A stretch of DNA of 47,094 bases, from positions 1-47,094 of the forward strand of contig JAPLJO010000078.1 in NCBI GenBank assembly GCA_026388515.1, given 5' to 3'. The translations under genes were made by a program, and so were the position numbers. The DNA is from Deltaproteobacteria bacterium (lineage in GTDB: Bacteria > Desulfobacterota > Syntrophia > Syntrophales > UBA2210). The notes below the pieces were generated by a model, which ran no database searches, was not told the origin of the DNA, and saw only the letters and a list, made by a program, of their open reading frames with translations. This document shows positions 1-47,094 of this stretch, in pieces (the stretch's first letter is position 1; the number at the start of each line of letters is the position of its first letter).

Positions 1-58
1 TTATGAGTGTCCACCGAGGGGGTGCCGGGGCGCTGTTATTGTGCAGGCGGCGGGAACC

Positions 59-748
59 ATGAAACCGGAGGAATTTCTCAAAAGAGTGGTATTGTTTCAG
101 TCGCTTGGCGACGACGACAGGAAGAAACTCGCCGCCGTTCTGAAACCTCGCGCCCTGAAGAAAGGTGAAATCCTCTTTCGCAAGGGGGACGAGGGTAACA
201 CTTTTTATCTCATCAGAACGGGAAGTGTGAGGATCGTGCTCCCTTCCGACATGGGTGAAGAAGTGTCCCCCGCGATACTTTCCGAAGGCGATTTCTTCGG
301 CGAAATGGCCCTCTTGGACGGGATGCCGCGCTCGGCTGACGCCGTGGCAATGGAACCGTCTGAACTGTATGCCCTGAACAGAAACGATTTCCTCTCGTTC
401 CTCAAGAATAACGAGGCCGCAATCCAGGCGATTTTCTCCGTCATATCAAAGCGCCTCAGGAAGACCGATGATTTGCTTGAAGATGCATGCTTTCTCACCA
501 TTTCCACGCGGTTCGCGCGGCGACTTGTGGATCTCGCATTCCAGTACGGAAAGACCGAAGCAGACACGTCCTCGGTCAGGATTGATCTGCGCCTTACCCA
601 AAAAGACCTTGCAAGCATGGTGGGTGCGACTCGGGAGAGCATCAACAAAGAAATGAGGGTCCTGAGGGAACGGGGACTCATCGCGACGGAAGGTCATGAG
701 CTCACGATCCTCAACATGGAACGCCTGAAAAAGCGTGCCCGCCTGTAA
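59..748 (+). CDS. Crp/Fnr-family transcriptional regulator
   Basis: A two-domain regulator of the Crp/Fnr family, 229 residues from the ATG at 59; an in-frame GTG at 41 would add six residues. The N-terminal half is a cyclic-nucleotide-binding-like beta barrel with GEILFRKGDEGNTFYLI and the phosphate-cassette-like stretch EGDFFGEMALLDGMPRSA. The C-terminal half is a winged helix with TQKDLASMVGATRESINKEM. The recognition helix carries Arg-Glu followed by Lys three residues later, close to the R-E-x-x-x-R of E. coli CRP, so a TGTGA-type half-site is expected. No Fnr-type cysteine cluster is visible. Exactly such a palindrome lies just downstream, ahead of the pilin genes. The effector (cAMP or other) cannot be read from sequence. 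Confidence 0.93.
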   Translation: MKPEEFLKRVVLFQSLGDDDRKKLAAVLKPRALKKGEILFRKGDEGNTFYLIRTGSVRIVLPSDMGEEVSPAILSEGDFFGEMALLDGMPRSADAVAMEPSELYALNRNDFLSFLKNNEAAIQAIFSVISKRLRKTDDLLEDACFLTISTRFARRLVDLAFQYGKTEADTSSVRIDLRLTQKDLASMVGATRESINKEMRVLRERGLIATEGHELTILNMERLKKRARL

Positions 749-754
749 CTCCCC

Positions 755-770
755 TGTGAGAAGATTCACA
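755..770. promoter_or_regulatory. Crp-type operator, TGTGA-N6-TCACA
   Basis: A perfect palindrome, TGTGA followed by six bases and TCACA, matches the CRP consensus. It lies between the Crp-family gene and the prepilin peptidase gene. CCCC and GGGG flank the arms, so the same bases could also form a 9-bp hairpin with one bulged base, but no T-run follows to make it an intrinsic terminator. Its centre is about 64 bases before the likely transcription start near 827. Confidence 0.65.
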
Positions 771-791
771 CGGGGAATATGAAGGGTGTCA

Positions 792-820
792 TTGAATTCA
801 CCGGTATTCTTATGTATACG
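792..820 (+). promoter_or_regulatory. Candidate sigma70 promoter for the pilin cluster
   Basis: TTGAAT at 792-797 and TATACG at 815-820 are separated by 17 bases, with 4 of 6 matches in each box. This weak promoter would suit an activator bound at the upstream Crp-type site. It lies 58 bases before the prepilin peptidase start codon. Confidence 0.45.
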
Positions 821-877
821 TAGAATGCGCATACAACCACACACTGAGAATGCCAGCGCCGCACCGAGGAGTGACAC

Positions 878-1654
878 ATGCCGGTTGCATCATCCATCGT
901 ACCAGCCGTAATATCGGCAATCTTCGGCGCCGTCGTCGGAAGCTTCCTGAATGTCTGCATTTACCGAATACCGGAAGAGAAATCCATCGTATTCCCCGCT
1001 TCGCACTGCCCGCACTGCAAAAAAGCTATCAGGTTTTACGATAACATCCCCATCGTGAGTTACATTCTCCTCCTGGGAAAATGCAGGAACTGTCACACCG
1101 CCATATCGCCTGTCTATCCCGCCGTTGAGCTGGTGACGGGAGCCCTGTCGGTGGCCTTATATCTCCGGTACGGAATCGGTTTTAAATATTTCTTCACCTT
1201 CATATTCGCCTGCGCGCTCATCGTCATCACCTTCATCGATATCAAACATCAGATAATCCCCGACGTGATCTCACTTCCCGGCATACCGCTCTTTGCGCTC
1301 GCCGGCATCTTTATCATGGGACTGTCGTGGAAAGATTCGATGATCGGAATTCTCGCAGGCGGCGGGGTGCTCTTCGCGGTTGCCGCCGGATATCAGCTTC
1401 TGAAAAAGGCGGAGGGAATGGGCGGCGGGGACATCAAGCTTCTTGCCATGATCGGGGGGTTCCTCGGGTGGCAGTCGCTTCTCTTCGTCATCCTCATAAG
1501 TTCCTCCGTGGGTGCGGTAATCGGCATCTCGGTCATACTGTATAATAAGGGAGACATGAAATATGCCATTCCCTTCGGACCGTTTCTGTCAATTGCCGCC
1601 GTGTCCTACCTCTTCTGGGGTGAGACATTCATGAAACTGCTTCTGCAACGATAG
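878..1654 (+). CDS. pilD: Prepilin peptidase (type IV leader peptidase / N-methyltransferase)
   Basis: An inner-membrane aspartyl protease that cleaves type III signal peptides of prepilins and N-methylates the new N-terminus. At 258 residues it has the normal family length. The cytoplasmic loop has both zinc pairs (C44-x2-C47 and C69-x2-C72). The catalytic aspartates fall in FIDIKHQIIPD (about D121) and MGGGDIKL (about D185). The rest is hydrophobic, consistent with multiple membrane spans. It heads a run of minor-pilin genes, its direct substrates, and is probably co-transcribed with them from the promoter at 792-820. The symbol is the type IV pilus one; a type II secretion GspO role cannot be separated by sequence alone. 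Confidence 0.95.
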   Translation: MPVASSIVPAVISAIFGAVVGSFLNVCIYRIPEEKSIVFPASHCPHCKKAIRFYDNIPIVSYILLLGKCRNCHTAISPVYPAVELVTGALSVALYLRYGIGFKYFFTFIFACALIVITFIDIKHQIIPDVISLPGIPLFALAGIFIMGLSWKDSMIGILAGGGVLFAVAAGYQLLKKAEGMGGGDIKLLAMIGGFLGWQSLLFVILISSSVGAVIGISVILYNKGDMKYAIPFGPFLSIAAVSYLFWGETFMKLLLQR

Positions 1655-1665
1655 GGTGAGCGCCG

Positions 1666-2121
1666 ATGAACATCAGGATGCAGAATAAAAGAGGATTTAC
1701 TCTCATCGAACTGATCGTTGTCGTAATGTTGGTGGGCATTATCATGATGATTGCACTGCCGGGACTTCAGACATGGATGGCAAAAAGCCGTCTGAATGGC
1801 GCCGCACGCCAGATTATGGCGGATCTCACGTACGCCCGGATGACGGCAGTGAGCGAAGGCAACAGATTCGTTGTATCAATATTGAACGATCATGAATACA
1901 GAATACTCGACGATGATAACGACAATGGCAGTGTTGATACGGGTGAGAAGGTTATTGTAAAAGATATCAAGAGCAATTACCCCGACATCACACTCTCAGC
2001 GACAGGGATTTTCACTTTTTATCCGCCCGGTCTTGCTTTTGGCGCCACCTGTACGGTGACGAATCCCAGCGGATCTAAAAATGTAATTGTATCGTCAGGG
2101 GGACGGGTAAGGATTCAATAA
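1666..2121 (+). CDS. GspH/FimT-family minor pseudopilin
   Basis: A type IV pilin-like protein of 151 residues. It starts with a short basic leader and the prepilin cleavage motif RG|FTLIELIVVV, with Gly at position 10 and the conserved Glu at +5 of the mature protein. A roughly 20-residue hydrophobic helix follows, then a polar C-terminal domain with MADLTYARMTAVSEGN, typical of FimT/GspH. It starts 11 bases after the peptidase gene, which suggests one transcript. Minor pilins of this class prime pilus assembly at the inner membrane. FimT of type IV pili and GspH of type II secretion are not easily told apart, but the PilW and PilV genes that follow favour the pilus. Confidence 0.88.
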   Translation: MNIRMQNKRGFTLIELIVVVMLVGIIMMIALPGLQTWMAKSRLNGAARQIMADLTYARMTAVSEGNRFVVSILNDHEYRILDDDNDNGSVDTGEKVIVKDIKSNYPDITLSATGIFTFYPPGLAFGATCTVTNPSGSKNVIVSSGGRVRIQ

Positions 2122-2155
2122 CCTGAAGCTCGCGGGTCGTGAGAGGAACAACGAT

Positions 2156-2827
2156 ATGTTCGGTGTGAGAAAAAATAATTCCCGCGGATTTTCTCTGATT
2201 GAGATCCTCATCGCTATTGCAGTGGGACTCACCATCATGGGCGCACTTTACTCCTCCTTTATCATAGAGAAAAAGATCTATGACGTTCAGGCACAGGTGG
2301 CGGAAATGCGGCAGAATGCGCGGGCAGCCATGGATATGATGATGCGGGATATCCGGATGGCGGGCTATGATCCCGTCAACACCCCAAAACTGGGAACAAT
2401 TGTTACCGCCGCGGCCGACAGAATACGTTTTACCGTGAATCTCACGAGAACGAACACGACAACGACGGCGCTTAACTCGCCGGATGAGGACATCCTGGAC
2501 CCCAACGAGGATATCACATACTATATCGAAACGCTGACAACAGGCACTCAACAGCTTGTCAGAGTCGCACGGGAGAGGCTCTCCCCCAGTACTGCCTCTG
2601 ATTTCAGGATATCACCCATCGCTGAAAATATTGAGTCGCTGGCGTTTACCTATCACAAGTCGGATGGAACCTCGGCGGGAGTGATTTCTGACATAAGGGA
2701 AGTCCGTATCACACTGACCGCCAGAACGGCATTGCCCGATCCTTCCTATACGGACCCCGTGAAACACGACCACTACCGTCGATACACACTGGCGGCGAAA
2801 ATCATACCACGTAACCTTCTATTATGA
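2156..2827 (+). CDS. pilW: PilW-family minor pilin
   Basis: A minor pilin of 223 residues with a class III signal peptide, RG|FSLIEILIAIAVG, with Gly at 11 and Glu at +5. After the membrane helix it carries RQNARAAMDMMMRDIRMAGYDP, the conserved region of PilW proteins, and near the end DPVKHDHYRRYTLAAKI. The same two blocks occur in the interrupted gene at 4644-5831, so the two are paralogues. It lies between the FimT-like and PilX-like genes, the usual order of minor pilin clusters (fimT, pilW, pilX, pilV). It probably acts in the pilus-initiation complex. Confidence 0.88.
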   Translation: MFGVRKNNSRGFSLIEILIAIAVGLTIMGALYSSFIIEKKIYDVQAQVAEMRQNARAAMDMMMRDIRMAGYDPVNTPKLGTIVTAAADRIRFTVNLTRTNTTTTALNSPDEDILDPNEDITYYIETLTTGTQQLVRVARERLSPSTASDFRISPIAENIESLAFTYHKSDGTSAGVISDIREVRITLTARTALPDPSYTDPVKHDHYRRYTLAAKIIPRNLLL

Positions 2828-2831
2828 ACCG

Positions 2832-4124
2832 GTGAGTGCGGTGAGACGTTTGCAGATTATGAACACATTAAGGGTGTCTTCAGGAAACGATAGTGGTCGT
2901 ACGCTCGTCGTTGCCGTTTTTTCCCTTGCCCTCCTCCTCGTCATCGGAACCACTCTGGTAATCCATTCATCCGCCAGTATCTGGATGAGCCGCAACTGCA
3001 CGCGAGAACGACAGGCCTTTTACGACGCGGAAGCGGGTGTTCAGTATGTCCTCGGTAATCTGAAAGCGGACCTCGGCGCCGGGAATATCGATCTCTCGAA
3101 CGACCCGGTGTATCTCCACTATTCGCGGCCTACCGGCTTTTCCTTTGACCTGCCCGCGACGCTCACGAAACTCTCAGCGAACAGGTACCACTTCAGTGTC
3201 GTTGGCCGCGCGCCCGATACTACAAGTGCCACCATTAATGTTGATATCATTACAAAAAGAAAGAGCGCCTTTGACTTCGGTCTCTTCGCCGACGGTCTCG
3301 TAGACCTCAAGGCCGCAAGCGGCATTTACAGTTTCGACTCCCGCAAGACTTCCAACCCCCTTCCCCAGGATTCGACTAACGACGGGGACGTCGGTTCCAA
3401 CACAGAGATTAATGTGTACATGGATACATTCATTGACGGTGACGCTGCACTGGGCACCGACGCGGGTGGCACCCCGGGCGTATGGAATGAAAGCGGCGTG
3501 CCCATTATCAATGGCGGGAGAGGGATTCATACAGGACGCGTGAATCCTGACCCCCTCGGCGCTATAGAGGGTCCGCTGGCTCAGCAGTTCACCGGTGTCG
3601 CCACCGCAAATGACAACGCCCTCGCGACGGGAAGCGGCATGTCGGGGGCGGTACTACACGTGGGAAACGGCCAGACACTCACACTGCATGGGAAACCGGG
3701 CGGCGCCAACTATCATGTCCGGAGTTTTATACTGAAAAACGGCGCGATGCTCAATATCGACTCTTCGGCAGGCCCGGTGAATATTTTTCTCACCGGCGAT
3801 CATGATATGTCCGGAGGAAACCTTGAGACAGTAAACGATGCCACGATCAATTATTCCGGTCCTCCCACGCAGTTCAGGATATTCTCCAACTCGATAAAGA
3901 GTATTGTCTTCAGACACGCCGGCGGATTCAAAGGCATGGTCTATGCGCCGTATGCCCGCGTGGAGATGAAGAACGACGGGGATGCCTACGGTCTTATCTG
4001 GGGCAAAACGGTGGACATTAAAAATTCAGGCGAGTTCTATTTTGACACTGCATTCAAGGACCTGTACCCGATCAATGCATACACGCTGAATGCGTTTATC
4101 TGGAGGGAGACGATACCCCAATGA
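2832..4124 (+). CDS. PilX-like pilus assembly protein with large C-terminal beta domain
   Basis: A 430-residue protein beginning at GTG 2832, with an alternative ATG at 2859. One hydrophobic segment (TLVVAVFSLALLLVIGTTLV) follows a short basic leader, then SRNCTRERQAFYDAEAGVQY, which matches the PilX N-terminal region where an AFxAAEAG motif is typical. The canonical prepilin cleavage motif with Glu at +5 is absent, as in many PilX proteins. The remaining ~330 residues are Gly/Asn/Asp-rich, likely beta-structured, and resemble the C-terminal domain (DUF7305-type) found on long PilX-like proteins. That makes it more than twice the length of classical PilX. It sits between pilW and pilV and is probably part of the pilus-tip complex; an adhesive role is only a guess. 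Confidence 0.75.
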   Translation: MSAVRRLQIMNTLRVSSGNDSGRTLVVAVFSLALLLVIGTTLVIHSSASIWMSRNCTRERQAFYDAEAGVQYVLGNLKADLGAGNIDLSNDPVYLHYSRPTGFSFDLPATLTKLSANRYHFSVVGRAPDTTSATINVDIITKRKSAFDFGLFADGLVDLKAASGIYSFDSRKTSNPLPQDSTNDGDVGSNTEINVYMDTFIDGDAALGTDAGGTPGVWNESGVPIINGGRGIHTGRVNPDPLGAIEGPLAQQFTGVATANDNALATGSGMSGAVLHVGNGQTLTLHGKPGGANYHVRSFILKNGAMLNIDSSAGPVNIFLTGDHDMSGGNLETVNDATINYSGPPTQFRIFSNSIKSIVFRHAGGFKGMVYAPYARVEMKNDGDAYGLIWGKTVDIKNSGEFYFDTAFKDLYPINAYTLNAFIWRETIPQ

Positions 4125-4256
4125 CGCCTTTTTGTGATTGTTTGCTCACATGTTTTTTGTTATACGTATGGTAAGGAGAGGATGTATTCAAGTCACTATG
4201 ATATGCGGCAAGAAATGATATTTTACTTATGGATTCAGTTCAGGAGGGTATCAGCA

Positions 4257-4625
4257 ATGACACCGAAGCTTGGAAATCGCCACGGCTTTACCCTGGTTGA
4301 GGTCTTTATCGCGATTTTTATCTTCGCCGTGTCTCTCACAGGCGTGGTCGCCGTTGCCGTGTCGGTCATCAACGCCAATGCCTTAAGCAAGGAAATCACC
4401 ACGGCAACTACGCTTGGCATTGATAAAATGGAAATGCTCAAGAACACACAGTACAGCACCCTTCGCGGCGGCGGACCCGAGACATTGCAAACCCTATACA
4501 CGAGAACGTGGACAGTCACCGACAACTCCCCGGCAACTGACATGAAAACCGTCCAGGTGAGGGTTTCATGGAATCGTTTCGGAAGGACACACAACGTCAC
4601 ACTGAACAGCATCATCGGGAAATAA
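4257..4625 (+). CDS. pilV: PilV-type minor prepilin
   Basis: A minor prepilin of 122 residues. The ATG at 4257 is chosen because a strong ribosome binding site (AGGAGG) ends about eight bases upstream, and because the prepilin motif HG|FTLVEVFIAIFIFAVS then lies at the expected residue 10/11. The longer frame from 4134 has no such support. The mature part includes TTATTLGIDKMEMLKN and a C-terminal VQVRVSWNRFGRTHNV, typical of PilV/GspI-like proteins. It follows the PilX-like gene after a gap of about 130 bases with no other gene, and precedes a second PilW-like gene by 18 bases. Confidence 0.85.
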   Translation: MTPKLGNRHGFTLVEVFIAIFIFAVSLTGVVAVAVSVINANALSKEITTATTLGIDKMEMLKNTQYSTLRGGGPETLQTLYTRTWTVTDNSPATDMKTVQVRVSWNRFGRTHNVTLNSIIGK

Positions 4626-4643
4626 TAAGGCAGGTACCATCCA

Positions 4644-5831
4644 ATGAAGTCGCACTGTGAACACACTGACCGGGGATATACCCTGGTGGAAATCATCATA
4701 GCGATCGCCCTCGGACTCGTCGTTATGGGATAGATTTATACCATTTTCAACTCGCTCAACAAACAGTACAGAACACAGGAAATCAGCGCGGAGATGCGCC
4801 AGTACGCCCGTGCCGCCATGGATCTAATGGTAAGGGAAATCCGGATGGCGGGTTACGATCCCCTGGGAATAGCAAACGCCGGCATCGTGGAGGCAACTCA
4901 AGATTCGATTCGCTTCACACTCGATATCAGGAGCACCTATCACGGCGACGCACCGGATGGCGACACACTGGACTCAAACGAAGATGTGAGATACGCACTC
5001 TATACCGTCGACGGAATACAGAAACTTGGCCGTGAGACACAGGGTGGCAGCCCACAGCCGGTTGCCGATAATATTAGCTTCCTGAGATTTGACTATATGG
5101 ATACCAATGGAAACGCCACGGCGGTGATCGCGGATATAAGGAGAGTCAAAATCACCCTCACCGCACGGTCATCAAAACCGGATCCGGCTTATACGGACCC
5201 TAACTACAACGATCACTACCGGCGATACACTCTCGAGACGTTTGTGGTGCCGAGAAACATATCCTCTCCCATGATAGCGTCAACGACCACAATGCCGGCA
5301 GGTGTGACCACGACCACACCGGCAACCACGACCACACCGGTAACCACGACCACGGTCACGGTCACCACCACGACCACACCGGCAACCACGACAACCACTA
5401 CTACGGTACCTCCAACCACGACAACCACTACAACTACCACTACGGTACCGGCAACCACGACAACCACCACTACGGTACCCGTCACCACGACGACTACCAC
5501 TACGGTGCCTGCCACCTCGACAACCACCACGGTGCCACGTGATACCACGGGTCCCTCAATTACCAATATCACGAGGAGCCCGTCGTCATCCCCGGTACCG
5601 AGAGACTCGAGCGTGCAGGTCTGCGCCACCGTCACTGACCTGTCCGGCCTCAGCAGTGTCATACTTAATTCAGATAGAGACGGTAATATTGCCATGACAC
5701 TGAGCAGCGGCAAATATTGTGGTACCATCCCCAGACACAACGGTAAAACTACGCGATACTATATCTACGCAGTGGATACACGGGGCAACACCAGTGTAAG
5801 CAGCACCTATCAGTATTCTCAAAATAATTAG
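4644..5831 (+). pseudogene. Second PilW-like gene with in-frame amber codon and Thr-rich linker
   Basis: The frame opens at ATG 4644 and gives a full prepilin start (RG|YTLVEIIIAIALGLVVMG) but meets TAG at 4731-4733, inside the hydrophobic helix. Without that codon it continues as ARAAMDLMVREIRMAGYDP and DPNYNDHYRRYTLETFVVP, matching the intact PilW at 2156-2827 segment by segment. The paralogue has Ala at the interrupted position. The downstream open frame (from ATG 4794) would lack the signal peptide and helix, so could not be assembled. The C-terminal part adds a Thr/Val/Pro repeat linker and an Ig-like domain (DTTGPSITNITRSPSSSPVP onward). The +1 residue is Tyr rather than Phe. Options are a nonsense mutation, a sequencing error or amber readthrough. 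TAG is an ordinary stop elsewhere here (for example at 1654, 10003 and 12832), which argues against routine recoding. Confidence 0.75.
5280..5540 (+). repeat. Low-complexity Thr-codon repeat (ACC/ACG/ACT with Val-Pro units)
   Basis: About 260 bases made almost entirely of ACN threonine codons, broken at intervals by GTACCG- or GTGCCT-like Val-Pro pairs. It encodes a flexible linker of the kind TTTTTVPVTTTTTTTVP inside the interrupted PilW-like gene. Such tracts are often O-glycosylated or act as spacers, and are prone to slippage. The opposite strand reads as a long Val-rich open frame, which is an artefact. Confidence 0.85.
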
Positions 5832-6007
5832 GCGAGGCAATAAACGGCTATCATGACATCCGCAAGGTGGCATACAACTCAATAAGCAATGGCAACGGTA
5901 ATATCCTCTATAGCTTAGAGGCAATCGAAAGGGCGTTTGATTCAATCATTACCGTCGAAATTCTCTCCTGGCGCGACGTATACTGAACGCGACACGGGAA
6001 AAATCAG
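5832..6007 (+). other. Intergenic stretch with an unassigned open frame
   Basis: Between the second PilW-like gene and the argS leader, one forward frame is open from 5828 to the TGA at 5984-5986. It reads about 52 codons, including INGYHDIRKVAYNSIS and LEAIERAFDSIITVEIL. There is no start codon with a ribosome binding site, and the frame differs from that of the upstream gene. It could be a decayed gene end or chance. No other feature is visible. Confidence 0.25.
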
Positions 6008-6035
6008 TTGACAAAGAAGCCCGAACACTTATAGA
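6008..6035 (+). promoter_or_regulatory. Candidate sigma70 promoter for argS
   Basis: A perfect TTGACA at 6008-6013 is followed after 16 bases by TATAGA at 6030-6035. Transcription would start near 6042, about 70 bases before the argS ATG and upstream of the terminator-like hairpin at 6058-6094. Confidence 0.5.
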
Positions 6036-6057
6036 TACCCGCCTTGAAACACGTTGG

Positions 6058-6094
6058 AAAAGGTTGGCGTTTTCGCCAACTTTTTCTTTTTTTC
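6058..6094 (+). terminator. Intrinsic terminator or attenuator ahead of argS
   Basis: GTTGGCG (6063-6069), loop TTTT and CGCCAAC (6074-6080) form a perfect 7-bp stem. It is preceded by AAAAG and followed by a 14-base T-rich run. It could end the pilin operon. Because it lies downstream of the promoter at 6008-6035, it could also work as an attenuator in the argS leader. A second GTTGG at 6053-6057 could compete for pairing with CCAAC. Confidence 0.8.
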
Positions 6095-6112
6095 AAGGAA
6101 GAGAATACCTCA

Positions 6113-7777
6113 ATGAAAAAGAAGCTCGCCGCGCTTCTGCGCAACTCAATAGAAACCTGCATCGGAAAAGAAATCCTTTCCCGCGGCGACATTCTCCCTG
6201 TCGGGGTGGAGCTTCCCCGTGAGGGCGCCCACGGCGACTACGCATCGAACATCGCCATGGTCCTCGCCTCGACACAAAAGACAAATCCCCGAAAAATCGC
6301 CGGGGCGATTGCCGGCAATATCGACGATTCAGAAGGCATCCTCGAGAAAATCGAGGTCGCCGGGCCGGGATTCATCAATTTCTTCATAAAAAAAGAGGCG
6401 TGGATTTCGCTTCTCGAAGAGGTTGACATGCAGGGAGATCTCTACGGGGAGTCGGATGCCGGCAGGGGAAAAAAGGTCCAGGTCGAGTTTGTGAGCGCCA
6501 ATCCCACGGGCCCGCTCCATATCGGCCATGCCCGGGGCGCCGTCACGGGTGATGTGATTGCAAGCATCCTCTCTGCATCCGGGTATGAAGTATCGAGGGA
6601 ATACTATATAAACGATGCGGGAACGCAGATGCAGATTCTCGGAAAGTCGGTCTGGTACCGCTACCGGGAACTCATGGGTGGCGGCATTGAATTTCCCGCC
6701 GACTGCTACCAGGGAGACTACATCAGAGACCTGGCAAAGAAGGTGCAGGAGCAGTACGGGGAATCCCTCTCACAAAGCGATGAGAAAGACGCAATTTCAA
6801 TTCTCACCGGCTTTGCCGCCGGCATTATCATGGAGGGAATCAGGGACGATCTCTGTGCCTTCGGCGTGATCTTCGACCGCTACTTCAGCGAGAGCGAACT
6901 CTATCGTGACGACGGGGTCATGCGCCTTCTTGACGAGCTCAGGGGGAAAGGCCATGTCTTCGAGGACGCAGGCGCCCTTTGGTTCAGAACCACCGCCTTC
7001 GGCGACGAAAAGGACCGCGTGGTGGTGAGGGAAAACGGCGAACCCACCTATTTCGCCGCCGATATCGCCTATCACCGCAACAAATACGCACGGGGATTTG
7101 ATATCGTCATTGACATATGGGGCGCGGACCACCACGGGTACATCCCGAGGATGTACGCGGGAATCCAGGCCCTGGGGAAGAACAAAAGCGCACTTGAAAT
7201 CGTACTGGTGCAGCTCGTGAATCTCCTCAGAAGAGGGAAACCCGTCGCCATGTCGACCCGCGCCGGCGAATTCGTGACGCTGCGGGAGGTGCTGGATGAG
7301 GTGGGAAAGGACGCGGCCCGCTACAACTTTCTCATGCGGCGATCGAACAGCCACCTCGATTTTGACCTGGAGCTCGCCAAGGAACAGTCAAGCGACAATC
7401 CCGTCTACTATGTGCAGTACGCCCATGCGCGCATTGCAAGCATTATCCGGACGGCGGCGGAACGCGGGCATAGTGTCCCCCGATTCAGCGGGATAGATGC
7501 AGGGCTTCTCGGGCTTCCCGAAGAACTCACGCTTGTCAAGCTGATAGGGCAGTTTCCCGAACTCATCGAAGGAAGCGCGCAGTCGCTGGAGCCCCACCGC
7601 ATCACCTTTTACTGCAACGAGCTTGCATCAACATTTCACGGCTATTACAATAAGCACCGCGTGGTAACGGAAGACGAGGGCCTGACAAAGGCACGGCTTT
7701 TTCTTGTGGCTGCAGTGCAGACCGTCCTTAGAAATGCCCTCCGATTGCTGGGCGTCACGGCACCGGAAAAGATGTGA
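6113..7777 (+). CDS. argS: Arginyl-tRNA synthetase
   Basis: A class I aminoacyl-tRNA synthetase of 554 residues that charges tRNA-Arg with arginine in the cytoplasm. The N-terminal Add1 domain is followed by the HIGH signature in [19 protein letters not shown]. The KMSK-like loop reads [15 protein letters not shown], as is usual for ArgS. The C-terminal part has [11 protein letters not shown] and a DALR anticodon-binding domain ending NALRLLGV. The ATG at 6113 is preferred because AAGGAAGAG lies 11-18 bases upstream; the frame extends back to 6044 only by reading through the terminator hairpin. A tRNA-Arg gene lies far downstream at 45898. Regulation through its structured leader is possible. 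Confidence 0.97.
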
Positions 7778-7878
7778 CGCAGGGGCGCCTGATGCCGTGT
7801 ACTGATTACCCTCATCTCCGGCGTCCGGCAATCGCCATGATGCCGGGCGGTTGAGAAACTACGGGATGTAATCCGACA

Positions 7879-8544
7879 ATGCCGGTACGAAGGGCAAAAA
7901 AATTCGAATTCAAGCTGGGCAAGTTCGGTTTCATACTGTTTTCCTTCGGCATCGCCGTCCTGATTCTTCTCTCATTCATCGGCGGCGTCATTGTAGGGAA
8001 GCATATTGAGAGCTACCCGGAGAAAATCGCGCGTTCGTTTCCCGGTGCGGTGAAAGACACCATCCTCGAAACGACGGATTCCATGATGCGCAAAGCGAAA
8101 GGGGCAAAAGCCGCAGCGACTGCGGAAAAGGAAAGAATAAAGCTGAGCTTCTATGACACTCTCCCGAAAAAGGAGGAAGATATCGGGCCCGACAGGTTTG
8201 AAAAAAAAGAGCCGTCGGCGCAGGTAAAACTGCCTTCCGCGGGGATTCAGGAAACGGAGCCTGCCGCTCCCCCGCCCGATGCAGGAGCGCTGGAGGCGGC
8301 GGATACCTATTCAATCCAGGTCGCCTCATATAAAGATAAAAAGAAAACACAGCCCCTCCGGGCGGAACTGGCCCGCCTGGGATTGACGCCGAACGTGGAA
8401 GCCGCCAATCTTGGTTCGCAGGGAATATGGTATCGCGTCACCCTGCCGGGATATAAAACCGAGGCGGAAGCAAAACGGACGGCCTCGCTCATAGAAAAGA
8501 AAATGCCGCGCATCAAGTGCATGATAGTGAATAATAAAGCCTGA
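7879..8544 (+). CDS. SPOR-domain membrane protein
   Basis: A 221-residue single-span membrane protein. A basic N-terminus (MPVRRAKKFEFKLGK) leads into one hydrophobic helix (about residues 18-41), then a charged Lys/Glu/Pro-rich periplasmic linker. The end is a SPOR domain (about residues 143-221) with DTYSIQVASYKDKKK and GIWYRVTLPGYKTEAEA. SPOR domains bind denuded septal peptidoglycan, so a role near the division site is likely, as in FtsN-like or DedD-like proteins. Placement directly downstream of argS is common in Desulfobacterota and suggests co-transcription. The specific partner is unknown. Confidence 0.88.
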   Translation: MPVRRAKKFEFKLGKFGFILFSFGIAVLILLSFIGGVIVGKHIESYPEKIARSFPGAVKDTILETTDSMMRKAKGAKAAATAEKERIKLSFYDTLPKKEEDIGPDRFEKKEPSAQVKLPSAGIQETEPAAPPPDAGALEAADTYSIQVASYKDKKKTQPLRAELARLGLTPNVEAANLGSQGIWYRVTLPGYKTEAEAKRTASLIEKKMPRIKCMIVNNKA

Positions 8545-8668
8545 GACGCACACGCAGTGCTCCACATATCGTCCCGGAAAATCGGGAAGCCCTCTGCGTG
8601 GCCTCGGCCATGCGTGACCGAGAAGATGCGAGGGGATCACTCACGCTGACACGGGAAAACACGGAACC

Positions 8669-10003
8669 ATGTTCGAAAATCTGACTGAAAAACTTGACTC
8701 CATATTCAAAAACCTGAGGGGCAAGGGTGTTCTCACCGAGGATAACGTCAAAGCCGCTCTGAAGGACATACGTATGGCCCTTCTCGAAGCCGACGTAAAC
8801 TTCAAGGTGGTCAAGGATTTCGTTGAAGACGTGCGGGAGCGCGCCGTGGGGCAGGAGGTGCTGAAGAGCATCACCCCCGCCCAGCAGATCGTAAAAATTG
8901 TCCATGACAGACTCGTCCATCTCATGGGTGATGAGAGCAGTCACCTTCGGCTCTCCGGAAGGTTTCCGTCGCCCATAATGCTTGCGGGCCTGCAGGGATG
9001 CGGCAAGACGACGACTGCGGCCAAACTGGCCCTCTTTCTCCTTGCACAGGAGCGGCGGGTATGCCTTGTGTCCGCCGATATCTACCGCCCCGCCGCCATG
9101 GATCAACTGAAGATCCTCAGTGAAAAGATACATGCGGGATACTACGACGCGGGGGGGCTTCCCGACCCGGTGCAAATCTGCGTCCAGGCGGTGGAATACG
9201 CCAAATCGAACGGATACGATACCCTCATCATCGATACGGCGGGCAGGCTCCACGTGGATGCCGCGCTCATGGATGAACTCAGGCGCATCAAGGAAGTGAT
9301 ACGGCCCGACGAAATCCTCTTCGTCGCCGATGCCATGACGGGACAGGATGCCGTCAATGTGGCCGAGACCTTCAACTCGCTCCTCGGTATCGATGGGGTG
9401 ATCCTGACGAAGATGGACGGGGACGCACGCGGCGGGGCGGCGCTCTCACTGAAAAAGGTTATCGGGAAACCCATAAAATTCGTCGGCACGGGTGAAAAAA
9501 CCGAAGCCCTGGAGCTTTTTCATCCCGAACGGATGGCTTCGCGCATCCTCGGCATGGGCGATATACTCACCCTCGTCGAAAAGGCGAAGACCGCAATCGA
9601 TGAAAAATCGGCACGGGAACTTGAGAAAAAAATCCGCAAGAATGAATTCACCCTGCAGGACCTCAAAGACCAGATACTCCAGATCAGGAAAATGGGGCCT
9701 CTTCAGGATGTACTGGGGATGATTCCCGGATTTTCAAAAATAAAAGCACTGAAGAACGCCGCCCCGGACGAGGGTGAAATCGCGAAGACGGTGGCGATTA
9801 TCGATTCAATGACGATCAAGGAGCGATACAATTACCAGATCATCGACGGGCGGCGGCGCAAGAGAATCGCCCGGGGAAGCGGCACGACGGTTCAGGACGT
9901 GAACCGGTTGCTTAAAAATTATACTGAAATGAGAAAAATGATGAAAAAATTGTCGAAAGGTGGAATGAAATCACTCCTCAGGGGCAATTTTTCCTTTAAA
10001 TAG
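8669..10003 (+). CDS. ffh: Signal recognition particle protein Ffh
   Basis: The SRP54 GTPase, 444 residues, which with the 4.5S RNA binds signal sequences of nascent inner-membrane proteins and docks with FtsY. The N domain is followed by G1 GLQGCGKTTTAAKLA (about residue 106), DTAGR (about 189) and TKMDGDARGGAAL (about 246). The methionine-rich M domain includes MGPLQDVLGMIPGFSK and RKRIARGSGTTVQDVNRLL, which contact the RNA and the signal peptide. It opens the conserved block ffh-rpsP-khpA-trmD-rplS. No 4.5S RNA gene was recognised in the window. Confidence 0.98.
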   Translation: MFENLTEKLDSIFKNLRGKGVLTEDNVKAALKDIRMALLEADVNFKVVKDFVEDVRERAVGQEVLKSITPAQQIVKIVHDRLVHLMGDESSHLRLSGRFPSPIMLAGLQGCGKTTTAAKLALFLLAQERRVCLVSADIYRPAAMDQLKILSEKIHAGYYDAGGLPDPVQICVQAVEYAKSNGYDTLIIDTAGRLHVDAALMDELRRIKEVIRPDEILFVADAMTGQDAVNVAETFNSLLGIDGVILTKMDGDARGGAALSLKKVIGKPIKFVGTGEKTEALELFHPERMASRILGMGDILTLVEKAKTAIDEKSARELEKKIRKNEFTLQDLKDQILQIRKMGPLQDVLGMIPGFSKIKALKNAAPDEGEIAKTVAIIDSMTIKERYNYQIIDGRRRKRIARGSGTTVQDVNRLLKNYTEMRKMMKKLSKGGMKSLLRGNFSFK

Positions 10004-10065
10004 GATTAGATATGTGATAGCTTTCAAACTTCCCAAAAAACATCAGGAGGTGATAACCGGAAGGG

Positions 10066-10326
10066 ATGTCAGTAAAAATCAGACTTGCACGAATGGGCAG
10101 AAAAAAAACGCCCTACTACAGGATTGTGGTTGCAGAGAGTTCGGCGCCACGTGACGGGCGATTCATTGAAGTTGTCGGTAATTATGATCCGAGGAAGGAT
10201 CCCGCCATTGTCAATGTAAAAGAAGATCGAATCGCCGATTGGCTTTCGAAGGGTGCAAAACCGACGGTAACAGTATCAAGTCTATTGAAAAAAAAGGGTC
10301 TCAGGGACCAGGTGCGGAAGGACTGA
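10066..10326 (+). CDS. rpsP: 30S ribosomal protein S16
   Basis: Small-subunit protein S16, 86 residues, which binds 16S rRNA during early 30S assembly. It opens with the family signature [20 protein letters not shown] and continues [20 protein letters not shown] near-perfect anti-SD match, AGGAGGTGAT, lies at 10045-10054. It is the second gene of the ffh-rpsP-khpA-trmD-rplS block. Confidence 0.98.
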
Positions 10327-10383
10327 ATCTCGGTAACAAATTGATGAATCATCATCAATATTGACAACGTGGAGGTTCTTACG

Positions 10384-10614
10384 ATGAAAGATTTGATCAA
10401 GTATATCGCTCAGGCTTTGGTTGATTATCCGGATAAGGTCGACTGCACGGAAGTAACCGGCGAGCAGACGTCTGTAATCGAACTGAGAGTGGCGAAAGAG
10501 GACCTCGGAAAAGTTATCGGCAAACAGGGGAAAACGGCAAAGGCGATGAGGACGATTTTGAGTGCCGCCTCGGCGAAATTGCACAAACGGGCGGTACTTG
10601 AAATCATCGAGTAG
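10384..10614 (+). CDS. khpA: KH-domain RNA-binding protein KhpA
   Basis: A 76-residue protein that is a single KH domain, with the RNA-contacting loop [16 protein letters not shown] (GxxG = GKQG). KhpA binds RNA, in other bacteria together with KhpB/Jag, and its gene is typically found between rpsP and rimM. The ATG at 10384 has GGAGG at 10371-10375, and the longer frame from 10369 would start inside that site. Unusually, rimM does not follow; the next 404 bases hold repeats instead. Confidence 0.95.
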
Positions 10615-10808
10615 GTGAAAAGGCGCCTTTTTTTCATCACACTCGACGGAATCCGGAACTATCCGCCGGTCGCATGTTATCAGGCTGTTACGTTTTCGCA
10701 CCATCCGACGGCTTTACCACATTACCGGAAGGAATTTACCTTGGGGCGCCTGCTCCCCGGAACGGTATCATGACCGGGGACGGGTGATGACCTTGATACA
10801 TATTTGGT
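10615..10808. other. Intergenic region after khpA, first half
   Basis: No gene is supported here. Just after the khpA stop, AAAAGGCGCCTTTT with a continuing T-run (about 10618-10635) is a perfect palindrome. It would make only a short stem, so it is at best a weak terminator. The rest, up to the tandem repeats, holds short GC-rich dyads around 10755-10785 and nothing that can be named. Confidence 0.4.
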
Positions 10809-10878
10809 ATTGTGCCGACAGGCAGTCACTACACGTATACCTGTAGAGAATAACTGAATATACTCCTGCCGGCAATTC
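10809..10878 (+). repeat. Structured tandem repeat, copy 1
   Basis: A 70-base unit repeated at 10881-10950 with two substitutions. The ends can pair: GCCGACAGG (10814-10822) with CCTGCCGGC (10865-10873), with one mismatch. Inside, CAGT pairs with ACTG, and CTACA pairs with TGTAG around an 8-base loop. This nested fold suggests a functional RNA or DNA cruciform. It occupies the position where rimM is normally found. Confidence 0.85.
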
Positions 10879-10880
10879 TT

Positions 10881-10950
10881 ATTGTGCCGACAGGCAGTCA
10901 CTACGCGTATATCTGTAGAGAATAACTGAATATACTCCTGCCGGCAATTC
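10881..10950 (+). repeat. Structured tandem repeat, copy 2
   Basis: The second 70-base unit, starting 72 bases after the first. It differs from copy 1 at two positions. One change turns the closing A-U pair of the CTACA/TGTAG stem into G-U, and the other lies in the apical loop, so both leave the predicted fold intact. It ends 68 bases before the trmD start. Confidence 0.85.
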
Positions 10951-11018
10951 GGGAGGTAATCAGGGAGATCGATCATGACACGGGGTCATGGCGGGGACGG
11001 TGCCGGAAGGGTTGTCAA

Positions 11019-11777
11019 ATGATACGGTTCGATATCCTGACCCTCTTTCCCGAAATGTTTGATTCGGTCCTGAACTGCAGCCTCACGAAAAGGGCCCTTG
11101 AAAGTAAAGTCATAGCGGTCGCTCTTCATAATATCCGCGATTTTGCCGCCGGCAGGCACAGGGTAACCGATGACACGCCCTATGGCGGCGGCAGCGGCAT
11201 GGTAATGAAGATCGAACCGGTTGCACGTGCCCTTGAAGCGCTCTCTCCTGAAAAGGAGGGGGCGATTGTTATTTTACTCTCTCCCCAGGGCGAACCCTTC
11301 ACACAGAGGGTGGCCGAGGAACTCTCCCGGTATCGGAGAATTATCCTTGTCTGCGGGCATTATGAGGGCATTGACGAGCGCGTGCTCCTGCACCTGATAG
11401 ACAGGGAGCTTTCAATCGGCGACTATGTGCTCTCGGGAGGAGAGCTCGCGGTAATGGTCGTGGTTGATGCCGTATCCCGGCTCATACCCGGCTATGTAGG
11501 CAACAGTGAATCGGTCCTGATTGATTCGTTCACCACGGGTCTCCTGGAAGGGCCCCACTACACGCGACCGAGAGAATATAATGGCTGGAAAGTTCCTGAC
11601 ATACTGCTCTCAGGGCACCAGAAAAATATCGAGGCATGGCGGCGGAGAGAATCGCTGAAACGGACACTCGCACGAAGGCCGGACCTGCTGAAAAATGCCG
11701 GCCTCTCGGAGGAAGACCGCACTATTCTCGAGGAACTCGGGGCAGAGAAGAACAATACCGATGATTCCGGCGCATAG
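11019..11777 (+). CDS. trmD: tRNA (guanine-37-N1)-methyltransferase
   Basis: A SPOUT-class methyltransferase of 252 residues that makes m1G37 next to the anticodon and so prevents +1 frameshifting. It begins [18 protein letters not shown], has the AdoMet-binding trefoil knot with [14 protein letters not shown] and [15 protein letters not shown], and ends with the helical domain containing [20 protein letters not shown]. The ATG at 11019 overlaps no neighbour. It follows the repeat pair at 10809-10950 and precedes an RNA methyltransferase and rplS. Confidence 0.98.
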
Positions 11778-11823
11778 ACATCTGCCGCTCTGATGCCTGT
11801 CATCCGCCACCGGGCTTTATAGT

Positions 11824-12456
11824 ATGGGCATTGAATACTGCCATATCGCTCTTTTACATTACCCGGTGTACAACAAACGCGGCGACGTCGTCACCACCGC
11901 CGTCACCAACATGGACATCCACGATATCTCGAGGGCAGCAAAAACCTTCGGCATGAGGCGTTTTTACGTGGTCACGCCGATCCCGGAGCAGCAGGAATTC
12001 GCGGCTAAGATTCTCCGCCACTGGCAGGAAGGACACGGCAGCGTGTACAATCCGTCACGCAAAAAGGCCTTTGATATCGTTTCTCTCGCGTCTTCCCTTG
12101 ATGAGGTGATACGGCGCGTGGAATGTGAACTGACAAAACCCGTCCGCGTGGCGGTGACGAGCGCGGCGCCGCACCATCGCCGGAGCACCTCATACGGTGA
12201 TTTTAAAAAAGCCGTTCTCGACGGCAGCGACGCATGGATACTGGTATTCGGAACCGGCTGGGGGTGTGCCGCGGAGGTTATCGAAAGGGCGGACGTTATT
12301 CTTGACCCGATACAGGGTCCCACCGGGTATAACCATCTCTCCGTCAGGTCTGCCGTCGCCATTGTCCTCGACAGGCTTTGGGGAGAAAGACAAAAAAACG
12401 ATCACACCAGCGCAGATGTGACAACCACAGATGCGGAAAATGAATTGCACAAATGA
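11824..12456 (+). CDS. TrmD-associated RNA methyltransferase (Methyltrn_RNA_4 family)
   Basis: A 210-residue protein of the family often found between trmD and rplS in Desulfobacterota and Aquificae and classed as a SPOUT-like RNA methyltransferase. Visible features are MDIHDISRAAKTFGMRRFYV, typical of an RNA-binding N-terminal region, and the knot region LVFGTGWGCAAEVIERAD and GPTGYNHLSVRSAVAIVLDR, whose Leu-Ser-Val-Arg-Ser-Ala resembles SPOUT motif 3. The RNA target is not established. Gene order suggests co-transcription with trmD and rplS. Confidence 0.85.
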   Translation: MGIEYCHIALLHYPVYNKRGDVVTTAVTNMDIHDISRAAKTFGMRRFYVVTPIPEQQEFAAKILRHWQEGHGSVYNPSRKKAFDIVSLASSLDEVIRRVECELTKPVRVAVTSAAPHHRRSTSYGDFKKAVLDGSDAWILVFGTGWGCAAEVIERADVILDPIQGPTGYNHLSVRSAVAIVLDRLWGERQKNDHTSADVTTTDAENELHK

Positions 12457-12484
12457 GCTACCAATGTCAGGAGGATTTTGAATT

Positions 12485-12832
12485 ATGAGTGGGCTTGATA
12501 TGATCGAAAAGGAACAGATGAGAGGGGATATCCCCGGTTTCAAGGCCGGTGATACCGTGAAGGTGCACGTGAAAATCGTTGAAGGGCAGAAAGAACGAAT
12601 CCAGATATTTCAGGGAGTAGTCATCCGCAAGCGCCGGGGACAGAACCGTTCGACCTTCACCGTCCGGAAAATGTCCTCGGGTATCGGCGTGGAACGCACC
12701 TTCCCGACGCACTCCCCGGTGATTGACAAAATCGAAGTCATTACGAAGGGAAAAGTGCGGCGCGCAAAACTTTACTATCTCAGGGGACTGAGAGGCAAAA
12801 AAGCGCGCATCAAAGAAGCAGGCCGCAAATAG
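12485..12832 (+). CDS. rplS: 50S ribosomal protein L19
   Basis: Large-subunit protein L19, 115 residues, located at the 30S-50S interface. It shows the family blocks [32 protein letters not shown] and [19 protein letters not shown] strong ribosome binding site, CAGGAGG, lies about ten bases before the ATG. The rnhB start codon follows its TAG stop directly, so the two genes are very likely translationally coupled. Confidence 0.98.
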
Positions 12833-13432
12833 ATGGACTCCTTTGAACGTGATGCCCGCCGTCGCGGTTATGCCGTGATTGCAGGCATCGACGAGGCGGG
12901 CAGGGGCCCGCTGGCGGGTCCCGTGATAGCGGCGGCGGTCATTCTGCCACCGGATTATCGAAACGGTGACATCCGCGATTCAAAGGTACTGAGCCCTTCA
13001 AAAAGAGACGTCATGTTCGAGGTCATCCGGAGGGATGCCCTCTCAATCGGAGTGGGTGCCGCCGATCATGTGACCATCGACCGCGTCAACATACTCAGGG
13101 CCACCATCATGGCAATGCAACAGGCGGTTTCAGCCCTCGCCATCCCTCCCGACTTTATTCTCATCGACGGCACGCACGGAATCCCCGTTCCCATCCCCCA
13201 GAAGACGATCATCGGCGGCGATACCCGATCGGTATCAGTGGCGGCGGCGTCCATCGTGGCCAAGGTCACAAGAGACCGGATGATGCAGGACTATCACCCC
13301 CGGTTTCCCTGCTATAACTTTCAGAAAAACAAGGGGTACGGGACGCGGGAGCATCGCCTCGCCATTGCGCAGTACGGCTTCTGCAGCATCCACAGAAAAA
13401 CATTTACCGTGAAGCCATGTCGTGAAAAGTAA
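12833..13432 (+). CDS. rnhB: Ribonuclease HII
   Basis: RNase HII, 199 residues, which removes ribonucleotides embedded in DNA and RNA primers. Catalytic residues are in IAGIDEAGRGPLAGPV (Asp and Glu of the DEAGRG signature) and in FILIDGTHGIPVP; the second metal Asp is in the following helix near KVTRDRMM. It starts immediately after the rplS stop and its last codons overlap the yraN start by 11 bases. Confidence 0.97.
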   Translation: MDSFERDARRRGYAVIAGIDEAGRGPLAGPVIAAAVILPPDYRNGDIRDSKVLSPSKRDVMFEVIRRDALSIGVGAADHVTIDRVNILRATIMAMQQAVSALAIPPDFILIDGTHGIPVPIPQKTIIGGDTRSVSVAAASIVAKVTRDRMMQDYHPRFPCYNFQKNKGYGTREHRLAIAQYGFCSIHRKTFTVKPCREK

Positions 13433-13787
13433 TCGAAGGGATACGGGAAGAAGGGGCGAAGACCTGGCGGCGGCCTTTCTCATGGAAAGGGGATACAGTA
13501 TTCTCGAACGAAACTGGCGCTGTCCCATCGGCGAGATCGATATCATTGCCGCTGACGGAAATGAACTTGTTTTTATCGAGGTGAAAAGCAGGACCTCCGA
13601 TCTTTTCGGCGCACCCGAATCCTCGGTGAACGCCCGCAAACAGAAAAAGGTGGCGTCAACCGCCCTCTATTATATCAATCAAAAATCGTATCATAACCGC
13701 AACGCCCGCTTTGATGTAGTCGCCGTCATCTTTCAGGAGGGCGCACCCCGCATCGAACTCACACGCAACGCCTTCGAACTTGCGTGA
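13422..13787 (+). CDS. YraN family protein (UPF0102, endonuclease-like)
   Basis: A 121-residue protein of the YraN/UPF0102 family, which has a restriction-endonuclease-like fold. The PD-(D/E)xK-type residues appear in GEIDIIAADGNELVFIEVKSR (Asp, then Glu-x-Lys). It starts at GTG 13422 inside the end of rnhB, the usual arrangement rplS-rnhB-yraN. The biological role is unsettled; DNA repair or recombination has been suggested from the fold. Confidence 0.92.
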   Translation: MKSNRRDTGRRGEDLAAAFLMERGYSILERNWRCPIGEIDIIAADGNELVFIEVKSRTSDLFGAPESSVNARKQKKVASTALYYINQKSYHNRNARFDVVAVIFQEGAPRIELTRNAFELA

Positions 13788-13887
13788 ACGTGATTATCAG
13801 GCAAGATACCTGAAACTGTCAGAACTTGATAAATCAGATACTGCACGCTGAAGACCGAAAACCGCACACAGAATACCGGAGAACCCC

Positions 13888-14742
13888 ATGACCAAAGGCA
13901 CCCTTTACATGGTCGCCACCCCCATCGGAAACCTTGAGGACATCACCCTGCGGGCGCTCCGCATCCTCGGTGAAGTGCACCTCATCGCGGCAGAAGATAC
14001 CCGCCATACGAAGAAACTCCTCAATTTCTACGGAATCCCGACGCCCCTCACAAGCCTCCATGATGAGAATGAACGCGAAAAGAGCGCGTTCATCATCCGT
14101 CGCCTGAACGAGGGGGAGGACGTCGCCTGCGTTTCCAATGCGGGAACACCGGGCATTTCCGATCCCGGATATATCCTCGTCGAACGGGCCGTGAGCGCAT
14201 CCATCAGGGTCGTTCCCGTACCCGGTCCCGTGGCGGCAGTGGCCGCACTCAGTGCCGCAGGGCTTCCCATGGACAGCTTTGCCTTCTTCGCCTTTCTCCC
14301 GCCCCGTTCATCAAAACGGCGCTCGTTCCTGACATCGCTGAGCGGTGAGAAAAAGACCATGGTGTTTTATGAATCACCGAGGCGCCTGGCCGCTACCCTG
14401 CAGGACATGGCGGACATATTCGGCGAGAGAGCGATGGTGATATCACGGGAGCTCACCAAGGTCTTTGAGGAAATACTGCGCGGCTCTCCACGCTCCCTTC
14501 TTAAGGAACTCGCGGAAAGAGAAATAAAGGGGGAGATTACTCTCGTGGTCTCGGGTGCTGCGGAGGACCGGGCCGCACATTCACCAGAGGACATCCACGC
14601 GCGATGGGAGGAACTCCGGGGCGACACCGGCCTCTCAACGAAAGACATGGCGGGCATCATCGCGAAGGAGCTGAAACTTCCCCGGAAAGCGGTATACCGG
14701 GAAATACTTCGCCTTTCGGAGGCGAAGGACACAGAGGCATAA
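13888..14742 (+). CDS. rsmI: 16S rRNA (cytidine-1402-2'-O)-methyltransferase
   Basis: RsmI, 284 residues, an AdoMet-dependent tetrapyrrole-methylase-fold enzyme that 2'-O-methylates C1402 at the ribosomal P site. Signatures are LYMVATPIGNLEDITLRAL at the N-terminus, AEDTRHTKKLL, and VSNAGTPGISDPGY for cofactor binding. The C-terminal helical domain ends AVYREILRLSEA. It follows yraN after about 100 bases without a gene. Confidence 0.96.
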   Translation: MTKGTLYMVATPIGNLEDITLRALRILGEVHLIAAEDTRHTKKLLNFYGIPTPLTSLHDENEREKSAFIIRRLNEGEDVACVSNAGTPGISDPGYILVERAVSASIRVVPVPGPVAAVAALSAAGLPMDSFAFFAFLPPRSSKRRSFLTSLSGEKKTMVFYESPRRLAATLQDMADIFGERAMVISRELTKVFEEILRGSPRSLLKELAEREIKGEITLVVSGAAEDRAAHSPEDIHARWEELRGDTGLSTKDMAGIIAKELKLPRKAVYREILRLSEAKDTEA

Positions 14743-14884
14743 CCGGCCGCGCCGCGGGCACAGGCGCTATGCCTCTGAATGCATTCCGCGCTCCGGCAGC
14801 TGACCCTCACAAGGGGGGCAACAACTTGACCGTCCCCGCGTTCTATTGTATGCAGGCACCATTCCCGCAAAAGAGGACCACTAC

Positions 14885-15799
14885 ATGAAATTCACCGGCG
14901 TCGATGATGTGCTTATAAAACTGGAGAGCGCCCACTATATACCCTCACGGGAGATAGCCACCGTGGTATTTCTCGCCGATGCCACGTCAAAACCGATTCT
15001 CGTTGAGGGACCCGCCGGTGTCGGCAAGACCGAACTGGCAAAGGCGGTCGCCCGCAGTCTCGGAAGGGAACTGATACGGCTCCAGTGCTACGAAGGCCTC
15101 GACGAAGCGAAGGCGCTCTACGAGTGGGAGTACGCCAAGCAGCTTCTCTATACCCAGATGGTAAAGGACAAGATCAATGATGTCATCGCCGGCGCCGAGA
15201 CCCTCGCCGGCGCCGTTGACCGCATCGCCGCCCAGGAAGACGCCTTTTTTTCGGAACGATTCATTCAGCCGCGACCGCTCCTCAAGGCCATCTCATCGGA
15301 TAAGCCCCCGGTGCTCCTTATCGATGAAGTCGACAAATCGGATCCTGAGTTCGAGGCGTTTCTTCTCGAGCTCCTCAGTGATTTTCAGGTGACCATCCCA
15401 GAGCTGGGGACTCGAAAGGCCGTGAACATCCCCTTCGTGGTGCTCACTTCAAACAACTACCGTGACATGAGCGATGCACTGAAAAGGCGCTGCATACACC
15501 TCTATATCGACTATCCTGAACGTGAACTGGAACTGCGGATTGTCATGCTGAAAAACCCGGGTATTCATGGGCGGCTCGCCGGACAGGTCGTCGACATGAT
15601 ACGGGCGATCAGGAATCTCGATCTCAAGAAGAAACCCTGCATCTCGGAGGCGATCGACTGGGCGCGGTCCCTGATATCACTCAGGATCGAAGGCATAACC
15701 CCTGAGGTCGTTCTCCAAACACTTCCCATGATTTGCAAGTACCGGGCCGACTCCGAAAAAGTGAAAAAATCCCTGGATACGCTTTTCAGTAGGGTATAG
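14885..15799 (+). CDS. MoxR-type AAA+ ATPase
   Basis: A 304-residue AAA+ ATPase of the MoxR group. Walker A is EGPAGVGKTELAKAVA (about residue 41), Walker B is VLLIDEVDKSD (about 144), and the sensor and arginine-finger region reads LTSNNYRDMSDALKRRCIHL. MoxR proteins act with a VWA-domain partner in protein maturation or metal-cofactor insertion, and the next gene, four bases away, encodes such a partner. The ATG at 14885 is preferred (AAGAGGACC upstream) over the longer frame from 14846. The client protein is not identifiable here. Confidence 0.9.
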   Translation: MKFTGVDDVLIKLESAHYIPSREIATVVFLADATSKPILVEGPAGVGKTELAKAVARSLGRELIRLQCYEGLDEAKALYEWEYAKQLLYTQMVKDKINDVIAGAETLAGAVDRIAAQEDAFFSERFIQPRPLLKAISSDKPPVLLIDEVDKSDPEFEAFLLELLSDFQVTIPELGTRKAVNIPFVVLTSNNYRDMSDALKRRCIHLYIDYPERELELRIVMLKNPGIHGRLAGQVVDMIRAIRNLDLKKKPCISEAIDWARSLISLRIEGITPEVVLQTLPMICKYRADSEKVKKSLDTLFSRV

Positions 15800-15803
15800 G
15801 GTC

Positions 15804-17186
15804 ATGGTTGGCCTGATCCTCAATTTCGTCTCGGCATGCCGGGCATCAGGTCTCAGGGTCTCCACTGCGGAGTTCCTGGATTGCCTCGCACAGCTTGACC
15901 TCGTCGACATCTCCGACGAGGTGCAGTTCAAAACGGTCCTCTCGTCAAACTTCGCAAAAAGCCGGCGGGACCGGTGCCGGTTCGAACAGCTCTACCGGCT
16001 TTTTTTCCATGAACTTTCACAGATTCCGGCCTCATCGTCACCGGAATCCATGGGAGGCCTCATCGCAGAACTCGTGGAGGTGCTGAGGGAGGGCGCCGAC
16101 GGAGACGTCACCTACCGGGCGATTATTGAGTTTCTTTCCGGAAATCCCCTCACCTTCCTCGCCGAGCTCAAGAGAATCAGGACGGAAGAACACCCCGCGA
16201 CACAGGGGGGACGATTCAATCTCGGCCCCCTGGCAAGCCGGCTCCAGGTACTCGTGAATCTCAACAGGTTGAGGAACATGGTGGCGCACTTCATCAATGC
16301 CAACGAATCCCGCCTCGGCTTCGACACAGGCCAGAACCTTGCCCTCTACTTCAATGCCTCCCTCGATACCGCCTATACGCTCCTCATGAATGAACCGCGA
16401 CCGCCCGGTGACGATACGCGGGAGGTGACCACCTACCGTCAGCACTATCGGCGGCTCGGCGAACTGCCCTTCTCGATGCTCTCGCAGCGGGAAGTCGAAG
16501 AAATGCGCGAGGTCATAGTAGAGCTGGTGCGCAAACTCAAGGATATGGCGACCCGCCGCTGGGCCTCGCACTCCCGCAGCGTCCTCGACGTAAAGAAGAC
16601 GCTCCGGCGGGCGCAGCGTTACCAGGGAATTCCTGTCGAAATCGTCTTCCGGCACCACCCGCCGAGAAAAGCAAAAATCATCGCACTGTGCGACGTGTCG
16701 AGTTCGGTCTGGTCCGCGGCCCGCTTCATGCTCAACATTCTCTACTCGCTTCAGGAGTGCTTCACCAAGGTGCACAGCTTCATATTCGTCTCGGGACTCG
16801 CCGAAGTCACCGCAATATTCGAGGCTCATGAAATCAACCTCGCCATTGAAAAAGTGCTTCGCGAGGCCGCCATTGAATACTATGCCCCCACGGATTATGG
16901 CGAAACGCTGCGACACTTCAAGCGGGACTTCATGGATATTCCCGACAAGAAGACGACCCTCATCATCATGGGCGATGCGCGGACAAACTACTTCAATCCC
17001 GAGGACGCAATTCTTGAAGAGTTGCGGGAACGGTGCCGCCGTGTCATCTGGCTCAATCCGGAACCTGAGACGGAATGGAATACCGGCGACAGCGAGATGC
17101 TGACCTACAAGCCGCACTGTCACGAGGTCCGCCAGTGCCGCAACCTCAACCAGCTCATAGACTTTATTGAAGATCTGATTCTCTGA
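15804..17186 (+). CDS. VWA-domain protein (CoxE-like), partner of MoxR ATPase
   Basis: A 460-residue protein of the CoxE/VWA type. The N-terminal ~270 residues are helical and charged. The C-terminal half is a von Willebrand A domain with a metal-ion-dependent adhesion site beginning CDVSSSVW (about residue 295, D-x-S-x-S) and the later TLIIMGDARTNY. Such proteins pair with MoxR ATPases, as in CoxD/CoxE or NorQ/NorD, to mature metalloenzymes. No clear client such as a CO dehydrogenase or NO reductase is present in the window. The tight four-base spacing indicates one transcription unit with the upstream ATPase. Confidence 0.88.
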   Translation: MVGLILNFVSACRASGLRVSTAEFLDCLAQLDLVDISDEVQFKTVLSSNFAKSRRDRCRFEQLYRLFFHELSQIPASSSPESMGGLIAELVEVLREGADGDVTYRAIIEFLSGNPLTFLAELKRIRTEEHPATQGGRFNLGPLASRLQVLVNLNRLRNMVAHFINANESRLGFDTGQNLALYFNASLDTAYTLLMNEPRPPGDDTREVTTYRQHYRRLGELPFSMLSQREVEEMREVIVELVRKLKDMATRRWASHSRSVLDVKKTLRRAQRYQGIPVEIVFRHHPPRKAKIIALCDVSSSVWSAARFMLNILYSLQECFTKVHSFIFVSGLAEVTAIFEAHEINLAIEKVLREAAIEYYAPTDYGETLRHFKRDFMDIPDKKTTLIIMGDARTNYFNPEDAILEELRERCRRVIWLNPEPETEWNTGDSEMLTYKPHCHEVRQCRNLNQLIDFIEDLIL

Positions 17187-17201
17187 GGCAGAGCTGCTGC
17201 A

Positions 17202-18134
17202 ATGAAAAATAATTCACGGGAACAGAAACCGCACTGGCTGAAAACACACCACCTCGCAGGGGCAGCCCACGAGCGTGCGAGAAGACTCCTCGCGAAGGGC
17301 GGTCTCCATACGGTCTGCCAGGAGGCACGCTGCCCGAACCTGTGGGATTGTTTTTCCAGGGATACGGCGGCCTTTCTCATCCTGGGAAACCGCTGCACGC
17401 GAAACTGCCGTTTCTGCGCCGTCCCGGAGGGCATCCCCGCCCCGCATGACCCGGAAGAACCCCGGCGGGTCGCCGCCGCCGTCCGTGACCTCCGGCTCGA
17501 CTATGTCGTCGTCACCTCCGTCACCCGCGATGATCTTCAGGATGGAGGCGCGTCCTCATTCGCCGCCACAATTCACGAAGTCCGCACGCTTCGTCCCGGT
17601 GCCGGCATCGAGGTGCTCATTCCGGACTTCCTGGGATCGCAGGAGGCGCTCTGCACAGTTATCGCGGCCCATCCCGATGTCCTCAATCACAACAGTGAAA
17701 CGGTGTCGCGCCTTTATGAAACCGTGCGCCCCGAGGCGTCCTATCCGCGTTCACTTGATGTGCTGAGGAATGCAAAGACGCTCTCCCCCACTCTTGTCAC
17801 CAAATCGGGTATCATGCTGGGGCTCGGCGAAGAGCCGCATGAAGTCCACCGGACTCTTCATGATCTTCTCGATGCAGGCTGCGACATCCTCACGATCGGC
17901 CAGTATCTCCAGCCGACTCCTGATGCTCTTCCGGTGTCACGGTATGTGACACCGGAAGAATTCGACGACTGGGGCCAGACGGCCCGGCGGATGGGATTCG
18001 CCGCCGTTGCCGCGGGCCCGCACGTGCGAAGCTCCTTCAGGGCACGGGAACTGCACCGGCTTGCAGTGCGCCTCCGCTCATCGTCATCGCCTGTCCCGTC
18101 CCACCCACACGTGTATTCCCCCCGTGGCGGCTGA
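17202..18134 (+). CDS. lipA: Lipoyl synthase
   Basis: A radical SAM enzyme of 310 residues that inserts two sulfurs into protein-bound octanoyl groups to make lipoyl cofactor. The auxiliary cluster ligands are in CQEARCPNLWDC, and the radical SAM cluster is CTRNCRFC (about residues 64-71). Other family blocks are VTSVTRDDLQDGGASSFA, DVLNHNSETVSRLY and GLGEEPHEV, and the C-terminal RSSFRA contains the conserved R-S-S. It follows the VWA gene by 15 bases. No lipB or lipoate ligase is nearby. Confidence 0.97.
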   Translation: MKNNSREQKPHWLKTHHLAGAAHERARRLLAKGGLHTVCQEARCPNLWDCFSRDTAAFLILGNRCTRNCRFCAVPEGIPAPHDPEEPRRVAAAVRDLRLDYVVVTSVTRDDLQDGGASSFAATIHEVRTLRPGAGIEVLIPDFLGSQEALCTVIAAHPDVLNHNSETVSRLYETVRPEASYPRSLDVLRNAKTLSPTLVTKSGIMLGLGEEPHEVHRTLHDLLDAGCDILTIGQYLQPTPDALPVSRYVTPEEFDDWGQTARRMGFAAVAAGPHVRSSFRARELHRLAVRLRSSSSPVPSHPHVYSPRGG

Positions 18135-18156
18135 CAACTGAGAGGCGCACCTAAAA

Positions 18157-18182
18157 AAAGCGCCGCGTTGCCGCGGCGCTTT
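18157..18182 (-). terminator. Intrinsic terminator for the minus-strand TPR-like gene (possibly bidirectional)
   Basis: AAAGCGCCGCG, loop TTGC and CGCGGCGCTTT form a perfect 11-bp stem between the convergent lipA and TPR-like genes. Read on the minus strand, it is followed by seven T residues, the classic intrinsic terminator form. In the plus direction the T-run is only three bases. Confidence 0.88.
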
Positions 18183-18204
18183 GCATACTCACCACTCTCT
18201 CAAC

Positions 18205-18978
18205 TTATAAATCCTTCTTCAGGCGTGCTGCCCATTCATCCGCAGCTATGTAATCATAGAGCTGGCTGACAAACCGCCATTTCACGTTTTGCTGAATAAC
18301 CTTATCGGCAAGCTGGCCCGCCTTCGCTTTATTATCCTTGCCACCCTCATCCATAAGGACTTCGGCGTAGTAAATGAGGTACTCGGCCTTGTCGGGATAG
18401 AGCTTGCTGTATTCCTTGAAATACTCGATAGACCTGTCGTTGTCCTTCAGTGGCCACGGGAGCACCGACCAGAATCTGCCGAGCGCCAGTATTGCACCTG
18501 CATCTTCGTACTTTTTGTCGATCTGATAGGTCTTTTCAAAACTTGACTGAGTCTTGTCCTTCAGACCTTCTGCCAGCGCCGTCAGAATACTCACGCCGTC
18601 GGCATAAATGCCCACATTGCATCCATACCAGTAATACCCGTCGGGTTTGCTGGCATTGAGCGAGACTGCCTTCTCCGCGACTATCATGCCTTCTTTGCCG
18701 TACTTTTTACAAAGGTCCTGCCAGTCTTTCACATTCTGGCGTTTTGACTCCTCTGCATACCATCGGATCGCCCGGGCCAGCTTCCAGTTCGCTTCGAAAC
18801 TGTTCGGGTTCGCAGCCACCGCCTTTTTTAAAACATCCATCGCCTTCTGATAGTTATCAATCCCGCCCTGCGCATAGAATGCATCACCCTCGGCAATCAG
18901 ATCCTGCGCGGAAGAAAGCGAAGGCACCACCAGAAAAACCATGACCATGAACAGACCTACTAACGAAAACCTCTTCAT
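18205..18978 (-). CDS. Secreted TPR-like repeat protein
   Basis: A 257-residue exported protein. The ATG at 18978 is chosen because it gives a clean signal peptide (MKRFSLVGLFMVMVFLVVPS, then a likely SSA cleavage) and has AGGAGGTG upstream on the minus strand. The mature protein is helical with tetratricopeptide-like units: AEGDAFYAQGGIDNYQKAMD, FEANWKLARAIRWYAEE and KYEDAGAILALGRFWSVLP. No enzymatic motif is visible. It stands alone between a strong promoter (19027-19055) and a terminator (18157-18182), so it is a single-gene unit, probably periplasmic. The function is unknown. Confidence 0.85.
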   Translation of the reverse strand: MKRFSLVGLFMVMVFLVVPSLSSAQDLIAEGDAFYAQGGIDNYQKAMDVLKKAVAANPNSFEANWKLARAIRWYAEESKRQNVKDWQDLCKKYGKEGMIVAEKAVSLNASKPDGYYWYGCNVGIYADGVSILTALAEGLKDKTQSSFEKTYQIDKKYEDAGAILALGRFWSVLPWPLKDNDRSIEYFKEYSKLYPDKAEYLIYYAEVLMDEGGKDNKAKAGQLADKVIQQNVKWRFVSQLYDYIAADEWAARLKKDL

Positions 18979-19026
18979 ACACACACCTCCTGTTTTGTTT
19001 ATGATGAAACCCCCTGCTGATGGCTC

Positions 19027-19055
19027 ACTATAAAGAATTGAAAGGGTACTGTCAA
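19027..19055 (-). promoter_or_regulatory. Strong sigma70-type promoter for the TPR-like gene
   Basis: On the minus strand, TTGACA (19055-19050) and TATAGT (19032-19027) are separated by exactly 17 bases. This is near-consensus and lies about 50 bases before the start codon at 18978. Confidence 0.8.
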
Positions 19056-19128
19056 GTAACCGATAACGAACCCCCTCCATGCCGGAATTCACGGGTTACA
19101 TCCGCACATCCCTTCCGGCCGTAAGTCT

Positions 19129-20079
19129 TCATACGCGGCATGCACCACCTGCCGCGAGGGTGCCGATCAGGTCGCGTATATCCGGGATGCCGTTTTTTAC
19201 GCAGTATCGTTCGATTCCTTCGCATACATCCAGTGCGGCGCGGGGATTACGATAATGCGCGGTCCCGACCTGAACCGCCGTTGCCCCTGCAATCAGGAAC
19301 TCCAGCGCATCCGATGCCTCCATGATGCCGCCGATGCCGATGACCGGAATGGACACGGCATTCACCACTTCCCATACCATCCGGAGTGCTACCGGCTTGA
19401 CGGCTGGGCCGGAAAGCCCGCCCGTCACCGTGCACAGATGTGGCGTTCTCGTATGTATATCGATGGACATTCCTCTCAGCGTATTGATGAGCGATATTGC
19501 ATCGGCCCCGCCCTCTTCCGCCGCCCTCGCGATGACGGTAATATCGGTGACATTGGGCGAGAGCTTCATAATGACGGGAAGGCGCGTTGCTTTCCTGACC
19601 GCCCTTGTGACGTTCAGTACCTGATCGGGGTCCGCGCCGAAGATGATGCCCCCCTTCGCAACGTTCGGGCACGATATGTTGACCTCGATCGCGTGTATCC
19701 CTGCGGCGGCATCGGCTATGGAGGCGAGCGCTGCATATTCCCCGATGGTTTCACCGAGAATGTTCACTATCACCGCGACGTCATAGTTTCGAAGGAAGGG
19801 GAGTTTCGTTTCGATGAAAGAGTGTATCCCCACGTTTTCAAGCCCCACGGCATTCAGCATTCCCGAGGGCGTTTCCATGATGCGCGGCGGGGGATTACCG
19901 CGGCGGGGCTTGAGGGAAAGACCTTTCACCACCACCGCCCCCAGCCTCGCGAGGTCCACATAGGATGAATATTCCTCTCCGTACCCGAAGGTGCCCGAGG
20001 CGGTCATGACGGGATTTTTCAGTACCAGCCCTCCGATATCAACCTTCATGCGTGGGGATCGTGCTCGTTTCATCGTCAT
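19129..20079 (-). CDS. pyrD: Dihydroorotate dehydrogenase, class 1B catalytic subunit
   Basis: The catalytic FMN subunit of NAD-dependent dihydroorotate dehydrogenase (pyrimidine biosynthesis, dihydroorotate to orotate). From the chosen ATG at 20079 it is 316 residues; a start at 20049 (MKVDIGGLVLKNPVMTASGT) is also possible. The active-site base is the Cys in EVNISCPNV, which distinguishes class 1 from class 2 enzymes. FMN-binding blocks are IPVIGIGGIMEASDALEFL and GATAVQVGTAHYRNP. It begins five bases after the pyrK stop on the same strand, as expected for a class 1B complex. Confidence 0.96.
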   Translation of the reverse strand: MTMKRARSPRMKVDIGGLVLKNPVMTASGTFGYGEEYSSYVDLARLGAVVVKGLSLKPRRGNPPPRIMETPSGMLNAVGLENVGIHSFIETKLPFLRNYDVAVIVNILGETIGEYAALASIADAAAGIHAIEVNISCPNVAKGGIIFGADPDQVLNVTRAVRKATRLPVIMKLSPNVTDITVIARAAEEGGADAISLINTLRGMSIDIHTRTPHLCTVTGGLSGPAVKPVALRMVWEVVNAVSIPVIGIGGIMEASDALEFLIAGATAVQVGTAHYRNPRAALDVCEGIERYCVKNGIPDIRDLIGTLAAGGACRV

Positions 20080-20083
20080 CGCA

Positions 20084-20884
20084 TCACCAGTGCAGTTCCG
20101 TGATATCGAACACGGGGCCGTCCTTGCACACCCTTTTATAGATCCCGTGTTCATCTTCCACGGCACAGCCGAGGCAGGCACCGATACCGCAGGCCATCCG
20201 CTCCTCTATCGATACCTGACAGGACAGGTTGCTCCCCCGCATAATCAAGGCCATGCTCCGGAACATCATATCCGGCCCGCAGACGAAAAGTGCTGTTCTA
20301 TTGGGATTGAACTGCGGTAGGTCCATCAGGAAAAGATCTGTGACCGTTCCCCGGTACCCGAGACTCCCGTCATCGGTGGCAACCTTCACTTCCGTGCAGA
20401 GTGTCTTCAGCCTTGCCAGTCTGTAGAGATGGGATGCCGTGCGCGCCCCGAAATAGCAGTGGATGACCCGGCGGCGCTTCCTGGGCCGCATCGCGCCGTG
20501 CTCCGCAAGAAACATGAGGGGAGCCACGCCCATGCCGCCAGCCACAAGCACCATGTCGGTGCATCTGCCTGGGACGTGGAATCCGCTCCCCAGCGGTCCC
20601 GTCAGAACCACGGTATCGCCCTTTTTCAGCTGTGCACACGCCACGGTTCCCGCACCGGCTGCCCGGAAGAGGATTTCCATCAGCGTGTGCTTCCCCCGCG
20701 TATAGACGCGATGAATACTGAACGGACGGCCCAGAAAAGGTACGCTGCGTTCGTGAATTCTCAGCATCACGAACTGCCCCGGCAATGCCCTGAGATACCG
20801 GCGGGGCACGTGAAGCGTGAGGAGATAATGGCCTTCGACGACTTCGCGGATGGAAACCACCGCGGCGCAATCAATGGATTTCAT
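20084..20884 (-). CDS. pyrK: Dihydroorotate dehydrogenase B electron-transfer subunit
   Basis: The FAD and [2Fe-2S] subunit that passes electrons from PyrD to NAD+, 266 residues. A ferredoxin-reductase-like fold shows FAD binding at LGRPFSIHRVY and a nucleotide-binding VLVAGGMGVAPLMFLAEHG. The cluster ligands are the four Cys of MACGIGACLGCAV and YKRVC. Its start overlaps the rimI stop in an ATGA, so the genes are translationally coupled; pyrD follows. Confidence 0.95.
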   Translation of the reverse strand: MKSIDCAAVVSIREVVEGHYLLTLHVPRRYLRALPGQFVMLRIHERSVPFLGRPFSIHRVYTRGKHTLMEILFRAAGAGTVACAQLKKGDTVVLTGPLGSGFHVPGRCTDMVLVAGGMGVAPLMFLAEHGAMRPRKRRRVIHCYFGARTASHLYRLARLKTLCTEVKVATDDGSLGYRGTVTDLFLMDLPQFNPNRTALFVCGPDMMFRSMALIMRGSNLSCQVSIEERMACGIGACLGCAVEDEHGIYKRVCKDGPVFDITELHW

Positions 20885-21393
20885 AAAGGTGAATCCCCGC
20901 GTGAAAAAGTACCCGCATTCTCAAAAAGGTCAGCGCACAAAATCAGGGCGTCTTCCACAGGCCTGGTATAGTATGCCTGCCTGACTCCCCGCACGGAAAA
21001 GTCGAATTTTTCATATAGACGGGCGGCGGCCACATTGGACACCCTCACCTCGAGTATCGCGAGGCGCACCCGGTGACGGGCCGTGATGGAGAGCATTTCC
21101 CCCATCAGTGTCGAGGCGATACCGCATCGTCGCACATCCCTGCGGACGGCGATATTGCGTATGTGAACCTCATCGTGCACGATTGCGAAGCTCATGTATC
21201 CCGAAAGTTTCCCGCCGCAATATGCCACCAGGTCATGACAGAAGGGAACGGCCATCTCCTCCCTGAAATGGTCTTCCGTCCAGGGGGCTGAAAAGGATGC
21301 GTGCTCGATGGCAAGCACCTCATTGAGATCGTCCGCGGTCATCTCGCGTATTTCAACCGGACCGGGGATTCCCATGTCTTCCTGTGTCGACAT
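20881..21393 (-). CDS. rimI: GNAT acetyltransferase, RimI-like
   Basis: A GNAT-fold N-acetyltransferase of about 170 residues, similar to RimI, which acetylates the N-terminal Ala of ribosomal protein S18. It shows LAIEHASFSAPWTEDHF at the N-terminus and the acetyl-CoA pyrophosphate loop VRRDVRRCGIASTLMGEML (R-x-x-G-x-A form). ILEVRVSNVAAARLYEKFDF and a Tyr-rich end (RQAYYTRP) match RimI. Starts at 21393, 21420 or 21438 are possible; 21393 was picked because it avoids the overlap with the upstream PTS gene. True RimI substrate specificity is inferred from similarity only. Confidence 0.85.
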   Translation of the reverse strand: MSTQEDMGIPGPVEIREMTADDLNEVLAIEHASFSAPWTEDHFREEMAVPFCHDLVAYCGGKLSGYMSFAIVHDEVHIRNIAVRRDVRRCGIASTLMGEMLSITARHRVRLAILEVRVSNVAAARLYEKFDFSVRGVRQAYYTRPVEDALILCADLFENAGTFSRGDSPL

Positions 21394-21407
21394 ATCATCA
21401 CACCCGC

Positions 21408-22097
21408 TCAGAAAAACCATTGTCCCGCCGCGAAACACGCAAGGACAAGACCTGCAAAAAGCGGCACGGCGCCCCTCGTTTTCACCGTGGAAACCGCCAC
21501 GGCAACTCCAAGCACCGGAAGGAAACAGTACACATACAGAAGCGCGGCATGCAGGCGCTCCCCGAAAAGGGGATAAAGAAACATGAGCGCAACGCTCCCC
21601 GCCGCGAGGGCGGCGAAAAGCACCGCCGTCGTGACCGCGAAGTACATGACCAGTCCCGCCAAGTGCAGCCGCTCGATTCCCCGGATATCACCGCGCCCGG
21701 CGGCATTGATAACCCTGCGGGAAAGACGGTTATTGAATATCGCAAGGCGCGAATCCATTGTGCGCCCGGCAAGGCCCATGGGTACATAGAAAAGCACGGC
21801 GGCGGCGATGATCTCCGGCGTGGTCCCGCCGTGCGCGCTGCCGATTATGATTGAAACCGCCGTCGTGAGGATGGCGACGAGCGTTTCATTCGGAGGAATG
21901 TAGGCCCCCACGGCCAGGCGATCAATCCACAGCAGTTCGATAAAGGCCCCTGCGATAAGACCGGTTCTGAGATCGCCCAGCACCAGCCCGACGAAGGGTC
22001 CCGCGACTATCGACCTCGAGATGAGCGCCTGGAGAAAAATCCTGTCAAGGCAGAGTATCCCCCCCGCAAGCGACGCGCACGCGATGGAATGCCACAT
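21408..22097 (-). CDS. PTS mannose/sorbose-family transporter subunit IIC
   Basis: A polytopic membrane protein of the EIIC-sorbose family, 229 residues from the chosen ATG at 22097 (MWHSIACASLAGGILCLDR). The frame is open back to 22154, but the extra 19 residues are polar and overlap the IIB gene. Typical features are LISRSIVAGPFVGLVLGDLRTG and WIDRLAVGAYIPPNETL. It would form the sugar channel with IID, yet no IID gene follows; the next gene is rimI. Whether it transports, or serves a regulatory PTS, cannot be told. Confidence 0.85.
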   Translation of the reverse strand: MWHSIACASLAGGILCLDRIFLQALISRSIVAGPFVGLVLGDLRTGLIAGAFIELLWIDRLAVGAYIPPNETLVAILTTAVSIIIGSAHGGTTPEIIAAAVLFYVPMGLAGRTMDSRLAIFNNRLSRRVINAAGRGDIRGIERLHLAGLVMYFAVTTAVLFAALAAGSVALMFLYPLFGERLHAALLYVYCFLPVLGVAVAVSTVKTRGAVPLFAGLVLACFAAGQWFF

Positions 22098-22128
22098 AGA
22101 CCGCCTGTTACCCGCTCCCCTGACACTA

Positions 22129-22611
22129 TCATACCGGACGGGGTACTGCTTCATAAGTGACGGGTTTGTCTCTGGGAATGCACTGCATCACTATCCGCAC
22201 CCCCGCATCGTGAAGGCGTGTGAGTTCCTCAATCTCATCGCGATTGAGAAAAATGGACGAGGTGATACAGCACCTGCCTTCCTCGTTGTGGACATTGCCG
22301 ATATTCAGCTTCTCGAAGGTAAACCCCAGGCGCCATGCCGAGACCGCATCGTGGATATCCCGGAAAAGCACAATGGCACGTTTGCCCGTCCATTTTTTCT
22401 TCACGAACTCTTTCGCAAAGGCTTCGACGCCCTGGACTATGACCTCGATATCGCTGGGTATCGCCATCTTTATGACCGACTCCCTGAAGAGATCGCCGGC
22501 CACCTCATCGTTGACGACGACAATGGAGGTTGCCCTGAAGAAGGGAACCCACGCCTCAAGAATCTGTCCATGAACCAGTCTGTTATCGACACGAACAAGA
22601 ATGGAACCCAT
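22129..22611 (-). CDS. PTS mannose/sorbose-family subunit IIB
   Basis: A cytoplasmic phosphocarrier of 160 residues. The phosphorylated His lies in VRVDNRLVHGQILEAW (about H14), the EIIB-sorbose signature. The rest matches the family: VVVNDEVAGDLFRESVIKMA and ALVLF-like RAIVLFRDIHDAV. It receives phosphate from the IIA protein encoded 36 bases upstream and would donate it to the sugar held by IIC. Confidence 0.92.
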   Translation of the reverse strand: MGSILVRVDNRLVHGQILEAWVPFFRATSIVVVNDEVAGDLFRESVIKMAIPSDIEVIVQGVEAFAKEFVKKKWTGKRAIVLFRDIHDAVSAWRLGFTFEKLNIGNVHNEEGRCCITSSIFLNRDEIEELTRLHDAGVRIVMQCIPRDKPVTYEAVPRPV

Positions 22612-22646
22612 GCATTGCGCGCCATGAAACGAAGCATCCGTTTCCG

Positions 22647-23060
22647 CTATGTGTTGACTTTTCTCTCGAGAATCTCACCCGCGAGGTAGATATTTTTCTT
22701 GCCGTAGTCCCGCACCGTCCTGGCAAATTCCGAAAGGCTCTCTTCCTTTTTCTGCAGCTCCGACACCTTCAGCAGCATTGGAAGATTCACACCGGTCAGC
22801 ACCTCAACCTTCCCCTCCTTGAGAAATGAAAGTGACAGGTTTGAGGGGGTTCCGCCGAAGAGATCGGTGAGAATCAAAATCCCCCCGCCCCTTTCGGCCT
22901 TTTTAATGGCGGCGGCAATGTTTTTTTTCAGGTCTTCCACGTTTTTGGTTGCATCGATGGAAACGGGGATGACATTGTCTATCTCTCCCTTGATCAGTGT
23001 CGCGGCACGAATAAGCTCACTTCCAAGGTTGCCGTGCGTGACGATGACGATTCCTATCAT
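22647..23060 (-). CDS. PTS mannose-family subunit IIA
   Basis: A 137-residue EIIA-mannose domain. It starts MIGIVIVTHGNLGSELIRAA, with the active His at residue 9, and carries ILTDLFGGTPSNLSLSFL, a family hallmark. The ATG at 23060 fits the family better than the longer frame from 23081 and has CGGGGAA upstream. It heads the minus-strand run IIA-IIB-IIC-rimI-pyrK-pyrD. HPr, enzyme I and HPr kinase genes, often near such IIA genes in Desulfobacterota, are not in the window. Confidence 0.92.
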   Translation of the reverse strand: MIGIVIVTHGNLGSELIRAATLIKGEIDNVIPVSIDATKNVEDLKKNIAAAIKKAERGGGILILTDLFGGTPSNLSLSFLKEGKVEVLTGVNLPMLLKVSELQKKEESLSEFARTVRDYGKKNIYLAGEILERKVNT

Positions 23061-23107
23061 TGTTCCCCGGCCCTTCCGCACTCAGGCTGATGAATTTACG
23101 CCTCCCT

Positions 23108-23131
23108 TGTCAAGGTTATGGAGCCTTGACA
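23108..23131. promoter_or_regulatory. Perfect 8-bp inverted repeat between divergent genes
   Basis: TGTCAAGG, eight bases and CCTTGACA lie in the 212-base gap between the minus-strand PTS operon and the plus-strand Nudix gene. Each arm contains a TTGACA -35-like hexamer pointing outward, but no good -10 box follows at the right distance on either side. An operator or a chance palindrome are both possible. The same gap also holds ACCGGCG-TTCA-CGCCGGT at 23223-23240. Confidence 0.35.
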
Positions 23132-23272
23132 CAGAAGGGGCTCGCGATGTAACAACGGGCCCTGACGGGAGTACCGCGTTACGTAGTACAGGGCGGTTAT
23201 TTTGTCAATCCCCAAAGACGGCACCGGCGTTCACGCCGGTTTCACAGAAACCTCATTTCCGGGGGCATATCC

Positions 23273-23749
23273 ATGACTGCACACACCACAAAACATACCT
23301 GCCCGCGCTGCGGCGCCGACATCAATCTTTTCAAAAACCCCGTGCCGACCGTGGATATCATCATTGAGATGAACGGCGGTGGAATCGTACTCATACGACG
23401 GAAAAACGAGCCGCCCGGATGGGCGCTGCCGGGGGGATTCGTCGATTACGGTGAGTCCCTCGAAGAAGCCGCCGTCCGGGAGGCACGGGAAGAAACCTCC
23501 CTCGATATTGTCCTCACGGAACAGATGCACGCATACTCCGCACCTGACCGCGACCCCCGCGGGCATACAATTTCAACGGTATTCATCGCGCGGGCAATGG
23601 GGATGCCTGCGGCTGCCGACGATGCCGGGGAGATCGCTATATTCACAAAGGAATCCCTGCCCTCGCCTCTTGCCTTTGACCACGGGAAGATACTTGCCGA
23701 TTATTTCAGCTGTCCCCGGCGGAAAAAAAGGACATACACATCACGGTAG
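23273..23749 (+). CDS. Nudix hydrolase with N-terminal zinc-ribbon-like motif
   Basis: A 158-residue Nudix enzyme that hydrolyses a nucleoside diphosphate linked to another moiety. The Nudix box is complete: [21 protein letters not shown], with the Mg-binding R-E-x-x-E-E core. The N-terminus has [13 protein letters not shown], half of a zinc ribbon, as in NudC-like or ADP-ribose/NADH pyrophosphatases, though a second Cys pair is missing. The C-terminal region contains [20 protein letters not shown]. The substrate cannot be fixed from sequence; ADP-ribose is common for this subgroup. It appears to be a single gene. Confidence 0.9.
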
Positions 23750-23780
23750 AGTTTTTTACTTCACAGCATACGTACGTTGA

Positions 23781-23957
23781 CCTGATGTCTTTTTCGGCGT
23801 CAATTACAAGCGCTTTTTGTCTATAAATCAAGGCGAGACGGAGGATCAGCGTTTTCAACTGTCTGAGCCCGCTTTCAGCGGGCGAGTTTTGTAAACGCCC
23901 GCAGCGAGCCGTAGATTTATACAAAAAGCGGCTTGGACGAACGAAAAAGGCATCAGG
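23781..23957. repeat. 177-base imperfect palindromic element (MITE-like)
   Basis: The left end CCTGATG-TCTTTTTCG and the right end (reverse complement CCTGATG-CCTTTTTCG) pair. The match resumes with CAAGC-GCTTTTTGT-TATAAATC against CAAGCCGCTTTTTG-TATAAATC and fades toward the centre, where GCCCGC-TTTCA-GCGGGC (23867-23883) forms a perfect hairpin. No coding potential is supported. It lies in a 377-base gap, and the rest of that gap holds the promoter at 23986. Terminal inverted repeats of this size suggest a miniature mobile element or a large structured RNA. Confidence 0.7.
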
Positions 23958-23985
23958 GCAGCGAACCCGCTTATATTATTTTGTT

Positions 23986-24014
23986 TTGACAGAGTGCCCA
24001 ATATTCCTTACAGT
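23986..24014 (+). promoter_or_regulatory. Candidate sigma70 promoter for the 24127-27214 cluster
   Basis: TTGACA at 23986-23991 and TACAGT at 24009-24014 are separated by 17 bases. The promoter lies 29 bases after the palindromic element and about 110 bases before the first gene of the cluster. Confidence 0.55.
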
Positions 24015-24126
24015 ACGGTCCGGATACCGGCGCTTCCAGCGACAATGGAAGACCGGGAGTGATTCATTCAACGACCGCCCGCACTGCGGCGGTCCTGCTG
24101 ACAGCATCTGAGACAGGTGGTCGACC

Positions 24127-25149
24127 ATGACACAGACATTCCCCTTATCCCGTGATGCGGCAAACCGGGTCCGCTACCGCCCGGGCCCGGGAAGAGGCCA
24201 CTACGAAAGCTACTTCATCCGCGCGAATCACCCGGACGAACCCCTCGCCTTCTGGATACGCTATACCATCTTCAATCCCGCGAACCCCGAAGGCCGCCCT
24301 CTCGGGGAAATCTGGGCAACCTTTTTCGACGGGCGCAACGGCATTCACGTTTCAGTCAAAAACGAGCTTCCCCTGTCCTCATGCGTCTTCGGCACCGGTG
24401 AACTCCGCGTAAAGGTCGGTGATACCGCACTGGATGGCCGCACCGCACAGGGAACGGCGCATTCGAGCGGAAATACCATCGGCTGGAACCTTGCCTATGC
24501 CGGCGATTCACCGCCGCTTCTTCTCCTACCGCCGGAAAAATACGAAGCGGGATTCCCGAAGGCGAAGAGCCTCGTCTCACTTCCCATGGCCGTATTCAGC
24601 GGAACCATGACCGTCAACGGCATCACCGTACCGGTGGACCGATGGGTGGGGAGCCAGAATCATAACTGGGGCGTGAAACACACCGATCACTACGCCTGGG
24701 GACAGGTGGCAGGTTTTGACGGACACCCCGGGAGCTTTCTCGAGATCATTACGGCACGCCTCAGAATAGGCCCTTTCTGGACACCTTTCATGACGATCAT
24801 GGTACTGCGCCACCGCGGCGGCGAATACGCCCTCAACACGGTTTTGCAGGGTCTTCGGGCGGACGGCGCCTTTTCATACTTTCACTGGGATTTCGCCTCG
24901 AAGCGCAGGGACATTTCGATTGAAGGAACCCTGGAGGCATCACGGGATGACTTCGTGGGGCTCACCTACTACAATCCGCCCGGAGGGGTGAAATACTGTC
25001 TGAATACAAAAATCGCCTCGTGCAGGCTCCGCGTCGCCGCCGGTCGTGACGCGCATGATATACCGCCCGAGGTGCTTGAGACACGCTCACGGGCTGCCTT
25101 CGAGATACTGACGGACGACCGCGCCCACGGCGTCAGGATGCACGTGTAA
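24127..25149 (+). CDS. Lipocalin-like (AttH/CrtC/Svf1-type) protein, function unknown
   Basis: A 340-residue protein without signal peptide or membrane segment. Aromatic beta-strand-rich sequence such as GRGHYESYFIRANHPDEPLA, AFWIRYTIFNP and SQNHNWGVKHTDHYAWGQVA resembles the two-barrel lipocalin-like folds of AttH, carotenoid hydratase CrtC and Svf1. In those families the His/Trp-rich NHNWG-type segment lines the hydrophobic pocket. The assignment is by pattern only and I do not recognise a specific function. It heads a likely operon with an unknown protein, a thiolase-like protein and a DUF35 protein, so a hydrophobic or CoA-linked substrate is plausible. Confidence 0.6.
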   Translation: MTQTFPLSRDAANRVRYRPGPGRGHYESYFIRANHPDEPLAFWIRYTIFNPANPEGRPLGEIWATFFDGRNGIHVSVKNELPLSSCVFGTGELRVKVGDTALDGRTAQGTAHSSGNTIGWNLAYAGDSPPLLLLPPEKYEAGFPKAKSLVSLPMAVFSGTMTVNGITVPVDRWVGSQNHNWGVKHTDHYAWGQVAGFDGHPGSFLEIITARLRIGPFWTPFMTIMVLRHRGGEYALNTVLQGLRADGAFSYFHWDFASKRRDISIEGTLEASRDDFVGLTYYNPPGGVKYCLNTKIASCRLRVAAGRDAHDIPPEVLETRSRAAFEILTDDRAHGVRMHV

Positions 25150-25179
25150 AAAAAGATATACCGGGAGGGCACTGCTTCC

Positions 25180-25557
25180 ATGGTACAGGAGAAATATCCC
25201 CTCGCCCAGTTCCGGCATATCGTCGAGAGAGTCGATCAGGGCTCGCTTCTCCATAGAAGCCGCCACTGGATCGGCAACGACGATACCGATCGGAACTACC
25301 TGATCACGCTTCCCCGCGACGAGGACCCCATTTACGTGGAACTCTCGTGGAAACGCACCGCGGAGGCGCGTCCCGAATTCGTGGGAATTTTCAAATTTTT
25401 CATCGCCGCCCTGTTGTCCGAAAACTACATACGGCAGTGCGGTGCCGGAAACGTCCGCCTGCGCATTGTCCATTGCCCCGATGGTGTGCTTTATATCCAG
25501 ACAAAGTCCGGGAAGCCGGCGCTCGCAATCGGGGAGTTGCGGGCCATCACACGGTAA
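25180..25557 (+). CDS. Hypothetical protein
   Basis: A 125-residue protein I do not recognise. The start at ATG 25180 has GGGAGGG upstream. It is mixed alpha/beta by eye with no signal peptide or metal-binding cluster; notable segments are DDTDRNYLITLPRDEDPIYV and FVGIFKFFIAALLSENYI. It lies 30 bases after the lipocalin-like gene and 78 bases before the thiolase-like gene on the same strand, which suggests a shared transcript. Base composition and codon use look like those of its neighbours, so it is likely real. Confidence 0.7.
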   Translation: MVQEKYPLAQFRHIVERVDQGSLLHRSRHWIGNDDTDRNYLITLPRDEDPIYVELSWKRTAEARPEFVGIFKFFIAALLSENYIRQCGAGNVRLRIVHCPDGVLYIQTKSGKPALAIGELRAITR

Positions 25558-25635
25558 TGCCTCCATGGCCGGGGTATGCCGCCGGAGCGCAAAAGACTTC
25601 AGGAATCAACGTGCCGTTCATGAAAGGAACCCCGC

Positions 25636-26799
25636 ATGATACAACGTGATGCATATGCCGTCGTAGGGGTGGGATACACGCCGCAGGGACGGGTTCCCGG
25701 ACGGACGTCCCAGAGCTTTCACGTGGAGGCGTGTGTGAACGCCATCAATGACGCGGGACTCACGAAAAAAGACATCGACGGGCTCATCTGCTACCGTCAC
25801 TTTCCCCGGTCCGGTGACGAGCCTGATGTCACGCCCTATCGTGTGGCGGAGCAATTAGGCATTTCGCCGGCATATATGAGCCAGGACGCCAACTGATCGA
25901 GGAGTCACCTCCTGCACGCCGTGGGCGCGCTCGAATCAGGGGAATGCCGCTATGTGATGCTGTCCTACGGTCATAGTGCGCTCTCGAGCGACGGCATGCT
26001 GAGAATGCTCGGCGAGTTCGAGGTGGAAGACATGGTCTTCGGGCACTTCGGAGCCGCCGCGGCGTATGCGCTGGCGGCGCGGCGTGCCATGCACGTGTAC
26101 CGCACCGGTCCCGGCACCTGGCAGCATATCGCCATAGGCCAGCGCAGATGGGCGAATCTCAACCCCCGGGCCATGATGTACGACCGCCCCATGAGTGCGG
26201 AAGAATATTTCAATGCGCGGTGGCACGTAGAACCCTTCCGCTCTCCCGACAACTGCCTGATTACCGACGGCGGCCGCGCCTGCATCATCACCACGGCGGA
26301 ACGGGCCCGTGACCTCCGGCACCGACCCGCCCTTGTCATGGGCATGGGTCACGATCACCCCGCCCGCAGTGTGTACCGCACCCTCGATTTCACCGGTGGG
26401 ACAGGCGCAAAAAAAGCGGGCGAAAAGGCACTCGCCATGGCCGGCATCACCCTCGGTGATATTGATGCCTGCGAAATTTACGACTGTTTTACATACACCG
26501 TGGAACTCACACTGCAGGACTACGGCTTTTTCGGACCCGGCGAAGGCGAAGACTGGTTCCGGGACGGCGCCACGGAACCGGGAGGCAGGATGCCCGTGAA
26601 CACATCGGGCGGGCTCCTCTCCGAGGCATACTTCATGGGGCTCACCCCCTTCACCGAGGCGGTCATGCAGCTTATGGGACGATGCGGCGAGAGACAGCTT
26701 GGGCCGGCAACCCGCACGAAAGACCCTGAAATCATACTCTGCAGCGACAACGGCGGGATATTTCAGAGTCACGCCTGCTATATCCTGAGGAGGCCATGA
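25636..26799 (+). CDS. Thiolase-superfamily (SCP2/Ltp-like) protein interrupted by in-frame TGA; nonsense mutation or selenocysteine
   Basis: One reading frame spans 387 codons and is broken only by TGA at 25894-25896 (codon 87). Before it lie AVVGVGYTPQGRVPGRTSQ and INDAGLTKKDIDGLICYRH, a thiolase N-terminus. After it, SRSHLLHAVGALESGECRYV continues directly. The end has DACEIYDCFTYTVELTLQ and NTSGGLLSEAYFMGLTPFTEA, the pattern of SCP2/Ltp-type thiolase-like proteins that work with DUF35 partners, and a DUF35 gene follows. The TGA falls in the loop that carries the nucleophilic Cys in true thiolases, though an ungapped alignment puts it two residues off. Cys-to-TGA could mean selenocysteine, or simply a point mutation. 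The downstream piece alone (GTG 25921) would lack the first half-domain. Confidence 0.75.
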
Positions 26800-26803
26800 C
26801 GGC

Positions 26804-27214
26804 ATGAGCGAGGAGAAGCCGACACCTGTAATCAATGCCGATACCCGTCCCTTCTGGGAGGCCTGCCGTAACCGAATTCTGAAATTCCAGAAATGCCGGG
26901 CCTGTGGCCATGTGCGCTGGCCCGCCGCATATCTGTGTCCGGAATGCCACTCACTCGACACTCTGTGGGTCCCCGTAAGCGGGAAGGGAACGGTCTTTTC
27001 CTACGTGGTCTATCACGTGGCGTATCACCCGGGATTTCTTTCCGATGTCCCCTATGTGGTCGCTCTGGTGGACCTCGATGAGGGACCCCGCTTTCTTTCC
27101 AATATCACGGGCTGTAGTCCCGACGAGGTGTACTGTGACATGCCCGTGGAGGTGGCCTGGGAAGACAGATCGGCGGAGGTAACCCTGCCGAAATTCAGGC
27201 CGCGCGAGGCGTGA
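26804..27214 (+). CDS. Zn-ribbon/OB-fold protein (DUF35 family)
   Basis: A 136-residue protein with an N-terminal rubredoxin-like zinc ribbon, FQKCRACGHVRWPAAYLCPECHS (two C-x2-C pairs), and an OB-fold: VPVSGKGTVFSYVVYHVAYH then PYVVALVDLDEGPRFLSNI. DUF35 proteins form complexes with thiolases or thiolase-like aldolases and bind the CoA-linked substrate, as known for the archaeal thiolase/HMG-CoA synthase complex and for Ltp2 of steroid side-chain degradation. It starts five bases after the thiolase-like gene with AGGAGG upstream. Its presence as an intact gene is indirect evidence that the neighbour is, or recently was, functional. Confidence 0.92.
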   Translation: MSEEKPTPVINADTRPFWEACRNRILKFQKCRACGHVRWPAAYLCPECHSLDTLWVPVSGKGTVFSYVVYHVAYHPGFLSDVPYVVALVDLDEGPRFLSNITGCSPDEVYCDMPVEVAWEDRSAEVTLPKFRPREA

Positions 27215-27303
27215 CCGGCGAAAAGACATAGGGACAGTGTGTTCATTGAATGAAACCGTACACACGTCGCGTGTAACTTCAGATATGCCACAGGAGGTAT
27301 CCC

Positions 27304-28116
27304 ATGTTCGAAAAAGAAATCCGTGAGGCCGCATCAATTCTCTCGAAATCTACACGCGCGTCCGCTTCATGCGGCGCCGGGGTTTCGGCGGAGAGCGGCA
27401 TTGCAACGTTCCGTGACGCCGGGGGAATATGGGATCGTATCGACCCTGCCGAGGTCGGGACCCCTTCGGGGCTTATCAACACCCTTGAACGTGAAGCACC
27501 AAAACTCGTACCACTTTTCATCGAGATACTGGACTCCTTCGAAAGCGCCGAACCGAACCCGGGGCACCGTGCACTCGCCGACCTCGAAGCCATGGGCATC
27601 CTCAAGACCGTCATCACCCAGAACGCCGACAATCTCCATCAGGAAGCCGGCACTACCGATGTCATCGAAGTGCACGGCAATCTCTTCAGGATGAAGTGTC
27701 TCGCCTGTGAGAGTATCAGGAAATATGAACGCAAGCCGCTCATCAGGGAAGTAAAGGAGAGGATGGCGGGACTCAACTCGTTCAACCTGACGGCACTGGC
27801 CTCGCTGGCGCCGCGATGTGACGGCTGCGGATTCATGATGCGGCCCGACGTGGTCATGTTCACCGAACCGGTGCAGGACCTTCCACGCGCCTTTGCCGTG
27901 GCGGCAGGCTGCGATGTCATGCTCGTGCTCGGTACATCCGGTGTGGTCTATCCTGCGGCGTATCTGCCTCGCGAGGCAAAAAAATCCGGTGCCGCCATTA
28001 TTGTGATCAATCCCACGGAAAATCCTTTCGAATCGGTGACCGATATATACATTCCCATGAAGACGGGTGAAGTGCTGCCTGCCATTGTGAAAATGATCAG
28101 GGAGAAGGCGGTCTGA
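27304..28116 (+). CDS. Sir2-family NAD-dependent protein deacylase
   Basis: A sirtuin of 270 residues that removes acyl groups from lysine using NAD+. NAD-binding motifs are CGAGVSAESGIATFRDAGG and TQNADNLHQEAG. The catalytic His is in EVHGNLFRMKC, and zinc is bound by C-x2-C pairs in CLACES and RCDGCG. The late motif VLGTSGVVYPAAYLP is typical. A strong AGGAGG lies about seven bases before the ATG. It sits directly upstream of the AddB-like gene; the two probably share a transcript, but a functional tie is not shown. Confidence 0.93.
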   Translation: MFEKEIREAASILSKSTRASASCGAGVSAESGIATFRDAGGIWDRIDPAEVGTPSGLINTLEREAPKLVPLFIEILDSFESAEPNPGHRALADLEAMGILKTVITQNADNLHQEAGTTDVIEVHGNLFRMKCLACESIRKYERKPLIREVKERMAGLNSFNLTALASLAPRCDGCGFMMRPDVVMFTEPVQDLPRAFAVAAGCDVMLVLGTSGVVYPAAYLPREAKKSGAAIIVINPTENPFESVTDIYIPMKTGEVLPAIVKMIREKAV

Positions 28117-30819
28117 TTGCATGACCACCGTATGTGCGGCGAAATGGTGAAACGATCCCTTCACCTCACCTCAACGGGGCGCCTTGCCCGCAGGCTGCGG
28201 GTCCGCCTGCGCCCGGCTGACGGCTCTCCCGGATGGGAACCCCCGGGGATTCTCACCCTGAATGCGTGGTGTGAAAATGCCTGGACGGGTGCATGGCAGG
28301 AAACCGCACCCGCCCCCGAACTTGTGCGGATGAACCTCTGGCGGCGGATTATGGATTCAATGCCGCCGCCCGAATCGCTTCACACCGACCTCTCGCTTTG
28401 CAGGCTGCTGGATGAAACCTTCGAAACGCTGATACGCCACCGCCTCGACCCCCTCTCGGGGGCTCCCTCCACCTCACTCGTGGACTGGAGACGCGAGATC
28501 AGCCGTACTTTCAGGGGCCGGCTTGCCGTGCAGTCCTTCTTCCACCCGTCGGAACTCCCCCTGAAGGTCGCCGATCTATTATCCAGAAAGCTGATTCCAT
28601 GCCCGGAGATGATTGTGCTTCACGGGTTCGAAGCGCCCGCCCCCATCGAGCAGGATCTTTTCGCGTTCCTCGGGTCGATTGCCTCAGTCCGGCATGGTGA
28701 AGAACCGTCCTTCGGCGAGAGCCGGGCGGAAGCCTTCGCCCTTCCATCAAGAGACCAGGAAGTGAAATATCTCGTTTCGCGTCTGGCCGACGACGCCCGA
28801 TCGATCCCGCTTCACCGCATCGGTGTCATTGTTCCCGTTCTGGATGATTACAAAGCCATGATCGAACGGGACATGAAGGATGTCATGGGCGATAACCCGC
28901 CCGCGGGATTCCAGTGGTACAACATCACCCGCGGCGTCCCCGTCAGTGAAACCGCACTCGTCCGGGCTGCGTTTCTTCCCCTGCGGCTCGCCCTCGAGGG
29001 TCAGCCGCGGGAGCTCCTTACCGCCCTTATCTGCTCACCCTATTATGGATGCTGGGCAGGCAGGCGCCACGAGTTCGCCCGGGCGGACCGGGTATGGCGG
29101 GAACGCGGGGCTGAACGGGGCGTGCGCCTCATGTACCGGATGCTCAGAAGGGTGAACCCTTCGCTCCACGACGATCTCACCACGGTGGATCAGGGTCTCG
29201 TCCTTCGCTTCTGCGGCATGAACTTCAGGGAAAAGAGGCCTGGGCGTCACTGGATTTCCTCTCTCCTCGAACTCTGGGATGGCCTCGGATTTCCCGTACT
29301 TTCCGACGAAAAAGATCACGTTGACAGGCGGCACCTCGAAGAAATCGTCCATGACATGAGAAGGTATCTCGGCGGGACCATGATGGATGGGTATGAATTC
29401 CACGCCTGGTTCGTCCACGAGGCAGGCATAAAGACCGCACAGATACGCGCATCCGAAGAAGCGGGCATCCAGATCATGGGTATGATCGAATCGCGCGACA
29501 TCGATTTCGAAAAGATATATCTGATGGATATGAACGACCGGTCGCTTCCCCAGCCTGCGCGTCCGCTTCCCCTTCTCGATTCTCCGGAACGGCGGCATAT
29601 CCAGGGCGGCACCGCCGAAAGCCAGTACCGGTTCGCACGGACCATGTTCGATCGCATTACCCGTCAGGCCCCCCATATCGTCCTTCTGCGGGCGGAGCAG
29701 GACGGCACGACGCCTCTCTCACCCTCACCGTTCTGGCCGAAGTCATACGCAACCGTCTCCCTCGACCTCTGGAATGAACCGGATCCCATGTGGCTTCGGG
29801 CGTCCTGGCTTTCCGGCGCCTTCCAGGGCCTTGCCCGGAGGGAAGACAGTGCCTTTTCCGGAAAGACGTCCGGCGTGGATGGTGATGCGATAGATGATAC
29901 TTCCGCGCATCGGTCCGTCCTCTCGCCGGCACGACTCAAGACCGCCCTTACCTGCCCTTACATGTATTTCGCCGGAGAGGTGCTGGGTATAGAGCCGCTC
30001 GAAGAATTCCGATCCCCCGTCGCCCCGAAGGAACGGGGTCTCCGGCTTCATCGCGTGCTCGCATCATTTACAAAAGAGTTGCGGGAACGCGATATCAGCC
30101 CCGACGAAGACGCCGACGCGGCGATACAGCTCCTCGACAAGTGTATCGGCAACGAACTCGCGGACGTTGCCGGAGATCCCGGCTGGCAGGTGGAACGGGA
30201 GCGCTGGCTGGATACAGGCATATCCCGTGCTCCGGGGCTGCTGCGCGCCTGGCTTGACGAAGAGGCGGCATGGCGGCGTCACGGATGGCGGACGCTCGCC
30301 GAAGAGGCGGCATTCGAGGAACTTTCGCTTACGGAATGGCCCTTTTCCGTACGGGGAAGAATCGACCGTATCGACGGCAGAGCAGACGGGTCTTTTCATC
30401 TCTGGGATTACAAGACGGGCCGCGTCCCCGCATCGGGAAGCGTGCTTAATGATTTTTCCGAGCCCCAGCTTCCTCTCTATCTGCTCGCACTGAAGTCGGG
30501 ACTGTTCGCCGGCATACCCGAGAGCGATGGGCCTCTCTTCGCAGGCTACGTGAAAATGAGTTCCCTGAAGGATCTGAAGCGGACGTCCCTTGACATCACT
30601 GAATCACATCTCGAGAACTGGAAGAGGATTATCGCCGCGCTCGGCACGCTCCTCCGGCATGGCACCTTTCCGGCACGGCCCTACCCTCTGTCGAAGGTCA
30701 CGCAGAGGGTGGCGGAAGAGGCCTGCGTGACATGTCCATTCATCACTCTCTGCGTGCGCGGCCTGAAACCGAAATCCCATGAAGAGGAATCCCATGACGG
30801 GACAGATGCTGAAGGATGA
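28117..30819 (+). CDS. AddB-like DNA repair protein (PD-(D/E)xK nuclease)
   Basis: A 900-residue protein matching, in length and layout, the proteobacterial AddB-like repair family (TIGR03623 type). The N-terminal two-thirds is an inactive helicase-like region without a Walker A motif. The C-terminal nuclease has TALTCPYMYFAGEVLGIEP (about 611), LWDYKTGRVP (about 762, D-Y-K) and CVTCPFITLC (870-879), so four Cys could bind the [4Fe-4S] cluster seen in AddB. It starts at TTG 28117, abutting the sirtuin stop, with AGGGAGAAGG nine bases upstream; ATG at 28132 or 28144 are alternatives. It overlaps the AddA-like gene, its presumed partner in end resection. Confidence 0.88.
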   Translation: MHDHRMCGEMVKRSLHLTSTGRLARRLRVRLRPADGSPGWEPPGILTLNAWCENAWTGAWQETAPAPELVRMNLWRRIMDSMPPPESLHTDLSLCRLLDETFETLIRHRLDPLSGAPSTSLVDWRREISRTFRGRLAVQSFFHPSELPLKVADLLSRKLIPCPEMIVLHGFEAPAPIEQDLFAFLGSIASVRHGEEPSFGESRAEAFALPSRDQEVKYLVSRLADDARSIPLHRIGVIVPVLDDYKAMIERDMKDVMGDNPPAGFQWYNITRGVPVSETALVRAAFLPLRLALEGQPRELLTALICSPYYGCWAGRRHEFARADRVWRERGAERGVRLMYRMLRRVNPSLHDDLTTVDQGLVLRFCGMNFREKRPGRHWISSLLELWDGLGFPVLSDEKDHVDRRHLEEIVHDMRRYLGGTMMDGYEFHAWFVHEAGIKTAQIRASEEAGIQIMGMIESRDIDFEKIYLMDMNDRSLPQPARPLPLLDSPERRHIQGGTAESQYRFARTMFDRITRQAPHIVLLRAEQDGTTPLSPSPFWPKSYATVSLDLWNEPDPMWLRASWLSGAFQGLARREDSAFSGKTSGVDGDAIDDTSAHRSVLSPARLKTALTCPYMYFAGEVLGIEPLEEFRSPVAPKERGLRLHRVLASFTKELRERDISPDEDADAAIQLLDKCIGNELADVAGDPGWQVERERWLDTGISRAPGLLRAWLDEEAAWRRHGWRTLAEEAAFEELSLTEWPFSVRGRIDRIDGRADGSFHLWDYKTGRVPASGSVLNDFSEPQLPLYLLALKSGLFAGIPESDGPLFAGYVKMSSLKDLKRTSLDITESHLENWKRIIAALGTLLRHGTFPARPYPLSKVTQRVAEEACVTCPFITLCVRGLKPKSHEEESHDGTDAEG

Positions 30820-33800
30820 AAAGGAGCGGAAGGCCGCACTTGGCACCGGCAGGTCCTTTCATATAGAGGCGCCGGCAGGTTCGGGCAAGACGCTCCTCCT
30901 CACACGGCGCTTCGTGGCACTGCTTGGAGAAGTGCGCCATCCCCGTGAGATCCTCGCCCTCACCTTTACGGATAAGGCGGCGGGTGAGATGCGGAACCGC
31001 ATCCTCCACTATCTCAGGCAGGCACTGGCAAAGGAGCCGCCTGCATGCGATGAAGAGGCGGAAATCCTAGCATCGGCAGAAAAAGCCCTCGCCGCACAGC
31101 ACCGTTACCTGGACACGCTCATGACCTCGGACGGCCTCAATATCATGACATTTCACGGCTTCTGCAACTATCTCATCAGGAGGGCCCCCGTCGAAGCAGG
31201 CGTCTCTCCGGATGTGCAGGTCATCGACGAAACAGCGCAGCCGCTTCTCATTGAAGAGGCGCTTCAACGGACCATGGATGACCTTTTCACAAAACCGCGC
31301 GATGATGAACGGCGGCTCGCCTTCGAGCGCCGTCTGCTTCATCACAACAACAACTGGCAGAGCATCAGCGAAGAGATGCGGTCCATTGTGAAAGGACGGC
31401 ACCGCATCGGGGACCTCGTCGCCATCGTGCAGTCGGCCGGCGGTATCAGAGTTCCGTCACTCGGCGCCGTACTCGGGGAGCGCCTCCGGCGGTATATCGA
31501 AAACCGGCTGGCGGAGGTCCGGACCGCCTTCAGCGCCAGCCGGATTGGCGCATCCTGGCCTTCCTTCATCGAGCACCTCGCCTCGCGGCATGCTCCCGCC
31601 GCCGGCATGCTCCCGCCTCAGATTCCCGACGCCATGTGGGACGCGCTTCCCACATGGCAGGCCCTCGCCAGCTGCCTCCTCACCACTGCCGGACAGCCGC
31701 GAAAAAAACCCGGGCCGAAGGCAGGTTTCTATTCCGGATTCGGCAGTACGGACTGGGCCGCGATGATTCAGGAGACGGGCGATGAGGCGGCAGCGGTCCT
31801 TCACACCGTGCGGAACCTTCCCCTGCAGACGGACCCCGTCACGGATGAGGAACTCCTTTCTGATTTCATCATATGTGCCGCAGAAGTCGTCAGTGTCTAC
31901 GAAACTCTCTGCCGGGAGCGTTCAGTGATCGATTTTGCGGGGCTGGAAGAGAAGGCGCTCCGGGTACTTGACGAAGCCGGTCCTTCCGAACTCTACCTCT
32001 CGCTGGACCACAGGATCAGGCATCTCCTCATCGATGAATTTCAGGATACCGACAGACGTCAGTGGGAGCTCGTAAAAAAACTCTGTGCGGGGTGGGAACC
32101 GGGTGACGGAAGGACGCTCTTCATTGTGGGAGATCCAAAACAGTCGATCTATGCATTCAGAAACGCCGAAGTACGTCTCTTCACCGAGGCACGGGACGGC
32201 ATTCCCCGTCCGGGAGAAGTTTCCCTTGCACTCGCACCGCTTACGCTCACCACCAACTTCCGCTCATCGGAAACACTCATCGACTGGGTAAATACCCTTT
32301 TCGGAAACCGCGTGATGGCATCCCCCGACAATGATGCCGACGAGGTCGCATTCGGCGCCTCCGTGGCGTGCGGCGAAAAGAAGGAGCGCACCGGCACCCT
32401 GAGTCTCGACCTCTTTGCCGACGACGACAGGGGACACGCGGCGCAGAGCGAGGCGCGATGGCTTGCGCACAAGGTGCGCAGGCTCCTCAATGAAGGAGAG
32501 GGAGGGTTCTCCATCGCCATTCTTCTCTTTACGAGAAACCGGCTTCCCCTCTATCTCACCGCGCTCAAGGATGCGCAGATACCGGTCCAGGTGGAGGAAG
32601 GGCTTCTTCTCGCGGACCGCCCTGAGGTCATGCACCTGCTCCAGATGGCCCGGATGCTTGCCTTCCCCCACGATGACCTCGCCTGGGCATCACTTATCCG
32701 GTCACCCTGGTGCTGGTTCGATGCAAAAACGCTTTTCCACGTGGCATCGTTCCCCGCCGAGAGCTGGTCACGGAAACTGCATCTCGCCGTTGAGACGATC
32801 GAGGAACTCGGGGATCTTCTCCGCGCCGTTGATACGGCACAGAGGAGGGTCGGGCGGGACCATTTCGGTCGCGTGGTGAAGAGGCTGTGGAGTGACTGCG
32901 GCGGCGCTGAGATGACGGCACGGCGATACGGGATGTCCGGTGTGGCCAACTGTATGCGTTTCTTCGAAATCCTCGAACAATGTGAAAAGGGCACGCCGCA
33001 GGAAACGCTCGCCTGCCTTAAATGGATTATGGACACCGCATACGAACCGGTAGACCCCACGACATCGCGATCTCCCGTTCACATGATGACCGTTCACCGG
33101 GCAAAGGGGCTTGAATTCGACTTTGTGTTCCTCCCGTTCATGGACTGGAAGCCCCTCGGAAGCGGGCCCCGCATGCCTCCGCCCTATCTCATAGAACGTC
33201 TTCCCGCGACCAATGGCTCCTACTTTGTTGCCCTGGGTACCGACCGCAGGACGGGACTCACCTCGAAGACATATTCGCTCCTGAAAACCCTGGAGAAGAA
33301 CCGCCGGTGGGGCGAGGCGAAGCGTCTTTTCTACGTGGCGGCGACGCGGGCGAAAAGAGGCCTCTCGATGAGCGCAGCCCTTGCCGCAAAGGAGGGCAAA
33401 ATCGCCATTCCGGACCGAAGCATCCTCCGGTGGGTGACGGACGAATGCGGCTGCGGCGATGCCATTTCAGGAGTAATCGAAAGGCCGGGGAACATGATTT
33501 CAATCGCCCTTAATTCCTCTCTGCCGCCGGCAGATATGAAGCGAACCCCGCACATCAACATCCCGCCGCCCTGCGAAATCGAACCGGAAAGAATTCCCAG
33601 GGAAATCGAAACACCGTCGCTCGCCGCCGACAAAGCCGCGGGCGATGCCGAAGCAACATCCGCAATAGAAGAGACTCTCACCATTGAGCAGCTCAGGGGG
33701 ACGGTAATCCACAGGCTCGTTGCAGCGATGATAACGTGCGGCATTGAGCCGTCCGAGGAAGCGGTTACCCTCGCGCTTGCACGTGAAGGCGTCCCGGCAG

Positions 33801-34189
33801 AAAAGGCACGTGAAATGGCCGCAGAATGTCTCGGGGAAGCACGTAAGTCCATCAGATCGGCGTTCATATCGGACCTCATGGCCCGTGCCCGGGAACCGGT
33901 ACGGAGTGAATGGGCCATGGAAGACGAACCACGCCAGGGGGTAATCCGCTCGGGAAGTGCGGACCTTGCCGTGTATGACGGTTCCTGCTGGTGGATCGTG
34001 GATTTCAAGACAGGGCGGCCCATGAAAGGCGAATCGGATGAGGCATGTATCGCACGGCATGGGGACCTTCACCGGCAACAGATGAAGGCCTACAGCGAAA
34101 TGGCCGTCGCCGTCACGGGGGTCGAAAAAACTGCCGTCCGCTGCGGCATATATCTCACGGCACTTCAGAAATGGGTGGAGATATCGTAA
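30794..34189 (+). CDS. AddA/RecB-like UvrD-family helicase-nuclease
   Basis: An 1131-residue SF1A helicase with a C-terminal RecB-type nuclease. Motifs in order: Walker A EAPAGSGKTLLLTRRF (about 25), Ia LTFTDKAAGEMRNRI, II LLIDEFQDTD (about 410), III IVGDPKQSIYAFRNAE, V MTVHRAKGLEFDFVFLP, VI LFYVAATRAKRGL. The nuclease has GTVIHRLVAA and WIVDFKTGRP (about 1066). The ATG at 30794 has AGAGGA upstream; one at 30779 lacks it. The gene overlaps the AddB-like gene by 26 bases. Together they probably process double-strand breaks for recombination and destroy foreign linear DNA. Confidence 0.93.
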   Translation: MTGQMLKDEKERKAALGTGRSFHIEAPAGSGKTLLLTRRFVALLGEVRHPREILALTFTDKAAGEMRNRILHYLRQALAKEPPACDEEAEILASAEKALAAQHRYLDTLMTSDGLNIMTFHGFCNYLIRRAPVEAGVSPDVQVIDETAQPLLIEEALQRTMDDLFTKPRDDERRLAFERRLLHHNNNWQSISEEMRSIVKGRHRIGDLVAIVQSAGGIRVPSLGAVLGERLRRYIENRLAEVRTAFSASRIGASWPSFIEHLASRHAPAAGMLPPQIPDAMWDALPTWQALASCLLTTAGQPRKKPGPKAGFYSGFGSTDWAAMIQETGDEAAAVLHTVRNLPLQTDPVTDEELLSDFIICAAEVVSVYETLCRERSVIDFAGLEEKALRVLDEAGPSELYLSLDHRIRHLLIDEFQDTDRRQWELVKKLCAGWEPGDGRTLFIVGDPKQSIYAFRNAEVRLFTEARDGIPRPGEVSLALAPLTLTTNFRSSETLIDWVNTLFGNRVMASPDNDADEVAFGASVACGEKKERTGTLSLDLFADDDRGHAAQSEARWLAHKVRRLLNEGEGGFSIAILLFTRNRLPLYLTALKDAQIPVQVEEGLLLADRPEVMHLLQMARMLAFPHDDLAWASLIRSPWCWFDAKTLFHVASFPAESWSRKLHLAVETIEELGDLLRAVDTAQRRVGRDHFGRVVKRLWSDCGGAEMTARRYGMSGVANCMRFFEILEQCEKGTPQETLACLKWIMDTAYEPVDPTTSRSPVHMMTVHRAKGLEFDFVFLPFMDWKPLGSGPRMPPPYLIERLPATNGSYFVALGTDRRTGLTSKTYSLLKTLEKNRRWGEAKRLFYVAATRAKRGLSMSAALAAKEGKIAIPDRSILRWVTDECGCGDAISGVIERPGNMISIALNSSLPPADMKRTPHINIPPPCEIEPERIPREIETPSLAADKAAGDAEATSAIEETLTIEQLRGTVIHRLVAAMITCGIEPSEEAVTLALAREGVPAEKAREMAAECLGEARKSIRSAFISDLMARAREPVRSEWAMEDEPRQGVIRSGSADLAVYDGSCWWIVDFKTGRPMKGESDEACIARHGDLHRQQMKAYSEMAVAVTGVEKTAVRCGIYLTALQKWVEIS

Positions 34190-34351
34190 GCCCCGCGGAA
34201 ACCTGTTCAGAATGTCATTGGATTCGATGTGTTCGTAAAACGTCAGACTTTGGACGGGAATGGAAAAAACTCCACGGACAGGGCGCGCTAAGTCCGAGGA
34301 ATGAAGCGCAACACCGCAGATGGATTTTTTACGAAGCCATCAAGTTTGATA

Positions 34352-34379
34352 TTGACATACGTGGTTATTACTTTATAAT
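34352..34379 (+). promoter_or_regulatory. Near-consensus sigma70 promoter for the sigma-4 miniprotein gene
   Basis: Perfect TTGACA at 34352-34357 and perfect TATAAT at 34374-34379 are separated by 16 bases. This is the best promoter match in the window, about 75 bases before the GTG start at 34455. Confidence 0.85.
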
Positions 34380-34454
34380 CGCCGCCCTGAACGTGGCTTC
34401 CCGAAGGTCACCAGGATTCACGGCTCACTAATACCAGAGAGGAGGTAAGGTTGC

Positions 34455-34733
34455 GTGCCTCACCTTTATGTATGTAAGAAATGCCAGGCATTTATCACCG
34501 ATCCATGTCACGATAAAGCCTGCGAGTGGTGGTTGAAGAACGAAACCTTCTGCAACTGCACATGGGTCGCCTGCAATTACGGGCCCTTTACGCTTGAAGA
34601 AGTGGGGGAAATGATGGGCGTGACGAGGGAACGCATCCGTCAGATCGAAGCGAAGGCCCTGAAAAAACTGCAGCATAAGAAGAGAAAGGATCAGCTTATC
34701 GATTTCGCCATGGAGGGCCAGAATAAAAAATAA
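34455..34733 (+). CDS. Cys-rich small protein with sigma70 region 4 helix-turn-helix
   Basis: A 92-residue protein with GTG start and GGAGGT eight bases upstream. Residues 1-42 hold seven Cys (7, 10, 18, 23, 33, 35, 40), as in a zinc- or iron-sulfur-binding module. Residues 45-75 read [20 protein letters not shown] then EAKALKKL, almost identical to region 4.2 of RpoD, which reads the -35 box. Regions 1-3 are absent, so it cannot be a sigma factor on its own. It may bind -35-like DNA or the RNA polymerase flap as a regulator, perhaps redox- or metal-responsive. It has its own near-consensus promoter, implying high expression. Confidence 0.85.
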
Positions 34734-34757
34734 TCCGCCCTTCGTGACTTCACATGA

Positions 34758-35027
34758 CTAAAATCGCCTGTTACCGCCCCTGTGCGGTCTGCTTTTGGGA
34801 GGGCGTGCCACATCAACCTTTAAATTACGTCCCTTGAAGGCGCTGCCGTCCAATTCTTTTTTCGCCTTTTCAGCTTCCGCCTGATTCGCCATTTCGACGA
34901 ATCCGAATCCTTTGCCTTCAATCACGTTTACCTGCCGCACCTCACCGTAGCCTGAGAACAGCGTCTTCAAATCCTCGCTGGTGACGGTCAGACCGAAATT
35001 CCCCACATAGAGTTTGCTTCCCTGCAT
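34758..35027 (-). CDS. RRM-domain RNA-binding protein
   Basis: An 89-residue single RNA recognition motif. RNP2 is KLYVGNFGL and RNP1 is KGFGFVEM, and the C-terminus is a short Arg/Gly-rich tail (SRPHRGGNRRF). Such small bacterial RRM proteins bind single-stranded RNA and are often cold-induced. The ATG at 35027 is preferred; a GTG at 35036 is in frame but too close to the ribosome binding site. The preceding small basic gene ends at 35033, so the two form one transcription unit. Confidence 0.93.
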   Translation of the reverse strand: MQGSKLYVGNFGLTVTSEDLKTLFSGYGEVRQVNVIEGKGFGFVEMANQAEAEKAKKELDGSAFKGRNLKVDVARPPKSRPHRGGNRRF

Positions 35028-35032
35028 GATAC

Positions 35033-35266
35033 TCACCCTTCCTTTCTATCGACTGTTGGATTGTTGTTTCCCTCATCTTCCCGCTCGGCGAACGGTTGAG
35101 GGCCCGGTTGTATGCCGGCGATATCGGGGTCTTCTTCGGAAACTCCCGTCAGGCCGTCTTCTCTCAATTTCCTGGCGTCCGTACGGCGTACCGCCTTTTC
35201 CTCCTGTTTTTTCTTCCGCGCCTTTTCTCTTTCACGCTTGTGGAAGGTATACCTGGATTTTACCAT
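35033..35266 (-). CDS. Small highly charged protein upstream of the RRM gene
   Basis: A 77-residue protein, very basic in the first half (KREREKARKKKQEEKAVRR) and acidic at the end. AGGAA lies about eight bases before the ATG at 35266. Similar Lys/Arg/Glu-rich small proteins commonly sit next to bacterial RRM genes, which supports a real gene despite low complexity. It may bind RNA or ribosomes, but no fold is evident. Confidence 0.65.
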   Translation of the reverse strand: MVKSRYTFHKREREKARKKKQEEKAVRRTDARKLREDGLTGVSEEDPDIAGIQPGPQPFAEREDEGNNNPTVDRKEG

Positions 35267-35497
35267 TTTTCATTTCCTGAATCATTTTTTCAGTTGATCG
35301 TTCTCGATACACTATAAATAAAAAGGCGCCCCGGCACATGAAGCATGACGGCGGATGACGGCTGGTAGAGCAATAAAAAAACCGTCATGACTCTAAAGTG
35401 CATGGCGGCCATCCTTTGCGCTTTAAATGTCCTCATCCGGCTTTCGCGTCCCGTAGACATCTCGTACCACTTCAGGACACACTATGAATTGTATGGA

Positions 35498-35526
35498 CCT
35501 ATAGTATTATGCCTGTGGAAAGTCAA
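35498..35526 (-). promoter_or_regulatory. Candidate sigma70 promoter for the small basic protein/RRM unit
   Basis: On the minus strand, TTGACT (35526-35521) and TATAGG (35503-35498) are separated by 17 bases. It lies about 230 bases before the start at 35266, leaving a long leader. The rest of the 326-base gap 35267-35592 holds no gene I can support. Long leaders are common for cold-shock-type RNA-binding proteins. Confidence 0.45.
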
Positions 35527-35592
35527 GTGTATTAAAACCATGCATGATAAGGACGCATCATGTCCCTGCTGTCTTTTTTTCCTCTCCATGTG

Positions 35593-36360
35593 CTACTTCT
35601 TTTTCCTGGATTTCATCTCATCGAGGAACCGCTTCATATGTTCCTTCGTCTCCGCCCGGGAAAAAAGGAGCGCCATTGCATCGAGCTCATACTCAAGGGC
35701 AGCGCGCTTATCCAGCCGGGGTACGATATCGGAAATTCTTTTTACCGCCTGGATGGCTTTCGGGGACCGCCGGGCGAGCGCACGTGCAATCCCTCGTGCC
35801 TCCTCCATGAAGCGTTCGGGGGGCGCCACTTTGTTAACGAGGCCGATCCGGAGCGCCTCGTTCGCTCCAATGGGCTCTCCCAGCATTGTAATCTCCTTGG
35901 CCTTGGCGGGCCCCACGATTCTGCAGAGAGGATCAAAGAGGGGATTCAGGCCGAATTTAAGTTCAGGATGACCGAATATCGCCGTTTCCGAGGCAACAAT
36001 GATGTCGCTGACCACCGCCAGGTTGAAGCCCCCTCCCAGGGCGATGCCGCCCACGGCGGCAATGACGGGCTTTCTGAAACTGTATATTTTTTCGAGATAC
36101 CGGATAATCAGCGCCATGTAATCGCTGACGTCCGCATCGCCGAGCAGGGCAAGTTCGTTGAGGTCCATGCCCGCGCAAAATACATACTCACCGCCGGTGA
36201 TGATGACGGCGTTGACACCATCATCCGCTTCGAGACGTTCGAAACACTCCGCCAGTTCGAGCCTCATTTCCCGTGTAAGGGCGTTCATCTCGGAGGCCCG
36301 GTTAAGAGTCACCGTAGCGATAGTTTCTTCCCGTGCGACAATAATTGAATGGTAATCCAT
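35593..36360 (-). CDS. Enoyl-CoA hydratase/isomerase family protein
   Basis: A crotonase-fold enzyme of 255 residues acting on acyl-CoA. The CoA/oxyanion-hole segments are FCAGMDLNELALLGDADVS and AAVGGIALGGGFNLAVVSD, and FGHPELKFGLNP contains one expected catalytic Glu. The position of the other hydratase Glu is occupied by Asn (GGGFNLA), so it may be an isomerase or another crotonase rather than a true hydratase. It lies 70 bases after sppA on the same strand. The role, in fatty acid or aromatic degradation, is not specified by context. Confidence 0.92.
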   Translation of the reverse strand: MDYHSIIVAREETIATVTLNRASEMNALTREMRLELAECFERLEADDGVNAVIITGGEYVFCAGMDLNELALLGDADVSDYMALIIRYLEKIYSFRKPVIAAVGGIALGGGFNLAVVSDIIVASETAIFGHPELKFGLNPLFDPLCRIVGPAKAKEITMLGEPIGANEALRIGLVNKVAPPERFMEEARGIARALARRSPKAIQAVKRISDIVPRLDKRAALEYELDAMALLFSRAETKEHMKRFLDEMKSRKKK

Positions 36361-36430
36361 GGATTCACTTCAGGGTTCAGTGGCGGAATATCTCATTCTC
36401 CGGCCCCGCATATCGGCCGGGTCTTCTCCG

Positions 36431-37336
36431 TTACCGGCAGAATCCCGCCGCATTCTCGTCAAGGTAGAGATACTGTGCGCCTGACACCTTTTCCTCGATG
36501 GCCTTCGTCATTGCCGACGTAAGTCCCTCCATAAAATATTTCAGAATATCGGGTTTTTCCTTCTTCGGATACACCACTTCAGGCTCCTCTTCCACACCGG
36601 CGAGCTTCGCGGCAACGTCAATCGCATCATCGAGGGTTCCCAGCTCATCCACCAGTCCGAGGGCAAGGGCCTGCCGGCCGGTGACAATCTGTGCATCGGC
36701 AACGGCGGCGAGCTTCTCTTTGGGAATTTTTCTCCGTGATGCCACCATCTCAATGAACTGATCATATATATCGTCGATGACTCCCTGCATCAGTCTTTCT
36801 TCCTCAGGCGTCATGGTGCGGAAGGGCGATCCCGTGTCCTTGTACCTGCCGCTCTTGATAACCGTCGCCTTGAGGCCGATTTTCTTCAGGAGTTCATCAA
36901 ACTGGGAAAAATAGATGATAACGCCGATGCTGCCAGTGATTGAACCGGGATTGGCGACAATCCTGTCCGCCGCGCAGGCAATATAATATCCCCCCGAGGC
37001 TGCCACCGATCCCATCGAGGCAACCACCTTTTTATGTTTCCTGAGACGAATCACCTTGTCGTAGATTTCCTGGGCAGGCACAATTCCTCCCCCCGGTGAA
37101 TTGATTCTCAGAACCACCGCCCTCACCGCGTCATCTTCATCGAACTCATCGAGCTGCTCCACAATCTTCTGCGAACTGTGGAGGACGCCCTCCACCACCA
37201 CCACGCCTACCTTTTCTTTTTCCATGAGCGAGGTCCCTTCACCGAAGAAGGAAGAAATGGCGTAGAAGACAAAAAAGAGCGCTATCCCCGCCCCCGTGAG
37301 GATTGCCAAACCGGAAAGAATTGGGTGTTTTCTCAT
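36431..37336 (-). CDS. sppA: Signal peptide peptidase SppA
   Basis: A membrane-bound serine protease of the S49 family, 301 residues (short form), that degrades cleaved signal peptides. One N-terminal membrane segment (ILSGLAILTGAGIALFFVFY) anchors it. The motifs are LRINSPGGGIVPAQEIYDKV and GSVAASGGYYIACAADRIVA, the latter with the nucleophilic Ser, and GSITGSIGVIIYF follows. The catalytic Lys is in the YKDTGSPFR region. It lies 26 bases after rpsA, and cmk-rpsA-sppA is a known order in this phylum. Confidence 0.95.
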   Translation of the reverse strand: MRKHPILSGLAILTGAGIALFFVFYAISSFFGEGTSLMEKEKVGVVVVEGVLHSSQKIVEQLDEFDEDDAVRAVVLRINSPGGGIVPAQEIYDKVIRLRKHKKVVASMGSVAASGGYYIACAADRIVANPGSITGSIGVIIYFSQFDELLKKIGLKATVIKSGRYKDTGSPFRTMTPEEERLMQGVIDDIYDQFIEMVASRRKIPKEKLAAVADAQIVTGRQALALGLVDELGTLDDAIDVAAKLAGVEEEPEVVYPKKEKPDILKYFMEGLTSAMTKAIEEKVSGAQYLYLDENAAGFCR

Positions 37337-37362
37337 CCTGGAATCCCGGCTGCTGATGATCC

Positions 37363-39099
37363 TTAGATTTTCATGCTCGAAAGGATCTCACCGAGGTTGG
37401 ATACTACCTTTTCATCATTGTTCACATACTGCTTCTGGGATGACCCTTCGGAAGAGGATTCAAGATCCTTGATGCTGAGCGCGACCCGGTGGTTTTTCAC
37501 GTCGATATTCTTGATGACCGCCGATATCATATCGCCCACAGAGAACATTTCCTTTGATGACTTGACTCTCTTGTGACTCAACTCTGATATATGGACGAGA
37601 CCCTCGATCCCCTCCTCGATTTCCACAAAGACACCGAAGTCGGTGACATTGGTGACCTTCCCGGTGATCACCGATTCCGGTCCGTATTTCTCGGCCAACT
37701 CCTCCCAGGGATTTTTCTCCAGCTGTTTGATGCCCAGGGAGAATTTCTCATTCTCCACGTCCACGTTGAGCACGACCGCCCTGACTTCCTGGCCTTTCTT
37801 GTAGAATTCCGAAGGATGCTTGATGCGCTTCTTCCAGGAGATGTCAGAGACGTGGACAAGGCCGTCAATGTCTTCATTCACCCCGATAAAAATGCCGAAG
37901 TCGGTGATATTTCTTACTTTGCCGGCTACGATGCTGCCCGGAGGATATTTTTCCCTCAGCGCATCCCAGGGATTTTCCTGAGCCTGCTTGAGACCGAGGG
38001 AAATCCGCTTGTGTTCGGAACTCACTTCGAGCACCATAACCTTCACGATATCGCCTACCGAGAGGACCTTGGAGGGATGTTTTATCTTTTTCGTCCAGAA
38101 CATCTCCGATATGTGTGTAAGGCCCTCCACACCCGGTTCCAGTTCAACGAATGCGCCGTAATCGGTGACGCTCATCACTTTGCCTTCCACAATCGATTCC
38201 ACGGGATAGCGTTCCGCCACCGAGCCCCAGGGATTTTCAATGAGCTGTTTGATGCCCAGGGATACCCGTTCCTTCTCCCTGTCGAAACTCAGCACCTTGA
38301 CGGTTATCTTCTGGTCCTTCGAGTAAAGCTCCGAAGGGTGCCGTATGCGCCCCCACGACATATCGGTGATATGGAGGAGGCCGTCGATGCCGCCTAGGTC
38401 GACAAATACGCCGTAATCGGTAATGTTCTTGATAATGCCTTCCGCCACCGATCCTTCCTGGATAAGGTCGAGCGTCTTCTGTTTTTTCTCATCCTTTTCC
38501 CGCTCAAGAATCGTCTTGCGGGAGAGCACGACGTTGTTTCGCTTCCTGTCGTACTTGAGCACCTGGAAATCCATGGTCTTGCCGGCATACCGGTCGAGGT
38601 CACGGACGGGATAGACGTCTATCTGCGACCCCGGCAGAAAGGCGATAAACCCGATATCGACGGAAAGTCCGCCCTTGACTCTGCCGATAACGGTCCCTCT
38701 CACGGTGCCGTTTTCAGCGTGCGCCTTTACGATATCGTCCCAGACCTTTATGTGGACCGCCTTTTCTCTTGACAGGATGAGATCGTCATCCTTTTTCCTG
38801 TCGATGAATACTTCTATTTCATCGCCATCGGTCACGGTGAGCTCGCCTTTTGCATTGGTGACCTGATCCCTGCTCAGCCGCCCTTCCATTTTATAGCCTA
38901 CATCCACCATGACCATATCGTCATTTATCTGGACCACCCGACCCTTCACAATCTGTCCGGTAGGAATATCCTGAAAGCTCTGTTCGTAGAGTTCAACGAA
39001 ACTTGCATCGTCTTTCTGATTCTCTTTGCGAGTTGCCCCCGTCTCATCGGTTGAAGTGTGTTCGTTGTGTTGGGTTGTCTTGTTGACCTCGTCTACCAT
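37363..39099 (-). CDS. rpsA: 30S ribosomal protein S1
   Basis: Ribosomal protein S1, 578 residues with six S1 RNA-binding domains, which helps load mRNA on the 30S subunit. Repeated units are easy to see: VEGLTHISEMFWTKKIKHPS, IDGLVHVSDISWKKRIKHPS and IEGLVHISELSHKRVKSSKE, each followed by a SLGIKQ- or SLGLKQ-like segment. The ATG at 39099 has GGGGGT upstream; the TTG at 39105 is less likely. The N-terminal extension is Thr/Glu-rich and polar. It lies downstream of cmk, as in many proteobacteria. Confidence 0.97.
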   Translation of the reverse strand: MVDEVNKTTQHNEHTSTDETGATRKENQKDDASFVELYEQSFQDIPTGQIVKGRVVQINDDMVMVDVGYKMEGRLSRDQVTNAKGELTVTDGDEIEVFIDRKKDDDLILSREKAVHIKVWDDIVKAHAENGTVRGTVIGRVKGGLSVDIGFIAFLPGSQIDVYPVRDLDRYAGKTMDFQVLKYDRKRNNVVLSRKTILEREKDEKKQKTLDLIQEGSVAEGIIKNITDYGVFVDLGGIDGLLHITDMSWGRIRHPSELYSKDQKITVKVLSFDREKERVSLGIKQLIENPWGSVAERYPVESIVEGKVMSVTDYGAFVELEPGVEGLTHISEMFWTKKIKHPSKVLSVGDIVKVMVLEVSSEHKRISLGLKQAQENPWDALREKYPPGSIVAGKVRNITDFGIFIGVNEDIDGLVHVSDISWKKRIKHPSEFYKKGQEVRAVVLNVDVENEKFSLGIKQLEKNPWEELAEKYGPESVITGKVTNVTDFGVFVEIEEGIEGLVHISELSHKRVKSSKEMFSVGDMISAVIKNIDVKNHRVALSIKDLESSSEGSSQKQYVNNDEKVVSNLGEILSSMKI

Positions 39100-39191
39100 T
39101 ACCAAACTACCCCCTGAAATAATTATGAAAAGCGTTTTAGGTTCGATTTAGCTAACACAGTCACTTTTAAATAGCAAGTCAATTGCAATCA

Positions 39192-39899
39192 CTACTGATT
39201 TCTCTCACTTGCCATGGAGCGGCGGATCACTTTCATCATCTCGTGCACTACCATATCGATATCCATGCCTGTGGTATCAATAATTATGGATCCTTCAGGG
39301 GGCTTTAAGGGCGCAATATCGCGCTTGCTGTCCTGACGGTCCCTCTCGGCGAGGTTTTTCTCAATCTGGGCGGGATCGGCGGTCATACCCCGCACCAGAA
39401 GCTCCCTGTGCCGTCTCACGGCGCGAGTACCCGGACTCGCATCAAGGTAAAACTTCACATCCGCATCGGGAAAGACTACCGTCCCCACGTCCCTGCCCTC
39501 CGCCACGATACCCCCCCGCCTTGCCGCTTCCCGCTGAAGAGAAAGGAGCGCGGCTCTGACCACGGGGACAGCCGATATCGCGGAGGCGCAGGCGCCAACC
39601 TCTTCCGTCCTGATTTTCCCGGTCACGTCCTCACCGTCAACGAACAAGGTCATCGCCCCGCCCTGCATCTCGAACGATATATCCGTCTCTGCACACAGGT
39701 CGGCGAGTAATGTCACGTCGCCGGATGGAATTCCACGCTGCAGGACTTTGTACGCAAGTGCGCGGTACAGGGCGCCGGTATCGAGGCAGGTGTATGACAG
39801 CCTTTCGGCGATACGCCTGGATACGGTGCTTTTCCCCGCACCGCCCGGTCCGTCGATGGTAATGACGAGCGCCTTTTCTGTTCGCTTGTGGTGTGTCAT
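39192..39899 (-). CDS. cmk: Cytidylate kinase
   Basis: CMP/dCMP kinase of 235 residues, phosphorylating CMP to CDP. The P-loop is TIDGPGGAGKSTVSRRIAER, followed by LDTGALYRALAYK; GIVAEGRDVGTVVFPDADVK and the lid region RDRQDSKRDIAPLKPPEGS are typical. It heads the minus-strand run cmk-rpsA-sppA. The 86 bases before rpsA contain no gene. Confidence 0.97.
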   Translation of the reverse strand: MTHHKRTEKALVITIDGPGGAGKSTVSRRIAERLSYTCLDTGALYRALAYKVLQRGIPSGDVTLLADLCAETDISFEMQGGAMTLFVDGEDVTGKIRTEEVGACASAISAVPVVRAALLSLQREAARRGGIVAEGRDVGTVVFPDADVKFYLDASPGTRAVRRHRELLVRGMTADPAQIEKNLAERDRQDSKRDIAPLKPPEGSIIIDTTGMDIDMVVHEMMKVIRRSMASERNQ

Positions 39900-40083
39900 G
39901 AGTGCCTTTTTATAAGATTCTCCACCCGGCGCCCGGATTCGGCAGCCCCGGGGAAATTATACAAAGTAATCAACTATGGTATGTTCGTACCTGCAGTTGC
40001 GGAGCGGATGTGGCCCCCGGCGGGACTTGAATCATGTGCCCGGACTCCGGTCTGTGTCTCCCTACCGGTGGTGCCGGGCGGTA

Positions 40084-40653
40084 TCATTGCGACTTTAATT
40101 GCTTTTTTCTGTGTTCATCTTCAAGTTCCCTCACCCTCCTGAGGTGAGGGCCGTCCTCCCTCCAGAGCCAGCAGCTGTTGACAAGGAGAGAAGAATCGAA
40201 TGAGGGAAGCTCGATGGAATCGGCCCGCTGTCGCAGATAGAACGCCCACTGCCCCTGAACCGCCGCCGATGCCGTCGCATGCACCAGATTCGTCAGGTGA
40301 ATACAGCCCCTTGTTCCCCCGATAAGTTCATTGGTCAGCTGGGTGAAGCCGGGTCTTATGGTGAGTCCCGCCATTTTCTCAATGACGGCCGCTGCTTCAC
40401 GACACAGCTCGTGAGGTACGGTTTTCATGACCACCGTTGCCGACTGTATGACGGGACCGGGGAGCCGCACCTCGAATGTGATCACCATGTGATGAATCAC
40501 GCCTGGTTCGACAAATTTCTGCGCCGTGTAGACGAAGGAGGGACAGTACCGGTCGTCCCTGAGCTCACCTTCGACAATGAGCGTGGCGGTATCGACTTCG
40601 CGGGTTGTTACCGTGATGGTCCGTGTGTGAACTTTGCTGGTATCCTCAGTCAT
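40084..40653 (-). CDS. DUF2889 family protein
   Basis: A 189-residue protein of the DUF2889 family. Diagnostic segments are ATLIVEGELRDDRYCPSF, KMAGLTIRPGFTQLTNELIG and GGTRGCIHLTNLVHATASAA. It has no signal peptide. The family is widespread in Desulfobacterota and beta-proteobacteria without an assigned function. Conserved Glu, Asp, Cys and His residues could form a metal or active site, but this is not shown. It is divergently transcribed from the M48 protease gene, with 124 bases between. Confidence 0.88.
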   Translation of the reverse strand: MTEDTSKVHTRTITVTTREVDTATLIVEGELRDDRYCPSFVYTAQKFVEPGVIHHMVITFEVRLPGPVIQSATVVMKTVPHELCREAAAVIEKMAGLTIRPGFTQLTNELIGGTRGCIHLTNLVHATASAAVQGQWAFYLRQRADSIELPSFDSSLLVNSCWLWREDGPHLRRVRELEDEHRKKQLKSQ

Positions 40654-40777
40654 ATCGGTATGATTCGGTGAACCGGGTACGCTCTATACCACAGCACTTC
40701 CTCTTGTACAATCCGAAACTGCCCTTGATAAAAGCGGGAAAAGAAGTTAAGGTCGTGGCGAAAACCCGGAGCAACTC

Positions 40778-42178
40778 ATGGATATCATTACCCGTCGCGT
40801 GTCATCAGTTTCATATATCATACAGTGTGTCCTTGTCATGGTGATCATCCTTTTCGCCGCCCCCTCATGGGCGATGCTCACCATCGAAGAAGAAAGGGCG
40901 CTCGGGGACGAGTTTTACAAGAAGCTCGCCGACCGGAACATACTCGTTAAGAACCAGGAAATCAACGGATACATCAACGAACTGGGCACACGCATACTCT
41001 CCCAGAGCGAGCAATCGCCCTTTTCGTTTACCTTCTCCGTCGTGAACGATTCCGGCATCAACGCCTTTGCCACCCCGGGCGGTTATGTCTACGTGTACAG
41101 CGGCCTGATCAGGAACACCGAAAACGAAAGCCAGCTCGCGGGCGTGCTCGCCCATGAAATTGCCCACGTAAAAGCACATCACATCGCGAAGCTCATGGAG
41201 AAACAGACCAAACTGGGCATCGCCGCCCTCGCGGGCATGCTCGCCGGGGCGTTTCTCGGCGGCAAGGAGGGAGGCGCCGCCATAGCGAGTCTCTCCATGG
41301 CCACGGCCGCGTCACTCAGTCTCAAGTACAGCAGGGAAAACGAGGAAGAGGCGGATCTTCTTGGAATGAATTACCTGGTGAGAGCGGGCTATGACGGGCA
41401 CGGCATGCTCGATTTTCTAAAAATCATGCGGCAGTATGAATTCTATTCGAACATCGTCCCTTCATACTTTCTCACCCATCCCGGGACCGGTGACAGGATA
41501 CGGTATCTCGACGGTCTGCTTGAGACTACATACAGAAAATCCACGGGAAAGGAAACGATTCTTTTGCGCTTTCCCCGCGTGAAAACCATCCTCATCATTG
41601 ACGAGGACAACCCCGAATCGCAGATAAAATACTTCAGGGAAAGACTTGCGCAGAATCCCGGCGATGTTGAAGGCATCTACGGCCTCGCCATGGTCCACCA
41701 GAAACTGGGCAACATGGAAGACGCTTTCGGCAATTTCGAGCATGCCCTTGCCCTCGCACCGGACGATGCGGACATACTGAGGGATCTGGGAATCAATTAC
41801 TTCAATACGGGTCGCACGGAAGCGGCGATAGAAAAACTGGGAAAAGCCCATGCCCTCAACCGGGACGACAGGGACACCATTCTGTATCTCGGAAAGTCCT
41901 ATGATGCCGCGGGCGAGTTTGCGAAGGCCCTTTCCTCTTTCAATGACTACCGCCTGAAGGACCCCGATGACGCCGCTATATACTACAATCTTGCGATGGC
42001 CTACGGCAGAATCGGAGATAGCGGACGGTCCCATTACAATTTCGGCATCTTCTTCAAAAAAAGCGTCAAACCCAAGAGCGCCCTCTTTCACTTCAAGGCC
42101 GCACTTGAGGCCTTTCCTCCCGGAAGCGAAGAGGCCTCCCGCGTCAAAAGTGAGATTGATTCTCTTTCCGCTCAATGA
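40778..42178 (+). CDS. M48-family metalloprotease with TPR repeats (BepA-like)
   Basis: A periplasmic zinc metalloprotease of 466 residues. The signal peptide ends near APSWA (about residue 32). The zinc site is VLAHEIAHVKAHH (H126, E127, H130), with the third ligand Glu in NEEEADLLGMNYL. The C-terminal half has TPR repeats such as EGIYGLAMVHQKLGNMEDAF and AIYYNLAMAYGRIGDSGRS. This layout matches BepA (YfgC), which assists or clears outer-membrane beta-barrel assembly intermediates such as LptD. The next gene, pepA, has its own promoter. Confidence 0.93.
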   Translation: MDIITRRVSSVSYIIQCVLVMVIILFAAPSWAMLTIEEERALGDEFYKKLADRNILVKNQEINGYINELGTRILSQSEQSPFSFTFSVVNDSGINAFATPGGYVYVYSGLIRNTENESQLAGVLAHEIAHVKAHHIAKLMEKQTKLGIAALAGMLAGAFLGGKEGGAAIASLSMATAASLSLKYSRENEEEADLLGMNYLVRAGYDGHGMLDFLKIMRQYEFYSNIVPSYFLTHPGTGDRIRYLDGLLETTYRKSTGKETILLRFPRVKTILIIDEDNPESQIKYFRERLAQNPGDVEGIYGLAMVHQKLGNMEDAFGNFEHALALAPDDADILRDLGINYFNTGRTEAAIEKLGKAHALNRDDRDTILYLGKSYDAAGEFAKALSSFNDYRLKDPDDAAIYYNLAMAYGRIGDSGRSHYNFGIFFKKSVKPKSALFHFKAALEAFPPGSEEASRVKSEIDSLSAQ

Positions 42179-42225
42179 GCCGTGAGGGCGCGGACCCTCC
42201 CCGTCACCGCAGAGGCCACTTCTCT

Positions 42226-42253
42226 TTGACATTTGGTCTTTATATGATATGTT
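42226..42253 (+). promoter_or_regulatory. Candidate sigma70 promoter for pepA
   Basis: TTGACA at 42226-42231 and TATGTT at 42248-42253 are separated by 16 bases. Transcription from here would begin near 42260. That supports the pepA start at 42288 over the in-frame ATG at 42249. Confidence 0.55.
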
Positions 42254-42287
42254 CCAGACCGCATTTTCCGCTCCACGGGAGGTCCCG

Positions 42288-43805
42288 ATGAAAATCACCC
42301 TCACAAAATATCCGCTCCACCGCACCGCCTGTGATGCCGTCGTTGTTACCCACTTTGAAGACGACTCCCGGCCGAGAGGTGAAGGATATGCACTCGACAA
42401 GCGCACATCCGGCCTTATCGGTGCGCTTCTCAAGGACGGTGATTTCAAGGGGAAACTTTTCGAGACATCACTTCTCTATACGCGGGGTCTCATCACGAGC
42501 AAACGGATTATCGTCATCGGCATGGGGAAGAGAAGCGAGTGTGACGCCGAACGGATACGTGCGGTCTTTTCAAAAACAGCCCGTACTGCGCGTGACCTGC
42601 GACTTCGCAGTTTCGCCGCGGCGATTGACTTCGACGGGGCCGGTCCCGGACCCTCCGATGCCGCCCGCGCTGCCGTGGAAGGGGTGCTTCTCGGACTCTA
42701 CCGCTTCATGCCCTACAAGACGGGAGACGACGATCAGAAGAGGGATCCCGGAAAATTCATCATCGTCGGCGAAGGACAGGGTCTTCGCCATGCCGTAGAG
42801 ACTGCGGAAATCATATCGAAGGCGGTTTCCCTCACCCGCGATCTCGTCTCAAACCCCGCCAACCGGCTGACGCCGGCGGCGCTTGCCCGGAAAGCGAAGG
42901 AACTGCTCACGGGCCGCGGTGTCAACGTCACCGTGTACGATCAAAAGAGGATACAAAAGATCGGGATGAACGCGCTTCTCGGGGTTGCCCGGGGAAGTGA
43001 CGAGGGGGCGCGCCTTATTATCATGGAATACAGGGGGGGGCGTGGAAAAGAACGGCCGCTGGTGCTGGTGGGAAAGGGAATCACCTTCGACAGCGGCGGC
43101 CTCAACCTGAAGCCGGCGGAAGCCATGGGCGACATGAAAGAAGACATGGCGGGTGCGGCGGCAGTCATAGGGACGCTACGGGCGGCGGCGGATCTCGGTA
43201 TTCCCGCCCATATCGTGGGGATCGTGCCGGCAGCGGAAAATCTCCCCAGCGGGCGTGCCTGCAAACCCGGTGATGTCCTCACGTCACTTTCCGGCACGAC
43301 CATCGAAGTGACCAACACGGATGCCGAGGGGCGCCTCGTCCTTGCCGATGCCCTCACTTGGGCGCACCGCTACAGGCCGCGGGCCATCATCGATATCGCC
43401 ACTCTTACCGGCGGATGCATCATCGCCCTTGGAAACGGCATCTCCGGACTTCTCGGGACGGACGAGACGCTCACTGCCATGCTGAAGGACGCGGGGAAGG
43501 AAACGGGTGAGCACCTCTGGGAACTCCCGCTCTGGCGCGACTACGAAGAACTCATGAAGAGCGATATCGCCGACGTGAAAAATGCAGCCGGCAGGCCCGC
43601 CGCCACCATCACCGCGGCACTCTTTCTGAAAAAATTCGTGGGCGACTGCCCCTGGGCGCACCTCGACATCGCAGGCACCGCCTCCCTCACAAAAGAAAGG
43701 GCCTACATTCCGAAGGGGGCATCGGGAGTCGGCGTGCGCCTCCTCGTGCAATTCCTTGAGAGGTGGGTCCGGAGACAGGATGGAGCGGATTCTCACCGTC
43801 ACTAA
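42288..43805 (+). CDS. pepA: Leucyl aminopeptidase (M17)
   Basis: A cytosolic M17 aminopeptidase, 505 residues, that removes N-terminal Leu and other residues from peptides using two metal ions. Metal and catalytic residues lie in VGKGITFDSGGLNLKPAEAM, GDMKEDMAGAAAVIG and the signature NTDAEGRLVLADAL. The last part includes LDIAGTASLTKERAYIPKGA, typical of the hexamer. The ATG at 42288 has GGAGG six bases upstream and lies downstream of the promoter at 42226-42253. Its end overlaps the OppD-like gene by 26 bases, so peptide import and hydrolysis may be coupled. Confidence 0.96.
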   Translation: MKITLTKYPLHRTACDAVVVTHFEDDSRPRGEGYALDKRTSGLIGALLKDGDFKGKLFETSLLYTRGLITSKRIIVIGMGKRSECDAERIRAVFSKTARTARDLRLRSFAAAIDFDGAGPGPSDAARAAVEGVLLGLYRFMPYKTGDDDQKRDPGKFIIVGEGQGLRHAVETAEIISKAVSLTRDLVSNPANRLTPAALARKAKELLTGRGVNVTVYDQKRIQKIGMNALLGVARGSDEGARLIIMEYRGGRGKERPLVLVGKGITFDSGGLNLKPAEAMGDMKEDMAGAAAVIGTLRAAADLGIPAHIVGIVPAAENLPSGRACKPGDVLTSLSGTTIEVTNTDAEGRLVLADALTWAHRYRPRAIIDIATLTGGCIIALGNGISGLLGTDETLTAMLKDAGKETGEHLWELPLWRDYEELMKSDIADVKNAAGRPAATITAALFLKKFVGDCPWAHLDIAGTASLTKERAYIPKGASGVGVRLLVQFLERWVRRQDGADSHRH

Positions 43806-44757
43806 TCTTCGCACGTATTTCGAAACGGGAAGGGGAACCGTCAGGGCGGTGGACGGCGTGGATATCTCCCTCGACCGGGGGCACACCCTCGGAATCGTGG
43901 GGGAGTCGGGGTGCGGAAAAACCGTGCTCGCCCTCTCAATCATGCGACTCATCCCCGAACCGCCCGGCCGCATCCTTTCGGGGGAGGTCATACTGCAGGG
44001 CGTCAACCTCCTCGCGCTCGATCCCCGCGCAATGCGAAGCATCAGGGGGAAGGAAATCTCCATGATTTTCCAGGAACCCATGAATTCGCTGAATCCTGTG
44101 CTGACGGTGGGCGACCAGATTGGCGAATCAATCCGCCTGCACCAGGGGATTGGCCCGCGTGAGGCTGCCGGGCGGGCCAGGGAAATGCTCGAACTCGTGG
44201 GAATGCCCTCGGCGGTGGAGCGACTCGACCAGTACCCCCACCAGATGAGCGGCGGGATGCGCCAGCGGGTCATGATTGCAATGGCACTCGCGTGCAGCCC
44301 GAAACTCATGCTCGCCGATGAACCGACAACGGCGCTGGATGTCACCATACAGGCGCAGATTCTTGAACTGCTGGAGGAGATGAAGCGCAAGGCGGGCACG
44401 TCTATCATGCTGATCACCCATGACCTCGGTGTGATTGCGGAATCGGCACAGCATATGGCGGTGATGTATGCGGGCACGATAGTGGAATACGGAACGGTGA
44501 GCGAGGTTCTCGCCGACCCGCTGCACCCCTATACGCAGGGACTCATGGAATCGACCCCGGATCACATTAACGGCTCATCGAAAAAGCGAGACCGGCTGAG
44601 TGTCATACCCGGGACCGTTCCCAATCTCTACAGCCTGCCGCCGGGGTGCAGCTTCCAGGAGCGCTGCGCTTTCGTAATGCCCGTCTGCAGGGAACAGCAC
44701 CCCGGCGTGACGGAGCGCATGCATGGCCGCAATGTTCGGTGCTGGAAATATTCCTGA
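43780..44757 (+). CDS. Oligopeptide/dipeptide ABC transporter ATP-binding protein (OppD/DppD-like)
   Basis: An ABC ATPase of 325 residues. Walker A is GESGCGKTVLALSIM (about 41), the signature is MSGGMRQRVMIAMAL and Walker B is LMLADEPTTALDV. The C-terminal oligopeptide/dipeptide extension (VIPGTVPNLYSLPPGCSFQE and later Cys residues) is typical of OppD/DppD and may bind an iron-sulfur cluster. The start at 43780 is inside the end of pepA and has GGAG six bases upstream. It would power a peptide permease with the next gene product, but no permease or binding protein is encoded in the window. Confidence 0.93.
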   Translation: MERILTVTNLRTYFETGRGTVRAVDGVDISLDRGHTLGIVGESGCGKTVLALSIMRLIPEPPGRILSGEVILQGVNLLALDPRAMRSIRGKEISMIFQEPMNSLNPVLTVGDQIGESIRLHQGIGPREAAGRAREMLELVGMPSAVERLDQYPHQMSGGMRQRVMIAMALACSPKLMLADEPTTALDVTIQAQILELLEEMKRKAGTSIMLITHDLGVIAESAQHMAVMYAGTIVEYGTVSEVLADPLHPYTQGLMESTPDHINGSSKKRDRLSVIPGTVPNLYSLPPGCSFQERCAFVMPVCREQHPGVTERMHGRNVRCWKYS

Positions 44758-44775
44758 GATCGTGGATACGGATAC

Positions 44776-45747
44776 ATGAATACTGCGCCACTGCTCGATG
44801 CGAAGAACATCACCAAACACTTCCCCGTCACCGGGGGAATTCTCAGGGGGATTCTCGGCTTCGTGCGGGCCCTCGACGGAATCAACCTTCAGATATTCAG
44901 GGGAGAAACCCTCGGCCTCGTCGGCGAGAGCGGCTGCGGAAAGACGACGCTGGGAAGGATCATCGCTCTCCTTGAAACACCAACTTCGGGTACAATCAAT
45001 CTGATGGGAAACGAGCCGGGCTGCCTGTCAGGAAAGGAACTGAGAAATTTCAGGCGCCATGTGCAGCTCATCTTCCAGGACCCCTATTCGTCCCTCAATC
45101 CGCGGATGAGCGCCGGCGCCATCGTGGGAGAACCACTTGAACTCCACAGCCGGATGACTCGAAAAGAGCGGGAAGAGGCCGTCGCAGGACTCATGGAAAC
45201 GGTGGGCCTCACCAAAGAGCAGACAGGAAGGTACCCCCACGAATTCAGCGGCGGCCAGCGGCAGCGGATCGGAATCGCACGAGCCCTCGCACTCAGGCCG
45301 GCGCTCGTCATCGCCGATGAACCCGTCTCAGCGCTCGATGTATCCATCCAGGCACAGATTCTGAACCTTCTGAAAGACCTGCAGGAACGGTTCGATCTCA
45401 CCTACCTCTTTATCAGCCACAACCTCAACGTGGTGGGACACATGAGCGACAGAATCGCCGTGATGTACCTGGGGAAAATCATCGAGCTCGCCGGGACGGA
45501 ACGCCTCATCAGGGAACCGCTGCATCCCTATACGAAGGCGCTGCTCACCGCCATTCCCCACATCGTCCCGTCAGGCAAACGGCCGGACATACATCTCACG
45601 GGTGAAATTCCGAACCCTCTCACCCCCCCCGCGGGCTGTGCCTTCCATCCACGGTGTCCCTTAAGAATCGCCCCCTGCGACAGGGTAGTGCCGGAACTGG
45701 GCGGGGAGGGAAACCGTCTCGTCGCGTGCCATCTGTACACGGTCTAA
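44776..45747 (+). CDS. Oligopeptide/dipeptide ABC transporter ATP-binding protein (OppF/DppF-like)
   Basis: The second ABC ATPase of the pair, 323 residues. Walker A is GESGCGKTTLGRII, the signature FSGGQRQRIGIARALAL and Walker B LVIADEPVSALDVS. The C-terminal extension ends GEIPNPLTPPAGCAFHPRCP with a later AC-H motif, typical of OppF/DppF. It lies 18 bases after the OppD-like gene. The pair without OppA, OppB and OppC is unusual, and the permease genes must be elsewhere or lost. Confidence 0.93.
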   Translation: MNTAPLLDAKNITKHFPVTGGILRGILGFVRALDGINLQIFRGETLGLVGESGCGKTTLGRIIALLETPTSGTINLMGNEPGCLSGKELRNFRRHVQLIFQDPYSSLNPRMSAGAIVGEPLELHSRMTRKEREEAVAGLMETVGLTKEQTGRYPHEFSGGQRQRIGIARALALRPALVIADEPVSALDVSIQAQILNLLKDLQERFDLTYLFISHNLNVVGHMSDRIAVMYLGKIIELAGTERLIREPLHPYTKALLTAIPHIVPSGKRPDIHLTGEIPNPLTPPAGCAFHPRCPLRIAPCDRVVPELGGEGNRLVACHLYTV

Positions 45748-45755
45748 AAAAACCC

Positions 45756-45784
45756 TTGACGAACGATACTCAAAAGACTAAAAA
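45756..45784 (+). promoter_or_regulatory. Weak candidate promoter upstream of tRNA-Arg
   Basis: TTGACG at 45756-45761 and TAAAAA at 45779-45784 are 17 bases apart. It is over 100 bases before the tRNA, so a closer promoter may exist. The rest of the 150-base gap shows no gene. Confidence 0.35.
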
Positions 45785-45897
45785 GCAACCCCTGCTTTAG
45801 GCGCGGTACGTATGAATTCCATCTAAACGCTCTTCTGTGCGCACGGAAGGTGTAGTGATCTCACGCGTGACGTCCCATACTCAGGGGTACAGAATGT

Positions 45898-45974
45898 GCG
45901 CCCGTAGCTCAGCTGGATAGAGTGGCAGACTTCGAATCTGTTGGTCGTAGGTTCGAATCCTACCGGGCGTACCA
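45898..45974 (+). tRNA. tRNA-Arg, anticodon TCG (codon CGA)
   Basis: A 77-base cloverleaf with encoded CCA. The acceptor stem is GCGCCCG paired with CGGGCGT (one G-U). The D arm is GCTC with loop AGCTGGATA. The anticodon stem GCAGA/TCTGT encloses loop CTTCGAA, with TCG at 45932-45934. The T arm carries GGTTCGAATCC. It stands alone, followed after about 80 bases by a truncated gene, so its 3' end may have served as an integration site. Confidence 0.97.
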
Positions 45975-46021
45975 GCTTCATAAAATATTATCTCATTAAA
46001 TCAATCACTTACAATTTTGGA

Positions 46022-46046
46022 ACCTACTGAAATTTATCCAGTAGGT
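46022..46046. repeat. Inverted repeat at the 5' edge of the nrdJ fragment
   Basis: ACCTACTG, nine bases and CAGTAGGT form a perfect 8-bp inverted repeat just before the point where ribonucleotide reductase similarity begins (about 46050). It may be a scar of the event that truncated the gene, a terminator-like hairpin without a T-run, or chance. Confidence 0.5.
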
Positions 46047-46052
46047 ATTCTC

Positions 46053-46889
46053 ATGGAAGTCCACCCCCTGTTCGATAAGATGGCCAGAGCGCAGGGATGG
46101 CATTCACACGCCCTTATGGAAAAGATCGCAGAAAGCGGGTCTATCCAGGACCTACACGAAATCCCCCCGGATATTCGCAAGGTATTTGTCACGGCCCACG
46201 ATATCACGCCGGAGGATCATATCCGGATGCAGGCGGCGTTCCAGAAGCACACCGATAATGCAGTCAGTAAAACCGTGAATTTCCCCCACACTGCAACAAT
46301 CGAAGATGTCAAAAAAATATACGAACTCGCCTATAAAATGGATTGCAAGGGCGTGACCATATATCGTGACGGGTCAAGGGACCAGCAGGTGCTTTCAACC
46401 GTCAAGAAACCAAAAAACGCAGGAGAGAAGAACGCCGTCCGCGAACGACCTCTGTCCCTTAAAGGATGGACATACCGAATGCAGACTGGCTGCGGCCCAT
46501 TGTATGTCACAATCAATGAAGATGAATCGGGTCTTTTCGAGGTATTTACCACGATGGGCAAGGCAGGTGGCTGCGCTGCGTCACAAAGTGAGGCTATTGG
46601 GCGGATGGTTTCTCTTGCCTGGCGGAGCGGTGTTCAACCTCACCAGGTCATCAAGCAGCTACTGGATATCTCCTGTCATTCACCTTCGGGCTTTGGTGAT
46701 ACTAAGATTCTTTCCTGTGCCGATGCGGTCGCTAAGGCTATTCAGCTTCACATGGTATCAAATGGATATTCTGAGAAAATAGAGAAAAGGCCTTTATTCA
46801 AAGGGGCATGCCCTGACTGTGGTGGTATCATCGATCACCAGGGGGGATGCTTGACATGCCGTGCCTGTGGTTATAGCGAATGTGGATGA
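46053..46889 (+). pseudogene. 5'-truncated class II (B12-dependent) ribonucleotide reductase, C-terminal part
   Basis: An intact frame of 278 codons from ATG 46053 (open back to 46017). It matches only the C-terminal region of NrdJ: MEVHPLFDKMARAQGW, VTAHDITPEDHIRMQAAFQ, TDNAVSKTVNFPH and KGVTIYRDGSRDQQVLS. Then come a TSCPD domain (TGCGPLYVTINEDESGLFEV) and a zinc ribbon with CPDCGG and CRACGY. Full-length NrdJ is 700 residues or more, so the catalytic barrel with the thiyl-radical site is missing. Its codons look more AT-rich than those of its neighbours. It lies between tRNA-Arg and a group II intron end, which suggests rearrangement. A working copy is presumably elsewhere. Confidence 0.85.
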
Positions 46890-46956
46890 TAATCTGTCCT
46901 GAGTTGAGTTTGATTTGACAGGGTATTGTTAAAGAAGGTGCTGATTTCTCTTCCAG

Positions 46957-47094
46957 TAGAGTAGAGAGCTGGCGTAGTGGTTGATTGCTCTATTTCCAGC
47001 TCCCCCTCATCAAACCGTACGTTCGGTTTTCCCGAATACGGCTTTCCGATTATCTTCTTCCGGAAGCTTTCGCCTGCTGAGACCAAGGAGCCTT
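46957..47094 (-). mobile_element. Group II intron, 3' end (domains V and VI), partial
   Basis: On the minus strand, 47045-47011 folds as group II domain V: AAAGCCGTATTCGG, tetraloop GAAA and ACCGAACGTACGGTTTG, with the catalytic AGC triad and the two-base bulge. Domain VI follows, with GAGCTGG... pairing with CCAGCTC (46996-47002 with 46966-46972), and the 3' splice site should lie near 46957-46960. The maturase (reverse transcriptase) gene, if any, would be beyond the right edge. The intron is antisense to the nrdJ fragment and downstream of it. The minus-strand open frame here is an artefact of the intron RNA. Confidence 0.82.

Follow-up and report, generated by a model that had tools for sequence, protein, structure and literature searches.

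Closest described systems

The closest described systems to the gene analysed here are proteins of the thiolase fold, and several points of likeness and difference emerge. First, the Sal-Shy(DUF35) bile acid aldolase of Comamonas testosteroni (9myr) is alike in its fold, its DUF35 partner, and its YDC motif, in which Tyr302 and Cys304 of CtSal are catalytic (PMC12329534). It differs in having glycine at the nucleophile position (PMC12329534) and glutamine where Y332 of the present protein and Tyr344 of TcLtp2 stand; it lacks selenocysteine, and the two share 30% identity. Secondly, the Ltp2-ChsH2(DUF35) steroid aldolase (6ok1), also 30% identical, is alike in fold and partner, and its catalytic residues Tyr294 and Tyr344 (TcLtp2; PMC12329534) have counterparts in Y282 and Y332; however, it contains neither cysteine nor selenocysteine at the nucleophile site (its loop is GYGGG), and has YDHF in place of YDCF. 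Thirdly, a putative thiolase of Sphaerobacter thermophilus (4u4e) is the best match in both fold and sequence (TM 0.85, 35%), although its loop, AVGGSS, is likewise devoid of cysteine and selenocysteine. The SCP2-type and archaeal acetoacetyl-CoA thiolases (7yvy, 6esq) share the fold and have a nucleophilic cysteine with which residue 87 of the present protein aligns in profile comparisons, but use the histidines of HDxF and GHP motifs where Y282 and Y332 are found here. Finally, the benzoylsuccinyl-CoA thiolase BbsAB (7pxp) is similar in its fold and in having an OB-fold partner; the BbsB and BbsA cut-offs are far from reached (62 of 750 bits and 46.8 of 250 bits, respectively).

Selenium was reportedly found in a thiolase of Clostridium kluyveri by the Stadtman laboratory in the 1980s, although as selenomethionine and not as a genetically encoded active-site selenocysteine. 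No thiolase-fold, lipid-transfer or acyltransferase entry is present among the 119 prokaryotic selenoprotein families in Table 1 of a 2026 compilation (PMC13188914), and none is mentioned in the main text of the deep-Sep paper, the 2022 review, or the GOS, 2016 and 2006 papers; Deng et al. 2026, which presents unvalidated candidates from groundwater MAGs, may list one. Because the literature covered has no thiolase entry, we class the gene described below as what appears to be a new selenoprotein family. No encoded selenocysteine was found on record for its fold, whose enzymes form and cleave C–C bonds and do not perform redox chemistry.

A candidate selenoprotein gene

The gene is transcribed rightwards at coordinates 25636–26799 of the window, the whole 47,094-nucleotide stretch of DNA that was analysed. 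Its frame is open from 25636 to 26796 with the exception of a single in-frame TGA at 25894–25896, and closes with a second TGA at 26797–26799. With the internal TGA read as selenocysteine (U), the product is a 387-residue thiolase-fold protein (SCP2-thiolase / Ltp2-Sal-like) with Sec as residue 87, in the context SQDAN-U-SRSHLLHAVGALESG. The first-pass annotation had described the frame as continuous on both sides of the TGA, and the entire 387-residue reading does align with its relatives end to end at 58–73% identity, which rules out a chance open reading frame or a fusion. Pfam recognises only Thiolase_C_1 (PF22691, C-terminal, 139 bits) in this protein, and every NCBIfam model stays below its cut-off; the nearest, PRK06158 'acetyl-CoA acetyltransferase', scores 274.5 bits where 421 are required.

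Judged from the comparative evidence given below, the TGA is very probably read as selenocysteine and the gene thus encodes a selenoprotein; all the computational checks proposed in the first-pass annotation favoured this reading. The fuller statement, that this selenoprotein is a DUF35-partnered thiolase-fold enzyme in which Sec87 serves as the acyl nucleophile, is considered likely as a whole. Computed support covers the selenocysteine coding, the SECIS element, the decoding machinery, selection, the fold, the partner gene, and the positions of the motifs.

Codon 87 among relatives

Relatives are present in 51 of 60 related genomes, the close ones (>60% identity) constituting the family, and others were drawn from 70 loci in GTDB contigs; within genomes of the same order, 25 of 155 contain relatives at E ≤ 1e-100. 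Codon 87 was counted in full-length genes of at least 56% identity, with duplicates removed. It is TGA in 33 distinct genes and TGT or TGC in 26, with no other codon among the 59. The TGA genes span many genera, mainly Syntrophales and other former Deltaproteobacteria, whereas the Cys genes occur mainly in Dehalococcoidia, Desulfurella, Hippea and others; TAA and TAG are never seen, and the only sense codons are those for cysteine. A more distant relative (51%) also has cysteine at the site. This divergent Cys form (L087, 4001–5161 of its own contig) is from a Lachnospiraceae bin (Candidatus Mediterraneibacter), distant from the other hosts, and perhaps arrived by horizontal transfer.

A protein tree constructed with site 87 masked requires four state changes at this position, for which the simplest account is a single gain of Sec from Cys with three returns to Cys; the putative reversion groups are L003, L058/L060/L075, and L032/L035/L038/L118. 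To the 3′ side of the TGA, dN/dS is 0.05–0.20 in 14 pairs of TGA genes, with the 5′ part behaving alike in most pairs, and the low values downstream of the TGA indicate that the readthrough product is what selection acts on.

These patterns bear on whether the TGA could be a true stop, arising from nonsense mutation, pseudogene formation or sequencing error. Any one genome could hold such a codon, and most of the relatives are metagenome bins, but TGA recurs at this codon in 33 different full-length genes and purifying selection to its 3′ side is strong, so that we regard a true stop as vanishingly improbable. The fresh nonsense mutation that had been offered as an alternative in the first-pass annotation, and a pseudogene likewise, are excluded by the retention of the TGA across many genera together with the downstream selection.

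The window's genome contains 24 matches to the query. Among the matches listed, those other than the window gene have no internal stop and resemble ordinary thiolase or lipid-transfer paralogues.

Selenocysteine decoding in the host genome

No sel genes were seen in the window, as had been noted at the outset, but all four are found elsewhere in the genome (2.68 Mb). These include selB (352 bits against a cut-off of 242), a tRNA-Sec gene (selC; 72.8 bits against a gathering threshold of 47), and selA and selD (580 and 388 bits, both above curated cut-offs). In addition, the SelD gene (L130) contains an in-frame TGA within its UxxK motif, and two formate dehydrogenase FdhA-type genes (L135 and L136) contain in-frame TGA codons within their UHS motifs. 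The presence of selA, selB, tRNA-Sec and selD, together with the TGA codons of SelD and the two FdhA-type genes, shows that this genome decodes selenocysteine. Formate-tetrahydrofolate ligase (PF01268) was not found in it.

Among the relatives, SelB is above its cut-off in 27 of the 28 genomes with a TGA locus, and the 28th has a truncated selB at the start of a contig; in genomes where only the Cys form was found, SelB is present in 12 of 21. The association between selB and TGA is significant by Fisher's test whether the truncated copy is counted (p = 0.00014) or not (p = 0.001).

A SECIS-like hairpin downstream of the UGA

A candidate SECIS hairpin is located at 25913–25931 on the same strand, with a GU loop at 25921–25922, a closing pair C25920–G25923, and a bulged G at 25924. 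Numbering the T of the TGA as 1, the element occupies columns 20–38 with GU at 28–29, and it was compared in alignments of 31 TGA genes and 25 Cys genes. The consensus of the TGA genes across these columns is AGCACGC-X-GU-X'-R-GCGYGCU, where X and X' are the third bases of an alanine and a valine codon, respectively, and vary jointly: the closing pair is A-U in 21 genes, C-G in six and G-C in three, with a single mismatch (L050). Paired cells in the hairpin amount to 90.3% in the TGA genes versus 50% in the Cys genes. None of 500 shuffles of the TGA alignment matches either the observed paired percentage or the covariation score, whereas for the Cys alignment 393 and 277 of 500 shuffles do so. 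Synonymous sites are also frozen in the TGA genes, with Gly97 encoded by GGC in 29 of 29, Val98 by GTG in 17 of 17, and His94 by CAC in 30 of 31, and the same codon sites are variable in the Cys genes.

The covariation comprises one pair with few independent change events, and the folding energies of four TGA sequences taken singly are no more stable than those of shuffles (z from −0.85 to +0.71); the case for a SECIS element therefore rests on the codon freeze and the contrast with the Cys genes. The window's own copy has two weak pairs, A23/C35 and T20/T38. RNAalifold recovers the stem from the TGA alignment and misses the closing pair because the program disallows a two-nucleotide loop. A covariance model constructed from that alignment scores the window at 70.1 bits, the window sequence itself being within the alignment, and three TGA genes outside the build score 68–72 bits versus 16–56 bits for Cys genes, with part of these scores reflecting shared coding sequence. 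In the E. coli SECIS element G23 and U24, as well as U17, are important bases (PMC8659212); compared to E. coli fdhF the GU loop bases are alike, but they stand at 28–29, so that their distance from the UGA exceeds that of G23–U24 by 5 nt.

Downstream of the UGA there is thus a hairpin that is SECIS-like by comparative analysis, with GU in its apical loop and confined to the TGA genes. It corresponds to the inner hairpin proposed in the first-pass annotation, which had also described two further pairings in this region. Both of these, the outer stem TCGAG/CTCGA (4–8 with 37–41) and the competing hairpin AGGAG/CTCCT (7–11 with 16–20), are present in the window sequence, but their conservation is no better than that of shuffles and they are incidental.

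An in-frame TGA by itself would look identical if it were decoded as another amino acid, through a reassigned code or readthrough without selenocysteine. However, the homologues have cysteine at this site and not tryptophan or glycine, the gene uses TGA as its own terminator, the genome has the full selenocysteine machinery, the TGA tracks selB, and the hairpin is found only in TGA genes; decoding as another amino acid is accordingly highly improbable.

Fold and partner subunit

An AlphaFold2 model of the 387-residue protein has a pLDDT of 86.5 and a pTM of 0.90, and Foldseek matches it in order to the putative thiolase 4u4e, Ltp2-ChsH2 (6ok1), Sal-Shy (9myr), and then to the Pyrococcus protein 7yvy and SCP2 thiolases. 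Immediately to the right of the selenoprotein gene, and transcribed in the same direction, is a gene at 26804–27214 encoding a zinc-ribbon and OB-fold protein (PF12172 and PF01796) of the DUF35 / ChsH2-like type. A DUF35 homologue lies directly downstream in 53 of the 56 family loci; in two of the other three (L079 and L086) the contig ends less than 0.9 kb from the codon, and in L040 none was found in the 2.8 kb that follow. The enzyme most likely acts in complex with the DUF35 subunit encoded beside it.

Active-site residues

The TGA had been placed within about two residues of the thiolase nucleophile, and this holds in both of the registers obtained. HMMER comparisons with 7yvy and 6esq and an hhalign comparison put Sec87 on the nucleophilic cysteine itself, with QDAN-U aligned with ENA-C or EAA-C, an alignment requiring a loop deletion of 2–3 residues just after residue 87; in an ungapped helix register, residue 87 falls two residues later than the nucleophile. 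The C-terminal motifs are of the Ltp type, as the first-pass annotation had suggested. The thiolase HDxF and GHP histidines are absent, and their places are taken by Tyr282, within a YDCF motif (Y282-D283-C284-F285, 26479–26490) that is the counterpart of YDHF in Ltp2 and YDCY in Sal, and by Tyr332, within an EAY motif (26623–26631) aligned through 6ok1 and 7yvy with Tyr344 of TcLtp2 and the GHP histidine. Y282 thus corresponds to Tyr294 of TcLtp2, Y332 to Tyr344, and YDC to the Tyr302/Cys304 pair of CtSal, and Y282, D283, C284 and Y332 are all invariant in the family alignment (A3).

A sister clade with 51–56% identity to the window protein (L081–L085, L088, L089 and L093) has neither Sec nor Cys at the site; its loop is of the glycine type (e.g. 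GASAG) and three residues longer, and it retains YDC together with EAY, EVY or a close variant. The Sec/Cys clade is set apart from these by Y53, R54, R89 and D371, and by cysteines at 52, 104 and 369, which are present in 34, 38 and 35 of 39 Sec/Cys members, respectively, and in none of five from the sister clade; C350 is found in 38 of 39 versus one of five. In the tree the Sec/Cys clade joins the glycine-type aldolase-like branch and not the Cys thiolases, although deep support is weak (72). This grouping suggests, but does not prove, that the nucleophile was lost and then regained in the Sec/Cys clade.

Possible roles of Sec87

We propose that SelB would bring Sec-tRNA(Sec) to the UGA at 25894–25896, guided by the hairpin with its GU loop 25–26 nt past the UGA. 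With selenium available this would yield the full-length 387-residue enzyme containing Sec87, and without it an 86-residue stub would be expected. Together with its DUF35 zinc-ribbon/OB-fold subunit, the enzyme would act on a CoA thioester: Sec87 would attack the carbonyl of the CoA thioester or a beta-ketoacyl-CoA and the acyl group would be held as a selenoester; acid/base catalysis on the enolate side of C–C cleavage or formation would come from Tyr282, Cys284 and Tyr332. The complex with DUF35, the substrate, and the acyl-selenoenzyme are inferred. Taken separately, the assignment of Sec87 as the acyl-carrying nucleophile has perhaps an even chance of being correct; counting against it, the alignment on the thiolase cysteine needs the loop deletion, tyrosines stand in for the HDxF and GHP histidines, the nearest relatives (the sister clade and Sal/Ltp2) lack the cysteine, and Sal and Ltp2 are aldolases. 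More tentative still, and somewhat short of an even chance, is the proposal that a lost nucleophile was regained as Cys and then as Sec, giving a selenoester-carrying, non-redox C–C enzyme in the acyl-CoA metabolism of anaerobes.

Sec87 could instead be an additional catalytic or oxyanion residue, never acylated, in an aldolase of the Sal/Ltp2 type performing retro-aldol cleavage of a beta-hydroxyacyl-CoA. Consistent with this, Y282, C284 and Y332 match residues that serve CtSal and TcLtp2 as acid and base, the sister clade with its glycine-type loop retains them, and a DUF35 partner is common to these aldolases. Yet such aldolases need no cysteine here (it is glycine in CtSal; PMC12329534), whereas Cys/Sec is invariant in the Sec/Cys family and R89, Y53, R54 and D371 differ along with it, and we consider the aldolase role rather unlikely. 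A redox, protective or metal-binding role, with Sec87 bonded for example to C52, C104, C350 or C369, is similarly unlikely, and slightly the more so. Three of these cysteines (C52, C104 and C369) are limited to the Sec/Cys clade and C350 is mostly so, and a redox function is assumed for most known selenoproteins (PMC13188914); on the other hand, there are no UxxC, CxxU or UxC motifs beside the Sec, the fold has no redox cofactor, and the site is the nucleophile loop.

Should Sec87 be the nucleophile of a thiolase fold, genetically encoded selenium would reach the chemistry of C–C bond lyases or acyltransferases, most known selenoproteins being redox (PMC13188914) or metal-binding. Members of the family occur widely among Syntrophales and their relatives, and annotation normally splits or truncates such genes at the UGA. 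Its natural Sec/Cys pairs, with about 67–73% identity, offer a system in which to test the benefit of selenium in an acyl-transfer enzyme, and the sister clade provides a natural comparison for the contribution of Sec.

Gene neighbourhood

Beyond the DUF35 gene there is no conserved operon among the family loci. An enoyl-CoA hydratase cluster occurs in just five loci, and the other neighbouring genes differ and do not indicate any single pathway (e.g. steroid side-chain degradation). In the window, the two open reading frames upstream of the selenoprotein gene, at 24127–25149 and 25180–25557, match no Pfam family. To the right are a sirtuin gene (27304–28116) and, adjoining it, an AddB/AddA-like pair at 28117–34189 composed of a PD-(D/E)XK nuclease (900 aa) and, beside it, a 1136-aa UvrD helicase that also carries a nuclease domain. 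Further to the right, an open reading frame at 46017–46889 has matches only to the final ~107 positions of the barrel domain of ribonucleotide reductase and to TSCPD; it directly follows a tRNA-like hit at 45896–45972, and could represent a split NrdJ-type subunit or else a gene lacking its start.
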